Source: an uncultured Oleiphilus sp.
GTDB lineage: Bacteria > Pseudomonadota > Gammaproteobacteria > Pseudomonadales > Oleiphilaceae
NCBI GenBank assembly: GCA_913020045.1
Contig: CAJWBE010000001.1
Span: 140,361 to 204,360, forward strand
Length of the DNA stretch: 64,000 bases
Reading direction: 5' to 3'
Positions 1-64,000 of the stretch are shown piece by piece; the stretch's first letter is position 1; each line of letters starts with the position of its first letter. The notes below the pieces were generated by a model that saw nothing but the letters and a program-made list of their open reading frames with translations, was not told the origin of the DNA and did no database searches. The position numbers and the translations under genes were made by a program.

Positions 1-419
1 AGCTGAGTGATTAAGCTTGGTTTAAATTCATCGACATACCCAAAACGAGGCGTCGGTAGATTCATTCCTTCCCAAATATATTTTGACCGCATTTTGTCCA
101 TTGCGATCGCCGAGCCCATCACCCCACTACCGGTATATGGAATGCCTAAGGTATCCAACACGCCTTGGATAACGCCGTCTTCTCCGCCGCGCCCATGCAG
201 CGCCAAAAATACTCGATCTAACGGCGGCTCTGTCGTTAAAGACGCAATATCACCCTGATAATCAATACCGACAGCATCGACTCCAGCCTGCTGCAATGCA
301 GTTAACACCGCATTACCGCTATCCAAAGACACATCTCTTTCAGCAGAGGTTCCGCCCATTAACACGGCGACGCGGCCAAGTTTGGCTATCAGCTCTTTTG
401 GAGCGCAATAACTATTCAT
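1..419 (-). CDS. ddl: D-alanine--D-alanine ligase, N-terminal part (cut by window edge)
   Basis: Joins two D-alanines with ATP to make the dipeptide that ends the peptidoglycan stem peptide; cytoplasmic. Reverse translation from the ATG at 417-419 gives a protein starting [20 protein letters not shown], followed by the family motifs [12 protein letters not shown] (about residues 21-32), [11 protein letters not shown] and the start of the ATP-grasp central domain ([12 protein letters not shown]). Only about 139 residues are inside the window; the gene continues beyond base 1. The start overlaps the murC stop by 8 bp, so it is the last dcw gene visible here. Family and orientation are certain; choice between DdlA and DdlB rests on its place behind murC, which is typical of DdlB. 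Confidence 0.95.
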
Positions 420-1887
420 CGCGAGCCTCTGCCTGGTCTTGTTTGGACAAAAAGCCAGCAGCCAAGCGTGGCGCAATTAAACCAACGTTACCCGCCCCTT
501 GCGTCAAGACTAAGTCGCCAGACTCCATCACGTTCTCAAGCAGTGGTTCGATATCATCCACTGACTCAACATAAATCGGTTCAACTGAGCTGCGCTGGCG
601 AATACTACGACAAAGGCTTTTGCTGTCAGCGCCGGGAATTGGCGACTCACCAGCAGCATAAACTTCGAGCAACAGCAGAACATCGACCTTTGACAACACT
701 TGTACAAAATCTTCGTATAGGTCAGAGGTACGGCTATATCGATGTGGCTGATAGATCATTACGATACGTTTTTCTGGCCATCCCGCCTTAATTGCCTGAA
801 TGGTCGCGTCGACTTCACTAGGGTGATGACCATAATCGTCGACCAGCATTAACTCGCCGCCCTTAACGGGGTAGTCGCCATAGACCTGAAATCTGCGCCC
901 CACACCTTCGAAACGGGACAACGCAGCCAACACCGCTTTATCTTCCACTCCCTCATCACTCGCGACGGCAATCGCCGCTAATGCGTTGAGAACATTATGA
1001 TGGCCCGGCATGCGCAAACTTACGTCGAGGTCAGTTAACTCACCTGGGCGACATACCGTGAACTTATTCTCCATAGCACTTTGCGTAATATTGACCGCTT
1101 TAAAGTCCGCATCATCAGACACCCCATAGGTAATGATTGAGCGTGAGACTTCAGGAATGAGTTCTCTAACCACGGGATCATCAATACACATCACCGCCGC
1201 ACCGTAGAAAGGCAGGTTATGTAAAAAGTCAACGAAGGTCTGTTTTAAGCGACCAAAATCACCGCCATAGGTATGCATATGATCGGCTTCTATATTCGTT
1301 ACTACCGACAGCATGGGGGTCAGGTGCAAAAAAGACGCATCACTTTCATCGGCTTCGGCAACTAAATAGCGTGACTCGCCCAATTTAGCGTTGGTACCCG
1401 CACTATTTAAACGACCGCCAATAACGAAAGTCGGGTCAAGGCCAGCCTCACCCAAAATCGAAGCAATCAAGCTGGTTGTTGTCGTTTTGCCATGGGTTCC
1501 AGCGATTGCGATGCCATGCCGGTAACGCATAATCTCAGCTAACATCTCTGCTCGAGGGACGATAGGCGTGCGGCTTTCCCTCGCTGCAATGACTTCTGGG
1601 TTATCATCTTTTACCGCACTCGAAACGACCACAACGTCTGCTTGTTCAACGTTGCTGCCTTGATGTCCGATAAATACGACAGCACCTAATGATTCAAGCC
1701 TGCGCGTAGTCGCTGATGCCTGAATATCAGAGCCACTGATTTGATACCCCTGATTCATCAAAACTTCTGCGATTCCACACATACCGGAGCCACCAATCCC
1801 AACAAAATGGATCGTCTGTATTCGGCGCATTTCCGGAATTTCGACAATCATTCCGCCGGGGCTTTTATATGAAGGAAACTTACGCAT
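412..1887 (-). CDS. murC: UDP-N-acetylmuramate--L-alanine ligase
   Basis: Adds L-alanine to UDP-MurNAc, the first stem-peptide step of peptidoglycan synthesis, in the cytoplasm. The N-terminal Rossmann motif FVGIGGSGM lies near residue 30 and the Mur-ligase P-loop GTHGKTTTT near residue 130; HHPSEVDAT and the PHRYSR segment of the C-terminal domain are also present. I chose the ATG at 1887 (MRKFPSY, 491 aa) because GGAGAGA lies 5 bases upstream and the start overlaps the murG stop by 8 bp; the open frame extends further upstream inside murG but without support. An internal Met (MIVEIPEM) is another possible start. Confidence 0.95.
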
Positions 1888-2962
1888 GACATTCTCTCCG
1901 ACAGGCGCTCGCAACAAGCTCCGTTGCATCAGGTTTACCCAATTTTTTGGCCGCATCTGATAGTTTCTGAATTCGTTCAGGCTTTGTTAATAGCGGCGCG
2001 AGAATGTCCGCCAATGTCCCTGGGTCCAAATCTCGCTGCTGCAATATCCAAGCGGCACCGGCGCTTTCCATCGTCTTAGCATTCAACGTTTGATGGTCGT
2101 CTACGGCGTAAGGATAGGGTACGAGAATGCCACCAAGGCCAACGGCACACAGCTCAGAAACGGTCAATGCGCCCGCTCTACAAATCACAAAGTCCGCCCA
2201 ACGATACGCTTCGCTCATATCATCGATAAACTCAGTGACTTTTGCCCTCACACCCTCGCGCTGATAGCTCGCCTGAGCCTGAGCATGCTTGTTTTTGCCG
2301 GTTTGATGCCAAACTTCAGGCATGACGCGTTGATCCAAAGACGCAATCGCTAGCGGAACACTCTCATTGAGGCGTGCTGCACCCAAACTGCCACCCAATA
2401 CCAATATTCTCATCACGCGACCACTTTCCACGACGCGCTTTGGCTCGTAATACATACGGCTAATTTCTTCGCGCAATGGGTTGCCGGTTAACTGAGTTTC
2501 TACCGCAACAGGAAACGCATGAGGAAACGCCTCTAGTACCCTACTAGCAATTCGAGATAACCATCGATTGGTCATCCCCGCGATAGAATTCTGCTCATGA
2601 ATGACCAGCGGCTTACCTAATAAACGTGCCGCCACTCCACCAGGTCCCGAGGCAAATCCCCCCATCCCCAAAACGCAATCAGGGTTAACCCGTCGCATTA
2701 CTTTTAAGGCCTGCACCAAGGAAAACAACAAGCGAAATGGAGCCAGTGCAAAACTTAGCTTGCCTTTACCACGAAGCCCCTTAATCGACAGACCGTTGAA
2801 CGGAATACCCGCGGCACTAACGATATCTTCTTCCATACCGTTTTTAGAGCCCATCCACACGACCGAATCGCCATAATGCTGAAGCGCCCTGGCGGTTGCG
2901 AGCGCAGGATAAACATGCCCTCCGGTTCCACCCGCCATCAACAAGAATGTTCGTGCGCTCAT
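1880..2962 (-). CDS. murG: UDP-GlcNAc:lipid I N-acetylglucosaminyltransferase
   Basis: Transfers GlcNAc from UDP-GlcNAc to lipid I, giving lipid II on the inner face of the cytoplasmic membrane. A 360-aa GT-B glycosyltransferase with the glycine-rich N-terminal motif [10 protein letters not shown] at residues 11-20, the second donor-site loop LVLGGSLGA in mid-protein, and the MurG signature [12 protein letters not shown] followed by DDHQTLNA in the C-terminal domain. Its start overlaps the ftsW stop by 4 bp (ATGA arrangement) and its stop overlaps murC, consistent with coupled translation in the dcw operon. Length matches the family. Confidence 0.97.
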
Positions 2963-4137
2963 TTAGCCTCCTTTGGCGCGTCAGCGGCTAAGCTTTCTCG
3001 CATTCGAAGGTCACTATGAATCCGCAGCAACACACCAATACTCATGCAGCTAACAACTAAACTGCTGCCACCATAACTAACAAGAGGTAAAGTCAGTCCC
3101 TTCGTCGGCAACAAGCCCATGTTAACGCCCATGTTGATAAAGGCCTGAACCCCCATCAATATGGCAATTCCGTAAGCAAAGTAAGCTGAAAACATGTCGC
3201 CTGCACGCGTCGCCATTGCACCAATCTGCATTGCCCGCCAAACCAGCACAGTAAATAATGAAATTACAAATAAGCTGCCCAACAACCCAAACTCTTCCGC
3301 CAAAATCGCGTAAACAAAATCAGTGTGCGCTTCCGGCAAATAGAATTGCTTTTGAATACTGTTACCCAAACCTACGCCAAGCCATTCACCTCGGCCAAAA
3401 GCAATGAGCGACTGAACCAATTGATAGCCCGCGCCAAATTGATGCTCCCATGGGTCGGTGTAACCAACCAGACGCTCCAAACGATAGGGCTGCAGCTGAA
3501 TAAGCACGACCAGTAACACCGCACACAGAGCTAACAACAAAACAAAGCGCCCCAGCTTTATGCCACTTAAAAACATCATGCCGACGAAGGCAGTCCCAAT
3601 AACGACTGCTGCTCCTAGGTCAGGCTCTGACAGCAGCAAGACACCTGCCAAACCTAAGACCATCATAGGTTTAGCAAAGCCCCACCAGCTCTCTAGTACT
3701 TCATCATGACGACGCACCAAATAGCCGGCGAGATAGGCCACCAAAAATAGCTTCGCCAACTCTGAAGGTTGGAGATTAATACTGCCCAAGCCAATCCAAC
3801 GTGTACTGCCATTCACTTCTTTTCCGATACCGGGCAGCAAGACGGCCAATAACAGAAGCAAAGAAACCGCGAGCAGCAACCAGCCACTTTTCTGCCACCA
3901 GCTCAACGGAACAGAATATGTAATCGCACCCGCACAAAGCGCAATACAGACGAAAATCCCATGACGAAACACGTAATGAAACGGGTTATCATTGCGCAGG
4001 TCTGCGACATCAATAGACGCTGACGCAATCATGACCAAGCCAACGAGCATTAAGGTCAATGCGACCAACAGCAATCGTCCGTCTAGTAGCTTTACGATTT
4101 CTACTTGAGGTAGAGCTGGCGTATTGGCTGTTGTCAT
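2959..4137 (-). CDS. ftsW: Lipid II polymerase of the division septum (SEDS family)
   Basis: Polytopic membrane protein that polymerises septal peptidoglycan glycan strands together with FtsI. The 392-residue protein has about ten hydrophobic segments beginning near residue 20, the SEDS region with GSINLQPSELAKLFLV, the GAGYQLVQS segment and the C-terminal PTKGLTLPLVSYGGSS motif typical of FtsW/RodA. Placement between murD and murG, with 4-bp overlaps on both sides, identifies it as FtsW rather than RodA. Confidence 0.96.
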   Translation of the reverse strand: MTTANTPALPQVEIVKLLDGRLLLVALTLMLVGLVMIASASIDVADLRNDNPFHYVFRHGIFVCIALCAGAITYSVPLSWWQKSGWLLLAVSLLLLLAVLLPGIGKEVNGSTRWIGLGSINLQPSELAKLFLVAYLAGYLVRRHDEVLESWWGFAKPMMVLGLAGVLLLSEPDLGAAVVIGTAFVGMMFLSGIKLGRFVLLLALCAVLLVVLIQLQPYRLERLVGYTDPWEHQFGAGYQLVQSLIAFGRGEWLGVGLGNSIQKQFYLPEAHTDFVYAILAEEFGLLGSLFVISLFTVLVWRAMQIGAMATRAGDMFSAYFAYGIAILMGVQAFINMGVNMGLLPTKGLTLPLVSYGGSSLVVSCMSIGVLLRIHSDLRMRESLAADAPKEAK

Positions 4138-5477
4138 AGCGCCCTCACCTCGTCACAGAAAAGTCGACCACGCTGCTCAAAGTTTTCGAACATATCGAAG
4201 CTTGCGCAGGCAGGCGAAAACAAGACAACATCACCCTCTTGCGCATCGGCATGCGCGACTGACACAGCCTCTTGTAAGGTATTAACTCTCTTAACATCGA
4301 CGACACCGGCTAATGCATCAGCCACCACGTTAGCGTCTCGACCAAACACAATGGCTGCTCGCCCATACTTAGCCATTGGTTGGCTTAATGGCGACAAATC
4401 CGCACCTTTAGCCTCACCACCCGCAATCAACAATACTTTGCCGCGCGCCTGACAACCAAAGCTTGAAATCGCAACAATAGAGGCTCCTGCGTTGGTTCCT
4501 TTTGAGTCGTTGACATAATCAACATCGTTTACAGTGCGCACCGACTCACAACGATGAGCCAAACCTTTGAATTCTTTTGCCGCGTCAAGCATGGCATTCA
4601 TTCTCAGCCCAACAGCACTGCCAAGAGCCAACGCAGCGAGCGTATTACTGACATTGTGCCTACCCTTAACACCCAGCTCTGCAACACTCAGTAACTGGTC
4701 AAAGCCTTTCGTTAAATATGCTTCGCCTTGGCCATCAGAGACGCTAAATTTGTTCAAATCCTGACCGTTCAAGCCATAATGAATCAAACGCATATCACTG
4801 CGCATCATTGGCTGACTGAGCGCCTCATCATCATTAATAACGACGGTATTCGCGCCAAAAAATATTCGTTGTTTCGCCTGTAAATAAGCCATTTTACTAG
4901 GGTAGCGATCCATATGGTCTTCGCTAATATTTAGCAGGGTCACCGCAGTGGCGTTCAACTTCTCTGTTGTCTCAAGTTGAAAGCTAGATAACTCCAGAAC
5001 GTACAGCTCTACCTCATCACTTAACAGGCTTAGAGCCGGCACGCCAATGTTGCCGCCAATAGCAACACGTGTTCCGTTTTTACGCGCCATCTCGCCAACG
5101 AGGGTCGTCACGCTACTTTTCCCGTTAGAACCTGTAATCGCGATAACAGGCGCATTCGCCAACTCGCTAAATAGGTCAATGTCTCCACGAACCTTGGCGC
5201 CACTCGCGATAGCTTCTTGAATCTCAGGCCGAGACAACGCGACACCAGGACTTAAAAATATCTCGCTCGCTGTGTTGAGAACAGATGAATCCAGCTGTCC
5301 CAATACGATTGGATAGTCGCCAAACTCCTGACTTATATCGGCTATATTAGGTGGCGCCTGTCTATCATCCATCAATATAAATGTACGCTGCTGATCACGT
5401 AAAAATCGCGCGCACGACAACCCCGTTTGGCCAAGGCCAACGATCACGGTTCTCTTGTCAGTCGCAATTGTGTTCAC
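4134..5477 (-). CDS. murD: UDP-N-acetylmuramoyl-L-alanine--D-glutamate ligase
   Basis: Adds D-glutamate to UDP-MurNAc-L-Ala in the cytoplasm. The 447-aa protein has an N-terminal nucleotide-fold segment (VIVGLGQTGLS, residues 11-21), the Mur-ligase ATP loop AITGSNGKSS at about 113-122, the NISEDHMDRY motif of the central domain, and the C-terminal domain containing VNDSKGTNAG and LSPACASFDMF. It lies 3 bp downstream of mraY and overlaps ftsW by 4 bp. Confidence 0.97.
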   Translation of the reverse strand: MNTIATDKRTVIVGLGQTGLSCARFLRDQQRTFILMDDRQAPPNIADISQEFGDYPIVLGQLDSSVLNTASEIFLSPGVALSRPEIQEAIASGAKVRGDIDLFSELANAPVIAITGSNGKSSVTTLVGEMARKNGTRVAIGGNIGVPALSLLSDEVELYVLELSSFQLETTEKLNATAVTLLNISEDHMDRYPSKMAYLQAKQRIFFGANTVVINDDEALSQPMMRSDMRLIHYGLNGQDLNKFSVSDGQGEAYLTKGFDQLLSVAELGVKGRHNVSNTLAALALGSAVGLRMNAMLDAAKEFKGLAHRCESVRTVNDVDYVNDSKGTNAGASIVAISSFGCQARGKVLLIAGGEAKGADLSPLSQPMAKYGRAAIVFGRDANVVADALAGVVDVKRVNTLQEAVSVAHADAQEGDVVLFSPACASFDMFENFEQRGRLFCDEVRAL

Positions 5478-5480
5478 GTG

Positions 5481-6563
5481 CTATCTCACCTTCAACGTGG
5501 CTAAGCCAACCAATACCAAGACCACAGTAATGATCCAAAATCGAACGATCACGCGAGGCTCCGGCCAACCTTTCAACTCAAAATGATGATGCAATGGCGC
5601 CATCCGAAAAATGCGCCGCCCCGTCAATTTGAAAGACGCAACCTGCAAGATCACTGAAACCGTTTCCATCACAAACACGCCGCCCATAATGAACAGAACT
5701 ATTTCTTGGCGAACGATAACCGCGACAATGCCAAGAGCGGCACCTAAAGCCAGCGCACCTACATCACCCATAAATACTTGCGCTGGATAGGTGTTAAACC
5801 ATAGAAAACCTAAGCCTGCGCCAACCATTGCTCCACAAAAAATGATTAGCTCACCTGAACCGGGTATATAAGGAATATGAAGATAACCTGCAAAAACGCT
5901 ATTACCCGAAACGTAGGCAAAAATACCGAGCGCACCGGCCACTAAAACCGTTGGCATAATCGCCAAACCGTCCAAACCGTCGGTTAAATTAACGGCGTTA
6001 CTGCTACCTACGATCACAAAATAGGTAAGCACGATAAACATCGGGCCCAAGTCATACAGAACGTCTTTGAATATGGGTACTATTAGCGCCGTTTCTTGCG
6101 GCAGAGTCGCTGTTGAATAAAGTGTAAACGCAGCTATTAGGCCACACGCAGACTGCCAGAAATACTTCCATCGAGCTGGCAAACCTTTGGAATTTTTCTC
6201 AACAACTTTACGGTAATCGTCAACCCAGCCAATCGCTCCGAACGACAAGGTTACAAAAATAGTGATCCAGACATAGCGGTTGCTTAAGTCAGACCAGAGC
6301 AAGGTACTCGTTGCGACAGCAACTAATATCAAAGCGCCGCCCATTGTAGGAGTGCCAGCTTTGCTTAAGTGCGACTTTGGCCCGTCATCTCTAACGGATT
6401 GCCCAATCTGATACTGACCCAGCTTACGAATCATGTACGGGCCAACCAACAATGAAATAACCAACGCGGTCAACACACCCAATATTCCGCGCAAAGTCAG
6501 ATATTGAAAGACAGAAAAGGCACCCATCAGGTCTGCAAACCAACCAAAGAGACCGTACAGCAT
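5481..6563 (-). CDS. mraY: Phospho-N-acetylmuramoyl-pentapeptide transferase
   Basis: Integral membrane enzyme that transfers phospho-MurNAc-pentapeptide to undecaprenyl phosphate, forming lipid I. The 360-residue protein has about ten transmembrane segments and the conserved cytoplasmic motifs: GTPTMGG near residue 70, the catalytic DDYRK with following KNSKGL, the [10 protein letters not shown] loop, and [13 protein letters not shown] near the C-terminus. Its ATG overlaps the murF stop by one base (TAATG). Confidence 0.98.
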
Positions 6564-7915
6564 TAGCGCAATACTCCTTCTAGATAACTCACTACACCCT
6601 CCATTTGGGCGCTTCGAGAGCCCTTGACCAAAATCGTCTCATTGCCCATCAAGGTTTTTTCTAGCGCTGTCGCCAGCGTTGCGTTATTGCCATAGCTCAT
6701 CGCGCCACTTCCAAATTTTTTCTCCATTTCGTCTGCATAAGGCCCAACGCAATACAGGCGATTAACACCAATATTCTTTGCATGCTCTGCAACCTCAAGA
6801 TGCATTGCCAATGCGGCATCGCCTAACTCAGCCATCTCACCTAATACCGCGATGTGGGCACCAGGCTGAAGCACCAACACGTCAAGCGCTGCTTTCATCG
6901 ACGCAGGGTTTGCGTTATAGCTGTCATCGAGAACTAACGCACCATTTGACAACTGCAACGACTTTAAACGCCCAGACACCGTCTTCGCTTTGGCTAATCC
7001 TGCGGCAATCTCTGAAAGAGTCATACCAACCACTACTGCGACGGCACACGCAGCGACTGCGTTTGATACGTTATGTCTACCTGGCTGGGGTAGGTAGACC
7101 GCTTGTTTCTCCCCGCGATAGCACAGTTCAAAATGCGTACCTTCGGGAAGGCAATTGATCTCGCCAGCACGTAAGTCCGCATTAGCACCGCTCGCGCTAA
7201 AACTAAACACGTCGCAGTCACTAAGTTCAGACACCCACTGCTCTGTCGCGACGTCATCCAAATTAACGACGGCAACACCACCAGGTTTTAAACAGCCGTA
7301 TAACTCGCCTTTCGTTTTGACTATGTTTTCATAGCTGCCAAATTCACCAAGGTGTGCACTACCAGCATTAAGTACCAATGCAATATCGGGGCGAACAAAA
7401 CGACCTAGCGAACCGATATCGCCGATATGCCTTGCACCGATTTCAATCACTGCAAACTTCGATTCACTCGATATATCAAGCAAGGTTAGCGGCACTCCAA
7501 TCTCGTTGTTGTGATTTGCCTTAGTCGCCGTCACCGGCGCCAATTCAGCTAGAAGCGTAGCGATCATATTTTTTGTCGTTGTTTTACCCGCACTGCCGGT
7601 TAAGGCAATGACGCTGCCGTCAAACGCTTTGCGATTAATTGCGCCCGCATGCCCAAGCGCAGCAACGCTGTCTTCAACCACAAACGTTGCTATTCCCGGC
7701 ATAGAAGAACGCTCTGAAACCACTGCAGCACAAGCGTTTTCAATGGCATCATTAATATAGTCATGGCCATCTAGTCGCTCGCCTTTGATGGCTATAAATA
7801 ACGCGCCATTAACGTCTCGAGAGTCAATACTGACGCGATCAAACATCACATCGCTGCCAAAACGCTGACCACCGCATTGCGCCTCAAGTTCGGATAGCTT
7901 AAATGACCTAATCAT
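6563..7915 (-). CDS. murF: UDP-MurNAc-tripeptide--D-alanyl-D-alanine ligase
   Basis: Adds the D-Ala-D-Ala dipeptide made by Ddl to the UDP-MurNAc tripeptide, completing the pentapeptide precursor. The start [10 protein letters not shown] at 7915 overlaps the murE stop by 8 bp and gives 450 aa; the open frame continues a few codons upstream but inside murE. Motifs: [10 protein letters not shown] (N-terminal Mur domain), the P-loop [14 protein letters not shown] near residue 105-117, [11 protein letters not shown], and [16 protein letters not shown] in the C-terminal half. Confidence 0.96.
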
Positions 7916-9428
7916 TGCTAACCTCTTCCGGCCCAGCAATGAAGGTATTCATTGCGTCGCTAGCGACAGCAACATCACTAAACAGCAAACGCTCACCCAA
8001 TACTTCTTGATATTGCTCATGACCCTTGCCAGCAAGCACCACGATGTCATCGACCGCCGCTTGAGAAATGACCTGCTGAATAGCCACTTCGCGACTATGA
8101 ATCACATCAATCAATGACGAATCGGTAAAACCACTCAGAATATCCTTGATAATCATCGCTGGGTCTTCATTCCGAGGGTTGTCATCTGTCACGACAACAC
8201 GGTCAGCGAGACTTTCAGCAACGCGTGCCATGTCTGCGCGCTTTCCAGTATCTCGGTCCCCGCCGCACCCAAACAATAAGTGGACTCGACCTATACAATG
8301 CGGGCGTACAGCAGCTAGCAAATTTTCTAGTGCATCTGGTGTATGGGCATAATCAACAACAACCCGCGGACAACCCTCTCGGTCGATCACTTCCATGCGC
8401 CCGGTAACGGAGGTCACTTTTGATGCGTTGGACAAGCAATCTGCATCCACCCCCAAGCCATCGCATACCGCTATTGCCGCCAACAAATTATCGAGATTGA
8501 AGCGACCTACCAATGACGATCGTAATGAAAACTTACCCTTAGGAGCCTCTATTTCTGCCTGCACATACTCGGAACCGCCCACAGTGCTCGCTGTCACCAC
8601 AGCATCACCTGCACCCAACGAGCTATAGCCCAGCGCTTTGACATCTCCCCCTAAGGCAGATAAAAACTCTGGCGCGACTGGGTCATCCAAATTGATGACC
8701 GCAAACGACAAGCCACTCACTTCAAACAGGCGCCGCTTTGCTCTCGCATAAGACTCCATAGAGCCGTGATAATCTAAATGATCTCTGGTTAAGTTCGTTA
8801 GCACTGCCGCATGAAACTTAACGTTATCCACTCGCCCCTGATCGAGGCCGTGCGACGACACCTCCATCGCTACACACGACACACCATCGTCTCGCAACGC
8901 CGCAAGATAGCGATGCACATCAACCACATTCGGCGTCGTTCGGTCCAACGTAAGCAGACCTGCTTCTGACCCAGGAACGCCATACCCTAATGTCCCGATC
9001 ACGCCCGTTTTAACGCCGCTAATATTGAGCATTTGAGCAATATAGTGCGTGACAGAAGTCTTTCCATTTGTTCCCGTAACACCAACTACTCGAACATCGG
9101 AGCTTGGTAGCTTGAAGAATCGCTCCGCTAAACTGCCAACGATCGCCCGCAAGTTAGGGAGATACATTTCAATCGCTTGACCCGACTCATGGACTTTTCC
9201 ATTTAACTCTTGCCCTTCGACCAGCACTGCATTTGCACCGCGCTCGATGGCTTCAGCAACGTGAGCACTCGCGTCAGTATTCGCACCCGCCAGAGCGATA
9301 AATAAGTCGCCTCGCTTCACCATACGACTATCAAGCTGAATACCGTGAATACGGGTATCAAGCACAGCAGGAACTGGACAGATACCAGCAAGCAAAAGCG
9401 AAAGGTCAGTGATGTAGGATTTGTTCAT
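7908..9428 (-). CDS. murE: UDP-MurNAc-L-Ala-D-Glu--meso-diaminopimelate ligase
   Basis: Adds the third stem-peptide residue. The 506-aa protein has DSRMVKRGDLFIAL in the N-terminal domain, ATP loop VTGTNGKTSVTHY near residue 117-129, LTRDHLDYHGSME, and the C-terminal DDNPRNEDP motif; DNPR is the signature of enzymes that use meso-diaminopimelate rather than lysine, as expected for a Gram-negative. I set the start at the ATG of MNKSYITDL because GGGAGAGGG lies just upstream and the ftsI stop is one base before it; a longer reading would run into ftsI. Confidence 0.97.
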   Translation of the reverse strand: MNKSYITDLSLLLAGICPVPAVLDTRIHGIQLDSRMVKRGDLFIALAGANTDASAHVAEAIERGANAVLVEGQELNGKVHESGQAIEMYLPNLRAIVGSLAERFFKLPSSDVRVVGVTGTNGKTSVTHYIAQMLNISGVKTGVIGTLGYGVPGSEAGLLTLDRTTPNVVDVHRYLAALRDDGVSCVAMEVSSHGLDQGRVDNVKFHAAVLTNLTRDHLDYHGSMESYARAKRRLFEVSGLSFAVINLDDPVAPEFLSALGGDVKALGYSSLGAGDAVVTASTVGGSEYVQAEIEAPKGKFSLRSSLVGRFNLDNLLAAIAVCDGLGVDADCLSNASKVTSVTGRMEVIDREGCPRVVVDYAHTPDALENLLAAVRPHCIGRVHLLFGCGGDRDTGKRADMARVAESLADRVVVTDDNPRNEDPAMIIKDILSGFTDSSLIDVIHSREVAIQQVISQAAVDDIVVLAGKGHEQYQEVLGERLLFSDVAVASDAMNTFIAGPEEVSND

Positions 9429-9429
9429 C

Positions 9430-11163
9430 TCAACCCTCTCCCGGTCGCAATGTTTTGTGCGCTGCATAGCTTGGGCGAGACACTAACTCTGCATCCGGCG
9501 TCACACCCAGCAAGCGCATCGACTCCGCAACCACTCGCGAAAATACCGGAGCAGCGACTTCGCCGCCGTAGTATTCCTGGCCCTGCGGCGAATCAATCAC
9601 AACCGCCATCGCAATTACCGGCTTATCGATTGGCGCAACGCCTGCAAAAATCGCCTTATACTCACTTTTCTCATAACCATGCTGACCAATACGATGGACG
9701 GTTCCCGTTTTCCCGCCCACCCGGTACATTGGCACCTGCGCTCGCGTGCCCGTGCCGCCTTTTGCAACCACAGCCGCCATCGCATCTCTAACCGACTCAG
9801 AGACAGACGATTCAAACACCGACTCTGCCGCGATCGGACCAGACCTTTTTATCAACGACAATGGGTATTTGTTGCCGCCATTACCCAGAATCATGTATGA
9901 CTGCGCCAACTGCAGTGCATTAACACTCATGCCATATCCGTACGACATCGTTGCCACCTCAATCGGTTTCCAACGACTTGGGTCAGGCAACTTACCGATG
10001 CTTTCACCGGGAAAACCAATGCCGGTACCCTGCCCAAAACCCAGGCGGTAAAACATATCCCAAACCACGTCACCACTTAGTTTAAGCGCGATCTTTGAAG
10101 CACCAACATTGCTGGACTTCGAGACAACTTCCTGAACACTCAACGCACCATAATTTCTCGCATCGCGGATAGACTTTCGGCCTAAGCGAAAGTAGCCAGG
10201 AGAGGTATCAAGCGTGCTATTAAGTGTGTATTTCTTAGACTCCAGTGCCGCAGCGACCGTAGCGAGTTTCATTGGAGAACCCGGCTCAAATACGTCCGTA
10301 ATTGCTCGGTTTCGCAAATGGGAAACCTCAAGCTTCTGTCGATTATTTGGGTTATAAGACGGCTGATTAACCATTGCTAAAATATCGCCATTCGAGACAT
10401 CTAGAATGACAATGGAACCTGATATAGCGCGATGCGTTTCAACGGCCGCTTTGAGCTCACGGTAAGCCAAGTACTGCATTCGCAAATCCAAAGACAACTC
10501 AATGCTTTTGCCCGGCTCAGCCGAACGCACGGTGCCCAAATCTTTAATTACATGGCCTTTTCTATTCTTCATCACGCGCTTTGCGCCGGGGTGCCCAGTC
10601 ATCCACTCGTTATAAGAAAGCTCAACACCTTCCTGGCCCCGCTCATCTATATCCGTAAACCCAACAACATGGGCCGCCACTTCTCCCGCAGGATAGTAAC
10701 GTTTGTATTCTGTACGGCGGTGGATTCCAGGCAGATCAAGCGCCATGACCTTGGCTACGTCATGCGGCGCAATCTTTCGTTTGAGATAAATAAAGCGCTT
10801 ACCTTTATTTCCATCGATACGCTTAAACAGCCACTTCTTACTAACACCCAGAGCAGCGGCTAGCTGGCGATAATCCGCGTCTGACAACTCCGCCACGAAA
10901 GGGTCCGCATAAACCGTCGCAACAGGTGCGCTAATCGCAAGGGGCTCACCATGACGGTCACTAATCAGACCACGATGCGCATCAAGCGGCTCTGTACGAA
11001 TCGATCGAGCATCGCCCTGACTTAACAAAAACGATTGATCAACAACGTGCAATTGAACCGCCCTGCCGAGTAACGCCAGCGACGCCGATCCCAGCACGAG
11101 AAGCACTAGAATATAACGCCAGCGTGCAGGTGCCTGAAGCACATCAGAAACCGAGCGCGTCAT
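9430..11163 (-). CDS. ftsI: Septal peptidoglycan transpeptidase PBP3
   Basis: Class B penicillin-binding protein that crosslinks septal peptidoglycan in the periplasm, anchored by one N-terminal membrane helix (about residues 17-38). All three penicilloyl-transferase motifs are intact: SPMK (Ser296-Lys299, nucleophile box), SSN (350-352) and KTG (485-487). The non-catalytic pedestal begins with HRGLISDRHGEPLA. Length (577 aa) is standard. It overlaps ftsL by 4 bp and is followed after one base by murE. Confidence 0.97.
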   Translation of the reverse strand: MTRSVSDVLQAPARWRYILVLLVLGSASLALLGRAVQLHVVDQSFLLSQGDARSIRTEPLDAHRGLISDRHGEPLAISAPVATVYADPFVAELSDADYRQLAAALGVSKKWLFKRIDGNKGKRFIYLKRKIAPHDVAKVMALDLPGIHRRTEYKRYYPAGEVAAHVVGFTDIDERGQEGVELSYNEWMTGHPGAKRVMKNRKGHVIKDLGTVRSAEPGKSIELSLDLRMQYLAYRELKAAVETHRAISGSIVILDVSNGDILAMVNQPSYNPNNRQKLEVSHLRNRAITDVFEPGSPMKLATVAAALESKKYTLNSTLDTSPGYFRLGRKSIRDARNYGALSVQEVVSKSSNVGASKIALKLSGDVVWDMFYRLGFGQGTGIGFPGESIGKLPDPSRWKPIEVATMSYGYGMSVNALQLAQSYMILGNGGNKYPLSLIKRSGPIAAESVFESSVSESVRDAMAAVVAKGGTGTRAQVPMYRVGGKTGTVHRIGQHGYEKSEYKAIFAGVAPIDKPVIAMAVVIDSPQGQEYYGGEVAAPVFSRVVAESMRLLGVTPDAELVSRPSYAAHKTLRPGEG

Positions 11164-11558
11164 TGGACTAACTCGATATTGGCATGATCGGGCAGTCTCA
11201 TTTCCAGCTGATCACGTGCAACGGTTTCAATTCGAGTTGGCGCGCTCCATGCGCTCTCTTCTAATAGCAACTGAGCCCACTCAAGCTGAAGCTGATCATT
11301 TTGCTCCAGCAGCACCGCATGTTCCGAAAACAACTGACGACATAAGTGAGAGGAATAAACGACACCAATCGCCGACAATAGCAGCACAATCAGCAAACCA
11401 CTTGTGACAAGCACATCCTGAACAGAGACGCCTGCGACGAAACGAACAGAGACCTTTCGTCTTGCCAGCAACCCTTCCAACAGCGCAGAAGGAGAGCGAA
11501 TACTTTGCGATGCTGAACGCTCTATCAACGCCAACAATGTAAGCCAGACGCTATTCAT
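11160..11558 (-). CDS. ftsL: Cell division protein FtsL
   Basis: Small bitopic divisome protein that works with FtsB and FtsQ to activate FtsWI. The 132-aa product has a cytoplasmic N-terminus of about 45 residues, one membrane helix around residues 48-68 (VLVTSGLLIVLLLSAIGVVY), then a periplasmic leucine-heptad helix (QLFSEHAVLLEQNDQLQLEW) and a conserved-looking tail (RIETVARDQLEMRLP). Primary sequence of FtsL is poorly conserved, so the call rests on topology, the coiled coil, and location between rsmH and ftsI. Confidence 0.93.
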   Translation of the reverse strand: MNSVWLTLLALIERSASQSIRSPSALLEGLLARRKVSVRFVAGVSVQDVLVTSGLLIVLLLSAIGVVYSSHLCRQLFSEHAVLLEQNDQLQLEWAQLLLEESAWSAPTRIETVARDQLEMRLPDHANIELVQ

Positions 11559-12492
11559 GAGACACCTTCTCCAGCGTTCGCATCACTGCACTACGTGCCC
11601 GCCCATTACGTGAAATCTCTTCGGCCTTTGGCTTAATGGCCTTACTACTTAAACGAAAATTTCTGACGATATCCTTTTCAAAAACAGGCACGCCCGGTGG
11701 CGGCTCAGCACCTTTTGCCATATCACGCATGAATCGTTTCACCATGCGGTCCTCTAAAGAGTGAAAACTAATCACGACCAAGCGACCACCAACATTAAGG
11801 CGCTTTGCAGCACCCTCTAGCAGTAGCGCCAAATCGCCTAACTCATTATTGATATGGATTCTGATTGCCTGAAAGCAGCGTGTTGCAGGGTGTTTGTGCT
11901 TCTCCCACGACGGGTTAGCATCTTTCACAATTTGCGCGAGCTGGGCCGTGCTCTCGATCGCCCCCATATCCCGCGACTCGATAATCGCAGCAGCAATACG
12001 GCGCGAAAAACGCTCTTCGCCATATTCGAAAAACACTTTCGTCAACTCTTCAGCACTAACAACGGCAAGCCACTCGGCTGCACTCTGCCCAGAACTAGTG
12101 TCCATCCGCATATCAAGCGGACCATCTGATTGAAAACTAAAGCCTCGCTGCGCGTCATCTAACTGAGGGGAAGACACGCCAAGATCAGCCAGAACACCAT
12201 CCAAACCAACACCTTCAAGCGCATCAATTCCAGCACCAACATCAGCGAACGAACCATGGTGAATCGAAAAGCGCCCATCGTTAGCAAACATAGATTGGGC
12301 TTGAGCAATTGCAATGGGGTCCTTATCAATCGCCACTAAACGCCCATCTTCCGACAAACGTTCCAAAATAACGGAGCTGTGACCGCCACGACCAAACGTT
12401 GCGTCCACATAAACGCCACTACCCTTTGTTACCAAAGAATCAACGGCTTCCGTCAACAGGACGGTTTCATGAATAAACGATTGTGTACTCAT
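11551..12492 (-). CDS. rsmH: 16S rRNA (cytosine-1402-N4)-methyltransferase
   Basis: Methylates C1402 in the decoding centre of 16S rRNA using S-adenosylmethionine. The 313-aa protein carries the SAM-binding motif [12 protein letters not shown] near residue 28-39, the helical insertion typical of MraW/Rsm[21 protein letters not shown], and [13 protein letters not shown]. It overlaps mraZ by 4 bp upstream and ftsL by 8 bp downstream, the conserved order at the head of the dcw cluster. Confidence 0.97.
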
Positions 12493-12932
12493 AAAGACAA
12501 GCTTTGCATTTCTTCAGGAATATCATCATCAACATCAGATTCATCCAGCCACTCGAACCAGCGAGACTCACTCCAAAGCTCAAACTTTTTACCTTGGCCT
12601 ACCAGCATTAACTTTCGCTCTAAGCCAGCATATTCTCTTAGCGTTGGCGGAACTAAAATGCGGCCATTTCCATCAGCCTCTAATGGTGTTGCGTAACCAA
12701 TCAAGAGGCGCTGCGCGCGTCGGGCTGCTTTATTGTAGGTAGGAAGCGCTTCAATTTTAGGCAGAATTTCTTGCCATTGAGTTTCTGGATAAACAAGCAG
12801 GCAGCGCTCTTCAGTGTGAGCGGTAACCACAATACGGCCGTCACCAAAAGACGACAGCGACTCACGAATTTTCGTGGGAATCGCCATGCGCCCTTTAGCG
12901 TCCATATTGATAGCGTGACTGCCTAGAAACAA
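12489..12932 (-). CDS. mraZ: Transcriptional regulator MraZ, first gene of the dcw cluster
   Basis: DNA-binding AbrB-like (SpoVT-type) protein that in enterobacteria represses its own dcw promoter. The 147-aa sequence has two tandem MraZ domains: [20 protein letters not shown] at the start and a second half with [19 protein letters not shown]. The start codon is a TTG at 12930-12932, preceded by AGGGG 8 bases upstream; it aligns with the usual MFxGxxxxNxDxKGR start, and no ATG is available before the conserved first motif. Four phased TGG repeats lie just upstream (see operator). Confidence 0.95.
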
Positions 12933-12951
12933 AATTAACCCCTATATGGGA

Positions 12952-12991
12952 AAAAAAACCATTTTTTTCCACTTTTTTCTACTTTCGCCCA
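12952..12991 (-). promoter_or_regulatory. Predicted MraZ operator: four 10-bp-phased TGG boxes
   Basis: Read on the minus strand, four units start at exactly 10-bp steps (12991, 12981, 12971, 12961): TGGGCGAAAG, TAGAAAAAAG, TGGAAAAAAA, TGGTTTTTTT. MraZ of other gammaproteobacteria binds TGGGN repeats separated by 5 bp, i.e. the same 10-bp phase. The second unit is degenerate (TAG). The array lies immediately downstream of the predicted -10 box, so binding would block the transcription start. That this controls the operon is inference from the family. Confidence 0.7.
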
Positions 12992-13019
12992 CTATAGGAA
13001 TTAGATCCCCACAAATCAA
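12991..13019 (-). promoter_or_regulatory. Predicted sigma-70 promoter of the dcw cluster
   Basis: On the minus strand, -35 TTGATT (13014-13019) and -10 TATAGT (12991-12996) are separated by 17 bp, about 60 bp upstream of the mraZ TTG start. The -10 box abuts the first MraZ box. Found by eye only. Confidence 0.55.
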
Positions 13020-13212
13020 GCAAATTCGCGACGAGAGCCGTTAGAAAAAAGCACAGCAAGACAAGGGCTTAGCAGAAAATTGGTTAAATTTTGATCTTAA
13101 TAAAAAGGCAATTTTTAGGTATTACAAAGAGTTAGTGCTGTAAGCTAGAAAGCACTTTAAGAATAAGACTTTTTCAATCTATAAAAAGAGGTGTTTATTT
13201 AAAAGAAGGGAG

Positions 13213-13353
13213 TTTGAGTCTGCCGGTAAGCCGGGTTCTGTCTAGGACAGTCATTCATCTAGGCCAATCGTCACCAATTGGCTCAAGCAACCTACCCAAG
13301 TCCAGTGCGAGCCGCACCATAGGACTTCTATTTGGTCTTGCTCCGAGCGGGGT
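13213..13353 (-). repeat. attL-side direct repeat: orphan 3' fragment of rnpB
   Basis: A 141-bp sequence identical at every position to 16641-16781, the 3' portion of rnpB on the minus strand. The 5' part of the RNA gene (about 200 nt, including the rnpB promoter) is missing here, so this copy cannot make RNase P RNA. It marks the left junction of the integrative element. Identity ends abruptly on both sides. Confidence 0.9.
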
Positions 13354-13825
13354 CAAAACTTTTCTTAATCAATAAGTTATGCAAATTAACAACAATTCAA
13401 TCCGAGTGTACCAAGTTATGTACCAACATTGAACGCAAAAAGCCCACCATTGCCTAAGAGTAATCTAGCCTTGAACTTTAACACCCCCAAGCCCCGCATC
13501 GATCAATAAAAAAGGGGATGAGCTAGACCAACCGCCGCTATAGAAGCCACTTACCCTCAAATGCAGGACAATGGTTAAGTGTCAGGCTAGACGATATATA
13601 AAAGACTCTTAAGTTTTCAAATATGCTAGTTACAAGTAAAAACCTAAATTGCGTAGAAGGGCCGGATAAAAATGGTCACACCATAACACCTCCCGTAAAT
13701 CCACTTGGACTTCACAGGCATCATCTTATAAGGTCTGAAGATCTATAACTGTTTGCCTAAACAAACACAATTGATGGGACGCCATACTCATCACTTTATG
13801 TCGATTACGGCTGGAACGGACACTA
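13354..13825. other. Left interior of the element: gene-free, with integrase arm-like repeats
   Basis: I see no convincing gene in these 472 bp. They contain CAATAAGTTATGC at 13370-13382, 17 bp inside the repeat, and TGTACCAAGTTATGTACCA at 13407-13425. The first is nearly the inverse of 16607-16619 and the second nearly repeats 16563-16581 at the other end of the element, so both are candidate integrase arm sites. An imperfect inverted repeat pairs CACTTACC (near 13547) with GGTTAAGTG (near 13573). The segment is AT-rich compared with the flanking dcw genes. Confidence 0.5.
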
Positions 13826-14077
13826 ATGAGAATAAAAAACATAGAAGTTTCTAACTTCAAGGCTATAAAAGAAATCAAACTTCGCAACCTTGAAGATACC
13901 GTTGTAATCGCCGGACCAAACGGTTGCGGCAAATCATGCCTATTTGACGCGATCAGACTTCTAAAGTCTGTTTACGGAGGGTATCAGGAAAATGAGTGGC
14001 ATCAATGGTTTGGGGAGTTTCAAATAAATCTTAATTCTATTAAGGATGACGTTAAACGAATACTGAATCGCCGCTAG
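13826..14077 (+). pseudogene. N-terminal stump of an AAA/SMC-like ATPase (OLD/AAA_15 type)
   Basis: Encodes 83 residues that match only the beginning of AAA-type ATPases of the RecF/OLD/SMC-like group: IKNIEVSNFKAIKEIKL at the start and a perfect Walker A GPNGCGKS at about residues 30-37, followed by the usual helix (CLFDAIRLLKSV). Such proteins normally run for 350-700 residues, with a signature motif and Walker B further on; here the frame stops at 14075-14077 and the next 120 bp contain no continuation I can see. Related ATPases are common cargo of defence islands, but this copy cannot hydrolyse ATP on its own. Probably a deletion relic. Confidence 0.65.
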
Positions 14078-14198
14078 TAAGCCACATATTGAATGAATAA
14101 CATGAGCAGCTCAGGCCCTCCCAAAGCGGACAAGACATTGGGCAAATGTTATTCTTACCCCTTTTAATTATTAAGTAATTTGAAGGGACCTCAATTCG

Positions 14199-15176
14199 AT
14201 GAACATTCTGTTTGTTCGCTTTCTATCTGTCACTTTTGTCTTGGTATTGTTTCTAGCTGGGTGCACTAGCATTTCCATACCCACTCAGGAAAACGCCGAA
14301 ACTATACTTGTTATCCCTAAGCAAACTAAGAATTCAACCATTGAAGAATGGGTAAGGAAGTATAAATTAGAAATATCCCAATATGGAAAAGTCATAAAAA
14401 CTGTATCAGTGCCTGCATCCTCGGATGACTTTCTTCTCGTTGATGACCTGCCTGCCGGAAAGTATCAGATAGAGAAATACATCGAGTACATTGCTTCCTT
14501 TAGATGGCGTCCTGCCGGCGAAGCCGTTAGACAATGGGAGCATGAGGTCTCCCCCATTGAGTTTGAATTGATGCAAAATCAACTAACTGTCTTAGATTCT
14601 AGGTTCGTAGTAGGCCAAACAACAAAAGGAGGATTTGTTTATACAGAGGGATTGTTTATGCCACTGTTGCGTGACCAGCATAAGAGCTTGGTAGATAAAA
14701 TAGATAGTATTGATCAATCAAATTGGACTATTAGAGAACCATCTTACGAGCTTCTCTCAAAAGCTCAGGTTAATTCTGCTCTAGCAGAAAGGAAATCAAA
14801 GCTTAATCAATATATCGAAGCCCTATCAAAAGACGAGATTAGTGAAAGCGACTGGTCAGGTTGGATGGGTCAAGTAAAGTTCGACGATGAAGTAAGCGCC
14901 ATGAATGACAAAGAGCATTATCCCGCTGCGATAGAAGGTAGGTATTTTGAGGGGGTACATCAATATCGCGCAGTATTTAGGCCGTATGCGACCGGGGATT
15001 TTGGGTGGGCCGCTAATTGGGGAATGCGCAAGAAACACTATTTGAACCGAAATATTAGGTATATTGGCCAAGGCTACAAAAGAATTTGGCTTCAAGATTA
15101 TAATGGGCTTGATAGACACCTCTCTTTGAATAGGGACAACTATCAAGCAGTTTGGATAAGGTTGGGAAATGAATGA
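14199..15176 (+). CDS. Predicted outer-membrane lipoprotein, function unknown (element cargo)
   Basis: A 325-aa protein with a lipoprotein signal: a hydrophobic stretch to about residue 21 and the lipobox LAGC with Cys22; the next residues are Thr-Ser, so no inner-membrane retention signal. After that come an extended region of probable beta structure (WVRKYKLEISQYGKV, VDDLPAGKYQIEKYIEY) and a C-terminal part rich in aromatics (GDFGWAANWGMRKKHYLNRN). I do not recognise the family. AAGGGACC lies upstream of the ATG. It is the only intact cargo gene of the rnpB element; its AT-rich codon use differs from the surrounding core genes. A role such as surface exclusion would be a guess. Confidence 0.7.
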   Translation: MNILFVRFLSVTFVLVLFLAGCTSISIPTQENAETILVIPKQTKNSTIEEWVRKYKLEISQYGKVIKTVSVPASSDDFLLVDDLPAGKYQIEKYIEYIASFRWRPAGEAVRQWEHEVSPIEFELMQNQLTVLDSRFVVGQTTKGGFVYTEGLFMPLLRDQHKSLVDKIDSIDQSNWTIREPSYELLSKAQVNSALAERKSKLNQYIEALSKDEISESDWSGWMGQVKFDDEVSAMNDKEHYPAAIEGRYFEGVHQYRAVFRPYATGDFGWAANWGMRKKHYLNRNIRYIGQGYKRIWLQDYNGLDRHLSLNRDNYQAVWIRLGNE

Positions 15177-15223
15177 TTTAATAGAATAGACCTCAACTCG
15201 CGCTGCGGACTCCCCAGCTTTCA

Positions 15224-15281
15224 CTAGACTCTCTTTAGCCAAAGTTGGGTAGAACCCGCTACGCTCTTCAAAAGAGTCTAG
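15224..15281. repeat. 9-bp perfect inverted repeat across the integrase stop codon
   Basis: CTAGACTCT at 15224-15232 is matched by AGAGTCTAG at 15273-15281, separated by 40 bp; the right arm includes the integrase TAG stop. It sits between the convergent lipoprotein and integrase genes. The loop is long and there is no T-run, so a terminator is not clear; it may be a protein-binding site or chance. Confidence 0.4.
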
Positions 15282-16582
15282 TCATATGAGACATCGTCCA
15301 CCACAGACAAAATATCCCTCATCTGAAAGCTATGAGTATATCTATCCGTAATTCCCGCCCCACTCTTTTCATGACCGACCACCTGCTGAACAAGCGGAGT
15401 ACTAGCCCCCTTAGACCTAGCTTTCGTAATAAATGTATGCCTAGTCGAGTGAAACACAATCCTCTCCCCTAAGTCATTTTCCTGCTGATCCAACAGGGAA
15501 CCGAAATTATCAGTTACTCTATTTAAGTTCTGTGCAGCAATTGGAAAGATTAGGCCATCCCCCCTACCTATCCATGAGAGTAAGCCAGCAGAAACCAACT
15601 TATTATGAACGGGGATCATTCTCCTTGCAGCCTTAGTCTTTCCGCTACGAATAACGAAGTAACTACGCCCGGTATCGTCACACAAACTAAAATCACAAGA
15701 CCTCAAAGAAGCAATCTCAGAACGCCTCGCACCTGAATAGACAGCAATCATTAGGAACCACCAAAACCACTTAGGTTTAGATTGAGCTCGAAGCAGCACA
15801 TTTCTGACTTGAGCGTTAGTCAAGCTCGCATAACGACTGTCCTCAACTTCCCACCTCAAACCATCTGTAGGAGAGCGCTCAAGAGCGTCCAGTTCACGAA
15901 CGAGATAGGAGTTGAAAATACTCTGAGCCAGCTTCAGGTGCTCCTTCACTGATTTACTAGAGAGCAAATCTTCCTCTGGTATATCCATTTGAACAATACG
16001 CTTTAACGAAACACCTCTGTACGGGGATTTATTCCTTAATGGTAAGGCAGCAATAGAGGTCAACGCCCTCTTCAGGTCCCCCTTAGAAATACTTTTCACA
16101 GAAACATCTCCCAAGAAGAATAAAAGGGTATCAAAGGTGCGTTGATTTTGATCTGTACGTCGCGGGTTCCATTGCTTCCATCTAACGAAATCTTGCCATA
16201 TGACGGACAATTTTGGGGCAGCCGTACCAATGTCCGAATCTTTAGTGGTTCTAACATCCCGAGAGTGATCCGTAGATTTCAAAACATCAAATTTAGATTT
16301 AACCCAATCCGCAAGCTGATGACTAAAGTCAGATAAAAGACCATAGATCTCCCCTATTTTTTTCTCGTCTGTACAGACTTTAAGGATCTTAATAAACGGG
16401 AGCTTTGCATTAACCATAGCAATAGCATCTGAAAACGAATCAGTGCGGAGACTACGCTTTAACTCAGCAGGCAGCCGAGGGCATAATTTTCGAATATGAA
16501 GGGGTAACGCGTAACGAAAGTAGAAGGTGCGACCACGCAAGAAAACGAAAGGGTGATCACTCTGTACCAGTTTATGTACCAT
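15278..16582 (-). CDS. Tyrosine recombinase/integrase of the rnpB element
   Basis: Site-specific recombinase expected to integrate and excise the element. The 434-aa protein has an N-terminal arm-binding/SAM-like region (residues 1-150), a core-binding region, and a C-terminal catalytic domain in which the expected residues are present: Arg286 (SGARRSEI), a Lys in the GKTK hairpin (315/317), His378 and Arg381 (HSTRHTF), His404 (VVGHEK) and nucleophile Tyr415 (ITDRYTH). The first motif LRGRTFYFRYALP is typical of integrases of chromosomal islands. Start is ATG at 16582, with GGAG about 11 bases upstream, 58 bp from the rnpB end. Codons 1-7 overlap one of the attP arm-like repeats. Looks intact. 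Confidence 0.93.
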   Translation of the reverse strand: MVHKLVQSDHPFVFLRGRTFYFRYALPLHIRKLCPRLPAELKRSLRTDSFSDAIAMVNAKLPFIKILKVCTDEKKIGEIYGLLSDFSHQLADWVKSKFDVLKSTDHSRDVRTTKDSDIGTAAPKLSVIWQDFVRWKQWNPRRTDQNQRTFDTLLFFLGDVSVKSISKGDLKRALTSIAALPLRNKSPYRGVSLKRIVQMDIPEEDLLSSKSVKEHLKLAQSIFNSYLVRELDALERSPTDGLRWEVEDSRYASLTNAQVRNVLLRAQSKPKWFWWFLMIAVYSGARRSEIASLRSCDFSLCDDTGRSYFVIRSGKTKAARRMIPVHNKLVSAGLLSWIGRGDGLIFPIAAQNLNRVTDNFGSLLDQQENDLGERIVFHSTRHTFITKARSKGASTPLVQQVVGHEKSGAGITDRYTHSFQMRDILSVVDDVSYD

Positions 16583-16619
16583 ATTTTTACAGACTCCAAA
16601 AAAGGCGCATAACCTATTG
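16563..16619. promoter_or_regulatory. Right-end arm-like repeats of the element
   Basis: TGTACCAGTTTATGTACCA at 16563-16581 matches 13407-13425 at 17 of 19 positions, and GCATAACCTATTG at 16607-16619 is the inverse of 13370-13382 with one mismatch. Joined in a circular form, these would lie on both sides of the 141-bp core, as arm-type integrase sites do in attP. Assignment as integrase sites is inference from position and symmetry. The region must also hold the integrase promoter. Confidence 0.5.
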
Positions 16620-16640
16620 AAATCAATGAGTAAAAATAGT

Positions 16641-16781
16641 TTTGAGTCTGCCGGTAAGCCGGGTTCTGTCTAGGACAGTCATTCATCTAGGCCAATCGTC
16701 ACCAATTGGCTCAAGCAACCTACCCAAGTCCAGTGCGAGCCGCACCATAGGACTTCTATTTGGTCTTGCTCCGAGCGGGGT
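16641..16781 (-). repeat. attR-side direct repeat inside intact rnpB
   Basis: The second copy of the 141-bp repeat, forming the 3' 40% of the intact rnpB gene. Identity with 13213-13353 is complete, and stops after the GAGCGGGGT sequence, where the rest of rnpB continues only in this copy. Confidence 0.9.
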
Positions 16782-16982
16782 TTACCATCGCCATGAACTG
16801 TTGCCAGTCATGCGGTGCGCTCTTACCGCACCTTTTCACCCTTACCAACCGAAGCTGGCGGTTCACTTTCTGCTGCACTTTCCGTAGGCTCACGCCCCCC
16901 AGGGGTTACCTGGCACTCTGCTCTGCGGAGCCCGGACTTTCCTCTTAACACAAGGTTAAGCGACTGCCTGGCAGACTCAAGT
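16641..16982 (-). ncRNA. rnpB: RNase P RNA (bacterial type A)
   Basis: Catalytic RNA that trims the 5' leader of precursor tRNAs, with protein RnpA. On the minus strand the ends pair to form helix P1 (5' TTGAGTCTGCC with 3' GGCAGACTCAA). Conserved blocks are in order: GAGGAAAGTCCGGGCTCC and CAGAGTGCCAGGTAACCCC near the 5' end, GGGTGAAAAGGTGCGGTAAG and the cruciform segment in the middle, ATGGTAAACCCC, then GACAGAACCCGGCTTACCGG at the 3' end. The last 141 nt are duplicated at the other side of the integrative element, so the 3' part is at least partly element-derived. End points are accurate to a few bases. Confidence 0.95.
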
Positions 16983-16988
16983 CCGAAC

Positions 16989-17015
16989 GATATAGCGAGC
17001 ACTCACATTTAGCAA
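16989..17015 (-). promoter_or_regulatory. Possible rnpB promoter
   Basis: On the minus strand TTGCTA (17010-17015) and TATATC (16989-16994) lie 15 bp apart, about 7 bp before the start of the RNA. The spacing is short for sigma-70, so only the -10 is reasonably convincing. Confidence 0.4.
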
Positions 17016-17022
17016 GCGTATT

Positions 17023-17721
17023 TTAGAATAGCGGTCGATCCGCATCACGGTAGTTAGAGTAGGTCTGGGTACTGGTAGAACGAACATCGGTAATAAAACC
17101 ACTACCAATTGAGGTATTACTATTGCCTGGGTTTGCGTTAATTGTCGCGGCGCTCTCTACATAGCGCTCAAAGCGCGTCGTAATTGAATCAACACCTGAA
17201 TCTAAAAGCTCAAAGGTTTGAGTTATGCGCCCCTGACGAAAGGTAGTACGATCATCGTCATTTTCACCATCACCGCCTGGGGTAAACTCAACAATAGCCT
17301 GATCTTCAAAAACAAAAGGATCAATATCGATAGGAGCCGGCGGCAACTCATCCACAAAGCCAACCTCAAGTTGTCGCTCACCCTGCTCACGCAAAACACG
17401 AGCCCACGTTTCAACTTCTTTAATCAGCTCAAAATCTAGCTCAGTCTTAACCTCGTCGACACTCCCCTCAACAACTTCTATGCGCGTCTGAAAAGGCAGG
17501 GACTCATAATCGTCACTCAAGCCAGCAGCAGGACTACCCGCAATGTTAATCAATTCCTCAACCGACTGAGCAGAAACAGCAGATACAGAATCCATCGCCC
17601 CTTCTGAAAGCAACTCGAACGCACTAACAGACGGCAGTCCGAATGTAATTTGCACAACAATAAATAAACCTGCACGGATAGATGCGCGCATAGCGGAGGT
17701 AAACTGAATGAGTCTGTCCAT
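17023..17721 (-). CDS. Secreted protein of unknown function
   Basis: A 232-aa protein with a likely signal peptide (hydrophobic segment about residues 15-34, cleavage after SVSA). The mature N-terminus FELLSEGAMDSVSAVSAQS resembles the short 'L-x-E-x-x-M-x-x-V-S-G/A-Q' start found in several envelope proteins of marine gammaproteobacteria; the rest is acidic (DPFVFEDQAIVEF, GGDGENDDD) and ends in a Ser/Thr/Asn-rich tail. I do not recognise a family or an enzyme motif. It lies between rsmI and rnpB on the same strand and its stop is about 8 bp upstream of the possible rnpB -35, so read-through into rnpB is possible. Confidence 0.7.
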   Translation of the reverse strand: MDRLIQFTSAMRASIRAGLFIVVQITFGLPSVSAFELLSEGAMDSVSAVSAQSVEELINIAGSPAAGLSDDYESLPFQTRIEVVEGSVDEVKTELDFELIKEVETWARVLREQGERQLEVGFVDELPPAPIDIDPFVFEDQAIVEFTPGGDGENDDDRTTFRQGRITQTFELLDSGVDSITTRFERYVESAATINANPGNSNTSIGSGFITDVRSTSTQTYSNYRDADRPLF

Positions 17722-17826
17722 GAGTCACCGGTGAATTATTGTTAAATTTATAGATCGTATTTTGACCTACCCTCCTAGTTTGTGCAAATCACACTTCGCA
17801 ATTAGTGGCAAGCGACTGATAACTAA

Positions 17827-18663
17827 TCAGGTTTTTTTCAACGCTAAAGCCATTTCATACAGCTCATTTTTCTTATACTGCGTGACACGAGAGACAATCG
17901 CCGCCGCTTTTTTTGGAGGAAGCTCTGTGACCAATTCGGCCATCAAGCCCTTGGCAAATTCAAAATCTTCCGTCGACAACTCATGCTCGACACCCTCAAG
18001 CATCAATACGAACTCACCACGCTGCTGATTAGCATCAGCCTCAACAAAGGCCTGAACCTCACGCACTGAAGCTCTCTTAACCGTCTCAAATGTCTTAGTA
18101 AGTTCACGTGCCAGCACCAACCCTCGCTCAGGGTATAGGCCAGCAAAGTCACTCAACGTGTCGACAATGCGGTGAGGAGATTCATAAAACACCACCGTTC
18201 GACCTTCACGCTCAAAGCGCATCAAACAATCCCGCCTAGCCTTCGATTTAACCGGTAAAAACCCTTCAAAAATAAAGCGCCGACAATCAGCACCGCTAAC
18301 GCTTAAGCCTGCGATCAAAGCGCTCGGCCCAGGCACCGGCACCACTTTAATCCCCAACTCTTTGGCCTTACGCACTAAAATAGAACCAGGATCTGAAATC
18401 AACGGGGTTCCAGCGTCCGACACCAGTGCTACCGAACCTCCCTGAATAACTTTCTCCAACACACTGTCGGCACGTTCAAACTCATTGTGCTCATGCAACG
18501 AAACCATTTTGGCGGAAATCGTCAAAGCATCCAGCAAGCGTTTGGTATGCCGAGTGTCCTCGGCGGCGATACAATCAACCCCCTTCAAGGTCTCAATCGC
18601 CCGCAAGGTAATATCATTTAAATTACCAATTGGTGTGGCAACAATATACAACGCACTTTCCAA
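17827..18663 (-). CDS. rsmI: 16S rRNA (cytidine-1402-2'-O)-methyltransferase
   Basis: Adds the 2'-O-methyl group to C1402 of 16S rRNA, the same base that RsmH methylates on N4. Tetrapyrrole-methylase fold: LYIVATPIGNLNDITLRA at the start, AEDTRHTKRLL, ALVSDAGTPLISDPG (SAM site) and VPGPSALIAGLSVSG. I chose a TTG start at 18661-18663 (278 aa) because it lies 7 bases after GAGGG and directly before the conserved start; the frame is open a further 17 codons upstream but no relative begins there. Divergent from lpoA with very little space between. Confidence 0.93.
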   Translation of the reverse strand: MESALYIVATPIGNLNDITLRAIETLKGVDCIAAEDTRHTKRLLDALTISAKMVSLHEHNEFERADSVLEKVIQGGSVALVSDAGTPLISDPGSILVRKAKELGIKVVPVPGPSALIAGLSVSGADCRRFIFEGFLPVKSKARRDCLMRFEREGRTVVFYESPHRIVDTLSDFAGLYPERGLVLARELTKTFETVKRASVREVQAFVEADANQQRGEFVLMLEGVEHELSTEDFEFAKGLMAELVTELPPKKAAAIVSRVTQYKKNELYEMALALKKT

Positions 18664-18683
18664 GTTTTTACCCTCAAGATAGA

Positions 18684-20606
18684 ATGAGCAACCAAACAGA
18701 TATAGACCCATCAAATAACATGCATCGATACCCCAATATGATTCGCCTCGTTTTTATAATGATAACTCTAGCGGTTCTCTCCGCATGTAGCACCAAAAAG
18801 ATCGCTATCGATGACAGCTCCGCAACAAACGCTAGCATCAGAACAGGCAACCCAGAGCAGTTGTTAGCGCTTGCAAACACAAGCACCAACCAAACTGAGC
18901 GACACTCCACCCTTCTTCGTGCGGCCCAACTATATTGGGAGCAAGGCTTTAGCGCGCAATCGAAAGCAGTGATCTCTGAAATCGACACTCAATTTATGGC
19001 CGGCGAAGACTGGTATAACTATTGGCTACTCACGCTTGATATTGCATTAGTAGAAGAAAACCAAGTAGAACTCCGAAAAGCACTGCCTAACTTACAGAGC
19101 GCAGCCTCATTTCAACGCAGCATCGACGATCAAAGAATACTTGTACGCAAGCTAATCCAAGCCTTTGATCTTAGCGAGCAGCCACTACAAGCCGCCATAT
19201 TGGTCATTTCCCAACGCGGTATTTTTGAGGATAACGACGACAACAATGAACAAGTATGGCAACTATTAAAGGCCGCCAAGACACAGAACCTGGCGCGATT
19301 CGAAGACACCTCAGGCGACTACGATATACAAGGATGGCTGGCACTCGCGAAAACCATTCGACTAAACCAAAGCCGACTGGAAGAACAATACCAGGCACTG
19401 CTTAATTGGCAGACGAAATGGGAATTTCATCCCGCCGCTAATGCGCTCCCAAAAGAACTAGTCATTTTATCTCAACTGCCGCAAAACCGACCTCGAAACA
19501 TCATCATTGCACTTCCCTTTAGCGGACCACTTGCGCCAGTCAGCAACGCCATCAAAGACGGCCTGCTCGTTAAGTATTTTGAATACAAAAAGAATCAAGA
19601 AAACAAGCCTGAACAAGAGAGCGTTAGTGACCATCAGTCCTCAAGCTCGCCTCTGCAAGAGCCTCGCGAAACAGAATTGACCATCTCCACCTACGACACC
19701 CAAACCTCTGACTTCATGGACCTGTATAACCAAGACCTCCCCGAAAACACCATCATCATCGGGCCTCTAAAAAAAGAAACGCTGACCATGCTTTTAGCGA
19801 GAGACGAAGTACCAATCAAAACGCTCGCTCTTAACTTCGTCGCCAACGATCAAGCCGTCAAAAACCTTTATCAATTCAGCCTCAATCCCGAGCATGAAAC
19901 CGCACAAGTCGCGGAGCGAATGACACACGATGGCTTACACAGAATTGGCATGCTCGCGCCTGAGAGCGACTGGGGGCTGCGAGCTTACGACGCGTTCACT
20001 AACGCGAGTCAGCAAAATCACGGCACCGTCGTTGAAGGCGCTTTTTATGGTGCACAAAATACCTTATCGGCGGCCGTATCGAAAATGCTAGCAACAGACC
20101 AAAGCAAGCAACGCGCTAGAACCGTCAGACAAATCACTCGCTTGAACCTTGAAAGCACGCCGCGGCGACGCCAGGATATCGACGCTGTTTTTATGGTCGC
20201 CAAAGCAGGTATTGCCAAGCAGCTCAAACCATTGCTCGCCTATCACTACGCCAGCGACCTACCCGTTTACGCCACTTCACAAGTTAATGACCTTGATAGC
20301 GACACGTATACGCGAGACCTCAACGGCATCATGTTTGTCGATATGCCTTGGTCACTTAGCACCAGCGATTCACTTCGCCATCAACTAGAGAAGCACTTTC
20401 CGGAGCATGCCTCACGTTATAGCCGGTTCTATGCCATGGGTATTGACGCCTTCCAAATTGCCCCGCGTATCGAACTACTAACGCAAGTTGAAAACAGCCA
20501 CATAGAAGGGCAAACCGGTGAGCTGTCGATCAATCCTAACAACACCATTCAGCGCCATTTGCGATGGGCCAAATTCCGCGGAGGAAAGCCTACCATCGTC
20601 AATTAG
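18684..20606 (+). CDS. lpoA: LpoA-type penicillin-binding protein activator (lipoprotein)
   Basis: Outer-membrane lipoprotein that in enterobacteria activates the peptidoglycan synthase PBP1A from outside. Lipobox LSAC follows the hydrophobic stretch LVFIMITLAV; then a helical TPR-like N-terminal domain (about residues 40-250) and a C-terminal periplasmic-binding-protein-like domain starting at NIIIALPFSGPLAPVSNAIKDG. About 640 aa. Start is uncertain: 18684 (weak AAGA upstream), 18720 and 18738 are all possible, and the later ones would leave more room for divergent promoters with rsmI. Next to yraN and diaA, as in E. coli. Confidence 0.9.
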   Translation: MSNQTDIDPSNNMHRYPNMIRLVFIMITLAVLSACSTKKIAIDDSSATNASIRTGNPEQLLALANTSTNQTERHSTLLRAAQLYWEQGFSAQSKAVISEIDTQFMAGEDWYNYWLLTLDIALVEENQVELRKALPNLQSAASFQRSIDDQRILVRKLIQAFDLSEQPLQAAILVISQRGIFEDNDDNNEQVWQLLKAAKTQNLARFEDTSGDYDIQGWLALAKTIRLNQSRLEEQYQALLNWQTKWEFHPAANALPKELVILSQLPQNRPRNIIIALPFSGPLAPVSNAIKDGLLVKYFEYKKNQENKPEQESVSDHQSSSSPLQEPRETELTISTYDTQTSDFMDLYNQDLPENTIIIGPLKKETLTMLLARDEVPIKTLALNFVANDQAVKNLYQFSLNPEHETAQVAERMTHDGLHRIGMLAPESDWGLRAYDAFTNASQQNHGTVVEGAFYGAQNTLSAAVSKMLATDQSKQRARTVRQITRLNLESTPRRRQDIDAVFMVAKAGIAKQLKPLLAYHYASDLPVYATSQVNDLDSDTYTRDLNGIMFVDMPWSLSTSDSLRHQLEKHFPEHASRYSRFYAMGIDAFQIAPRIELLTQVENSHIEGQTGELSINPNNTIQRHLRWAKFRGGKPTIVN

Positions 20607-20641
20607 CGCAACCAGCAACGCATTAAAACAAGGATGTCATA

Positions 20642-21031
20642 ATGCAAACCCACAAACAGAACAAAGGCGATAAGTACGAACTGAAAGCACTACATTACTT
20701 GCAACGAAAAGGCTTAACGCTCATTGCGAAGAACTTCCATTCTCGATTTGGTGAGGTTGACCTGATCATGCAAGATAATGACACTATCGTGTTTATAGAA
20801 GTGCGCTACCGAGAATCAACAAGTCACGGAAGCGCGAGTGAAAGTGTCACGCCACGAAAACAACAAAAAATCATCAAAACGGCGAAGCGTTTTCTCTCCG
20901 ATCGTAATTTATGGGATAACAACGTGCGCTTTGATGTTGTAGCGATATCACCCATTCCGACAAGATTCTTTTGCCGACACAACGTTGATTGGATACCATC
21001 AGCGTTCTGCGTACCCGAGACCAAGTTATGA
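20642..21031 (+). CDS. yraN: YraN family (UPF0102) nuclease-like protein
   Basis: A 129-aa protein of the UPF0102 family, which has a restriction-endonuclease-like fold; cellular function is not established. The family core is visible: GDKYELKALHYLQRKGL, then NFHSRFGEVDLIMQD, IVFIEVRYR (the E-V-R/K element of the nuclease fold) and TPRKQQKIIKTAKRFL. AAGGA lies upstream of the ATG. It overlaps diaA by 4 bp and follows lpoA by 35 bp, the standard order in gammaproteobacteria. Confidence 0.93.
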   Translation: MQTHKQNKGDKYELKALHYLQRKGLTLIAKNFHSRFGEVDLIMQDNDTIVFIEVRYRESTSHGSASESVTPRKQQKIIKTAKRFLSDRNLWDNNVRFDVVAISPIPTRFFCRHNVDWIPSAFCVPETKL

Positions 21032-21621
21032 GCGAGCTTTCCCCAATTACCGACTATCTATGCAATGCCGTAGACTCTGCAGCGAATAATATTGAGCGCA
21101 TGTCTCATAGCTTAGAAAGAGCGAGCGAACTGGTGATTGCCTCGTTGCTCAACGACAAAAAGCTAATCGTTTGCGGCAACGGCTACTCGGCCCCCATTGC
21201 GAGTGTGCTAACGACAAGCTTAATGCATCAACAAGATTTCGAACGCCCAAGCTTGCCAGCAATCAATATATCGATCGACTCCACCACGATTTCAGCGATC
21301 GCCAAAGATGGTAATTACCATAACGTTTATGCCAAGCAAATCAGAGCCATTGGCCAAGAAGGCGACACACTCATCGCCCTCTCCATCGACGGCAACTGCA
21401 GCAATATCGTGCAAGCAATACAAACCGCGCATGAGAAAAACATACAAATAATCTCACTCTGCGGCTTCACCCAAGGCAAGATGTCTGCGGTCATTCAGCC
21501 ACAAGACGTGGAAGTGCTGTTAGAAGCATCATCCGTATCACGCGCAATGGAGGCACAATTATTCGCCGCCAATGCCCTTTGCCATCAAATTGAATGTCGG
21601 CTATTCGGCGCGCCCCAATAA
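21028..21621 (+). CDS. diaA: DiaA-like SIS-domain protein (phosphosugar isomerase fold)
   Basis: SIS-domain protein related to GmhA; in E. coli DiaA binds DnaA and promotes replication initiation at oriC. The 197-aa sequence keeps the order VCGNGYSAPIAS (phosphosugar loop, altered from the usual GNGxSA-x-x-A-Q), FERPSLPAI, YAKQIRAIGQEGDTLIAL and VQAIQTAHEKNIQIISL. Start is the ATG at 21028, which overlaps the yraN stop as ATGA; the frame is open upstream inside yraN. Position after yraN favours DiaA over GmhA. Confidence 0.85.
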   Translation: MSELSPITDYLCNAVDSAANNIERMSHSLERASELVIASLLNDKKLIVCGNGYSAPIASVLTTSLMHQQDFERPSLPAINISIDSTTISAIAKDGNYHNVYAKQIRAIGQEGDTLIALSIDGNCSNIVQAIQTAHEKNIQIISLCGFTQGKMSAVIQPQDVEVLLEASSVSRAMEAQLFAANALCHQIECRLFGAPQ

Positions 21622-21708
21622 CTGCGCCACTGAGCCCCTCTGGAGCCTCAAAGAAAAATATCTTCCAATACAATACGTCATCCAATTCAAAGGCCAGTCA
21701 ACAACTTC

Positions 21709-22689
21709 ATGAATCAATCTTTAGCCAATACACAAACCTCGTTTAACCGACGACTAATAAGCATCTGGGCCTTATTGCTGCTTAGCCTCACGGCATCAGC
21801 AAAGCCGCTCTTAGTAGGCATAGACCCGACCCTGGACAGGCCATCTCCCAGCTTCGTTGAAACGATCAATGGAGAACAGAAAAAAAGATTCAGTAAGACG
21901 CAATACCAACGTATTGACGGCGAAGACCCCCACGCTATTTGGCGCGAACTAATAACGATCATTAGTGGAAAAAGTCGTATAGAGCTGCTTTATGAACCCA
22001 GCAGTAGCCAGCTCGACTTTGAGCTAAAACTGGCCAAAGGGCGTTTTGATCTCGCGTACATGAGCCCAGTTCAGTTCGTAAACGGCAACCAAGCTGGCTC
22101 TTACAAAGCCTTAGCGAAACGCAAATCACAACCCGCCAAAGGTCTAATCGTCGCCCTTAAAGACGGCCCGATAAAGAGCCTTCGAGACTTTGAAGGGAAA
22201 GTCGTCGCCTTTCCTGGATTGCTCAACTTCAGCAGCAGCATTATTCCCCGCCGAAGCCTAGAGCAACTTAATATTCACGTTAAACCGCACTTCACTGGGT
22301 CACACTTACAAGCAATGCAGCTAGTACTAAACGGTGCCGTGTTGGGCGCTGCCGGCACGCAAGCCTCTATCGCTCTGCTATCTCCTCCGCAAAAAGACAA
22401 GCTAACTATCGTCTGGGACACACCAAGCTTCACGCCTCATGCTTTTGCCCGACATACTCGCGTCCCTTTCTATTCACAAATTCGCTTACAAAACGCCCTT
22501 GTAGGCTTAATAAAAACAGAGCAGGGAAAGCGATTGCTGCCAACTATCCATATCAACAACGGTTTTGAAACGGCAACGGATTCCGACTGGGAAGACGTGG
22601 AAAGCATTGACATTGACTCCCTGAACACTAAAAGATCATATCCATTGCCCAGCGCAGAGCAAAAGCAAACAAGCAGCGAGCTACAATAG
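21709..22689 (+). CDS. PhnD-like phosphate/phosphonate-type substrate-binding protein
   Basis: Periplasmic binding protein of the PhnD/PtxB-type family. Signal peptide about residues 1-31 with cleavage after TASA; family signatures follow: FDLAYMSPVQFVNGNQAGSY, RDFEGKVVAFPG and a second lobe with HFTGSHLQAMQLVLNG. 326 aa. No permease or ATPase of a phosphonate transporter is nearby; instead the gene is 15 bp upstream of lutA on the same strand, so it may be co-transcribed with the lactate operon. Its ligand cannot be told from sequence; some PhnD-like proteins act as sensory or orphan receptors. Confidence 0.8.
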   Translation: MNQSLANTQTSFNRRLISIWALLLLSLTASAKPLLVGIDPTLDRPSPSFVETINGEQKKRFSKTQYQRIDGEDPHAIWRELITIISGKSRIELLYEPSSSQLDFELKLAKGRFDLAYMSPVQFVNGNQAGSYKALAKRKSQPAKGLIVALKDGPIKSLRDFEGKVVAFPGLLNFSSSIIPRRSLEQLNIHVKPHFTGSHLQAMQLVLNGAVLGAAGTQASIALLSPPQKDKLTIVWDTPSFTPHAFARHTRVPFYSQIRLQNALVGLIKTEQGKRLLPTIHINNGFETATDSDWEDVESIDIDSLNTKRSYPLPSAEQKQTSSELQ

Positions 22690-22704
22690 GAGAGCATTCC
22701 CACA

Positions 22705-23448
22705 ATGAAGAGGGTTTACTTATTCGGCACCTGCCTCATTGACAACTATTATCCAGAAGCAGGCCTAGACGCCATTGAACTTCTGTCGCTCGCAGGCTTT
22801 GAAAGCGTTTTCCCTCAATCACAGACATGTTGCGGCCAACCTCCCTACAATTCAGGTTATGCAACGCAAAGCGCTGCCGTTGCCATGCAAACAGTGGATA
22901 CTTTCCTTTACGCCGAATACCCCTTAATCGTCCCGTCAGCATCTTGCGCGGGCATGATAAAAAACCATTACCCCGTGTTACTCAGAGACCACCCGGAATA
23001 CGAGAAAAAAGCGATAGCACTCGCCAGCAAAACGTTTGAACTCGTTGATTTCATCGTAGACAAACTGCCCTATCACCAGCTGACCAGTAATACTCCAGTC
23101 ACCGCCGCCCTGCATCAATCTTGCTCCGCGTTGCGTGAAACAGGCTCAGCTAAGAGCTGGATCAAACTAATTGGTCACATGCCACATGTCACACTAAACC
23201 TTCCATGTTATGCGGAGGAATGTTGCGGTTTTGGCGGAACATTTTCCATCAAGTCCCCAGAGGTCTCTCTCGCGATGACCAAAGATAAATACGAGCACCT
23301 CGTTGCGACAAAAAGCCAAACAGTTATCTCTGGTGACTGCGGCTGCTTAATCAACCTGAAAGGTTATGCCAAAAAAAATGGGCTTGCGTTTCCACACCAG
23401 CATATTGCCAGTTTCGCCAAACAGCAGTTTGACGAGGCCAACTCATGA
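22705..23448 (+). CDS. lutA: L-lactate dehydrogenase complex subunit LutA (LldE)
   Basis: Fe-S/CCG-domain subunit of the three-part LutABC complex, which oxidises L-lactate to pyruvate. 247 aa. Two cysteine-rich CCG motifs are seen: SQTCCGQPPYNSGY near residue 39-52 and CYAEECCGFGGTFSIK near residue 170-186. AGGAGAG precedes the ATG. Overlaps lutB by 4 bp. Confidence 0.92.
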   Translation: MKRVYLFGTCLIDNYYPEAGLDAIELLSLAGFESVFPQSQTCCGQPPYNSGYATQSAAVAMQTVDTFLYAEYPLIVPSASCAGMIKNHYPVLLRDHPEYEKKAIALASKTFELVDFIVDKLPYHQLTSNTPVTAALHQSCSALRETGSAKSWIKLIGHMPHVTLNLPCYAEECCGFGGTFSIKSPEVSLAMTKDKYEHLVATKSQTVISGDCGCLINLKGYAKKNGLAFPHQHIASFAKQQFDEANS

Positions 23449-24848
23449 CGCCCTTTAACGAACGAATTATAGAGGCACTAGAAACGCCAGAACTGAGAAG
23501 CAATCTTCGAGGCGCCATGGACTTCCTCAGAAGTAAGCGTTCACTTTCTATTGAAGACTATGCGCTATGGCAGCAACACCAAGATATCGCGACAGACGTT
23601 CGACACGCCCTACCACAACAACTCCCAGAACTACTCGAACAGTTAGAACAAAGCTGCACACGCAATGGCATTGAAGTGCACTGGGCTGCGGATGCGAGTG
23701 ACGCAAGAAAGATCTTTTTACAGATTGCTCAAGCAACAAACGCAACGCGAGTCATCAAGGGTAAGTCGATGGCGAGCGAAGAGATTGAGCTAAACACGCA
23801 TTTGGAGCAGCATGGCATAGAAAGCACCGAGTCGGACATGGGCGAATTTATCGTTCAGCTCGCAAATGAAAAACCCTCCCACATCATCATGCCAGCCCTA
23901 CACAAAAATCAGGAACAAATTGCAGAACTATTCAATCAAAAGCTCAATGAAAAAGCCGATGCTAGCGATGTCGACCAACTAATCGGGATTGGACGAAAGG
24001 TACTCAGAGAAAAATTCAAACAGGCGGATATCGGCGTTTCCGGCGTTAATTTTGCCGCCGCAAAAAGTGGAACCTTGTGCCTAGTCGAAAACGAAGGCAA
24101 TGGCCGTTTATCAACCTCAGTCCCGAATTGCCATATTGCCATTATGGGCATCGACAAGGTCATTCCCGACTTATCATCTCTGCCTTCACTACTCTACCTG
24201 CTGACTCGCTCAGCCACCGGACAAGAGATCACAAGCTATGTAAACCTAATCTCTGGCCCTAGAAAGCCTGACGAACTAGATGGTCCTAAATCGGTACACC
24301 TCATTATTCTCGACAACGGCCGCTCCTCGATCGCGAGTGACCCCGCCCTAGCCGCCACCCTGGCATGCATACGCTGTGGCGCCTGCATGAATCACTGCCC
24401 CGTCTATACCAAAATTGGTGGCCACGCTTATGGCACAACCTACCCAGGTCCAATAGGGCAGGTCATCTCTCCGCAGCTGGACGGAGGGGAAGAACATAAT
24501 GAGTTACTCAATGCATGTTCATTAAATGGCGCTTGCGGCGAAGCCTGTCCTGTCAACATAGAACTGCCAGACATGATTCGCGAACTCAGAAATCAGCGCA
24601 GCGCTGCACAGCCCAACCACACAGGCGAAAAAATGGTTTGGCACGCATGGCGAGCCATTCATCAATCACCACGACTCTATCAACTTACTTCACTTATGAT
24701 GCGCATCCCGGGACTTTCGTCATTGCTCTTTCCTCGCCGTTGGACGAAGGGCCGCACTAGCCCAACACCGGCAAACAACACACTCCATGCTTTGATCAAG
24801 GCAAAAACCAATCACGATAATCGAGATCCTCAGCATGAACACAAATAG
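23445..24848 (+). CDS. lutB: L-lactate dehydrogenase complex iron-sulfur subunit LutB (LldF)
   Basis: 467-aa subunit that carries electrons from lactate through Fe-S clusters. N-terminal LUD domain (KGKSMASEEIELNTHLEQ, SGVNFAAAKSGTLCLVENEG) and C-terminal 4Fe-4S region: CIRCGACMNHCPVY, and ACSLNGACGEACPVNIELP. The Asn in SLNGAC replaces a Cys found in some relatives, but E. coli YkgF has the same form, so it is not a defect. Overlaps lutC by 14 bp. Confidence 0.93.
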   Translation: MTPFNERIIEALETPELRSNLRGAMDFLRSKRSLSIEDYALWQQHQDIATDVRHALPQQLPELLEQLEQSCTRNGIEVHWAADASDARKIFLQIAQATNATRVIKGKSMASEEIELNTHLEQHGIESTESDMGEFIVQLANEKPSHIIMPALHKNQEQIAELFNQKLNEKADASDVDQLIGIGRKVLREKFKQADIGVSGVNFAAAKSGTLCLVENEGNGRLSTSVPNCHIAIMGIDKVIPDLSSLPSLLYLLTRSATGQEITSYVNLISGPRKPDELDGPKSVHLIILDNGRSSIASDPALAATLACIRCGACMNHCPVYTKIGGHAYGTTYPGPIGQVISPQLDGGEEHNELLNACSLNGACGEACPVNIELPDMIRELRNQRSAAQPNHTGEKMVWHAWRAIHQSPRLYQLTSLMMRIPGLSSLLFPRRWTKGRTSPTPANNTLHALIKAKTNHDNRDPQHEHK

Positions 24849-25536
24849 CCAGAACGCTAGAGAGAAGATACTAGAGCGACTTCGCCTTGCATCGCGCGCA
24901 GCAGCACGAAAAAAACCAGATATTCAAAAAAAAGAGCGAATCTCGATTCAAGATAACCCCTTGTCGAAACCCTTAAGCCTACGCGATCAATTACAGAAAA
25001 ATAGATTTGAAGTAATCGTCGTCCGCAACGAAACCCTCCCCCAAATACTCAGCGCGATAGTGGAGGAAATCGATGAAAGCCGTCCATTGAGCTGGCTGCT
25101 CGGCAACGGCGCTGTCAACAACAGCATTGTCGATCATTTACAGAAAATCGACAGACAAACCGCGCACCAGTTTGACCAGCCCTTCGAGACACTAAAAGAC
25201 AGCATCTTTAACGACATCGATATCGGGCTCACTCATTGCGAATCAGTCATCAAAAACACCGGCACATTAGTTATTCAGCCATCGGCGGACGAGCCACGAA
25301 CGCTGTCCCTCATCCCCCCTATTCATGTCATTATTGCGAATAAGGCAGTCGTTTTTGACTCACTTGACGGCTATTTTGCTCAAGAAATAGAGCTATCGTT
25401 AATTGAACACAGCAATCTTATCTTTGTTTCGAGCCCATCAAAGACCGCCGACATTCAACAAAAACTAGCCTACGGCGCGCACGGCCCTAAGCGCGTAATC
25501 GTCGTATTGTCTGACCAACAACTCAACGAAGAATAG
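24835..25536 (+). CDS. lutC: L-lactate dehydrogenase complex subunit LutC (LldG)
   Basis: 233-aa LUD-domain protein, third subunit of the LutABC complex. Visible: the helical N-terminus (ARKKPDIQKKE), HCESVIKNTGTLVIQPSADEPRTLSLIPP, and the C-terminal HGPKRVIVVLSD. The typical LUD end motif (GVHGPxxLxVxLV) is recognisable in AYGAHGPKRVIVVL. Last gene of the operon; no lactate permease or LutR-type regulator is in view. Confidence 0.92.
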   Translation: MNTNSQNAREKILERLRLASRAAARKKPDIQKKERISIQDNPLSKPLSLRDQLQKNRFEVIVVRNETLPQILSAIVEEIDESRPLSWLLGNGAVNNSIVDHLQKIDRQTAHQFDQPFETLKDSIFNDIDIGLTHCESVIKNTGTLVIQPSADEPRTLSLIPPIHVIIANKAVVFDSLDGYFAQEIELSLIEHSNLIFVSSPSKTADIQQKLAYGAHGPKRVIVVLSDQQLNEE

Positions 25537-25615
25537 CCTTCTAACATTTGGGTTCGCCAATTTGAATAATCGGTAGTATTCTTAGCGCACAATTCTAACA
25601 GCAGGGATTTTTTTC

Positions 25616-26590
25616 ATGAGAAAACAACTATTAAAGCTCACTTACCTTTCACTCGCGTCCGCTTTTATTGCTGCACCAGCACTGGCTGCCGCGCCGGCAG
25701 AAAAGCATGTCGCGATTACTCAAATCGTCGAGCACCCTGCCTTAGATGCCGTTCGCAATGGCGTTAAAGATGTTTTAAAAGAAAACGGCTGGAATGAAGG
25801 CGAAAACCTAAAGTGGAATTATCAAAGTGCGCAAGGCAATACCGCCACGGCAGCTCAAATCGCTAAGAAGTTTGCCGGCGATCAGCCAGACGCTATCGTC
25901 GCGATTGCCACACCCTCCGCACAGGCGGTAGCGTCATCGGCACGCGCATCTAATATTATTTTCTCAGCCGTCACAGACCCTGTTTCTGCTAAGCTCGTCG
26001 AAGGCTGGGACAAACCAGGTAAAAACATTACAGGCGTTTCTGATTTAACACCTATCGATAAGCATCTCGGCATGGTGAAAGAAGTACTTCCAAGCGCTAA
26101 GAAACTTGGCGTTATTTATAATCCTGGCGAAACAAATTCTGTCTCATTGGTTAAACTCATTAACGAGTTTGCACCGAAGCACGGTTTAGAAGTGGTTGAG
26201 GCGGCTTCACCTAAGTCTGCAGATGTTCAAACTGCCACCCGCTCATTGATGGGTAGAGTCGACGCGATCTATTTACCAACAGACAACACCGTCATCTCGG
26301 CAATGGAAGGCGTTGTTAAGATCGCCGAGCAAGCAAAAATTCCTTTATTCGCCGGCGACACGGATAGCGTAAAGCGAGGTGCAATAGCCGCGCTAGGTTT
26401 CAATTATTATGAAGTGGGTCGACAAACAGGTAATATGCTCGTTCGCGTACTCAATGGCACGTCACCTGGCGATATTCACGTCGAAGGTATCGACAAAACA
26501 GAGCTCTTCGTTAATCCAGAAGCTGCCAAAAGAATGGGTATTGAACTTAGCCCCGAGTTTATCGGTAAAGCTAAAGAAATCATAAAGTAA
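25616..26590 (+). CDS. ABC transporter substrate-binding protein, TrpX/DUF534 type
   Basis: Periplasmic binding component of an amino-acid-type importer. Signal peptide with cleavage near APALA-AA (about residue 24). Conserved blocks: VAITQIVEHPALDAVRNGVKD, IVAIATPSAQAVASS, ITGVSDLTPIDKHLGMVKE and IYLPTDNTVISAMEGVVKI. 324 aa. In streptococci the relative TrpX binds tryptophan; here the ligand is unknown. Followed by permease (9 bp) and ATPase genes. Confidence 0.9.
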   Translation: MRKQLLKLTYLSLASAFIAAPALAAAPAEKHVAITQIVEHPALDAVRNGVKDVLKENGWNEGENLKWNYQSAQGNTATAAQIAKKFAGDQPDAIVAIATPSAQAVASSARASNIIFSAVTDPVSAKLVEGWDKPGKNITGVSDLTPIDKHLGMVKEVLPSAKKLGVIYNPGETNSVSLVKLINEFAPKHGLEVVEAASPKSADVQTATRSLMGRVDAIYLPTDNTVISAMEGVVKIAEQAKIPLFAGDTDSVKRGAIAALGFNYYEVGRQTGNMLVRVLNGTSPGDIHVEGIDKTELFVNPEAAKRMGIELSPEFIGKAKEIIK

Positions 26591-26599
26591 GATATCTAC

Positions 26600-27490
26600 G
26601 TGCTAAATAGTTTTGCATTTTTTGGTGCGATCGAGACCGGTTTTATTTACGGTCTGGTTGCACTGGGCGTTTTCATCTCATTCCGCATCCTGGATTTCCC
26701 CGACCTGACAGTCGACGGTTCGTTCCCTTTGGGCGCGGCGGTATCCGCCACGATGATTGTGGCGGGAATCAATCCTTTAATTGCGACATTCTGCGCCTGC
26801 ATTGCAGGGGCGGCGGCCGGCTTGGTCACCGCATGGCTCAATGTCAGACTAAAGATCCTTCACCTACTGGCCTCCATTCTGACGATGATCGCGCTTTACT
26901 CGATCAATCTGCGCGTAATGGATGGCCCAAATAAAGCGTTGCTAGGGGTAGAAACCCTACTCAGCCCGCTAGACAATCTCTCGATCCCTTATTACATCGC
27001 TTATCCGATCGCATTTGGCATTGTCATATTGCTTGTTGTTGCCGCCCTCGTCTGGTTCCTCAAAACAGAGGTTGGTCTAGCCATGCGAGCCACAGGCTCG
27101 AATGAGCGCATGGCAAAAGCAAATGGCATTAACACTGGTCGAATGGTTTTGATGGGCATGGCCTTATCAAACGCATTGGTCGCGCTAGCCGGCGCGCTGT
27201 TTGCACAAAGCCAAGGCAGCGCAGATGTCACGATGGGCGTAGGTGTTATCGTAATTGGCCTCGCATCGGTTATCGGCGGAGAAGCGCTACTGCCTAAGCG
27301 CACCCTACTCATGTGGATTTCTGCCTGCATACTCGGGTCATTGCTTTACAGGCTGGTCGTTGCGGTTGCACTAAATGGCGAAGTACTCGGACTCAAAGCG
27401 CAAGACCTCAACCTCATTACCGCTATATTGGTGACCGTCGCCATTGTTGCGCCGAACTGGCGGAGCTATTTCAAAGGGTCTCGCGCATGA
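26600..27490 (+). CDS. ABC transporter permease (TrpY-like, branched-chain-type)
   Basis: 296-aa inner-membrane permease with eight or nine hydrophobic segments and the motifs GVFISFRILDFPDLTVDGSF and MRATGSNERMAKANGI (coupling loop), typical of the permease partner of TrpX-type binding proteins. Starts at GTG 26600-26602; no strong ribosome-binding site is seen. Its stop overlaps the ATPase start by 4 bp (ATGA). Confidence 0.9.
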   Translation: MLNSFAFFGAIETGFIYGLVALGVFISFRILDFPDLTVDGSFPLGAAVSATMIVAGINPLIATFCACIAGAAAGLVTAWLNVRLKILHLLASILTMIALYSINLRVMDGPNKALLGVETLLSPLDNLSIPYYIAYPIAFGIVILLVVAALVWFLKTEVGLAMRATGSNERMAKANGINTGRMVLMGMALSNALVALAGALFAQSQGSADVTMGVGVIVIGLASVIGGEALLPKRTLLMWISACILGSLLYRLVVAVALNGEVLGLKAQDLNLITAILVTVAIVAPNWRSYFKGSRA

Positions 27491-28278
27491 TCGCTGTTGA
27501 TGATTTGCACATCATGTTCAACTGGGGAACTCCATTAGAAAATCATGCCCTAAAAGGGGTTAGCCTCACGATTCCTAAAGGCCAGTTTGTCACCGTTATT
27601 GGCAGTAATGGAGCAGGAAAATCAACACTCCTCAATGCGATAGCGGGAGAGACGCCCTGTCATAAGGGTTCAATTTCTCTCGACGGCAATGACATTTCCA
27701 GCCTGCCAGTACACAAGCGCGCACCGCAAATCGCACGCGTTTTCCAAGATCCACTAATGGGAACATGCGAAGACCTGACGATTGAAGAAAACCTCGCACT
27801 AGCACAAGCCCGAACAAAAAGGCGGTCTCTTACCCGCGCAGCAAAAAGCGAGTACCAAGAGCGCTTTATGGATAAGCTCAAAACCCTGCAGCTGGGTTTA
27901 GAGCTTAGGCTCAATGACAAAGTTGGCCTCTTATCCGGCGGACAACGTCAAGCGGTCAGTTTGCTAATGGCATCACTCAACCCAATGAAGCTGCTATTGT
28001 TGGATGAGCACACCGCAGCACTAGACCCTAAAACCGCACAGTTTATTTTGGACTTAACAGAACAAATTGTTGACGAGCAGCAGCTGACAGCCTTGATGGT
28101 CACGCACAGCATGAAACAGGCGTTAAGTATTGGCGATAGAACGATCATGCTTCATCAGGGCAACATAGCCTTAGACGTTGATGGTGAGCACCGTAAATCA
28201 ATGACGACAAACGACCTGCTCGAACAGTTCCAGAAAAATCATGAACAGATTGACGACGATGCTTTGCTACTAGGCTGA
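27487..28278 (+). CDS. ABC transporter ATP-binding protein (TrpZ-like)
   Basis: 263-aa ATPase of the importer. Walker A GSNGAGKST, Q-loop RVFQDPLMGTCEDLTIEEN, signature LLSGGQRQAVSLLMA (LSGGQ) and Walker B LLLLDEHTAALDP are intact, with the switch His in MVTHSMKQAL. I start it at the ATG 27487 (MIAVDDLHIMF), overlapping the permease stop; the upstream open frame lies inside the permease gene in another frame. Confidence 0.93.
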   Translation: MIAVDDLHIMFNWGTPLENHALKGVSLTIPKGQFVTVIGSNGAGKSTLLNAIAGETPCHKGSISLDGNDISSLPVHKRAPQIARVFQDPLMGTCEDLTIEENLALAQARTKRRSLTRAAKSEYQERFMDKLKTLQLGLELRLNDKVGLLSGGQRQAVSLLMASLNPMKLLLLDEHTAALDPKTAQFILDLTEQIVDEQQLTALMVTHSMKQALSIGDRTIMLHQGNIALDVDGEHRKSMTTNDLLEQFQKNHEQIDDDALLLG

Positions 28279-28286
28279 CTCGAACT

Positions 28287-28306
28287 CGGCACTGCTCTCA
28301 GTGCCG
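28287..28306. terminator. Perfect hairpin between convergent genes
   Basis: CGGCACTG-CTCT-CAGTGCCG, an 8-bp GC-rich stem with a 4-base loop. It lies 8 bp after the ATPase stop and covers the stop codon of the convergent ion-channel gene. No T-run follows on either strand, so intrinsic termination is uncertain. Confidence 0.4.
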
Positions 28307-29251
28307 GTAGTGCCCAACAATGCCGACTGCCTGCTCGAAACTCAAACCAAACTCTGCGGTCAGGTAGTCGACCTCCCTTTGCTCAGAACGACTAAAGCCA
28401 GAGTGCGCTTCTAGGATTTGCTCATCTTGCGAGGTTGCTCCCCCCGTCAACTGACGAACTCTCGCTTTAATCGCTCGACGGCGAGCCATCTTTTGCTCAC
28501 GCACAAGCTGCACTAAAGACGAAGCAAAAATACCTGCTGGCATCGCCGCCACACCAACACCGGAGATCATCACTAATACGCCAAAAATCTTCCCTCCGAT
28601 CGTAATAGGCGCCATATCGCCATACCCGACGGTAGTAAGCGTTACCAGTGCCCACCACATGCATGCGGGAATACTACCGAAGAGCTCAGGCTGGGCATAT
28701 CGCTCAAATAGATAAATACCCGTTGCCGCGATAAAACTCAGAATCATCATGACCATCGCTGCGGCCAATAACACGTACTGATTGTCTCGATACAAACGCG
28801 CCAACATTGAGAGCGAGTCAGAATAACGCGTCAGTTTAAGAATTCGAATAATTGAAATTAACTTGAGCATTCGCAGGTCAGCGAACAGGTCGTTAGGTAC
28901 TAGCCATAGAATGACAAGTGGCAAGAATGAGAGCAGATCGACCATTCCCATTGGAGATTTAATGTAGTTCCAGCGCAAACGCCAAGCATGTGACGTAACA
29001 ATATCAGCGTCCGGGGCAGACCAAACACGCAAGACATACTCAGTACCAAACAGCACGGCAAAAAAAACTAAGCTCACATCAGCAAAGCGAATATGACTTT
29101 CTCCGTATTCCGGAATCGACATCCAGACCACTTCGATAATATTTAGAATAACCATCGATGCTAAAAACAAATTGAGCACCAACGAAAAGAGGTTCTTTTC
29201 ATCAGGCTGATGCAATGCATGATGAAGTACGCCCCTAAGTTTGCTGATCAT
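28298..29251 (-). CDS. Voltage-gated-type potassium channel
   Basis: 317-aa six-helix ion channel. S1-S4: hydrophobic segments from about residue 22 to 170, with the S4-like helix LRMLKLISIIRILKLTRYS bearing regularly spaced Arg/Lys. The pore region has the selectivity filter TLTTVGYGDMAP, identical to potassium channels. The cytoplasmic C-terminus (about 90 residues) has basic MARRRAIKARVRQ and no cNMP or RCK domain. Convergent with the ABC ATPase; divergent from moaB. Confidence 0.9.
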   Translation of the reverse strand: MISKLRGVLHHALHQPDEKNLFSLVLNLFLASMVILNIIEVVWMSIPEYGESHIRFADVSLVFFAVLFGTEYVLRVWSAPDADIVTSHAWRLRWNYIKSPMGMVDLLSFLPLVILWLVPNDLFADLRMLKLISIIRILKLTRYSDSLSMLARLYRDNQYVLLAAAMVMMILSFIAATGIYLFERYAQPELFGSIPACMWWALVTLTTVGYGDMAPITIGGKIFGVLVMISGVGVAAMPAGIFASSLVQLVREQKMARRRAIKARVRQLTGGATSQDEQILEAHSGFSRSEQREVDYLTAEFGLSFEQAVGIVGHYRH

Positions 29252-29373
29252 CGCGTCTCCTGTTGCTCCAGTCGGAAAGTAAGTTCTATGAACACATCTG
29301 TTTTTTTAGGTATTCAATCTATAGCATAGACTCTTATAAACTTAGCTTAATTCAAATCAAGTAATGCAAAATT

Positions 29374-29931
29374 ATGAGTAAAAACACATCACAACAACTA
29401 ATCCCTCTGAATATCGCCGTATTAACGGTATCCGACACGCGTACGACCGAGACAGATACATCGGGAAAACTGTTAGCAACGCTGACAACGGATGCTGGGC
29501 ATACGCTTGCTGAACAGGCAATCGTTATCGATGACATTTATCATATTCGCGCTCGCGTATCTCAATGGATCGCTGATCAGGACACCCATGTCATTCTCAT
29601 TACGGGTGGGACCGGGTTCACTGCCCGTGATAGCACGCCAGAAGCCATTAAGCCCCTGCTAGACAAAACAGTTGATGGCTTTGGGGAGCTTTTTAGGCAG
29701 GTCTCGCTCGAGCAGATTGGAACCTCAACGATTCAGTCCAGAGCCTTAGCCGGAATGGCGAACAAAACACTTATTTTTTGCCTCCCTGGCAGCAATAACG
29801 CCTGCAAGACAGCTTGGCAATCCATTATCGCTAGCCAACTTGATAGTCGGCAGGGTCCCTGTAATTTTGTGCCGCAACTAAAAAATATTGATTTTGATGC
29901 CTGTTTGAGTCGAGAGCTTAACAGTAAGTAA
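29374..29931 (+). CDS. moaB: Molybdenum cofactor biosynthesis protein MoaB
   Basis: 185-aa protein of the MogA/MoaB family, which adenylylates molybdopterin during molybdenum cofactor assembly (the exact role of E. coli MoaB is unsettled). Motifs: IAVLTVSDTRTTETDTSG at residues 14-31, LITGGTGFTARDSTPEAI (the GGTG-T nucleotide/cofactor loop) and CLPGSNNACKTAW near the C-terminus. No other moa gene is in the window. Confidence 0.92.
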   Translation: MSKNTSQQLIPLNIAVLTVSDTRTTETDTSGKLLATLTTDAGHTLAEQAIVIDDIYHIRARVSQWIADQDTHVILITGGTGFTARDSTPEAIKPLLDKTVDGFGELFRQVSLEQIGTSTIQSRALAGMANKTLIFCLPGSNNACKTAWQSIIASQLDSRQGPCNFVPQLKNIDFDACLSRELNSK

Positions 29932-30013
29932 CGGCGCAATGCCCTATGCTTAGCTTTCGTTTAAAGATTGGCCCAGCATTTGGACCAGCGCGAATAACGT
30001 AAAGGTATGCTCG

Positions 30014-30343
30014 ATGCACTTCTCACTGGTTCTTAACAATACGCTCTTGCAAACGGGCGACTTGAAAAGCATCACCGCCCTGTTTAACGATTTAAGCGGT
30101 TTGAATTTCGCTAAGAATCAGCATGCCAACTGGCTCAACAAAATGTCTGCCGCAGAGTCCTATGGAACCTATCTACAGATCAAAGCAGAGGAGTATGACA
30201 TTGATGGGTGGACCGGGACTCTGCAACTGCTTTCCAGCGATGGTGAAACGCTTCGCGCTCACCTTTTTGCCACGCATGAACGTGTCGTAAAGAAAAACCT
30301 GAAGAACCCTACTCTGCAAAACCAAACCAACACTTCAACTTAA
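30014..30343 (+). CDS. Hypothetical protein of 109 aa
   Basis: Not recognised. Starts [20 protein letters not shown] with AAGG 8 bases upstream; mixed alpha/beta composition with a C-terminal basic/Asn-Thr tail. No signal peptide or transmembrane segment. It lies between moaB and pyrC on the same strand. The reading is supported by codon usage similar to its neighbours and lack of a competing frame. Confidence 0.5.
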
Positions 30344-30414
30344 TTTCCGTTTCGACCTGCAGGCACTTAAGGCATAATACGCCTTTTCTTGAACAGCCAA
30401 GCAGGACCATATTC

Positions 30415-31452
30415 ATGCAAGAACTCACCATCCGCACTCCCGACGACTGGCACCTCCATTTTCGGGATCACGATATGCTGCTTGAAACGGTACCCGCCAC
30501 TGCACGCTGCTTTAGACGCGCGATCGTTATGCCTAATCTAGTTCCACCAGTTACTGATGCGGCATTAATGCTCGCGTATCAAGAGCGGATTCAACGCGCG
30601 GTTCCAGAAGGCAAAGCATTTACGCCCTTGATGACAATTTACCTGACCAACGCTAGCTCTCCCGCCCTTATTGAAGAAGCGCGTTCGGCAGGCGCTGTTG
30701 CCGCAAAATTATACCCGGCCGGTGCCACGACGAATTCAGATGCTGCCGTTTCTGACCTCAAAGTGCTATACCCAACCTTCGAAGCCATGCAAAAGTGCGG
30801 AATGCTTTTGTTGATTCATGGAGAGGTGACCGACAATGATGTGGATATTTTCGATCGAGAGAAAGTATTTATCGATCGCCACTTGCAGCAGATCCATCAA
30901 GACTTCCCAAACCTGAAGATTGTGTTTGAGCACATTACGACAAGCGATGCGGTTGAGTTCGTCAACGCGGCATCTGACAACCTTGCCGCGACAATCACTC
31001 CACAACATTTAATGTTAAATAGAAATGACTTATTGGTCGGCGGCATTCGCCCGCATAATTTTTGTCTTCCCGTTTTAAAACGAATGACACACCAAGAAGC
31101 TTTGCGCAACGCAGTTAAAAGCGGTTCTGTTAAGTTTTTCCTCGGAACAGATTCGGCGCCACATGAAAAACAGCGCAAAGAATCTGCCTGCGGTTGCGCA
31201 GGCTGCTACAGTGCCTGGAGCGCAATTGAACTCTATGCTGAGGTATTCGAACAGTTAGGCGCACTAGATAAGCTCGAAAACTTTGCAAGTCACTTCGGTG
31301 CAGACTTTTACGGTCTAGCACGCAACGAAGGGACGATTACGCTTGAAAAGAATGAGTGGACGGTGCCCGATACAATTGCGCTGCCAGACGGCCAAGCGAT
31401 CGTGCCATTTCATGCTGGCGAAACAATAAACTGGAAAGTTCGCCAAGCATGA
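30415..31452 (+). CDS. pyrC: Dihydroorotase (class II)
   Basis: Zinc enzyme that cyclises carbamoyl aspartate to dihydroorotate in pyrimidine synthesis. 345 aa. Metal-binding DWHLHFRD (His-x-His, residues 11-18), the carboxylated-lysine segment [32 protein letters not shown], and [12 protein letters not shown] with the metal-binding Asp. AGGA precedes the ATG. Complete and typical in length. Confidence 0.96.
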
Positions 31453-31510
31453 GTAATGCTTAGGTCAGTTCACTCAGCCGACAACCATAAACAACGAGCC
31501 GCGAAGACAC

Positions 31511-32575
31511 ATGACCGACACCCAAGAAGCCTCCGTAAGCGCTCAGCCTCTGCCAATCGCGAAAGAATATAGCTGGCTACTCGCATTGCAATTAGCGGCA
31601 GTTGTTGCCCTTTTGGTCGCAGGGCATGTGCCCAATTTTATTTTGGTCCCCTTGTTGTTTAGTGCTTTTCTCGTTTCCTATTTAACCTGGAAGAAAATAA
31701 ATCAAACTGAAACCGCGCAAAAGACTGAATACCAAAGTACCGCAACGGCAACACAAGGCACGCCATCTATCTCAGTATTTGAAGAGGCGCTGCAGTCGAA
31801 TTTAGAGCAGACAAGAGCAGCCTTAGACGAGCTAAAAGAACAACACCAAACGTTAATTGAGCAGAGAAGCTCCCAGCGCGAAGACTTGGAGCACTATGAA
31901 CAGTCGCACCAAGACGAATCCTCAAACAATTTACTCTCTGGTTTGAATGATCAAGTATGCCAATTTGGCGATCACGCATTAGTCTCACTAGAAACCGTTC
32001 TCAGCAGCTCAGAAGGCTCTCAAGACGCATCGCAGCAAACGCGCGAACAGTTTAACCAGATTCGCAGTCATTTTGATGAAATCAAAACCTATCTCGAAGA
32101 TATCAATCGAATTAATGCACAGACGAATCTGCTCGCACTAAATGCAGCCATTGAAGCCGCTCGGGCTGGTGATGCTGGCCAGGGTTTTAGTGTTGTTGCT
32201 GATGAGGTTAGATCACTGTCTATTCGCACCGATGAGTTCAACGATCGTATCGCCAAAAAGATTGACCAAACTGAACTAACACTCAGTGATGCGGAAGAAT
32301 CAATCAACTTATTTGAAAAGCATAATGCAGGGCAACACCAGCACACCTATCAGGCGCTCACAAAAGAGCTGGCGCTTATCTGCAAAGCATTTGAAGCACA
32401 AGGTGAAGACTATGCCAATCGAGTGCAAGAACCCATTGATAAGCTGCGTCAAGCGCTTGTTAGTGACGCCCCAACGTCAATTCAAGATATGATCAGCAAC
32501 CTTGAAAACTGCTTAAATAAATATACCGGAATAATGAAATCTTTAAGCTCACCAACTGACGAACCCAAAGACTAA
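31511..32575 (+). CDS. Methyl-accepting chemotaxis-like protein without periplasmic sensor
   Basis: 354 aa. Two closely spaced membrane helices (about residues 21-40 and 43-62), no periplasmic domain, then a cytoplasmic coiled coil and the receptor signalling hairpin [20 protein letters not shown] followed by [18 protein letters not shown], which contacts CheA/CheW in true receptors. The C-terminal helix is short and there is no CheR/CheB pentapeptide. It could sense a membrane or cytoplasmic cue, or serve a non-flagellar signalling array; no che gene is in the window. Confidence 0.85.
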
Positions 32576-32802
32576 TTTTGTTAACTAATGTTAACCGCCA
32601 ATTGTTCGCGAATTGACCAACCCTGTTGTAATATTCTGCCAGCGATAAGGAAGTATCTTGATCAAAATCTCTTCCTCGAACCTTATAAATGATAAATCTA
32701 CAGTAAGTAGATAACGTACAAAGATCCGTTTGTGCGAAAGAACAAAAAAACAGTCGCCGTTTTATTTTTAATTGCCAGCCACTACAACCGACGACAAGCT
32801 TA

Positions 32803-34962
32803 ATGCCTTTAACCCGAATAATTCGTACTCTAACCGTTTTCTCGCTAGCGCTTATTCTCTCTGCCTGTGGTGGTGGAGGCTCTGCTTCAAGTCAAGCAGA
32901 TAACAACAACTCTATTTCAGGCAGTGCAATTAAAGGCGTTATTGATCAAGGGATCGTTAATGCCTACGAATTGCGAAATGGTGAAGCGTTTTTCCTGCTG
33001 TCCTCGCGCACTAACAACCGTGGCGACTTTTCACTTTCGACTACCGCTCCCTCTGACTCACCGCTGATACTAGAATTAAGGGCTGACGCACACACACGAA
33101 TGAAGTGCGACTTGCCTGCTGGCTGCACCATGCCCTCTTCTGGCGATCACACTGACTTCGGTCAATGGCTATCACTTCCTGAAGACTTTAGCCTGCTAGG
33201 CGTTATGCTTCCCGGCCAAGCCAATCAGATTAATATCTCTCCACTAAGCCATCTCATTGTTGCAACAGCGGCGAGCCTAGAAGAAGGGCTTACGGCGCAC
33301 AACTTGAAAACAGCCAATGCCTGGCTGCAAGCCGATCTCAGACTCGACTTCGACCCACTAGCGACGCGCACTGCGGATATCACAACACTAAACAACGGCA
33401 TCAATCAAAATGAGCTAGAACAGGGAATTATTAGCGCAAGCTTTTTTTCGATGACATTGAGCCAACAGTGGAAATTAAATCTCGTCGACTTAAATGACCT
33501 CGACCTGCAAGAGACTTTTTCCAACACAGCCTCCCTAGCGCAAAGCCTCGCAGCCTTATACACCGAAAGCGCGCCGCAAGTCGACGCACAGCTCTCTAGT
33601 ATCGCAGCATCCGCATCAGACATCGCTGATAGTATAAACAACGAGACAGCTTCTATTTCAGCGCAGCCTCAGTCCACGACGGTACTTGAAGGAGAGCCCA
33701 TTATCTTGAGAGTCGAAGCCACGGGACTTACAGAAGAAAACATACAGTGGTTTAAAGACAATCAAGCATTGCTTGGTGAAAACCTGAACACGCTAACAAT
33801 TGCCTCACCACAAGTGTCAGATCAAGGCCTTTACCACGCAACAGTCTCGGACGATTCAAACACGCTCAGATCACTTTCTGCATTAGTCACTGTCAATGAG
33901 CAGCAATTACCGCTTTCAGTTTCTCAGCATCCAAGCTCCTACTCTTTAAGCCCTGGGCAAAGCGCGACACTGACGGTTATTCCGGCTGGCGGCATCGGCA
34001 ACTATAGCTATGTTTGGCAGAAAGGTGGCTCTGTTATTCCCGGCGCGAATACAAACCAGCTAAGACTAACGAATGTAAGCGAGAGCGACGCCGCTAGCTA
34101 TCGAGTAACAATCTCTGATGACGCCAGCAGCATTAGCTCAAATTACGCGACAATTTCGGTATCAAACAGCATCGAACCCGTAACAATTCATCAACACCCT
34201 GAGTCTGTCACCTCTTTGGAAGGCTCTGAGCTAAGCCTATCGGTTAGCGCCTCGGGAGGCGGGTTTGTCAGCTACCAATGGCGTAAAAATGGCGACAACC
34301 TCTCGAACCAAAATAGCATGAGACTAACGATCAACCCATCTCAAGTGGCTGACTCGGGCGTCTATGATGTTCAGGTGAGTAACAGCCAAGGCTCTGTTGT
34401 ATCGAACAGCAGTATGGTCACAATACTGTCGTCCTCATTGCCATTAAGCATTACACAGCAACCTCAGTCGATATCGCTTGTTGAAGGAGAAAGCGGAAGC
34501 TTTAGCGTAGAAGGCGAAGCCGGAACCCAGTTAAGCTACCAGTGGTATTATAATGGAACGGCTATTAGCGGAGCGACAGCGAAGCGTTACGACATCACGA
34601 ACGCATACGCACAAGATGCTGGCACATACTATGTTGAGGTCCGTAGCAGCACTGAAACCATTCGTTCACTCACCGCACTATTAACGCTTGTTACGCCAGT
34701 CAATCTTGACCTTAGTTGGGATATTCCGACTCAGCGTGAAAACGGTGACCCTCTCCCGCTAGCCGAGATTCGCGGCTATGTCATTCAATACGGCAGCGCA
34801 CAGGGTAGTTACACGAACTCCGCTCAAATACTGGGTGCGACAACCACCAGCCATGTGATCGAGCGTTTATCATCGGGCACATACTATCTTCGTATTGCAA
34901 CAACAGATTCAGATGGTATTACCGGCGGCTATTCAGACCCCATTACGGTCAATATTCCTTAG
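32803..34962 (+). CDS. Lipoprotein with Ig-like repeats and a fibronectin type III-like end
   Basis: 719 aa. Lipobox LSAC with Cys22, followed by GGGGS. Residues about 35-270 form a mostly helical domain (SGSAIKGVIDQGIVNAYEL), similar in start to other marine 'GGGGS' lipoproteins. Then four Ig-like domains with the repeated tryptophan and DxGxY signature: IQWFKDNQ...SDQGLYHATV, YVWQKGG...SDAASYRVTI, YQWRKNG...ADSGVYDVQV, YQWYYNG...QDAGTYYVEV. The last about 85 residues (LDLSWDIPTQREN to the C-terminus) look like FN3. Likely anchored in the outer membrane with an adhesive or binding role; ligand unknown. Confidence 0.8.
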   Translation: MPLTRIIRTLTVFSLALILSACGGGGSASSQADNNNSISGSAIKGVIDQGIVNAYELRNGEAFFLLSSRTNNRGDFSLSTTAPSDSPLILELRADAHTRMKCDLPAGCTMPSSGDHTDFGQWLSLPEDFSLLGVMLPGQANQINISPLSHLIVATAASLEEGLTAHNLKTANAWLQADLRLDFDPLATRTADITTLNNGINQNELEQGIISASFFSMTLSQQWKLNLVDLNDLDLQETFSNTASLAQSLAALYTESAPQVDAQLSSIAASASDIADSINNETASISAQPQSTTVLEGEPIILRVEATGLTEENIQWFKDNQALLGENLNTLTIASPQVSDQGLYHATVSDDSNTLRSLSALVTVNEQQLPLSVSQHPSSYSLSPGQSATLTVIPAGGIGNYSYVWQKGGSVIPGANTNQLRLTNVSESDAASYRVTISDDASSISSNYATISVSNSIEPVTIHQHPESVTSLEGSELSLSVSASGGGFVSYQWRKNGDNLSNQNSMRLTINPSQVADSGVYDVQVSNSQGSVVSNSSMVTILSSSLPLSITQQPQSISLVEGESGSFSVEGEAGTQLSYQWYYNGTAISGATAKRYDITNAYAQDAGTYYVEVRSSTETIRSLTALLTLVTPVNLDLSWDIPTQRENGDPLPLAEIRGYVIQYGSAQGSYTNSAQILGATTTSHVIERLSSGTYYLRIATTDSDGITGGYSDPITVNIP

Positions 34963-35004
34963 TAGATACGCTTACTTTCAAGCCTTCACGAAGCGAGACG
35001 CGGG

Positions 35005-37359
35005 TTACACCGCATCTTGTTCGATCAGCGATTGCTTTTTAGGCTTAACCTCAAGAAAGTAATACGAGAGAGCGGGCAACAACGTCATCGCGCCAACCAT
35101 GTTCCAGAGGAACATAAACGTCAGCAGAAGTCCCATATCGGCCTGAAACTGTATGGGAGAAAACATCCATGTAGCCGTTCCGATAGCGAGCGTTAACCCA
35201 GTAAACGCCACTGCTTTTCCGGTCGTTCTTAGGGTTTCGTAATACGCATCGTAGATACTCATTCCTTCTTCGAGTAATTCCTCTAAACGACTAAAAATGT
35301 AGATCCCATAATCGACCCCTAGCCCCACCCCTAAAGCGATAATCGGCAGCGTCGATACTTTCACACCAATGCCAAAGATTGACATTAATGCGGTGCACAA
35401 GACTGAGGTCATTGCTAACGGCAACACCACACAAACAACTGAGCTGAAAGAGCGATAAGCTAAGGCAACCATCACAGCAACAATGACATAAACAACAACC
35501 ATCATTAGCGTCTGTGACTCGGCGATCAGCTGATTAGTCGCCACTTCAATCCCTGCATTACCAGCGGCGAGTAAGATTTTAACGTCGTCGCTGTTGTGCT
35601 GTTGCGCAAACTGCTCAACCACATCGACCACATGCTGTAATGTTTCAGACTTGTGATCGTTAAGAAACACCAGCACCGGAACCAAGCTACAGTCAGCATT
35701 CAAGAGCCCCCCGGGCGCCATTTGCAGAGATGTATCAATGATTTTCTGATTGCGCGACAAGGAGTTCCACTTGTAGTTCCCCTCATTGAAGGCTCGTGTA
35801 ACAGCCTTTGAAACATCAACAATAGAAACACTCGACTGCACCTCTGCCAGCTGGTCCATACGCCACTGAAGCTGATCTATGGTGTGCATGACAGGGTAAG
35901 AATTGCATTGCTCTGGGGGCGTTTTAACCATAATCACCATCACGTCGGCACTCGTCGAGTAATGCTCGGTGATATAGGCATTATCTAAGTTATAGCGCGA
36001 ATCTGGCCTAAGCTCCGGCGCCCCTTCTGCTAACTCGCCGATCTTTAGACCGTCCGCCGCGTACAAGCCGGCCCCAACAGCAATTTGCGCCAACACTAGC
36101 GCCCCGAACGCACCTTTTCGTGTCGCGATATCTGCAATTCGACGCCAGATTGGGTGAGGATTCTGCTCAACATACTCCGCATGCTTCAAGCCGGTTTTCG
36201 TTAAACCCGTATACGACAGGATAACCGGAAGAAGGATCATATTTGTAATGATGATGCTCGCAATGCCGACACTAGCGCCGATCGCTAGGTCTTTGATTAC
36301 GTCAACTTCAATCAGAACCAATGTAAAGAAGCCAATCGCATCACTAACTAAGGCCAGCATTGCCGGCAGAAAATGATGCCCAAACGTCACGACAGCCGCA
36401 TCGAGAGGCGTCGCTCCCTGCCCCGACTCTCGGTTCATTCCATTGATAAACTGAACCCCATGACTGATCGCCGTCGCGAACACAATAAAGGGAATCAATA
36501 CGGAATAGGGGTCTAAGCCGTAGCCGAGCGAACGCATCAAACCCAGTTGCCAAAAAACAGCGATAATCGAGCACACGACGGTCGTCAATGTGCTTTTAAG
36601 GCAGCGGCAATACGCATATAGCAACAGAGTCGTGACCAATGCGGCGATACTGAAGAACACCACAACGGAAGCCAAGCCCTCAATCATGTCGCCTATTTTC
36701 TTGGCAAAACCGACAATCTGAATTCTAACGGCGGAATCGTCGCCTGCATATTTATCGCGCACTTTCTCTTCAAGCTGACGCGAAAAGTCTAGATAGTCGA
36801 GAGGCTGTCCCGTTTCCGGGTTGGTTTCAAGCAGAGGCACATAGACGATGGACGACCCAAAGTCGTTAGCGACGAGTCGGCCAACCTGCCCCGAACGCAA
36901 TATATTTTGCCTAAGCTGATCAAGGCTATAGTCATCTCCGCGATAACCATTTGGGATAACCGGGCCGCCAGAAAAGCCATTCTCTGTCACTTCAACCCAA
37001 CGCACATTAGGCGTCCACAAAGACTTAAGTCCAGAACGATCAACCCCGGGCAAGTAGAAGACTTCGTCACTAATTTTTTCGAGCTGCTCCATATATTTTT
37101 TATCGAAGATATCGCCGTCTTTTGACTCGACAGATATTCGAATAAAGTTAGCCAGGTTTTCTAGGTCGTCGCGATGATCTAAAAAATTGACAATATAAGG
37201 ATGCTCAAGAGGAATCATTCGCTCTAAGCTAGCGTCTGGCTTAATTTGCGCCGCTTGATAGGTCAGAAAAGAAGTGATCAGAAGAAATAAGACAATGACC
37301 AAAGGCCTTGCCCCAAAAATGACGCGCTCCATCAATGATCGACTGGACAGTATGCTCAC
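35005..37359 (-). CDS. RND/MMPL-type transporter
   Basis: 784-aa inner-membrane protein with the RND layout: one helix near the N-terminus, a large periplasmic loop (about residues 40-225), a block of membrane helices with the sterol-sensing-like FVIFATAISHGVQFINGM, a second loop, and a second block containing ALGVGLGVDYGIYIFSRLEE. This form (half-size of AcrB, no clear outer-membrane partner) is common for lipid or hopanoid exporters. It lies in a lipid-related neighbourhood but substrate is unknown. Confidence 0.88.
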   Translation of the reverse strand: MSILSSRSLMERVIFGARPLVIVLFLLITSFLTYQAAQIKPDASLERMIPLEHPYIVNFLDHRDDLENLANFIRISVESKDGDIFDKKYMEQLEKISDEVFYLPGVDRSGLKSLWTPNVRWVEVTENGFSGGPVIPNGYRGDDYSLDQLRQNILRSGQVGRLVANDFGSSIVYVPLLETNPETGQPLDYLDFSRQLEEKVRDKYAGDDSAVRIQIVGFAKKIGDMIEGLASVVVFFSIAALVTTLLLYAYCRCLKSTLTTVVCSIIAVFWQLGLMRSLGYGLDPYSVLIPFIVFATAISHGVQFINGMNRESGQGATPLDAAVVTFGHHFLPAMLALVSDAIGFFTLVLIEVDVIKDLAIGASVGIASIIITNMILLPVILSYTGLTKTGLKHAEYVEQNPHPIWRRIADIATRKGAFGALVLAQIAVGAGLYAADGLKIGELAEGAPELRPDSRYNLDNAYITEHYSTSADVMVIMVKTPPEQCNSYPVMHTIDQLQWRMDQLAEVQSSVSIVDVSKAVTRAFNEGNYKWNSLSRNQKIIDTSLQMAPGGLLNADCSLVPVLVFLNDHKSETLQHVVDVVEQFAQQHNSDDVKILLAAGNAGIEVATNQLIAESQTLMMVVVYVIVAVMVALAYRSFSSVVCVVLPLAMTSVLCTALMSIFGIGVKVSTLPIIALGVGLGVDYGIYIFSRLEELLEEGMSIYDAYYETLRTTGKAVAFTGLTLAIGTATWMFSPIQFQADMGLLLTFMFLWNMVGAMTLLPALSYYFLEVKPKKQSLIEQDAV

Positions 37360-37679
37360 CGCTAACTCCCTCGCCTGCGGTTCTAAAAAATCAGGTATAA
37401 ACCTTCACTAAGCTAGACAAGAAGCTTCAGCAGCCTCAACGATCAACTCTGTTAGTTATAGCGACCTGGCAAATGAAAACTGAAGCACCCTGATGCAGGA
37501 TCTGCACTGGTGAGCACGACGATAAACATTAAAGAAGTATGGCACCGATCAAATCAGTCACCGTTACATAATGTTGCGGTTTGTATCGCTATGTACTATT
37601 TGTCGCGTCATCTGTAACAGTTGAATACAAAACAGTTAACGCTATACACTGTCACTTGGCTTAACTCGAGATAATAAAA
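37360..37679. other. Divergent intergenic region between RND transporter and hydrolase
   Basis: 320 bp without a gene. It must carry promoters for the RND gene (minus) and the hydrolase (plus). A sigma-70-like pair is listed separately; nothing else stands out. Confidence 0.6.
37621..37648 (+). promoter_or_regulatory. Predicted promoter of the alpha/beta hydrolase
   Basis: -35 TTGAAT (37621-37626) and -10 TATACA (37643-37648) with a 16-bp spacer, about 30 bp before the ATG at 37680. By eye only. Confidence 0.45.
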
Positions 37680-38600
37680 ATGCCTAGGCTAACAACACGA
37701 GACGGCACCAAGCTTTTCTACCGCGATCAAGGACAGGGCGACCCGATTATCCTGCTGCATGGGTTCGGTATGAACTCACTGCACTGGCTCCCATTCTCCA
37801 CCCCACTAAGCCGCAATGCTCGCGTCATCATGCCCGACCTTCGCGGATTCGGGAGATCACACACGGCTAAGTTCTCTGAGTCCTGCGTACTAACAAACTA
37901 CGCCAACGATATTAACGACCTTGTTAACCATCTGAACCTAACTCGCTTTAAGCTTAGCGGCATATCGATGGGAGCCTTAACCTCTCTTCAATACCAGAAA
38001 CTTCATCCGAATAATGCCCCGTCGCATTATCTTCATATAGACCAAAGCCCTGTTTGCCTTAACTCTGATGAGTGGAAATGGGGTTTATTTGGACACGAAC
38101 ATAACGAGCGCATTGCGCGAGCTCGCGCCCTGGTTGAACAACTAACGCCGTATATTCAAAACAATACGCCTTACCGAGCGTTACCCCAGAAGTTGACGCG
38201 CAAGCTATGGAAAGAACTTGGGTTGTTTTTCGCTAGCGCGATGTCCAAGAACGGACTGAAAAGCATGGCTAAAACGCTATGCCGGTCAGCAATCGGGCAA
38301 CAAACACTGCTACCCACTGAAAACTGGCAAGCCTACATAATATGTTTGAACGCTTACCTCGAAAACAACTATGACCTGCGTGACACGCTGCGGGAGGTAG
38401 ATATCCCAACGACTGTCGTGGTCGGGCTCAAGTCGGAAATGTACCCCAAAGGTGGGCAACTACGAATTGCGGATTATCGAAAAAATAGTAAATTAATACC
38501 GTTTGAGCAGAGCGGCCACACGCCCTTAGTGGACGAGCCGCTAAAGTTTCTAAAAACGCTACGCGATTTCGCGTCTCAGACAGAGCTTAGCTATCACTAG
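37680..38600 (+). CDS. Alpha/beta hydrolase
   Basis: 306 aa, alpha/beta-hydrolase fold. Oxyanion-side motif LLHGFGMNSLHW near residue 26-37, MPDLRGFGRS, nucleophile elbow GISMGA (Ser in G-x-S-x-G), and catalytic His in EQSGHTPLVDEP near the C-terminus. No signal peptide. Could be an esterase/lipase; substrate cannot be deduced. Ends 14 bp inside the convergent DUF2288 gene. Confidence 0.88.
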   Translation: MPRLTTRDGTKLFYRDQGQGDPIILLHGFGMNSLHWLPFSTPLSRNARVIMPDLRGFGRSHTAKFSESCVLTNYANDINDLVNHLNLTRFKLSGISMGALTSLQYQKLHPNNAPSHYLHIDQSPVCLNSDEWKWGLFGHEHNERIARARALVEQLTPYIQNNTPYRALPQKLTRKLWKELGLFFASAMSKNGLKSMAKTLCRSAIGQQTLLPTENWQAYIICLNAYLENNYDLRDTLREVDIPTTVVVGLKSEMYPKGGQLRIADYRKNSKLIPFEQSGHTPLVDEPLKFLKTLRDFASQTELSYH

Positions 38601-38892
38601 GCTCTTGAACCAAAATGTATGGTTTGATGACCACACTCCACAGCGACGCATCTGCATCAAACCATCGTAATGCTTGATCATCAGAAACCATGGCGACCGA
38701 GCCCTCTTCAAGCCATTTGGCAAACAAGTCTTTGTTGTCTGCCGCTAGCTGCTCCGCCACTTCGAGCAAGTCCTGACTCGCAGATACACAAATAACAGCC
38801 CCTCCCGCAAAAAATGTTTGCAGGTCTCGCCAGGCAATTCTAGCCGTCTCCAAGTTTAGCTTCTCTTTCAGACGAACTTTATTCTCGGTCAT
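38587..38892 (-). CDS. DUF2288 family protein
   Basis: 101 aa. Matches the DUF2288 pattern: LNLETARIAWRDLQTFFAGG at residues 12-31, VICVSASQDLLEVAEQLA, and the closing ASLWSVVIKPYILVQE. Function of the family is unknown; members are small cytoplasmic proteins. It converges with and overlaps the upstream hydrolase by 14 bp. Confidence 0.82.
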   Translation of the reverse strand: MTENKVRLKEKLNLETARIAWRDLQTFFAGGAVICVSASQDLLEVAEQLAADNKDLFAKWLEEGSVAMVSDDQALRWFDADASLWSVVIKPYILVQEPSDS

Positions 38893-38950
38893 TACTGCTC
38901 TTCTCTGTCGTATAAATAAGTATCAAAAATATCCTATAAAATTATGACAT

Positions 38951-38977
38951 AAAAAAAGCGCTAACCCGTAGCGCTTT
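38951..38977 (-). terminator. Rho-independent terminator of the WS/DGAT gene
   Basis: AAAGCGCTA-ACCCG-TAGCGCTTT hairpin; on the minus strand it is followed by seven Ts (38951-38957), 29 bp after the acyltransferase stop. It lies between that gene and DUF2288, both on the minus strand. Confidence 0.85.
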
Positions 38978-39005
38978 ACTATTTAGATAGTGATCTAACG
39001 AAGAC

Positions 39006-40478
39006 TTAAGACGCCATCGTTGGCTGGACCAAATCCTCGATATAACTCGCCACAATATCCGTGCGGTGCAGTTCAATTTGAGAAACAAATCGATTCACAA
39101 TTCGCTCTGGGTTTGGAAATAATCGCGCATCCCCAACCAAGCCGAACTGAATCTGACCGCCATAACTGATGATACTCAAACCAAGTCCTAAGTCACCCGT
39201 TTGAGGCACCCAAAACATCTGCTCTTGAATTTTCGAACCGGCAATATAACGAGACTCTCTTGGCCCTGGAACATTCGAAAGCACCGCCGTCGTTTTATTT
39301 CCAAAGCTTTCCAGCAATGGCTTCTGAACTGAATTGGGCAGCAACCCAGCCGCATACAAAATGCCATAAGACAGCGCCGGCTGAAGCGACTGCTTTAAAG
39401 CGATCATGTCATGTTTAATCTTATAAACACGCTCTAATGGGTTCTCAATACCGACAGGCAAAGGCGCAAACACCGTACCGAAGAAGTTTCCTAATTCTTC
39501 AGGCGAACCGCCTATATCCATTTTTTCTTCTGGTCGCATGTTCACCGGCAAGGTCACATGTATTTTCTTGCCGTCTACCTCTTCACCCGCATGAATCAGC
39601 TCTTCACGGAATGCCCCCGCCACACAAGACAACAACAGATCGTTAATCTTGCAGCCAACCACTTTCGCTATACCGTGAAACTTGTCAAAGCTGACAGGTT
39701 CAGACCAAGCACACGTTTTTCGAACGCCTAAACGGCCCTTCAAAACTCGTTTTGGATCTGCTGGCATAGTCGCGAGTTGGGCCAATTCTGCAGCTGCACG
39801 CACACCATCACCGACAACTGCGCGCAATGCGTCTTTGTCTCGAAGAAGGTCAACGCCATCTGTCGAGACCTTTTTAGCAAAATTGGCGTACTTATCCGCC
39901 TTATCGACAGCCGAGTCGATTAACTTTTGATACTTCGGCCACTCATAGTTGAGATCTTTTTCCACCTCAATCGGCTCATTCGATGCTACAGAAGCCTGCG
40001 AAAAAGGCGCGACATTTGGACTGGAGTCCGTAATTGAGTTAAAGACAGAAATCAAAGCCAAACCATCGGCGTAGCAATGGTGAACTCTGAGAATAATGGC
40101 ATTGCCACCCTGATAGTTCTCAACAAACTGAATTTGCCAAAGCGGCTTATTCATGTCGAAAGGATTACTGACTTGGTCTGCGATATATTGCTGCAGGCTC
40201 TTCTTGTCAGCAGCACCGGGAAGCGCAACTTTTTTGACATGATTATCTACATCAAAGTAGGGGTCTTGCTCCCAAAAATACTCTCCCGACCGCACGACAG
40301 GACGCGTCATAAAACGTGGAAAGCGTAAAAATCGATTCAGAATCGTACTTCTGAAATCCGAAAAGTCCATCGAATCGGTAACGATCATTGCATTAATGAT
40401 CATCAGATTAGTCGGAGAGTCCATCCTCAACCAAGCTATATCCACACCATTCAAAGGTTTGCTAGTCTGAGTGCTCAA
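39006..40478 (-). CDS. Wax ester synthase / diacylglycerol O-acyltransferase
   Basis: Membrane-associated WS/DGAT that esterifies fatty alcohols or diacylglycerol with acyl-CoA to make wax esters or triacylglycerols as storage lipids. 490 aa. The catalytic motif HHCYADG (HHxxxDG) is at about residue 137-143; PLNGVDIAWLRMDSPTNLMII at the N-terminus and the PLW (MNKPLWQIQF) and C-terminal NVPGPRE motifs are as in the family. Start is a TTG (40476-40478) with a perfect AGGAGG five bases upstream. A leader of over 200 nt precedes it. Confidence 0.93.
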   Translation of the reverse strand: MSTQTSKPLNGVDIAWLRMDSPTNLMIINAMIVTDSMDFSDFRSTILNRFLRFPRFMTRPVVRSGEYFWEQDPYFDVDNHVKKVALPGAADKKSLQQYIADQVSNPFDMNKPLWQIQFVENYQGGNAIILRVHHCYADGLALISVFNSITDSSPNVAPFSQASVASNEPIEVEKDLNYEWPKYQKLIDSAVDKADKYANFAKKVSTDGVDLLRDKDALRAVVGDGVRAAAELAQLATMPADPKRVLKGRLGVRKTCAWSEPVSFDKFHGIAKVVGCKINDLLLSCVAGAFREELIHAGEEVDGKKIHVTLPVNMRPEEKMDIGGSPEELGNFFGTVFAPLPVGIENPLERVYKIKHDMIALKQSLQPALSYGILYAAGLLPNSVQKPLLESFGNKTTAVLSNVPGPRESRYIAGSKIQEQMFWVPQTGDLGLGLSIISYGGQIQFGLVGDARLFPNPERIVNRFVSQIELHRTDIVASYIEDLVQPTMAS

Positions 40479-40899
40479 ACCAACCTCCTAGTTATTTAGT
40501 CATTATTCTTTTTGAAAGTAACCAGAAATACAGCTCAAGCATAAGAAATACGCTCATTAACTATCTGGAGGGCTTGCGATTAACGCTGTATTTTTTGAGT
40601 CTACGACTGTCAGCTCACGATACGAAAAATAACATAAGTTACATTTCTTAACACCTGAATTTTTAGTCATCTGCCATAATAAATTCAGGTATTTACACAC
40701 GTTTTCTAGAGAAGAAGTTAAGTTTTGATTATAAAACAATCAGGCGCTATAGCATTTGGTTACAAAGCAGTACCGACCAAAGTCTATATAGGATAACTAG
40801 AGTATTCGCCGACTGTAGGTTATATTCAAAGCATAAAGCATGATAAGAACGGCTGAACGAACTCCGAAAAAGCCGTCTAATTAGGGTGGGAGAGAGACA
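40479..40899. other. Divergent intergenic region upstream of WS/DGAT and hydrolase
   Basis: 421 bp, AT-rich, no credible gene. On the minus strand a -10-like TATAAT lies at 40728-40733 without a good -35. Downstream of it, a perfect 10-bp inverted repeat is present (listed separately). The right part should hold the promoter of the 40900 hydrolase; nothing clear was seen. Confidence 0.5.
40653..40690. repeat. Perfect 10-bp inverted repeat upstream of WS/DGAT gene
   Basis: ACCTGAATTT (40653-40662) and AAATTCAGGT (40681-40690), separated by 18 bp. It lies about 175 bp before the acyltransferase start codon, downstream of a possible -10 box. Either an operator for a dimeric regulator or a stem-loop in the leader RNA. 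Confidence 0.55.
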
Positions 40900-41883
40900 T
40901 TGCAAGCAATCCACGCAAGAAAGCTAATTAAGCCGATCGAACAAACCTATACAGAGATGTTCTCTGGCAAGGTATACACCGTGGGTAAGGGTGCGGTAAG
41001 CGTACGCAGCCATAGCGGCAAGGCCACTAACACTGTTATCGGCGTCCATGGATTTCTAGAAAATCACTGTTATTTCACGCAAAGCTATCAAGACCCTTCA
41101 ACTGAGCTCATTCTGCTAACTTGCAGTAACTACCACGTCCCGGTTAGCGGCCCAATGCCAGAACCCGCGTCTTGGGAAGTTCCGATCAAACATCTCGAAG
41201 CTACCATCGAATACGATGCAAATATCTTAAACCAGACAGTATTGAACCTGCCAACCACGGATCGAATTCGAATCCATGGTCACTCACGCGGTGGCGCGGT
41301 CATTCTGGAGGCAATTAGCCAACAACCAGAGCTTTACGAGAACATAGAACTTATTTTGGAGGCTCCAGCGCTGCCCGGCGGCAGAACCCACCCTCTGATT
41401 TCAGCACTACTCGAGCCTGTTTCGCATGGCATGTGGCCATGGATTATTCGATTCATAAACAGCACGCCATCTACGTCTTATGGCCAAATGTTTTTCGGAA
41501 AAATGAATGCTCGCAAAAAACAACTACTTCATAAGTTGTTTACGGCAACAAAAGACCACTTAAGCATTGTTAGAAACATCGAAAACCTGTTTGCTTGGAT
41601 GGAAAAAGCAGATTATTCCGTATATGAACACATGCGTCATGGCACCTTCTTGATTCCGAAAATAGACCGCATACTCGACCGAAACCTGATGCTAGCCAGT
41701 GCACTGAAAAGTCCAAATTCGGTTAGAGTTGTGGAAACAAATGCCGTTAGTCACTTTGTCACTCTCGATAACCCAGACTGGGTGCCATCGCTAGAGACCA
41801 TACCTTGCCCGAAGCAAGCCGAAGCCATAAAAGAGCACTCTCGAAAAAAGCTAAGAGAGAATAGCCTCCTTGCCTCAGCGTAA
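40900..41883 (+). CDS. Alpha/beta hydrolase
   Basis: 327 aa. Motifs: TVIGVHGFLENHCYF (residues 45-60), nucleophile elbow RIHGHSRGGAVI, and a C-terminal AVSHFVTLDNPD that supplies the likely catalytic His. Starts with TTG at 40900-40902 behind GGGAGAGAG; no ATG is in place. Divergent from WS/DGAT and 106 bp upstream of the FFLEELY gene; probably part of lipid metabolism by context, but the reaction is unknown. Confidence 0.82.
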   Translation: MQAIHARKLIKPIEQTYTEMFSGKVYTVGKGAVSVRSHSGKATNTVIGVHGFLENHCYFTQSYQDPSTELILLTCSNYHVPVSGPMPEPASWEVPIKHLEATIEYDANILNQTVLNLPTTDRIRIHGHSRGGAVILEAISQQPELYENIELILEAPALPGGRTHPLISALLEPVSHGMWPWIIRFINSTPSTSYGQMFFGKMNARKKQLLHKLFTATKDHLSIVRNIENLFAWMEKADYSVYEHMRHGTFLIPKIDRILDRNLMLASALKSPNSVRVVETNAVSHFVTLDNPDWVPSLETIPCPKQAEAIKEHSRKKLRENSLLASA

Positions 41884-41989
41884 GGAGTGCTTTGGCGAGC
41901 GCCCAACTGCAAGCAAACAGCCTTCTACCACATCGCCGTAAATTCAATTAGACTAACGAAGTCGAAGCCACTGAATAAAACTGCGAGCG

Positions 41990-42736
41990 ATGTACCACGA
42001 CCGAATCCAACAGATCAAAGCAAAAACACCCGCAGAAAACCGCTTAAAGCAAACCCTCATTGACTATCATCACTTTCAAAATTCGCAAACCGTAGACAAG
42101 CAACACCTGGATTCACTATCTACCTGGCAATGTGAGCGCCTAAAACGCACGCATCACGACCTTTATACGTCTTCAAACTACAACAACGGCCTAGAATTTT
42201 TATTCTCCGACTTGTATGCCGCGCAAGACTTTAGTGACCGCGATCGCGACCTAGAGCGTATTGCTCCAAAGCTAATTAAACTACTACCCGAAAAAACGTT
42301 AGGGACTGTCGCGCTACTTATTGAACTCAACCTCAAAACCCAAATACTAGACCGACAACTCGCGCAAGCGTTACTCAATGAAAGCTCATCAGCGCTGATT
42401 GACGAAACGACCTATTGCCAAGCGTATCGTTTTTGCGACAACAAAAAAGCGCGACTTGAGCAATTAAAACTAGTTGGCCAAGCGGGCCATATGCTAAACA
42501 AATATGCCCGAAGCAGCATGATCCAGTTTTCACTAAAGATATCAAAATCGCCCGCTGAGATGGCTGGCTTGGAGGCCTTGCATGGCTTCATATACCGAGG
42601 ATTTAGCGCCTTTCATTCAATGGAAGACATCCCTAAACTAATGGATACTCTTCTTGCAAGAGAAGAGCGTGTGCTGAATAGAATTTTTGACCATCACCCC
42701 TCCCCCTTTTTTATCCTTCAAAACAATAGAGACTAG
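41990..42736 (+). CDS. FFLEELY-motif protein, function unknown
   Basis: 248 aa, all-helical and cytoplasmic in appearance. LEFLFSDLYAAQDFSDRDRD at residues 68-87 fits the pattern F-F-L-E-E-L-Y ... F-x-x-R-D-x-D of the FFLEELY-motif family, which has no known function; two of the motif's positions are changed here. Sits 2 bp upstream of the crotonase gene, so co-transcription is likely. Confidence 0.65.
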   Translation: MYHDRIQQIKAKTPAENRLKQTLIDYHHFQNSQTVDKQHLDSLSTWQCERLKRTHHDLYTSSNYNNGLEFLFSDLYAAQDFSDRDRDLERIAPKLIKLLPEKTLGTVALLIELNLKTQILDRQLAQALLNESSSALIDETTYCQAYRFCDNKKARLEQLKLVGQAGHMLNKYARSSMIQFSLKISKSPAEMAGLEALHGFIYRGFSAFHSMEDIPKLMDTLLAREERVLNRIFDHHPSPFFILQNNRD

Positions 42737-42738
42737 TC

Positions 42739-43554
42739 ATGAGCGAAACCCATAATCTTTTTGACCGTGTAACCTTAAGGTTCGTTGATGACATTGCCTT
42801 CGTTTCGCTCAATCGGCCTGAAAAACTAAACGCACTGGACATGCCTATGTTCGAAGGCATCGTCAAAGCCTGCAAGCTTATCCGCAAAAACAAGAAAGCC
42901 CGCGCGGTGATCCTGAGCGGCGAAGGCGCAGCGTTTTGCTCCGGCTTAGATGTAAAAAGCATGTTCAAAAACCCGGTGACCGCTGTAAAGCTGCTCATCA
43001 AGCCGGGCACGAAAGCGTCCAACCTAGCTCAGGACGTTAGCTACCTCTGGCGTGAACTTCCGATACCGGTGATCGCCGTAACGCATGGAAAGTGCTGGGG
43101 CGGTGGTTTTCAAATTGTTCTGGGCGCTGATTTTCGATACACCACGCCAGATTGCGAATTTTCTATCATGGAATCGAAGTGGGGACTCATTCCAGATATG
43201 GCGGGCAGTATTGCACTGCGAGAGCTTACCAGCATCGACATTGCAAAAGAGCTCGCGATGACTGCCAGAATTTTTGACGGAGAAGAAGCCAAACGCTACA
43301 ACTTAGTGACACACGTTTGCACCGACCCAATGACGAGCGCCATTGCTTTTGCAGAGGCCTTGAAAGAAAAGTCACCCGACGCGATTAACAGCACGAAAAC
43401 CCTATTCAACAAATCCTGGCTGGGCACTGTCAGAAACGCGCTGTTACTCGAAACTAAGCTACAGAAAAAACTAATCGGACGCTTCAACCAGCGCACCGCG
43501 ATAAAAAAAGGACAGTCAGACAGCGCTGGCCCTGATTTCAAAGACCGAAGCTAA
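42739..43554 (+). CDS. Crotonase / enoyl-CoA hydratase family protein
   Basis: 271 aa. ClpP/crotonase fold: VSLNRPEKLNALDMPMF near residue 20, the oxyanion segments GEGAAFCSGLDVKSM and HGKCWGGGFQIVLGADFRY, and SKWGLIPDMAGSIALRE. The Asp in PDMAG is where many hydratases have Glu; the same form is seen in isomerase-like members, so hydratase activity should not be assumed. Acts on acyl-CoA, likely in fatty acid turnover. Confidence 0.85.
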   Translation: MSETHNLFDRVTLRFVDDIAFVSLNRPEKLNALDMPMFEGIVKACKLIRKNKKARAVILSGEGAAFCSGLDVKSMFKNPVTAVKLLIKPGTKASNLAQDVSYLWRELPIPVIAVTHGKCWGGGFQIVLGADFRYTTPDCEFSIMESKWGLIPDMAGSIALRELTSIDIAKELAMTARIFDGEEAKRYNLVTHVCTDPMTSAIAFAEALKEKSPDAINSTKTLFNKSWLGTVRNALLLETKLQKKLIGRFNQRTAIKKGQSDSAGPDFKDRS

Positions 43555-43588
43555 TAAGACGGGAGCTCTCGGCCGAAAAGCAGCCCCA

Positions 43589-45409
43589 TCAGAACGAATA
43601 CTTGCCGCCACAAACTTCGTCAAACAATGACACATCAGTGAGCACGTAGGAGCTCGAACCGGGGAGGCACACCCATATTGGGTCAGCTACCCGCTTAACA
43701 TCGAAGCCTTCTTTCTTTAAGTCGGCCTTTTTATACTTATGCGTTCCCGTTGTTTCGAGCTCCTTCGCTTCGCGAATAAAAACAGGAACGGCATACTTTG
43801 GAAGTGCTTGGCTCATATGACGAAACAAGGCTTCGGGCTCCAAAACGCAGCCGTCTTTCAAACGTACGCTGGCCATTCCCGCCCTCCCATTGGTGTCCGG
43901 AATTTCAACACCATAAACCACACCATCAAGCACGCCTGGCGCAGACGAAAGCACGTTCTCCACCTCCGCGGTGGAAACATTCTCTCCCTTCCACCGAAAG
44001 GTATCTCCCAGTCGGTCAACAAATTGCGCGTGGCGATATCCTTGATCTCTCATTAAGTCGCCGGTATTGAACCAGGCATCTCCCGGCTTAAGAACATTTC
44101 TCAGAATCGTTTGCTCTGTTTTCTCAGGATCGGTGTAGCCATCAAAAGGGCTGCTATCGGTAATTTCACCTAACAACAACCCTGCCTGCCCAGCTTTAAC
44201 TTTGCGCATGAATCCGTCTGAGCGACGAACAGGCTCATCTTGGTCTAAGTCGTACTCGACAATCGCGTAAGGCACAGTCGTGAACCCGACAGTGCAATCA
44301 AAATTAAATAGATTAAGAAACCCCACGTTCCCTTCACTAGAGCCGTAAAACTCCATCACTTTTTTAATACCAAAGCGCTTTTTGAAAGCGGTCCAAATAT
44401 TGGGCCGCAAACCGTTCCCAAACATTAACCGAACGCTGTGCTGTTTATCCTGTGAGGACTCTGGAAGCGCCAGCAAATAGCGGCATAACTCACCCACATA
44501 ACAAATCGCTGTGACATCATAGTGCTTAACTTGCGACCAAAACTTGCTTGCCGAAAAATTCCTGACCATCACTAGGCTAGCATTGCCTGAAAGCACGGCT
44601 CCCCAGCCAATGGCCAGTGCCGTCGCATGATAAAAAGGTAACGTGACCATCGCCCGGTCTTTCTTCCCCAGTTGAATGCACGCCATCCCTACGCCTGCAT
44701 AGGCCTTCATGAAACGACCATGTGTCATCACCGCAGCCTTTGGCATGCCCGTAGTACCAGAGGTGTAAAAATAGCAAAAGGGGTCGCTCGCAATACTTTC
44801 AACAGCGTTAATGGGCGTCGTGTTTGGCGTCTCGCTCGCCGCAGCCGTCAAATCTACCCAGCCTTTTGGCACACGGCCAGAGTCAACGGTTTCATCAGGC
44901 ACAAAAAGCAGAGAATTGGCGCCTTCAGGTAACGACTTTTGTACCTCAAAAGCCGCCTCAATTAGCTCTTCACCAACCACCAAGCGGGTCGGCGTTACCA
45001 GCTCGATACTATGCGCTAACACCGCCCCTCTTTGCGACGTATTGATCAACGCACTCACGGCACCTAGCTTGGACAAGGCAGCAATACAAAAAAGCAACTC
45101 CGGACGATTCTCAACAAACACCGCCACCACATCACCCTGTTTCGTACCCGTCGACTGAAGATAACGCGCTAACTGGTCGACCTGATTGCCTAATTGTTGG
45201 TAGCTATATTCCCGGTCTTCGTAAAGCAAAGCGGAACTTTTCGGCGATTTACGTACCGCCATATCAAGACAGCGCGTCAAGCCAGAGGGTGTTTCCGTTG
45301 TTTGAAGCCCAACCATACCTAAGCCTCTTACTCGACGAGGCAAGCCTCTCATCACGGCTGGCAGCTTCTTTGCTATCTGAGGAAAGGTAATGACATTGGT
45401 ATCCGGCAC
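43589..45409 (-). CDS. Long-chain fatty acyl-CoA synthetase (FadD6/FATP-like)
   Basis: 606 aa ANL-family enzyme that activates fatty acids with ATP and CoA. AMP-binding motif YFYTSGTTGMPKAAVMTHGR near residue 180-200, EFYGSSEGN, WFNTGDLMRDQG and RLGDTFRWKGENVSTAEVEN (A8) and a C-terminal ELETTGTHKYKKADL (catalytic Lys region). I chose GTG at 45407-45409 (VPDTNVITF) because AGGAG lies 7 bases upstream; the frame runs 16 codons further without support. 38 bp after the upstream PHA-family gene, same strand. Confidence 0.92.
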   Translation of the reverse strand: MPDTNVITFPQIAKKLPAVMRGLPRRVRGLGMVGLQTTETPSGLTRCLDMAVRKSPKSSALLYEDREYSYQQLGNQVDQLARYLQSTGTKQGDVVAVFVENRPELLFCIAALSKLGAVSALINTSQRGAVLAHSIELVTPTRLVVGEELIEAAFEVQKSLPEGANSLLFVPDETVDSGRVPKGWVDLTAAASETPNTTPINAVESIASDPFCYFYTSGTTGMPKAAVMTHGRFMKAYAGVGMACIQLGKKDRAMVTLPFYHATALAIGWGAVLSGNASLVMVRNFSASKFWSQVKHYDVTAICYVGELCRYLLALPESSQDKQHSVRLMFGNGLRPNIWTAFKKRFGIKKVMEFYGSSEGNVGFLNLFNFDCTVGFTTVPYAIVEYDLDQDEPVRRSDGFMRKVKAGQAGLLLGEITDSSPFDGYTDPEKTEQTILRNVLKPGDAWFNTGDLMRDQGYRHAQFVDRLGDTFRWKGENVSTAEVENVLSSAPGVLDGVVYGVEIPDTNGRAGMASVRLKDGCVLEPEALFRHMSQALPKYAVPVFIREAKELETTGTHKYKKADLKKEGFDVKRVADPIWVCLPGSSSYVLTDVSLFDEVCGGKYSF

Positions 45410-45447
45410 ACGAACACTCCTAGGTAATGAATATTTGTTGTTTTTAG

Positions 45448-45723
45448 TTAGGCACAAAAGTCGTCAAGTTGACGATTAATTTCTTGTTCTATTTTCCCTT
45501 TGAAGGGGCGGAGCATAAAGCTCAACTCCATCTTAACTTCAACGTGAGCATGCTCAATATTCATAGAGCCCTTTGCACCCGCGCCTTTGAATTTCACTGT
45601 CATATCCTGCCACTGGTATTTCACGCCAAACTTCTCCGACAAGCTTTTCGCTATGTCATCCGCATAAGCTTTCGCGTGTTCGAGATCCTGATTATGACTT
45701 CGCGTTATATGTATTGCCGACAT
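45448..45723 (-). CDS. Polyhydroxyalkanoic acid system family protein
   Basis: 91 aa. Matches the small 'PHA granule region' family: HITRSHNQDLEHAKAYADDI at the start, then GVKYQWQDMTVKFKGAGAKG and VKMELSFMLRPFKGKIEQEI. No PHA synthase is nearby, so the name reflects family membership and not a shown role. Probably in an operon with the acyl-CoA synthetase downstream. Confidence 0.82.
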   Translation of the reverse strand: MSAIHITRSHNQDLEHAKAYADDIAKSLSEKFGVKYQWQDMTVKFKGAGAKGSMNIEHAHVEVKMELSFMLRPFKGKIEQEINRQLDDFCA

Positions 45724-45886
45724 GTACTATCTATCCTCGTCATACCCTATGTGTAAGCTACAAAAACAATACTAACCCGCCTTCGGGCTAGGCCACAAAA
45801 CCCTTTTTAATATTCGTCGCCGTATAGCGTAGTTTTCGACCTCATTGAAGGTTAGAATAGCCGCACATTTAGCATAGAGCATCGTC

Positions 45887-46675
45887 ATGACAGAAACCCT
45901 TGAAACCCATACTGAAGGCCACCCTGAGTCTAAAGAGTCGCTTACTCACTTTGGCTTCAAAGATGTCAAAGCGGGCGAAAAGGCCGGCAAAGTCGCTGAC
46001 GTATTTCACTCTGTAGCCGCCAAGTACGACATCATGAACGACCTGATGTCGTTCGGTGTTCATCGCCTTTGGAAACGTCTGACAATTGAGAGCAGTGGCG
46101 TTCGTGCAGGCCACAAAGTACTTGATATCGCAGGGGGGACTGGCGACCTCACTATGCAATTCTCAAAGCGCGTCGGTGAAGCGGGGCAAGTAGTGCTGGC
46201 TGACATCAATGCCTCCATGCTGAACGTTGGACGAGATCGACTGTTAGATAAAGGCTATGGCAACAACATTGAGTTTGTTCAAGCAAATGCGGAATGTCTG
46301 CCCTTTCCTGACAACCACTTTAACTGTGTCAGCATTGCATTTGGTCTGAGAAACGTCACGGACAAAGACAAAGCGCTGGCGTCAATGGCTCGCGTTCTCA
46401 AACCAGGCGGACGCCTACTGGTGCTTGAGTTTTCAAAGCCGACCAACGCTGTGATTAGTGAACTATACGATAAGTACTCATTCAAAGCGTTGCCATTTAT
46501 GGGTAAGTTGGTCACCAACGACAGCGAAAGCTATCAGTATCTTGCCGAGTCAATACGCATGCACCCAGACCAAGAAACGCTTAAATCGATGATGGAAAAA
46601 GCGGGGCTCGTCAACTGTCGATATCAAAATATGACAAGCGGCGTCGTAGCATTGCACAGTGGGATAAAACCATAG
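45887..46675 (+). CDS. ubiE: Ubiquinone/menaquinone biosynthesis C-methyltransferase
   Basis: SAM-dependent methyltransferase for the C-methylation step of ubiquinone (and demethylmenaquinone). 262 aa. [20 protein letters not shown] at the start, [23 protein letters not shown] loop [12 protein letters not shown], and [21 protein letters not shown]. First gene of the ubiE-ubiJ-ubiB run. Confidence 0.97.
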
Positions 46676-46676
46676 C

Positions 46677-47324
46677 ATGAGCTTATTGGATATCTCTGCG
46701 CTTAAAAAGCTAGCCCCTGCGCTAGAGGCCGCAATTAACACAACACTGGCGATGGACCCGGCTGGCGCTAAAAAGCTTAAACCATTAGAAGGCTGCGTTT
46801 TAGAACTGAATATCACCTCGCTTGATCAGTCGATTTTTTTCTTAGTCGAAAAAGAACGCATCAAGTTACAGTCTGCAGACCTTCAGCCGACAGTAACACT
46901 CTCTGGCAGTAGCAGCGCACTGCTAAAACTTGCGTTCCAGAAAGACAAAAACAGCCTATTTAAACGAAAAGAAGTCTCGCTTAGTGGCGATGCCGTTCGA
47001 GCCCAACAAATTTTGACTTTCGCCAGTGCGATTAGTATCGACTGGGAAGGCCTGCTAGGCGAAGCCATCGGAGAAACACCCGCCCACTTGTTAACCACCG
47101 GGCTACAAAGCGGCTTTATCTGGGGAAAAAACCTCACGAGCTCGTTCAGACAAGATCTAGAAGAGTTTGTGAAATACGAATTACGTCTACTCCCTAGCCG
47201 CGCCATCGCCGCCACGCAATTTGAAGCGATTGATCAGCTGCGCTTAGCAACGGACCGTCTTGAAGCCAAGTTCAAACACCTTGTCCGTCAAAAATCCAAA
47301 AGAGACCCTTCGTGTCAAAGTTAG
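46677..47324 (+). CDS. ubiJ: Ubiquinone biosynthesis accessory factor UbiJ
   Basis: 215 aa SCP2-like lipid-binding protein that with UbiK and the other Ubi proteins forms a soluble metabolon for ubiquinone synthesis. SCP2-type N-terminal domain (residues 10-120) and a helical, coiled-coil C-terminus ([20 protein letters not shown]). One base after ubiE and overlapping ubiB by 13 bp. Confidence 0.9.
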
Positions 47325-48967
47325 TACTCGTCGCCAAACTTCGCCGCATTTTTGTCATTCTTTGGGCTGTTAGCAGATACCGCCTTGATGAATTCATCCC
47401 GCGAAAACCACTACCTCTTAGCGTTCGCTTATTGCTGGCCTTCGCGCCTTGGCACTTATTCCCAACGCCAAAGCTGAGCAAAGGAGAGCGACTGCGCCTT
47501 GCGCTCGAATCCCTTGGCCCAATCTTCGTAAAGTTCGGGCAAATCCTGTCCACCCGCCGAGACCTATTGCCAGACGACATTGCCGATGAGCTGAAAAAAC
47601 TGCAAGACGACGTGCCTCCGTTCGAAGGGGAAGAAGCCAAAGCCATCGTAGAAAAGGCGCTGGGGAAAAAACTGGCAGACCTATTTGCTGATTTTGATTT
47701 ATCACCGCTCGCCTCCGCTTCAATTGCGCAAGTCCACAGCGCGACAATGCACGACGGTAGAGATGTCGTTGTTAAAGTGATTCGTCCAGGAATTGAGAAA
47801 ACCATTGGTCAAGACATTGCGTTGCTTCTGATACTCGCTACGCTGCTTGAAAAGTACTGGGAAGATGGCCGACGCTTACACCCTATTCAAATCGTGAAAG
47901 ACTATGAAAGCACCATCTACGACGAGCTAGACCTGCAAAGGGAGGCAGCTAATGCGTCTCAATTACGCCGCAACTTTTTGAACTCCAACCTTATCTATAT
48001 TCCAGAAATTTACTGGGACTATACGCATAAAAGCGTATTAGTGATGGAGCGAATCAAAGGCATACCCGTCGCAGATATCGACGCACTAAAAGCGGCCAAC
48101 ATTAACCTTAAACACCTCGCCGAAACCGGCGTTGAAATCTTCTTCACGCAAGTATTTCGCGATAGTTTTTTTCACGCCGACATGCACCCCGGCAATATCT
48201 TTGTTTCGACACTTACGCCCGAAAAACCGCAATACATCGCTATCGATTTCGGCATCGTCGGCACTCTCACGCCTGAAGACCAAAACTATCTCGCTCGCAA
48301 CTTACTTGCCTTCTTCAAGCGAGATTATAAGCAAGTCGCCGAGCTACATATTTCATCTGGCTGGGTTCCAGAGGATACTCGCGTCGACGAATTTGAATCG
48401 GCTATTCGAACGGTTTGCGAGCCGATATTTGAGCGCCCTCTTAAAGACATTTCGTTTGGCCAGTTCTTACTTCGCCTATTTCAAACTGCGCGACGCTTCA
48501 ATATGGAAGTTCAGCCACAACTGGTGCTGCTACAAAAAACGCTGCTGAATATCGAAGGCCTTGGCCGTCAACTTTATCCCGACCTAGATTTGTGGAATAC
48601 CGCAAAGCCTTACCTAGAGAACTGGATGAAAGAGAGAATGGCCCCACCTGGGGTCTTTAAAAACATCAAACAGCACTTACCAGAATGGTTAGAGCAATCA
48701 CCGGAAGTCCCTAGGTTGCTCTTTGATGCGATGACCCAGATTAAGCACCTAAACCGACGTGATGAGAGTAGCGCCCGCATCGTAGCGCAATTAGCAGAAG
48801 AGGCCGACCGACGACGTCGACGCAGCAATCATATACTCGCGGGCATCGCACTCATCGCAGCCGGCGTGTTTGTCGCCGATCCCACCAACATCAATTTAAT
48901 ACAAAACACGCCATGGCAAGCTACACTACTTTATGTAGGTGGCGCGCTTGTTCTACTAAGAAAGTAG
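47312..48967 (+). CDS. ubiB: Ubiquinone biosynthesis kinase-like protein UbiB
   Basis: Atypical kinase/ATPase (ADCK/ABC1 family) needed for ubiquinone production. 551 aa: KxGQ motif [20 protein letters not shown], Ala-rich loop [13 protein letters not shown], kinase-like VVVKVIRP, the catalytic [15 protein letters not shown] segment ([13 protein letters not shown]) and [10 protein letters not shown]. Two hydrophobic helices at the C-terminus. Starts with GTG at 47312, inside ubiJ. Confidence 0.96.
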
Positions 48968-49002
48968 CCGGCTGCCCTCGCTGTTAAGGAAATTCGTAAA
49001 TT

Positions 49003-49335
49003 ATGTCTAAGGTATTATCGGAACTCACCGACGTTTTAGAGGCGAGAAAACAAGCAGCCCCTGACTCATCTTATGTGTCCAGCCTGCACAGCAAAGGGCT
49101 GAATAAAATACTCGAAAAAGTGGGCGAAGAGTGCACAGAAACGATTCTTGCGGCAAAAGACGCTCAAACAGACTCGAGCCTAAATAAGGAACTAATTGGT
49201 GAAACCGCAGATCTATGGTTTCACAGTATGGTAATGCTGTCGCACCTCGGCCTTAGTTCACAAGACGTACTAAACGAATTAGAACGTCGTTTTAATCTAT
49301 CGGGGCTTGAAGAAAAAGCCTCGCGCAATTCGTAG
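49003..49335 (+). CDS. hisE: Phosphoribosyl-ATP pyrophosphatase
   Basis: Second step of histidine synthesis: PR-ATP to PR-AMP. 110 aa MazG-like helical protein with [20 protein letters not shown] and [19 protein letters not shown], carrying the metal-binding Glu/Asp residues. In many relatives hisI precedes hisE in this cluster; here only 35 bp separate ubiB and hisE, so hisI must be elsewhere. Confidence 0.92.
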
Positions 49336-49344
49336 GAGAGCATT

Positions 49345-49569
49345 ATGGGTATTAGCCCAACGCAACTAATTATCATTCTAGTGATTGTCGCTCTAGTATT
49401 TGGCACTAAAAAACTTCGCAATATGGGTGGAGATTTAGGGGGCGCGGTAAAAGGCTTCAAGAAAGCAATGAACGACGATGATCCAAAAAACCTTGAGAAA
49501 AAAGAGGACGAAAAGGATAGCGAAGTCATTGATGCCAAAGCTGAAAAAGTAGACGAAAAGAAAGACTAG
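49345..49569 (+). CDS. tatA: Sec-independent protein translocase subunit TatA
   Basis: 74 aa. One N-terminal helix (about residues 5-20, [16 protein letters not shown]) with the Tat[11 protein letters not shown] turn and the amphipathic helix [15 protein letters not shown], then an acidic tail rich in Lys/Asp. Forms the pore-like assemblies for folded proteins. AGGAGAG precedes the ATG. Confidence 0.95.
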
Positions 49570-49623
49570 CCTTTATCTAATTCAAAAGAATCGTCTACAA
49601 CATCCACGGATAAAGCGCTTACC

Positions 49624-49983
49624 ATGTTTGACATCGGCTTTCTTGAACTCGTTATTGTCGGGATTATCGGCTTGCTAATACTCGGGCCTGAACGCTTGCC
49701 CGTGGCCGCACGAAACGCGGGACGCTGGGTAGGTAAAGCGCGAAGAATGGTGTCCCAATTTTCCAGCGAAATAGACCGCCAAATAAAAGCGGATGAACTT
49801 AGAGAACAACTCAAGCAGCAAGGTGAGAGTCTAAACATCGAAGAGGATGTCCGTAACATTCAAAGCACCGTAAAATCAGCGCTTCAAGAGGCACACGATT
49901 ACGAACCCTTGCCGCGAGACGACGAACTAGACAAGCCAGCCGAGTCTCAACCCAACCTTCCGGACCATCCGACAGATAAATGA
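49624..49983 (+). CDS. tatB: Sec-independent protein translocase subunit TatB
   Basis: 119 aa. Starts [20 protein letters not shown], one membrane helix, then the conserved [20 protein letters not shown] that distinguishes TatB from TatA and a long charged amphipathic tail. Binds twin-arginine signal peptides together with TatC. Overlaps tatC by 4 bp. Confidence 0.95.
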
Positions 49984-50750
49984 GCGATACCGACAAAAAA
50001 GACGGCGACGAAACAATCAGTCAGTCACAGCCATTAGTAAGCCATTTAATCGAGCTACGTAACCGATTACTGCATGCCGTTGCGGCCGTGTTGTTTGTGT
50101 TTCTTGGCCTCTATTATTTTGCCAACGATCTATACCTGATTGTCTCCGAACCCTTGCGAGCGTATCTACCCGAGGGCGCTAGCATGATAGCGACCGACGT
50201 GGCGTCGCCATTTCTGACACCGTTCAAATTAACGTTCATGTTATCGATATTCGTCGCAATGCCTTATGTCCTATTTCAGCTTTGGAGCTTTGTCGCACCA
50301 GCGCTCTACCAAAAAGAAAAACGCCTTGCTACACCGCTACTCATCTCCAGCGTCATCCTTTTTTATGCAGGCATCGCCTTCGCCTACTTTGTTGTATTCC
50401 CGCTTATCTTTGCCTTCTTTACCAGCGCAGGGCCAGCAGGTGTGACCATCATGACCGATATCAGCCGATACCTTGATTTCGTACTGAAGCTATTTTTTGC
50501 ATTTGGCTTGGCATTTGAGATCCCAATTGCAACCGTCATATTGGTTGCCACGGGTGTCACAACAACCGCTAGCCTAACGGAGAAACGACCTTACCTTATC
50601 GTCGGCTGTTTCGTCGTCGGAATGCTACTCACACCGCCCGATGTCATCTCTCAAACCTTGTTGGCGGTCCCGATGTGGCTACTATTCGAAGTCGGCGTGT
50701 TCTTTTCACGCATGATCGAAAAAGAAAAACAAAGCATCTCCCCTGAATGA
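49980..50750 (+). CDS. tatC: Sec-independent protein translocase subunit TatC
   Basis: 256 aa, six membrane helices. [20 protein letters not shown] at the N-terminus, [37 protein letters not shown], and [16 protein letters not shown] with the conserved Phe-Glu. Recognises the RR signal peptide. Overlaps rsmE by 4 bp. Confidence 0.96.
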
Positions 50751-51460
50751 ATCTCTTGCTCCTCGAACAGGAAAATTTGCTTAGTCCTAACCTTGCCAAA
50801 GTCAGTGGCAGGCAGCTCACGCATATCAACGAAGTCCTGAAGCTTTCAGTCAATGATTCGCTAACGGTAGGACTCGAAAACGGGTCGATTGGTAGAGCGA
50901 CGCTCACGGCGCTAACTAAACAAGAAGCATCGCTGACCGTTAGCTGGGACAAAGAGGCGCCGTCAGCACTGCCTATCACACTAATTATCGCCATGCCCCG
51001 ACCCAAAATGCTAAAGCGCATTATCCAAACGGCAACAACAATGGGCGTCAAAAAACTCTACTTTTTGAACGCATGGAAAGTAGAAAAGAGTTTCTGGCAA
51101 TCGCCATGGCTGAACGAAGACAAAATACGCGAAAACTGCATCATTGGACTGGAACAAGCAAAAGACACCGTGATGCCAGAAGTCCACATAAGAAAGCGCT
51201 TTAAACCCTTTGTAGAAGACGAACTCCCATCACTATCCGAAGGTTCACGAAAGCTACTCGCTCATCCGGGTACGGACACCCCTTGCCCTATCAATATCAA
51301 CGGCGAGACCACACTCGTGATTGGCCCCGAAGGCGGCTTTACGCCCTATGAAGTTGAGAAGCTATGCGAGGCAGGCTTTGATGCAGTGCACCTAGGGGAA
51401 CGTATATTACGAGTAGAGACCGCAGTTCCAGTGCTTCTTTCTAGGTTGTTTTGCGTCTAG
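50747..51460 (+). CDS. rsmE: 16S rRNA (uracil-1498-N3)-methyltransferase
   Basis: SPOUT-class methyltransferase of 16S rRNA U1498. 237 aa: PUA-like N-terminal domain, then the trefoil-knot SAM site: [35 protein letters not shown] and [20 protein letters not shown] with [16 protein letters not shown] at the end. Confidence 0.92.
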
Positions 51461-51952
51461 TAAATTAGTGGCGATTCAGATATTCGAAAAATATCCATTA
51501 AATTCTATTTGATTTGCTCTCTTACCAACGGCTTCACAAGAGTCTATTTTCATCCATATTTTGAATATCGCCCAACGTTACAGCTCCAGCCACTGTAGGA
51601 TTCTTTAAGTTTGTATAGAAGTCTTTATACTCAGCCAATATTTCATTTGTTTTTGTATCAACAATAGTTTCATGCTTTCTATACACCGTATTCCAAATTT
51701 TTGTTTGCTCCCTATCCCAAACAAAACGCTGATTTTACGATCCAAAAATAAATAAAAAATAGAATTAAATACCCGAGGCCTAGCATCAGACATACTCTTT
51801 CAACAATAAAGCGACTAATATCAATATAACCGCGGAACTATGATCATTTGTATTAACATTTTCGCGACGACGGACGGGGACAGGCACTTTGAAAAATGGA
51901 CTAGGCTGTTGATTTAGGTATTGCTCTGACCCCAACATCTAGTAGAACGCAA
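51461..51952. other. AT-rich intergenic region, decayed sequence
   Basis: 492 bp between the convergent rsmE and START-domain genes. The left part holds a coding-like fragment on the minus strand (listed). At 51871-51890 and 51921-51935 are CGGACGGGGACAGGCACTTT and TTGCTCTGACCCCAA, strings of the kind often found at the edges of REP-associated (IS200-like) transposase genes; no transposase gene is present. No terminator was found. Confidence 0.4.
51534..51734 (-). pseudogene. Possible C-terminal gene fragment, function unknown
   Basis: A 66-codon frame preceded by a stop codon, without a start, reads FVWDREQTKIWNTVYRKHET ... NEILAEYKDFYTNLKNPTVA ... GDIQNMDENRLL. The composition is protein-like (charged, no repeats), and it ends in TGA at 51534-51536. 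I take it as the tail of a gene broken by deletion, but short frames in AT-rich DNA can be chance. Confidence 0.3.
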
Positions 51953-52603
51953 TTAGTTATTCTCAATAAATTCCAACGTCGATCCCTTGTATTTGTCTGT
52001 CGCCAAGACCTTTAACATATTTTGTACGGTATTCCACGGAGCTTCGACCGCCTTCATATTGGCCCATATCGGAACAAGCTCTCCGCCGGGCATTGTCAGG
52101 CACGTATATTCGATCTTGGTTCTGAATTTTGAAACCGGCGTGTAACGCCAATAACCTATTGCCTCCTCCATTCGAACATAGTCGGGTGTCTCAGGAATCA
52201 AACCTTTTTCTGTTTTGTAGCTCAGCATGACTTCTTTATTGGCAGGGTTTTGCGTTATGACCGACCTTGCAACAGAGTCTCTATCATAAAATGGTGCAGG
52301 AATATCCCAAATCATTCGAACGACATACTCTTTAGGAGATACGGCTAAAACCAGCTCAGAGCCCTTGGCCGAATCCATCCAATCTTTCAGACCGGCCGCG
52401 TCAGTATTGATCGCTAAAAGCTGATGAAGATCATAGTCAACTTCGGCTTCCAGTTTTGTCATTTCATAGCCAGACTTGTGTATGCGTGAGTATATTTTTA
52501 TGGCTCCCTCAGCTTTCTTCAGGTCCCACTCTTTAGCCTCTATTGTTCCCGCCTGCAATTGCACGCATATGAGAAAAACGCAATAAAAAACCGACCTTAT
52601 CAT
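51953..52603 (-). CDS. START-domain lipid-binding protein, secreted
   Basis: 216 aa. Signal peptide about residues 1-23 (FYCVFLICVQLQAG), then a START-type fold: EWDLKKAEGAIKIYSRIHKS, a VDYDLHQLLAINTDAAGLKD segment, and the C-terminal helix WNTVQNMLKVLATDKYK. START-like proteins bind hydrophobic molecules; no ligand can be named. Confidence 0.8.
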   Translation of the reverse strand: MIRSVFYCVFLICVQLQAGTIEAKEWDLKKAEGAIKIYSRIHKSGYEMTKLEAEVDYDLHQLLAINTDAAGLKDWMDSAKGSELVLAVSPKEYVVRMIWDIPAPFYDRDSVARSVITQNPANKEVMLSYKTEKGLIPETPDYVRMEEAIGYWRYTPVSKFRTKIEYTCLTMPGGELVPIWANMKAVEAPWNTVQNMLKVLATDKYKGSTLEFIENN

Positions 52604-52729
52604 CTCAATTCTCCCTCACTTGATAGATAGTTCGTGTGTACTAAAGAAACATACGAGGACACATACCTTAGGAGAAAACTTTCTCCACCAAAGCAGCGGG
52701 GGTTCGAAGCCCATAAGTGAACCAAAAAA

Positions 52730-53947
52730 TCACAAGCCCATCGCATGTTCAATAATCTTACGCTTGAGTGTGCCTTGGCGGTTGACCCACGACATTCCGG
52801 TATTTCGCAGTAAGCGCAGCATGGGGTCGGCCTGCCCAAATAAGCGTTTAAAGCCTTCCATTGCACCCATCATGAGTAAATTGTCGCTTTGACGCCGTCG
52901 CTGATATCGCTTGAGGACTTGAGGGTGGCTCAACGAAACGCCTTCTGCGATGGCTCGATGTAACTCCTCACTTAATACAGCGACATCCTTAAAGCCCAAA
53001 TTGACACCCTGCCCTGCAAGCGGGTGAATCGTATGCGCGGCATCACCCACGAGCACAACACTCTCTTTGAAGTAGCGCTTTGCATGACGCTGACGCAAGG
53101 GAAAGCTTGCGCGCTCAGAGACATTAAGGACGTCACCTAAGTTGTTTTCTATTTCCTTTTTCAACTCGTCACAGAATTCACTATTAGATAGACCCAACAC
53201 GTGTTTCGCTCTATCCGTCTTGAGCGACCAAACAATTGAACTAAACCGACCGGGTTTATCGGTATTTTTTAAAGGCAAAAATGCTAAGGGCCCATCCTCT
53301 GAAAAACGTTGGAAGGCGGTATTATTGTGGCTGCGTTCCGTCTCTACTGTCGCGACAATGGCGAGGTGGTCATAGTCCCACTCGCGCATTTCAAAGCCCG
53401 CCTGCTGGCGTACTCCAGACATCGCCCCGTCGGCAGCGACTAAAAGGTCGGCACTAAGCGACTCTCCGTTTGACAGCATAAGGCTAACGCCATCAGCCTG
53501 CTCTGCAACGCCTTCAAACTTCTCAACTGTTTGCTGCCAAAAGCACTCTAGATTTTGCGATTCACTTACTTTCGCGTGCATCGCCGCCAACATAACGTTG
53601 TTTTCAACGATACAACCCAGCTCATCCACGTGCATTTCATCGGCATCGAAGCGCAACTCACCGCTACCTAACTGGTCCCAAACCTTCATAAAACGATAGG
53701 CTTGCTTCCAGCTGTCATCCACCAAATTCCAAACCCCTAGGTCCGACAACAAACTACTTGAAGCGGCGGTAATCGCACTCACGCGTTTACTATAATCGTT
53801 CAACGTTTTCGGCCCAAGTTCGGACAAATTCTTTGGCAACTGGCTATCAATGAGCGCAATACGACAAGGCAAGTCCGCTAGTGATAGCGCTAGGCTCGCA
53901 CCAACCAAGCCTCCACCCACAATCACAATATCAAAATGTTTGCTCAT
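52730..53947 (-). CDS. ubiI: FAD-dependent ubiquinone hydroxylase UbiI-like
   Basis: Aromatic hydroxylase of the UbiH/UbiI/UbiF family (C5-type hydroxylation in ubiquinone synthesis). 405 aa: FAD-binding VIVGGGLVGASLALSL at residues 8-23, DLLVAADGAMSGVRQ, and VVLVGDAAHTIHPLAGQGVN. Start MSKHFDIVIV at 53947, with GGAGGGG 8 bases upstream, one base past the ubiH stop. Assignment between UbiI, UbiF and other paralogues is by order next to ubiH and pepP. Confidence 0.85.
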   Translation of the reverse strand: MSKHFDIVIVGGGLVGASLALSLADLPCRIALIDSQLPKNLSELGPKTLNDYSKRVSAITAASSSLLSDLGVWNLVDDSWKQAYRFMKVWDQLGSGELRFDADEMHVDELGCIVENNVMLAAMHAKVSESQNLECFWQQTVEKFEGVAEQADGVSLMLSNGESLSADLLVAADGAMSGVRQQAGFEMREWDYDHLAIVATVETERSHNNTAFQRFSEDGPLAFLPLKNTDKPGRFSSIVWSLKTDRAKHVLGLSNSEFCDELKKEIENNLGDVLNVSERASFPLRQRHAKRYFKESVVLVGDAAHTIHPLAGQGVNLGFKDVAVLSEELHRAIAEGVSLSHPQVLKRYQRRRQSDNLLMMGAMEGFKRLFGQADPMLRLLRNTGMSWVNRQGTLKRKIIEHAMGL

Positions 53948-53948
53948 C

Positions 53949-55223
53949 TTACGCCCCTCCAGATTGAGAGTGCTCGTCAAAATAACGAGACAGCGGTACT
54001 TGGCGAGTTGCTTGCCCCATGGTTTGCCGGGTAAACATTTGCTTTGGCAGCGCGGTGTTATTTAAACCCACCATACCGACATCTCTAAGCAAGCCCAATA
54101 GTGGCGAGGTATGGCTAAACTTTTTAACCAGCTGGTCACTAAGACCCACCGTTATTTTCTGATCTTTCTTGTGGGCGTCTACGGCATTTGCGAGCAATTT
54201 GGGCGAGGATATTTCTAGGTTTTTTTCGCGCGCGATGGCGACACCCTCCAGCACTCTTGCAATGCCTCTGAGAGCTAGGTTAAAGCCCTGCCCTGCCACA
54301 GGATGCAAACTATGCGCAGCATTTCCAAGAACAACCACTCCTCTGCGATACAGTTCATTCGCTTGAACGAGCTTCAAGGGATATGAAACCCGTGAACCAA
54401 CCCGTTCCAGTCGTCCCAACCTGTCGCCGAATACTAGTTGTAAACGAGATAGAAATTCTTCATCGGTCGATTCTTGGTACCACTCAATATCGTCTTCCGC
54501 GACTGTCCAGACTAAGGACATGTGCCGCCCTTTTAGTGGCAACAATGCCAACGGGCCGCGCTTCGTAAAACGCTCATAAGCGACACCTGCGTGATCTTGC
54601 TGAAAGGTCACGTTCGCAATCACTGCATACTGATGATAAGACTCAACACTATAGTCAATCCCGACTAGGGCAGCCGTTTTTGAGCGACTGCCATCGGCTA
54701 TCACGAGCAATTTTGCGTTTAATTCAAAGACGCTATCTACATGTTTAACACGGATAGAAGAAGATATTTCACCACACTGATAGGACTCGACTTGGCACTC
54801 ACTTAACAGGGTAAGTGAGTGGTTCGCTAATGCAGCCAACAGACTTGCTCCAATGACTTGATTGGGCGCCACGTATCCCAGCTCAGGTCGATTCATTTCA
54901 GCTGCAGATATCCGGTTCAAGCCTATCGAACCTTTTTGAGATACGTGCACACTCGAAATCGGACTCACCAAGTCCGCCATCGCAGACCATACGCCTAGCT
55001 GCTCTAAAATTTGCCGTGATCCGTACGAAAGCGCCGTCGATCGAGAGTCAAAGCTTGGGGTTTCAGGCACGTCAGACAAACTTAGTTTGTGCGCCTCAAC
55101 AACGGCGACACTCAAACCCAACTTCACAAAGCCCAGCGCTGCCGTTAAACCAACCATACCACCGCCGACGATAACAACATCAAAGGCGTGCTCTTGTTCC
55201 GGTGCCAGCTTTTCTACAAACAA
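53949..55223 (-). CDS. ubiH: 2-octaprenyl-6-methoxyphenol hydroxylase (UbiH)
   Basis: FAD monooxygenase of the ubiquinone pathway. 424 aa: VVIVGGGMVGLTAALGFVKL near residue 16, LLVIADGSRSKTAALVGID, and VVVLGNAAHSLHPVAGQGFN (here GNAAH where UbiI has GDAAH, as in known UbiH). Located between pepP and ubiI, as in E. coli. Confidence 0.88.
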   Translation of the reverse strand: MFVEKLAPEQEHAFDVVIVGGGMVGLTAALGFVKLGLSVAVVEAHKLSLSDVPETPSFDSRSTALSYGSRQILEQLGVWSAMADLVSPISSVHVSQKGSIGLNRISAAEMNRPELGYVAPNQVIGASLLAALANHSLTLLSECQVESYQCGEISSSIRVKHVDSVFELNAKLLVIADGSRSKTAALVGIDYSVESYHQYAVIANVTFQQDHAGVAYERFTKRGPLALLPLKGRHMSLVWTVAEDDIEWYQESTDEEFLSRLQLVFGDRLGRLERVGSRVSYPLKLVQANELYRRGVVVLGNAAHSLHPVAGQGFNLALRGIARVLEGVAIAREKNLEISSPKLLANAVDAHKKDQKITVGLSDQLVKKFSHTSPLLGLLRDVGMVGLNNTALPKQMFTRQTMGQATRQVPLSRYFDEHSQSGGA

Positions 55224-55312
55224 CTCAGTGTCCTTATAAAACGTTCAGCCTACCCAATCAACGTTGAGAATATTAAGTAAAGCCTTAAATCAATTCATTA
55301 GGCGTTTGCTAA

Positions 55313-56623
55313 CTAACCTTTCGCCATCAGTGCTTCGATATCTTCGACAGTTTTAGGTACGCCGGCACTCAATACTTTATGTCCCTTAGCCGTAACGACC
55401 ACATCGTCTTCGATTCTGATACCAATCCCTTTCCACTTTTTAGCGACGCCTTTGGCGTTTTTCGAGATATAGATTCCCGGCTCGACGGTCAAGGCCATGC
55501 CCGACTCCAACACTCGCCATTCACCGCCCACTTTGTATTCGCCTACGTCATGAACATCTAGACCAAGCCAATGCCCGGTCCGATGCATATAAAACGGCTT
55601 ATAAGACTCTTTTTCAATCAGGCTTTCTAGCTCACCTTTCAAGATCCCAAGACCAAGCAGCCCCGCCGTAATAACGCGCACGGCAGCTTCATGCGGATGG
55701 TTCCAGTGGTTGCCCGGCCTTACCGCCTCAATCGCGGCCAACTGAGCCTCTAGTACAATTTCGTAAAGCGCTTTCTGCTCCGCCGAAAACACGCCAGATA
55801 CAGGAAAGGTCCGCGTGATATCTGAGGCATAACAATCAAGCTCACAACCCGCATCTATCAGCACCAGGTCACCATTTTTGAGCTCATGATGATTATCAAT
55901 GTAATGCAACACGCAGGAGTTATCGCCGGCACCAACGATGGACGGGTACGCGGTAAAGCGTGCACCATTGTCCATAAAGTGCGAAATCAACGCAGACTCC
56001 AAGTGGTACTCGAACAAGCCCCCAGTACAGCGCTGCATCGCTTTGATGTGTCCTGCCGCACTAATTTCAGCCGCTTTCGCCATCACTTTGATTTCTGCGG
56101 TACTTTTAAACAATCGAAGCTCATGCAAGGCATGCTCTAAGGCAACAAACTCACCGGGAGGGTGCGCGCCACTTCGCACTTTACTTCGGATGACATTCAC
56201 CCACTCCATTACCTGCGCATCGAACTGAGCATTCAAACCAATCGCATAGTAAACCTTGTCGGTCCCTTCAATCATGCCCGGCAGAATTTCATCAATATCA
56301 GAAAAAGGAAACGCGTCATCAAACCCGAGCGACTCAATCGCGCGCTCTGGTCCGAGAATGTCGCCGTCCCACATTTCTTTTTCAGGGTTCCGTTCTCGGC
56401 AAAACAAAATACTTTCGCCGTGCTCTCGCCCGGGAATGATCACTAACACGGCATCTGGCTCAGCAAAACCGGAGAGATAAAAGAAGTCACTGTCTTGTCG
56501 AAAGCTATGCTCTACATCGCGATTTCGACCTTTAACAGTTGCCGCGGGAAGAATCGCAATGGAGTTTTCGCCCATCACTTCGGCGAGATTTTTACGTCGT
56601 TTGATAAATTCTTTTTTATTCAT
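55313..56623 (-). CDS. pepP: Xaa-Pro aminopeptidase
   Basis: Cytoplasmic manganese peptidase that removes the N-terminal residue before proline. 436 aa: AMP_N domain (residues 1-140), then pita-bread catalytic domain with VLIDAGCELDCYASDITRTF (two metal-binding Asp), the His of HRTGHWLGLDVHDVG, and ALTVEPGIYI and GIGIRIEDDVVV giving the Glu ligands. Confidence 0.95.
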   Translation of the reverse strand: MNKKEFIKRRKNLAEVMGENSIAILPAATVKGRNRDVEHSFRQDSDFFYLSGFAEPDAVLVIIPGREHGESILFCRERNPEKEMWDGDILGPERAIESLGFDDAFPFSDIDEILPGMIEGTDKVYYAIGLNAQFDAQVMEWVNVIRSKVRSGAHPPGEFVALEHALHELRLFKSTAEIKVMAKAAEISAAGHIKAMQRCTGGLFEYHLESALISHFMDNGARFTAYPSIVGAGDNSCVLHYIDNHHELKNGDLVLIDAGCELDCYASDITRTFPVSGVFSAEQKALYEIVLEAQLAAIEAVRPGNHWNHPHEAAVRVITAGLLGLGILKGELESLIEKESYKPFYMHRTGHWLGLDVHDVGEYKVGGEWRVLESGMALTVEPGIYISKNAKGVAKKWKGIGIRIEDDVVVTAKGHKVLSAGVPKTVEDIEALMAKG

Positions 56624-56647
56624 CGATACTGCTTCGCTACTTATTTA

Positions 56648-57247
56648 TTAGTGTAAAGTTGGCGCTTGATCCGCACCTTCTATGTCATTACTTGCAGGCT
56701 GATTGAAATCGGCATAAAGGTTCAAGACCCCTACTTTCACATACTCCGCAACTTCGAAGAACTCTCGCTCGCCGACCTCTCCCTCACTAACCCGCGTATC
56801 CATCTGACTAATATTGACCAAATCACGCACTATTTCTTGAAGCTCTGAGTCTACCTGACCTAATCTTGCGCCAGCAGCCAATGCAATCCCTTCTAAGAAG
56901 CCACGCACCCAAATAGCGAGCGCCTCTGCCCGTTCAGATAAGGCATAATCGTCATCAGGCAACAATAATACTAAGCTGCTTGAATCGCTTTCTAGTTCCT
57001 TGTCAATGGCGTCTCGGTACTCGTCTAGGTCTTGCTTTACATGAGCCTGACGAGTCTCATCGAAAGCGTCCGCGCCCATGTGATCGAGCACCAACGATAA
57101 CCATTCAGATTTATTCAGATGGCAGGCTCCCGCTAAGTGCCCAATCAGGAGTCCATGTAACTCGCTCGGGTGGTTAATCGCGCCATGGAGCGTATAGATA
57201 TTAGCTAACCAATCAAAATCACTATCATCTGAGTTCACTGTCGTCAT
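56648..57247 (-). CDS. YgfB family (UPF0149) protein
   Basis: 199 aa helical protein of the UPF0149 family; in Pseudomonas a YgfB protein is linked to stress response and antibiotic tolerance. Visible: ELHGLLIGHLAGACHLNKSE near residue 30, LPDDDYALSERAEALAIWVRG and GFLEGIALAAG. Start ATG at 57247, with AAAGG 9 bases upstream. Lies upstream of pepP on the same strand. Confidence 0.9.
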   Translation of the reverse strand: MTTVNSDDSDFDWLANIYTLHGAINHPSELHGLLIGHLAGACHLNKSEWLSLVLDHMGADAFDETRQAHVKQDLDEYRDAIDKELESDSSSLVLLLPDDDYALSERAEALAIWVRGFLEGIALAAGARLGQVDSELQEIVRDLVNISQMDTRVSEGEVGEREFFEVAEYVKVGVLNLYADFNQPASNDIEGADQAPTLH

Positions 57248-57504
57248 CAAAGTTGGCCTTTACTAATCATTAAATTTGGAAATGGGAATTCACGCAGTAA
57301 CGTGACGATTGCCACCTCAACAACACTGACGTTTATTGACTAAACACGGTCAGTGCTTCTGCGTTCGAACTGATTCACTAATTATACGATTGAATCACCC
57401 GTAGGTCATCGTATTGTTGACCAACACGCCTGACCAAATTATAGTCTTTCAAGTTTGGCAAACGGTGTCATCGCAGCGTACTAACCTTCCTGGACTATTG
57501 AACA

Positions 57505-57711
57505 ATGGAACAATCAGCCGTAAACCGGTTATCTAGCAAAGTTGAGCAATTACTCGCTCACTGCAACCAACTTGAATCTGACAACGAAAAATTGAAAGCC
57601 CTTCAAAATGACTGGCAAGGTGAACGAACCAAGTTGTTGCAGAAAAACGACCTCGCCCGCAACAAAATCGAAGCCATGATCGGTCGCCTAAAATCCTTGG
57701 AGCAGTCTTAA
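57505..57711 (+). CDS. TIGR02449-type small coiled-coil protein
   Basis: 68 aa, one continuous coiled coil (LSSKVEQLLAHCNQLESDNE and following). Its position directly before zapA, with the stop and the zapA start overlapping (TAATG), fits the family found beside zapA in many gammaproteobacteria. Function unknown; resembles ZapB in form. Confidence 0.85.
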   Translation: MEQSAVNRLSSKVEQLLAHCNQLESDNEKLKALQNDWQGERTKLLQKNDLARNKIEAMIGRLKSLEQS

Positions 57712-58001
57712 TGTCAGATTCCGACACCTTAGAAGTTAAAATCCTTGAAAAGGATTATCTCGTTGCCTGCCCTGATGACCAAAAACCATCGCTAAGACAA
57801 GCTGCTGGACACTTAGATAGCAAGATGCGTGAAATTCGGGCATCAGGAAAAGTACACGGCACAGAAAGAATCGCCGTAATGGCTGCGTTAAATATTACCT
57901 ATGAATTCATGCAGACTAGCGACTCAATGTCTGACGAGGCAAATCAATTAGAAGCCTTGGAGTCGAAATTAGATAAAGCGCTCAAGAAACTCAAAGCGTA
58001 G
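57711..58001 (+). CDS. zapA: Cell division protein ZapA
   Basis: Binds FtsZ filaments and bundles them at the division ring. 96 aa: LEVKILEKDYLVACPDDQKP at the start and the C-terminal helix (ITYEFMQTSDSM... LESKLDKALKKLKA). Upstream of 6S RNA, as in E. coli. Confidence 0.93.
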   Translation: MSDSDTLEVKILEKDYLVACPDDQKPSLRQAAGHLDSKMREIRASGKVHGTERIAVMAALNITYEFMQTSDSMSDEANQLEALESKLDKALKKLKA

Positions 58002-58047
58002 CTTTGTATTTTTTCGTAACTTACTCTGTTTTTTAAGCAAATATCCT

Positions 58048-58053
58048 TATAAT
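58048..58053 (+). promoter_or_regulatory. -10 box of the 6S RNA gene
   Basis: TATAAT 8 bp before the predicted RNA start; no clear -35 was found at the usual distance. Confidence 0.5.
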
Positions 58054-58061
58054 GTTGCTCT

Positions 58062-58237
58062 GCGTCCTGGAGTGTTAGCCAGCTAGATATGTCCTCGAGC
58101 CGATACTAATACCCAGGTAATTATCCTGGCTAATGTGTGCAAGTCCCTCTCGAAGGGAAAGCCTAATTTAGTTATGGTAATCACCACCTTGAGCTTTCGG
58201 GTTCAAGGCCCTATCCGGCAGCGGCATTTTGGGACGC
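58062..58237 (+). ncRNA. ssrS: 6S RNA
   Basis: Regulatory RNA that binds sigma-70 RNA polymerase in stationary phase. Ends pair (GCGTCC at 58062 with GGGACGC at 58231-58237). Conserved pieces match E. coli 6S: CTCGAGCCGATACTAATACC near the 5' side and CACCTTGAGCTTTCGGGTTC and CGGCAGCGGCATTT near the 3' side. Between zapA and the 5-formyl-THF cyclo-ligase gene, the standard order. Ends accurate to a few bases. Confidence 0.93.
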
Positions 58238-58311
58238 TCTTCTTTATCCGCTTCTGTTCAGCACAAACGTAAACGTTAGACTCCTGCTTCGAAGCACTTC
58301 CAGAAAATAAA

Positions 58312-58914
58312 ATGGATCAAAGTACCGAACACCTCGCCTCGCTAAAAACTTCTATTCGCAAAACGATGCGAACACGCCGACGCATGCTCTCTGAAAAAGA
58401 CCAAACTCTGGCCAGTGGGCAACTCAGTCACCAACTGCGAAAGAGCGGCTTGTTAACGAATAGTAGGCACTTAGGACTATATATCGGTAACGACGGCGAA
58501 TTAGACCCATCTCCTGCGATTCTGCCCCTTTATCAATTAGGTATTCATTGCTACCTTCCAAGGCTTGGCGCTAACAGCAGCCACACAATGCATTTCGCAA
58601 GCTACACGCCAGGGCAAACCCTCACGAACAATAGATTTGGGATACCCGAACCATCAAGGAAAGTCAGCCGACTAATGCCCGCGTTTTTACTCTCCACGGT
58701 CCTAGTTCCGCTCGTTGCGTTTGACTTAAGCGGAAATAGAATCGGTATGGGAGGAGGGTTTTACGATCGACTTTTCGACCCCAAAAAAGTTAGCCGACGT
58801 CCTAAATTAATTGGTGTGGCTTACGAATTTCAGAAAGCCAACCAGCTGCCTTGCGAGCCTTGGGACATTCCGCTGGATGGCGTCATTACAGACCAACATT
58901 ATTATCGGTTCTAG
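58312..58914 (+). CDS. ygfA: 5-formyltetrahydrofolate cyclo-ligase
   Basis: Converts 5-formyl-THF to 5,10-methenyl-THF with ATP. 200 aa: an N-terminal IRKTMRTRRRML helix, EPSRKVSRLMPAFLLSTVLV, and VPLVAFDLSGNRIGMGGGFY with YDRLF next, the ATP-binding signature. Downstream of 6S RNA; in E. coli the two are processed from one transcript. Confidence 0.93.
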   Translation: MDQSTEHLASLKTSIRKTMRTRRRMLSEKDQTLASGQLSHQLRKSGLLTNSRHLGLYIGNDGELDPSPAILPLYQLGIHCYLPRLGANSSHTMHFASYTPGQTLTNNRFGIPEPSRKVSRLMPAFLLSTVLVPLVAFDLSGNRIGMGGGFYDRLFDPKKVSRRPKLIGVAYEFQKANQLPCEPWDIPLDGVITDQHYYRF

Positions 58915-58982
58915 CCCCCCTCTCAGGCAGGCGGCCGTCCTGACAAAACATAACATCAATGTCCAAACGTGCTGCACTTAAA

Positions 58983-60521
58983 TTATTCTTTTGTGGTTTC
59001 ATTCTTCCCGCGAAGAAACATTTGATACGCTTTGTTTTGAGTCTCTTCCCAATAACGAAATCCAACCTTATTTAACATAGACTCAAATTTCGGCTGGTCT
59101 GCATTCTCTAGCTGAACCCCCATCAATACTCGGCTATATGCAGCGCCATGATTTCGATAATGAAACATCGATATATTCCACTTGGTTCCTAGAGAGTTAA
59201 GAAACTTCATCAACGCACCTGGGCGCTCTGGAAATTCGAAACGGTAGACTTTTTCGTTTCCTACGCCCTCAGAGCGACCGCCCACCATGTGACGAATATG
59301 AAGTTTGGCAACCTCATTATCGGTCATATCCTCAACCGGATAGCCTTGGTTTCGCAATTCAGAGACCACGTGCTCTCGTTCATTTCCACCTGTTGAGATT
59401 TGAACGCCAACGAACACTTGTGCGTCATAACCATGTGCGAAACGGTAATTGAATTCCGTAATATTGCGCTTATCTAACGCCTGTATAAACTTCTTATAGC
59501 TCCCCGGTTTTTCGGGCAAGGTAACCGCTAATACGACCTCCCGCTTCTCACCGATCTCGGTCCGTTCTGATATATAGCGCAGACGGTCGAAGTTTACATT
59601 TGCACCACTTATCACTGTAAGAAGGTTCTCGCCTTGAATGCCCCGCTCTTGTGCATATTTCTTGAGCCCCGCCACACCAATTGCACCCGCCGGTTCGGCG
59701 ATTGCTCGCGTGTCGTCAAAAATATCCTTAACCGCTGCGCAAATCTCGTCGGTGGAAACCGTCACCACTTCGTCAACGCATTCTTTTGCAATCTCGAACG
59801 GTATCTTCCCAATTTGTCTGACCGCTACGCCATCGGCAAAGATTCCTACCTCATCAAGAATGACACGGCGATTATGTTTTAGCGCCGCCTTTAAACAGGC
59901 GGCGTCTTCTGGCTCGACACCAATCACTTTTATTTCTGGCCTAACATATTTGATATAGGCTGCCATTCCGGCAATCAGTCCGCCACCTCCGACTGGAACA
60001 AACACCGCATGTGCCGGACTCGTATGTTGCATCAGTAACTCAAGCGCAACTGTCCCTTGTCCCGCAATAACGCCCTCATCATCATAAGGCGGGATATAGA
60101 TCATGCCTTTTTCTTTGACTAGACGTTGTGCGTATTCAGACGCTTCGTCAAACGTATCACCAAGCAAAACGACTTTCGCGCCTTTTTCGCGTACCGAATT
60201 CACTTTAATCTCCGGCGTCGTTTTTGGCATCACGATCGTGGCTTTAACGCCTAGTTTGAGCGCGGCAAGCGCCAGGCCTTGAGCATGGTTCCCGGCTGAC
60301 GCCGCAACCACCCCTTTAGCTTTTTCTTTGTCCGATAGCTGGCGAACGCGATTGTAGGCACCGCGCAGTTTGAATGAAAATACTGGCTGAAGATCTTCGC
60401 GTTTAAGAAAGACTTGATTGCCCAGGCGTTTTGATAGCGATGCCGCATGAGTTAGCGGTGACTCAATCGCGACATCATAAACCCGCGCATCCAATATTTT
60501 CTTTATATAGTTGTCCAGCAT
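58983..60521 (-). CDS. ilvA: Threonine ammonia-lyase, biosynthetic
   Basis: PLP enzyme that starts isoleucine synthesis by deaminating threonine to 2-oxobutyrate. 512 aa: KREDLQPVFSFKLRGAYNR with the PLP Lys, ASAGNHAQGLALAALKLGV, and GGGGLIAGMAAYIKYV; two C-terminal regulatory domains (about residues 330-512) for isoleucine feedback. Start at ATG 60521; the open frame extends 24 codons upstream but MLDNYIKKIL is the family start. Confidence 0.95.
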   Translation of the reverse strand: MLDNYIKKILDARVYDVAIESPLTHAASLSKRLGNQVFLKREDLQPVFSFKLRGAYNRVRQLSDKEKAKGVVAASAGNHAQGLALAALKLGVKATIVMPKTTPEIKVNSVREKGAKVVLLGDTFDEASEYAQRLVKEKGMIYIPPYDDEGVIAGQGTVALELLMQHTSPAHAVFVPVGGGGLIAGMAAYIKYVRPEIKVIGVEPEDAACLKAALKHNRRVILDEVGIFADGVAVRQIGKIPFEIAKECVDEVVTVSTDEICAAVKDIFDDTRAIAEPAGAIGVAGLKKYAQERGIQGENLLTVISGANVNFDRLRYISERTEIGEKREVVLAVTLPEKPGSYKKFIQALDKRNITEFNYRFAHGYDAQVFVGVQISTGGNEREHVVSELRNQGYPVEDMTDNEVAKLHIRHMVGGRSEGVGNEKVYRFEFPERPGALMKFLNSLGTKWNISMFHYRNHGAAYSRVLMGVQLENADQPKFESMLNKVGFRYWEETQNKAYQMFLRGKNETTKE

Positions 60522-60708
60522 TGATGAATACTTCCCTCGGATAAAATGACACAAGCTAAACCAACCATTCAGGCGCGCTTTGTTGATCGACATATTACAA
60601 GATAACGAGACGGTTCGTATCTTATTACCGCGTTGCGACTATTACCGTCCATTAAGGACGCCTATAATAACGCGTTTAACGCCAACCTATTGAACCGAAG
60701 AGAACAAC

Positions 60709-61386
60709 ATGGATCAAGACACGCTAAAGAAAGCCGTTGCTCAAGCTGCTGTAGATTATATTGCGCCGAAACTTAATAGCGACAGTATCGTGGGAGTCGG
60801 CACAGGGTCGACAGCAAACTGCTTTATCGACGCGCTAGCTGAGATAAAACATACCTTTGATGGCGCCGTCGCTAGCTCTAACGCGACCGCCGAACGACTA
60901 GAAGCACATGGCATCAAGGTATTTGACCTGAATAGCGTGGCAGATATGGAGTTCTATATTGATGGCGCAGACGAGACAAACGAGTATTTGGAGCTTATCA
61001 AGGGCGGCGGCGGCGCCTTAACGCGCGAAAAGATTGTCGCTGCGGTAGCCAAACAATTTCTCTGCATTGTTGACGCATCAAAACAAGTTCCATTATTGGG
61101 AAGCTTCCCTCTACCCGTTGAAGTCATCCCCTTGGCCCGCAGTTACGTTGCTAGGGAGTTGGTTAAATTGGGCGGAGACCCTGAATACAGAGAAGGCTTT
61201 GTCACTGACAACGGCAACTTAATTCTTGATGTCCATAACCTTTCTATTTCAGCTCCGGCCGACCTTGAAAGATCAATCAATCAAATAACAGGTGTGGTGA
61301 CCAACGGCTTGTTCGCCGTCCGGCCCGCTGACGTGCTATTTGTTGGCTCTAGTTCAGGCGTTGAAACGATTAACCGGCTTAGGTAA
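60709..61386 (+). CDS. rpiA: Ribose-5-phosphate isomerase A
   Basis: Interconverts ribose 5-phosphate and ribulose 5-phosphate. 225 aa with [36 protein letters not shown] and TREKIVA; GRDP-equivalent loop is present as [10 protein letters not shown]. Divergent from ilvA. Confidence 0.97.
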
Positions 61387-61495
61387 ACCTTTGTGTCGGC
61401 TATTGAACATTATCTTGGTTTGACAGCGGCGACACCGTATAATCGCCGCTGAATTTTTAGCCCTTAAGTCAACTCAAATCGTCGAGGACAGTGAC

Positions 61496-62023
61496 ATGCT
61501 TTTTGATAACATCCCTGCTGGCAAAGATACGCCCGATGACATTAATGTCGTCATTGAAATCCCTGCCAACAGCAGCCCGGTAAAATACGAAATTGATAAA
61601 GATATGGGCGCCGTTGTCGTCGATCGTTTTATGTCTACACCAATGTTTTATCCAGCTAACTATGGTTTTATTCCGCACACCTTAGCTGACGATGGCGACC
61701 CATTGGATGTTCTCGTTATCACTCCTTACCCGGTCGTAGCAGGATCAGTTATTCGCTGCCGTCCAGTTGGAATGCTCGATATGGACGACGAAGCTGGCGG
61801 CGATGAAAAGCTAGTTGCCGTTCCACATGACAAGCTGACTACGATTTACCAAGATGTAAAAGATGTCGAAGATATTCCGCGACTTCTTAAAGAGCAGATC
61901 CAGCACTTCTTCGAAAACTACAAGGATCTTGAACACGGTAAATGGGTTAAAGTGAAAGGCTGGAAAGATGCCGCTACGGCGCGACAGTCAATCGTTAAAT
62001 CTGTAGAAGCTTACAAAAAGTAA
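61496..62023 (+). CDS. ppa: Inorganic pyrophosphatase
   Basis: Soluble family I enzyme. 175 aa: [19 protein letters not shown], the Asp-rich active site [17 protein letters not shown], and [19 protein letters not shown] lies upstream of the ATG. Followed by a perfect hairpin. Confidence 0.97.
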
Positions 62024-62037
62024 GTACTTGCTACGAT

Positions 62038-62063
62038 AGTGCGCCCAAGTTTATGGGCGCACT
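62038..62063. terminator. Strong hairpin between convergent ppa and rsuA
   Basis: AGTGCGCCCA-AGTTTA-TGGGCGCACT, a 10-bp perfect stem. It covers the last bases of rsuA and can serve both strands, but no T-run follows on either side, so it may act with Rho or only protect the 3' end. Confidence 0.55.
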
Positions 62064-62787
62064 AGTTATCCAAGCGTTGTTCAACCGCTGCTAACACCTC
62101 AGCATTACTAAGGTCTCTATAATCCCCTGCTTGCAATGAATGATCTAGGCTCACGGCACCTACAGATTGCCGGTGCAAACCAATAACAGGGTTTCGGAAA
62201 CGCCCAAACATCCTTTTGATTTGATGATACCTCCCTTCCGTTAAGGTAACTAAAGCAGTTCGCTCACCCAGAACTTCTAGCGTTACCGGCTTGGTGGTAA
62301 TTCCTTCATACGAAAAATACATACCCTCGCCAAAAGCCTGCTGATACTCCGCTTCGATCGGATTAGCCACCTCCACAAGATACACCTTTGACACCTTTTT
62401 CCCAGGAAAAGTCAGTCGCTCCGACCAAGTACTGTCGTTAGTTAGCAAGACTAGCCCCGTTGAATTAAGGTCCAGTCTCCCAGCAATATGAAGGTCAGGG
62501 CAGACGGGGTCTTTAACGAGATCCATTACGGTTGGGTGCTTATCATCCTTGGTGGCGCAAACATAACCAGCTGGTTTGTTAAGCATAATGTAGCGCGGCG
62601 TGTTGCGCTGAATCCATTCGCCGTTGACCGAAACTCTAGTAAACACATTCACCACGCGTGCAACGTCGTAACACACTTCACCACTAACCTTCACTTGGCC
62701 GGCGGCGACTAGCAAACGTATATCAGACTTTGGAATGGACAGAGACTTGCTTAGCAAGCGATCCAGTCGAGAGGTTTGCAGGGACAT
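62062..62787 (-). CDS. rsuA: 16S rRNA pseudouridine(516) synthase
   Basis: 241 aa. N-terminal S4 RNA-binding domain (LDRLLSKSLSIPKSDIRLLV), catalytic domain with YIMLNKPAGYVCATKD and AGRLDLNSTGLVLLTND holding the catalytic Asp, then EGRYHQIKRMFGRFRNPVIG. The RluB/E/F relatives differ, but length and the S4 domain fit RsuA best. Confidence 0.88.
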   Translation of the reverse strand: MSLQTSRLDRLLSKSLSIPKSDIRLLVAAGQVKVSGEVCYDVARVVNVFTRVSVNGEWIQRNTPRYIMLNKPAGYVCATKDDKHPTVMDLVKDPVCPDLHIAGRLDLNSTGLVLLTNDSTWSERLTFPGKKVSKVYLVEVANPIEAEYQQAFGEGMYFSYEGITTKPVTLEVLGERTALVTLTEGRYHQIKRMFGRFRNPVIGLHRQSVGAVSLDHSLQAGDYRDLSNAEVLAAVEQRLDN

Positions 62788-62906
62788 TTATGCGATACCA
62801 GCCAAAAGGAGACTTGAGTATCGTGCTACAAAACAAAAATATAAACTAGCAGTAGTCAAAGTACCCCACATTTTTCTAACGTTCATGGTTTCCGCTTAAG
62901 GTTCAA

Positions 62907-62950
62907 GCCTTTTTCAGGCACGTTATTCACCTGAAGCGAAAGGCCTTTTT
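62907..62950 (+). terminator. Hairpin with T-run on the plus strand, no upstream gene
   Basis: GCCTTTTTCAGG (62907-62918) pairs with CCTGAA plus AAAGGC (62930-62944) with a 3-base bulge, followed by CTTTTT. Orientation of the T-run means a plus-strand terminator, but the only genes here are on the minus strand. It may end an unannotated short transcript, or the hairpin may serve the DUF3565 gene. Confidence 0.35.
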
Positions 62951-63167
62951 AGTCGCAGTTGACGAGTTTGTCCGGCGGCACATCTTCATCGCATTTTACG
63001 CAGGCAAGCTTAGTCCCTAGCATCCCATTTCGACCCTCAGCAGTGATTACCCAAGGGCGATTGAACCAAGGCGGACGGTGCCTAACATGCTGAAAGTGAC
63101 CGCAACGCAATTGCGCTACCCAATCTCCGTCGGAATCTAAATGATAGCCTTTGATTTTCTGATCCAC
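62949..63167 (-). CDS. DUF3565 family protein
   Basis: Small cysteine-containing protein of unknown function: KGYHLDSDGDWVAQLRCGHF, then QHVRHRPPWFNRPWVITAEG and LACVKCDED. Likely binds a metal through C-G-H and C-x-x-C. I start it at GTG 63167 (72 aa) because GGGAGGG lies 9 bases upstream and family members begin just before the K-G-Y/F-H segment; ATGs at 63206 and 63200 are alternatives. Confidence 0.8.
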   Translation of the reverse strand: MDQKIKGYHLDSDGDWVAQLRCGHFQHVRHRPPWFNRPWVITAEGRNGMLGTKLACVKCDEDVPPDKLVNCD

Positions 63168-63276
63168 TGACCATAGCCCTCCCCAAATCTCAACGGTCAT
63201 ACGCATTCCCTAACGCGAGATACGTGGTCGAAGAGCGTCCGTTGCGTTTATAGACATTTCTCACGCTTTACAGGCA

Positions 63277-63309
63277 ATAAAAAACCCCGTCAGGATAACC
63301 TAACGGGGT
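63277..63309 (-). terminator. Second rRNA operon terminator
   Basis: Minus strand: ACCCCGTTAGG-TTAT-CCTGACGGGGT with one mismatch, followed by TTTTTTATTG. Strong Rho-independent terminator. Confidence 0.9.
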
Positions 63310-63333
63310 CTGTTCTATTATCTCATTACCAAT

Positions 63334-63361
63334 AAAAAAGGCCCGCCATTTGGCGAGCCTT
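63334..63361 (-). terminator. First rRNA operon terminator
   Basis: Minus strand: AAGGCTCGCCAAATGGCGGG and CCTT form a stem with two small internal loops, followed by TTTTTTATT. Starts 12 bp after the 5S rRNA. Confidence 0.8.
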
Positions 63362-63373
63362 GTTTATTTAGAA

Positions 63374-63489
63374 GCCTGACGATGACCTACTCTCACATGG
63401 GAACTCCCACACTACCATCGGCGATGCATCGTTTCACTTCTGAGTTCGGGATGGGATCAGGTGGTTCCAATGCTCTATGGTCGTCAGGC
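63374..63489 (-). rRNA. rrf: 5S ribosomal RNA
   Basis: 116 nt on the minus strand, from GCCTGACGACCATAGAGCAT to the pairing end ATCGTCAGGC. Contains GAACTCAGAAGTGAAACG and the closing TGTGAGAGTAGGTCATCG, as in proteobacterial 5S. Last RNA of the rRNA operon. Confidence 0.97.
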
Positions 63490-63701
63490 AAAACTCTGGT
63501 TAACGCCTCAGCGCTAACACTTAATTCTGCTGTCTTTAACTAAATTCAGTAAGTAATAGATGCTCTACCTAATGTATCAGGCAGTTAACTTTTTCTAGCT
63601 TAGATTCATATCACGCTATTCGTCGTTTGTTACAAATAATCTTATATCACTTTGTGCTCTTGCAGTTGTCTCCAACTCACCAAGACCACTTGGGTGTTAT
63701 A
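63490..63701 (-). other. 23S-5S spacer
   Basis: 212 bp between the 23S and 5S genes. No tRNA gene seen. Confidence 0.7.

Positions 63702-64000
<299 letters not shown>

Follow-up and report, generated by a model that had tools for sequence, protein, structure and literature searches.

A probable integrative element between rnpB and mraZ

The window, by which we mean the whole 64,000-nucleotide stretch of uncultured Oleiphilus sp. DNA analysed here, contains a complete class-A RNase P RNA gene (rnpB) and a detached copy of its 3′ end, between which lie a tyrosine integrase, a lipoprotein-like orphan gene and what is left of a PARIS AriAB fusion gene (Table 1). The first-pass annotation had described an exact repeat of the rnpB 3′ end around 3.4 kb with a complete tyrosine integrase beside one boundary, and both observations hold: the repeat copies are 141 nt long, 100% identical and 3428 bp apart from start to start, and the integrase carries the domains PF00589 and DUF6538. 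A search of the 3.70-Mb genome (67 contigs) with RF00010 returned two matches only, the intact rnpB, which is the sole full copy, and the detached piece. GC content is 41.9% within the element and 49.2% and 47.6% outside it.

Table 1. Features of the element and its surroundings (window positions).
Feature	Position	Strand	Basis
mraZ, native neighbour downstream of rnpB	12489..12932	-	same order, no integrase between, in 11/11 relatives
Repeat, left copy (detached rnpB 3′ end)	13213..13353	-	RF00010, 100.1 bits
Predicted crossover core, left copy	13220..13230	-	position equivalent to E. coli exchange segment
Predicted left arm-type site, GGTACATAACTTGGTACA	13407..13424	-	exact motif
Remnant of fused PARIS AriAB gene, first 81 residues	13826..14077	+	PDLC02981, 4.1e-31, profile 1-80/694
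Cargo gene, lipoprotein-like orphan, 325 aa	14199..15176	+	sole database match is an identical protein
Tyrosine integrase, 434 aa	15278..16582	-	PF00589 (9.9e-14), PF20172/DUF6538 (8e-8)
Predicted right arm-type site, GGTACATAAACTGGTACA, just inside integrase start codon	16563..16580	-	exact motif
Predicted RNA hairpin with integrase Shine-Dalgarno (GGAG, 16594-16597)	16592..16624	-	fold prediction
IHF-like site, TTTCAATAGGTTA, between core and right arm	16610..16622	-	alignment read by eye
rnpB, complete class-A RNase P RNA	16639..16979	-	RF00010, 325.7 bits, full model 1-367
Repeat, right copy (3′ end of intact rnpB)	16641..16781	-	identical to 13213-13353
Predicted crossover core, right copy, CTTACCGGCAG	16648..16658	-	position equivalent to CTTATCGGTCAG in E. 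coli

The integrase is single-copy in the genome, starts 56 nt downstream of rnpB and is codirectional with it. Residues R286, K315, H378, R381, H404 and Y415, which we take to be the catalytic residues, are invariant among 31 aligned relatives. The N-terminal region comprises DUF6538 and a predicted strand/helix segment, and these predicted strands and helices resemble the arm-binding fold described in PMC8138268. Structural alignments start at residue 88 or later, so that the N-terminal part is barely covered, and they report no match there to known arm-binding domains. A phage origin was rejected, as phage matches were weak, covering 41% of the query in four phage records.

The element had been called unusually small, with one intact cargo gene. 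The lipoprotein-like gene is indeed intact, with a weak match to PF17660 (0.0018) that falls below the cut-off; the AriAB fragment had been overlooked. This fragment matches an AAA ATPase at 54% over 81 aa and aligns with the start of the fused PARIS profile, but the other approximately 610 positions are absent and no full-length fused AriAB was found. A defence-family match was present in 7 of the 11 elements examined. That one relative, G698, spans about 30 kb suggests that the small size of the window’s element probably reflects cargo loss. In the three main proteins scanned (other ORFs are short, overlap these or are antisense), there were no phage structural, replication or conjugation genes, and no Pfam, NCBIfam or PADLOC match to excisionase, transfer or other mobility functions.

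rnpB as the probable shared target of related integrases

Each of 11 relatives examined (four of the same genus, seven of the same family) has a single rnpB between rsmI and mraZ with no insert. This is the empty site that the first-pass annotation had called for, and it agrees with the claim that the element breaks a conserved rnpB-mraZ order, since all 11 keep mraZ downstream of rnpB and none has the integrase there.

Integrase relatives were recovered by alignment-based scans of contigs; single-sequence pattern scans of genome contigs and viral contigs found none, and L068 was the only viral-contig locus inspected. The target count covers 20 well-matched genome loci (L027-L046), leaving out the broken L047 and the weak, short matches L048-L067. 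At 13 of these 20, an intact rnpB of the same orientation immediately precedes the integrase; L039, which starts inside the integrase with its target out of sight, was counted as not at rnpB. Beyond the 20 loci, rnpB also adjoins the integrase in G080 and G290, and all 19 E. coli matches (5426 genomes) are directly downstream of rnpB. The expectation that neighbours of related integrases would be rnpB is thus supported. Relatives at unrelated targets, which would speak against an rnpB-specific island, do in part occur: in the window’s own clade 10 of the 12 rows are at rnpB and two, L034 and L035, are elsewhere. The distant relatives L041 and L043 are located at TPP riboswitches. We considered L034 as an rnpB-like secondary site, given that GCTTATCGGCGAACTC is common to the site and that genome’s rnpB (its only two copies), and rejected it, as the palindrome there may be an assembly artefact. 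A tRNA target was likewise dismissed, there being no tRNA in the window.

Predicted crossover core and arm sites

The site of strand exchange was approached through E. coli, where the intact rnpB ends in AGCTTCAACT in four of four junctions examined and the detached copy carries K-12’s AGTTTCACCT in all three elements with a far end found. In L021 and L110 the homology at the far end begins at CTTATCGG; in L108 it begins a few nt before that point and includes mismatches. Together these place exchange in E. coli at or next to CTTATCGGTCAG. The sequence GGTCAGCTTC at the tail of the element exactly complements the rnpB 5′ end. In E. coli elements the rnpB piece is only about 20-27 nt long. Transferring this position to the window, whose integrase shares only about 36% identity with those of E. 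coli, we infer that exchange probably occurred within about 11 bp near the rnpB 3′ end and not across 141 bp. The 141-bp block is probably not the crossover site itself, and is more likely an approximately 11-bp core plus an rnpB piece borne by the element. Partitioned according to the E. coli junctions, the left copy would probably consist of the element’s rnpB piece (13231-13353), the core and a native tail (13213-13219), and the last few nt of the intact rnpB probably come from the element. An 11-bp core leaves the 141-nt identity of the repeat unexplained.

Just inside each end of the element is a GGTACA-N6-GGTACA pair, which we predict from sequence to be an integrase arm site. Exactly two such pairs exist in the 3.70-Mb genome, in the same orientation, and the right one overlaps the integrase start. 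None of 2000 composition shuffles gave a motif as good as that at the left end. Among marine elements with the left end seen (n = 9), the pair is present there in seven (0-1 mismatch) and at both ends in six; it is absent at the far end in L031 and G700, and at the right end in L036 (G707) and G700. In G705, G706 and G707 the two ends are on different contigs and were paired by inference. Between core and right arm, the IHF-like site was judged against the IHF consensus; its TCAR-N4-TTR is kept in 12 of 12 aligned rows. The same bases are also paired within the predicted hairpin over the integrase Shine-Dalgarno sequence, for which z is only -1.44.

Origin of the element and competing explanations

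We conclude, with a probability of about 0.86, that the locus is a 3,428-bp integrative element, predicted to have been inserted near the rnpB 3′ end through recombination by the lambda-type tyrosine integrase that it encodes, an event that left rnpB whole and probably shifted its original end 3.4 kb downstream. We regard it as likely to be a small, mobile element specific to the end of rnpB. Homologous recombination can also yield a perfect 141-bp repeat, but a segmental duplication of rnpB with an integrase present by chance is highly improbable given that integrase family, side, orientation and RNA gene are the same in many genera and that six of the nine marine elements have arm sites at both ends.

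An unlikely variant puts the exchange close to the 5′ edge of the 141-bp repeat, such that the element supplied the ribozyme’s whole last 141 nt and the detached copy is all native. The Marinomonas locus L032 shows what would be expected had an element replaced the 3′ part of the gene: the intact rnpB and the detached copy differ at eight sites, at which 25-30 of 30 relatives agree with the detached copy; the latter also equals one sibling at 174/174. All eight differences are transversions that by eye break a helix, pointing to possible sequencing error, and we did not accept L032 as proof. Nine marine elements, the window’s included, hold 97-175 nt of rnpB resembling the host’s own, and the 5′ limit of this piece varies between elements (window-rnpB position 164 to 245 in the nine, 287 in G080 and 322 in Shewanella), but its 3′ limit always coincides with the gene end. 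The E. coli junctions fall within the last 20 nt of rnpB, and the spacing between the end of rnpB and the integrase start hardly varies, at 51-63 nt (nine rows). These observations argue for exchange near the gene end.

That the element arrived by integration and is now a fixed, decaying remnant is a serious contender, if slightly the weaker side of an even bet: AriAB is cut to its first 81 residues and the scanned proteins lack other recognisable mobility functions, but the integrase is open over 434 aa with its invariant residues kept, both predicted arm sites are exact and the att copies are identical.

Under the preferred reading of integration near the rnpB 3′ end, the catalytic half of the integrase would bind the core at the gene end and the N-terminal DUF6538 domain would bind the GGTACA pairs, with IHF potentially bending the DNA between core and arm sites. 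On integration, the element’s last few nt would supply the end of rnpB and with it the 3′ strand of the P1 helix. Transcription reading through from rnpB would then run into the integrase gene, and the hairpin over the Shine-Dalgarno sequence of that gene may limit its translation. The element may formerly have carried a PARIS defence gene, most of which has since been lost. More speculatively, and with doubt outweighing belief, this may be an integrase lineage dedicated to the RNase P ribozyme, in whose marine branch the spare 97-175 nt of host rnpB is kept host-matched by branch migration or gene conversion, insertion rewrites the ribozyme end, and integrase expression is tied to rnpB read-through via the ribosome-site hairpin.

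Relation to known systems and significance

To our knowledge, rnpB is essential in nearly all bacteria. As in tRNA and tmRNA islands of the Islander/TIGER class, the integrase lies inside the repeats at an RNA gene 3′ end, the target is restored whole on one side with a detached 3′ fragment on the far side, and relatives have the empty site; the window’s element differs in its target, rnpB. The sites counted in PMC12424338 are tRNA/tmRNA, coding and intergenic ones, with no rnpB class named, a literature search confined to titles and abstract openings gave no paper describing rnpB as an integration target, and the main text of PMC10121019, taken alone, mentions neither yhaC nor garK. Compared with lambda integrase and attP, the window’s integrase shows 13% sequence identity in alignment, and no excisionase or phage gene is recognised in the element.

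Loss of the flk flagellin islet reportedly occurs by excision. The E. coli ECC-1470 copy (GI10) fits the island of that name, with a homologous integrase directly after rnpB, and in the relatives L021 and L108 GATACA repeats inside the far end correspond to the window’s GGTACA arm sites. The islet differs in its cargo (flagellin and a second flagellar gene), its size (7.5-9.2 kb in three genomes), its integrase (a close E. coli relative shares about 36% identity) and its rnpB piece of about 20-27 nt. Feng 2008 and Liu 2012 are the references given for the islet. The kind of element is already known and its target lineage poorly documented; new are the predicted approximately 11-bp core, the predicted GGTACA arm sites with the IHF-like site, the PARIS remnant and the marine rnpB pieces.

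With these results, rnpB joins the well-supported integration sites of such elements in several gammaproteobacterial families, and an islet that in E. coli is tied to flagellar switching is linked with marine elements carrying phage-defence genes. Resolved to a few bases, the predicted att sites are directly testable. A defence-carrying hotspot at rnpB could escape surveys based only on tRNA and tmRNA sites.

Table. Features of the window
Feature	Position	Strand	Basis or remark
Left 141-bp repeat copy	13213-13353		Sequence comparison; detached rnpB 3' end
Right 141-bp repeat copy	16641-16781		Sequence comparison
Intact rnpB, class-A RNase P RNA, complete	16639-16979	minus	RF00010, 325.7 bits; 3' end is the right repeat copy
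Tyrosine integrase (int)	15278-16582	minus	
83-aa ORF	13826-14077		PARIS AriAB profile match
GGTACA-N6-GGTACA, left	13407-13424		Pattern scan; same orientation as right copy
GGTACA-N6-GGTACA, right	16563-16580		Pattern scan; same orientation as left copy
Predicted equivalents of E. coli exchange region	16648-16658; 13220-13230		
6S RNA gene	58061-58239		RNA family search
5S rRNA	63374-63488		RNA family search
23S rRNA	window end		RNA family search

A probable element at rnpB and empty sites in relatives

The first-pass annotation described an rnpB-targeted mini integrative element flanked by the copies of a perfect repeat of the rnpB 3' end, and sequence comparison confirmed the repeat as exact over 141 bp at the same coordinates. 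An RNA family search of the window identified one full rnpB and one 3' end detached from any full gene, and no further RF00010 matches were found in the host's own genome (3.70 Mb, 67 contigs). The 434-aa tyrosine integrase starts 56 nt downstream of rnpB in the same direction. In all 11 relatives examined (four of the same genus, seven of the same family), a single rnpB has rsmI upstream and mraZ downstream without an integrase match; this comparison of gene order covered genus and family relatives. A search of 19 genomes (own included), six of them same-order genomes, found rnpB in 18, with two matches only in the window's genome. The interpretation as an rnpB-targeted element stands, and we infer that the element is mobile.

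Target specificity of related integrases

A profile built from 31 integrase relatives found 41 loci in GTDB genomes, 20 of which were well matched (L027-L046). The proposed rnpB specificity held for most of these: full-length rnpB lies upstream on the same strand in 13 of the 20 (L027-L033, L036, L037, L038, L040, L044, L046). The L034 and L035 integrases are located elsewhere. In E. coli, 19 of 5426 genomes matched a query containing one base of rnpB, all 19 at rnpB. The L041 and L043 integrases directly follow TPP riboswitches, no RNA family match adjoins the integrase at L042 or L045, and L039, which starts inside the integrase, was counted as not at rnpB. Genomes G080 and G290 provided two more rnpB-adjacent integrases. 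Among the window's close relatives, 51-63 nt separate rnpB from the integrase; the spacing reaches about 300 nt in L044. The integrase is rare, matching 5 of 293 genomes of the order at 1e-30 and 2 of 369 of the class at 1e-40. Both counts include the host's own genome, and the second match in the class is a contig-edge fragment. The tree places the window in a 12-row clade (support 100/99) with ten rnpB targets and two others; the rnpB label requires three changes, compared with 5.5 in shuffles, and 2 of 500 shuffles were as low. The literature searched on rnpB as an integration target yielded no description of rnpB specificity for this lineage.

In the E. coli ECC-1470 match, a gene for flagellin lies between integrase and yhaC together with a second one annotated FliC. 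GI10 of ECC-1470 is reported to carry FlkA and a repressor of FliC, and to be an islet that can elicit unilateral phase variation (PMC5422975). By strain and gene content we identify the match as this islet; the main text of that report does not mention rnpB.

For the two distant integrase relatives in Pantoea and Enterobacter, TPP riboswitch sites lie at L041:9813-9914 and 15989-16075 and at L043:109-203 and 11407-11539, the riboswitch being repeated at the far end (an exact 87-nt repeat and one of 135 nt with 82% identity, respectively). L043 also has GGTACA arm repeats. These two integrases could be positioned for control by the riboswitch. At L047:9535-9631, in an Oceanospirillaceae MAG, the 4.5S SRP RNA gene precedes a broken relative of the integrase, and no repeat of this RNA was found within the locus.

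Predicted position of the crossover

With K-12 as the empty-site reference, intact rnpB was found to end AGCTTCAACT in four occupied E. coli genomes, whereas AGTTTCACCT is present in K-12 and in the detached copies, the far end having been located in three of the four. Far-end homology starts at CTTATCGG in two of these three and, with mismatches, a few nucleotides earlier in the third. Together, these end differences and homology starts place the E. coli exchange within CTTATCGGTCAG or right beside it, 9-20 nt before the end of the gene. Since the K-12 rnpB tail recurs downstream at 113-nt spacing, the detached copy may correspond to any of these native tails, which have the same sequence. 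The element-borne tail GGTCAGCTTC complements the rnpB 5' end GAAGCTGACC exactly in all four occupied genomes, and by this complementarity it would restore the P1 helix of RNase P RNA; one position of the equivalent K-12 stretch is G-U. The marine elements fit the E. coli-derived region: the two rnpB-end copies disagree at 9 nt before the end in G705 and G698 and at 3 nt before it in G706, with 0-1 further differences upstream, the two element ends lying on different contigs in G705 and G706.

The far-end rnpB piece is 97-175 nt in nine marine elements, 53 nt in G080 and 19-27 nt in Shewanella, E. coli, Siccibacter and Rahnella. Its 5' limit varies between elements, and the 11-bp core, the predicted crossover site, does not require the long piece. 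Identity to the host's intact rnpB is 95-100% in eight elements and 86% in G700. Eight of nine pieces have the rnpB of their own host as the closest in a 57-member panel, which has same-genus genomes for the window and L032 only and for the others shows little beyond the same host group; the L032 piece is closer to siblings' rnpB than to its own gene. The host-like piece could be explained by homogenisation with the host's complete rnpB or by recent within-species movement.

At eight positions, all transversions, the intact rnpB of Marinomonas profundimaris (L032:9597-9945) departs from 25-30 of 30 relatives, and its detached copy is normal; this points to sequencing error or to damage in the ribozyme. 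Beyond the detached rnpB end of G705 come another right end and the first part of a further integrase (L112:3478-3852), which suggests a tandem array of elements. In G700, short additional copies of the rnpB end lie between rnpB and the detached block (L115, reverse complement, 1695-1832) and suggest successive insertions. Filed under plasmids, the 4.8-Mb record NZ_OL790696.1 resembles an E. coli chromosome and matches K-12 in the rnpB region.

Predicted arm sites and integrase expression

No third copy of the paired GGTACA motif, a predicted integrase-binding arm site, was found in the window's own genome. At least one copy occurs in 152 of 390 genomes of the order, so chance occurrence is common and the significance lies in placement; Marinomonas G184 has exactly two, both within its own element. 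Among nine marine elements with the left end seen, a left-end pair with 0-1 mismatch is present in seven, and both ends have pairs in six; L031 and G700 lack the left pair, G707 (the genome of L036) and G700 the right. Inside their far end, the elements of E. coli and Rahnella carry repeats of the GATACA type. Across the marine clade, the right motif copy encodes the integrase start M-V-x-x-L-V, and constraint on arm-site DNA may explain the near-invariance of V2, L5 and V6; in Shewanella the motif is upstream of the predicted start. An IHF-like sequence, TCAR-N4-TTR, precedes the integrase start in all 12 rows.

The Shine-Dalgarno tract is predicted to be paired (probability at least 0.98) in 12 of 12 sequences, L027 and L112 being nearly the same, and pairing was as high in 3-27 of 300 shuffles per sequence. 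Because the sequences are related and the shuffles preserve base composition alone, the combined p of about 1e-7 overstates the significance. The window's own hairpin is of unremarkable energy (z -1.44) and may have a role in integrase control. The stretch from rnpB to int yielded no site resembling a terminator, and we infer transcriptional read-through from one into the other.

Cargo of the family

Selected ORFs of 11 elements were scanned with PADLOC at 1e-10 or better, and seven elements matched: the window (AriAB fragment), L033 (Hp1, Hp2), G698 (type I restriction), G705 (ThsB-like; only the left end seen), L040 (LmuA, LmuB), L109 (cyclase and 2TM effector) and L038 (PDC-M40B). There was no match at this threshold among the selected ORFs of L031, L032, L036 and G080. 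The single intact cargo gene first annotated in the window is a 325-aa lipoprotein-like orphan, and the AriAB fragment had been overlooked. This 83-aa ORF aligns with positions 1-80 of the 694 of the fused PARIS AriAB profile (4.1e-31) and, over 81 residues, with an AAA ATPase (54%); by this partial match it is a truncated defence gene. The small size of the window element probably reflects loss.
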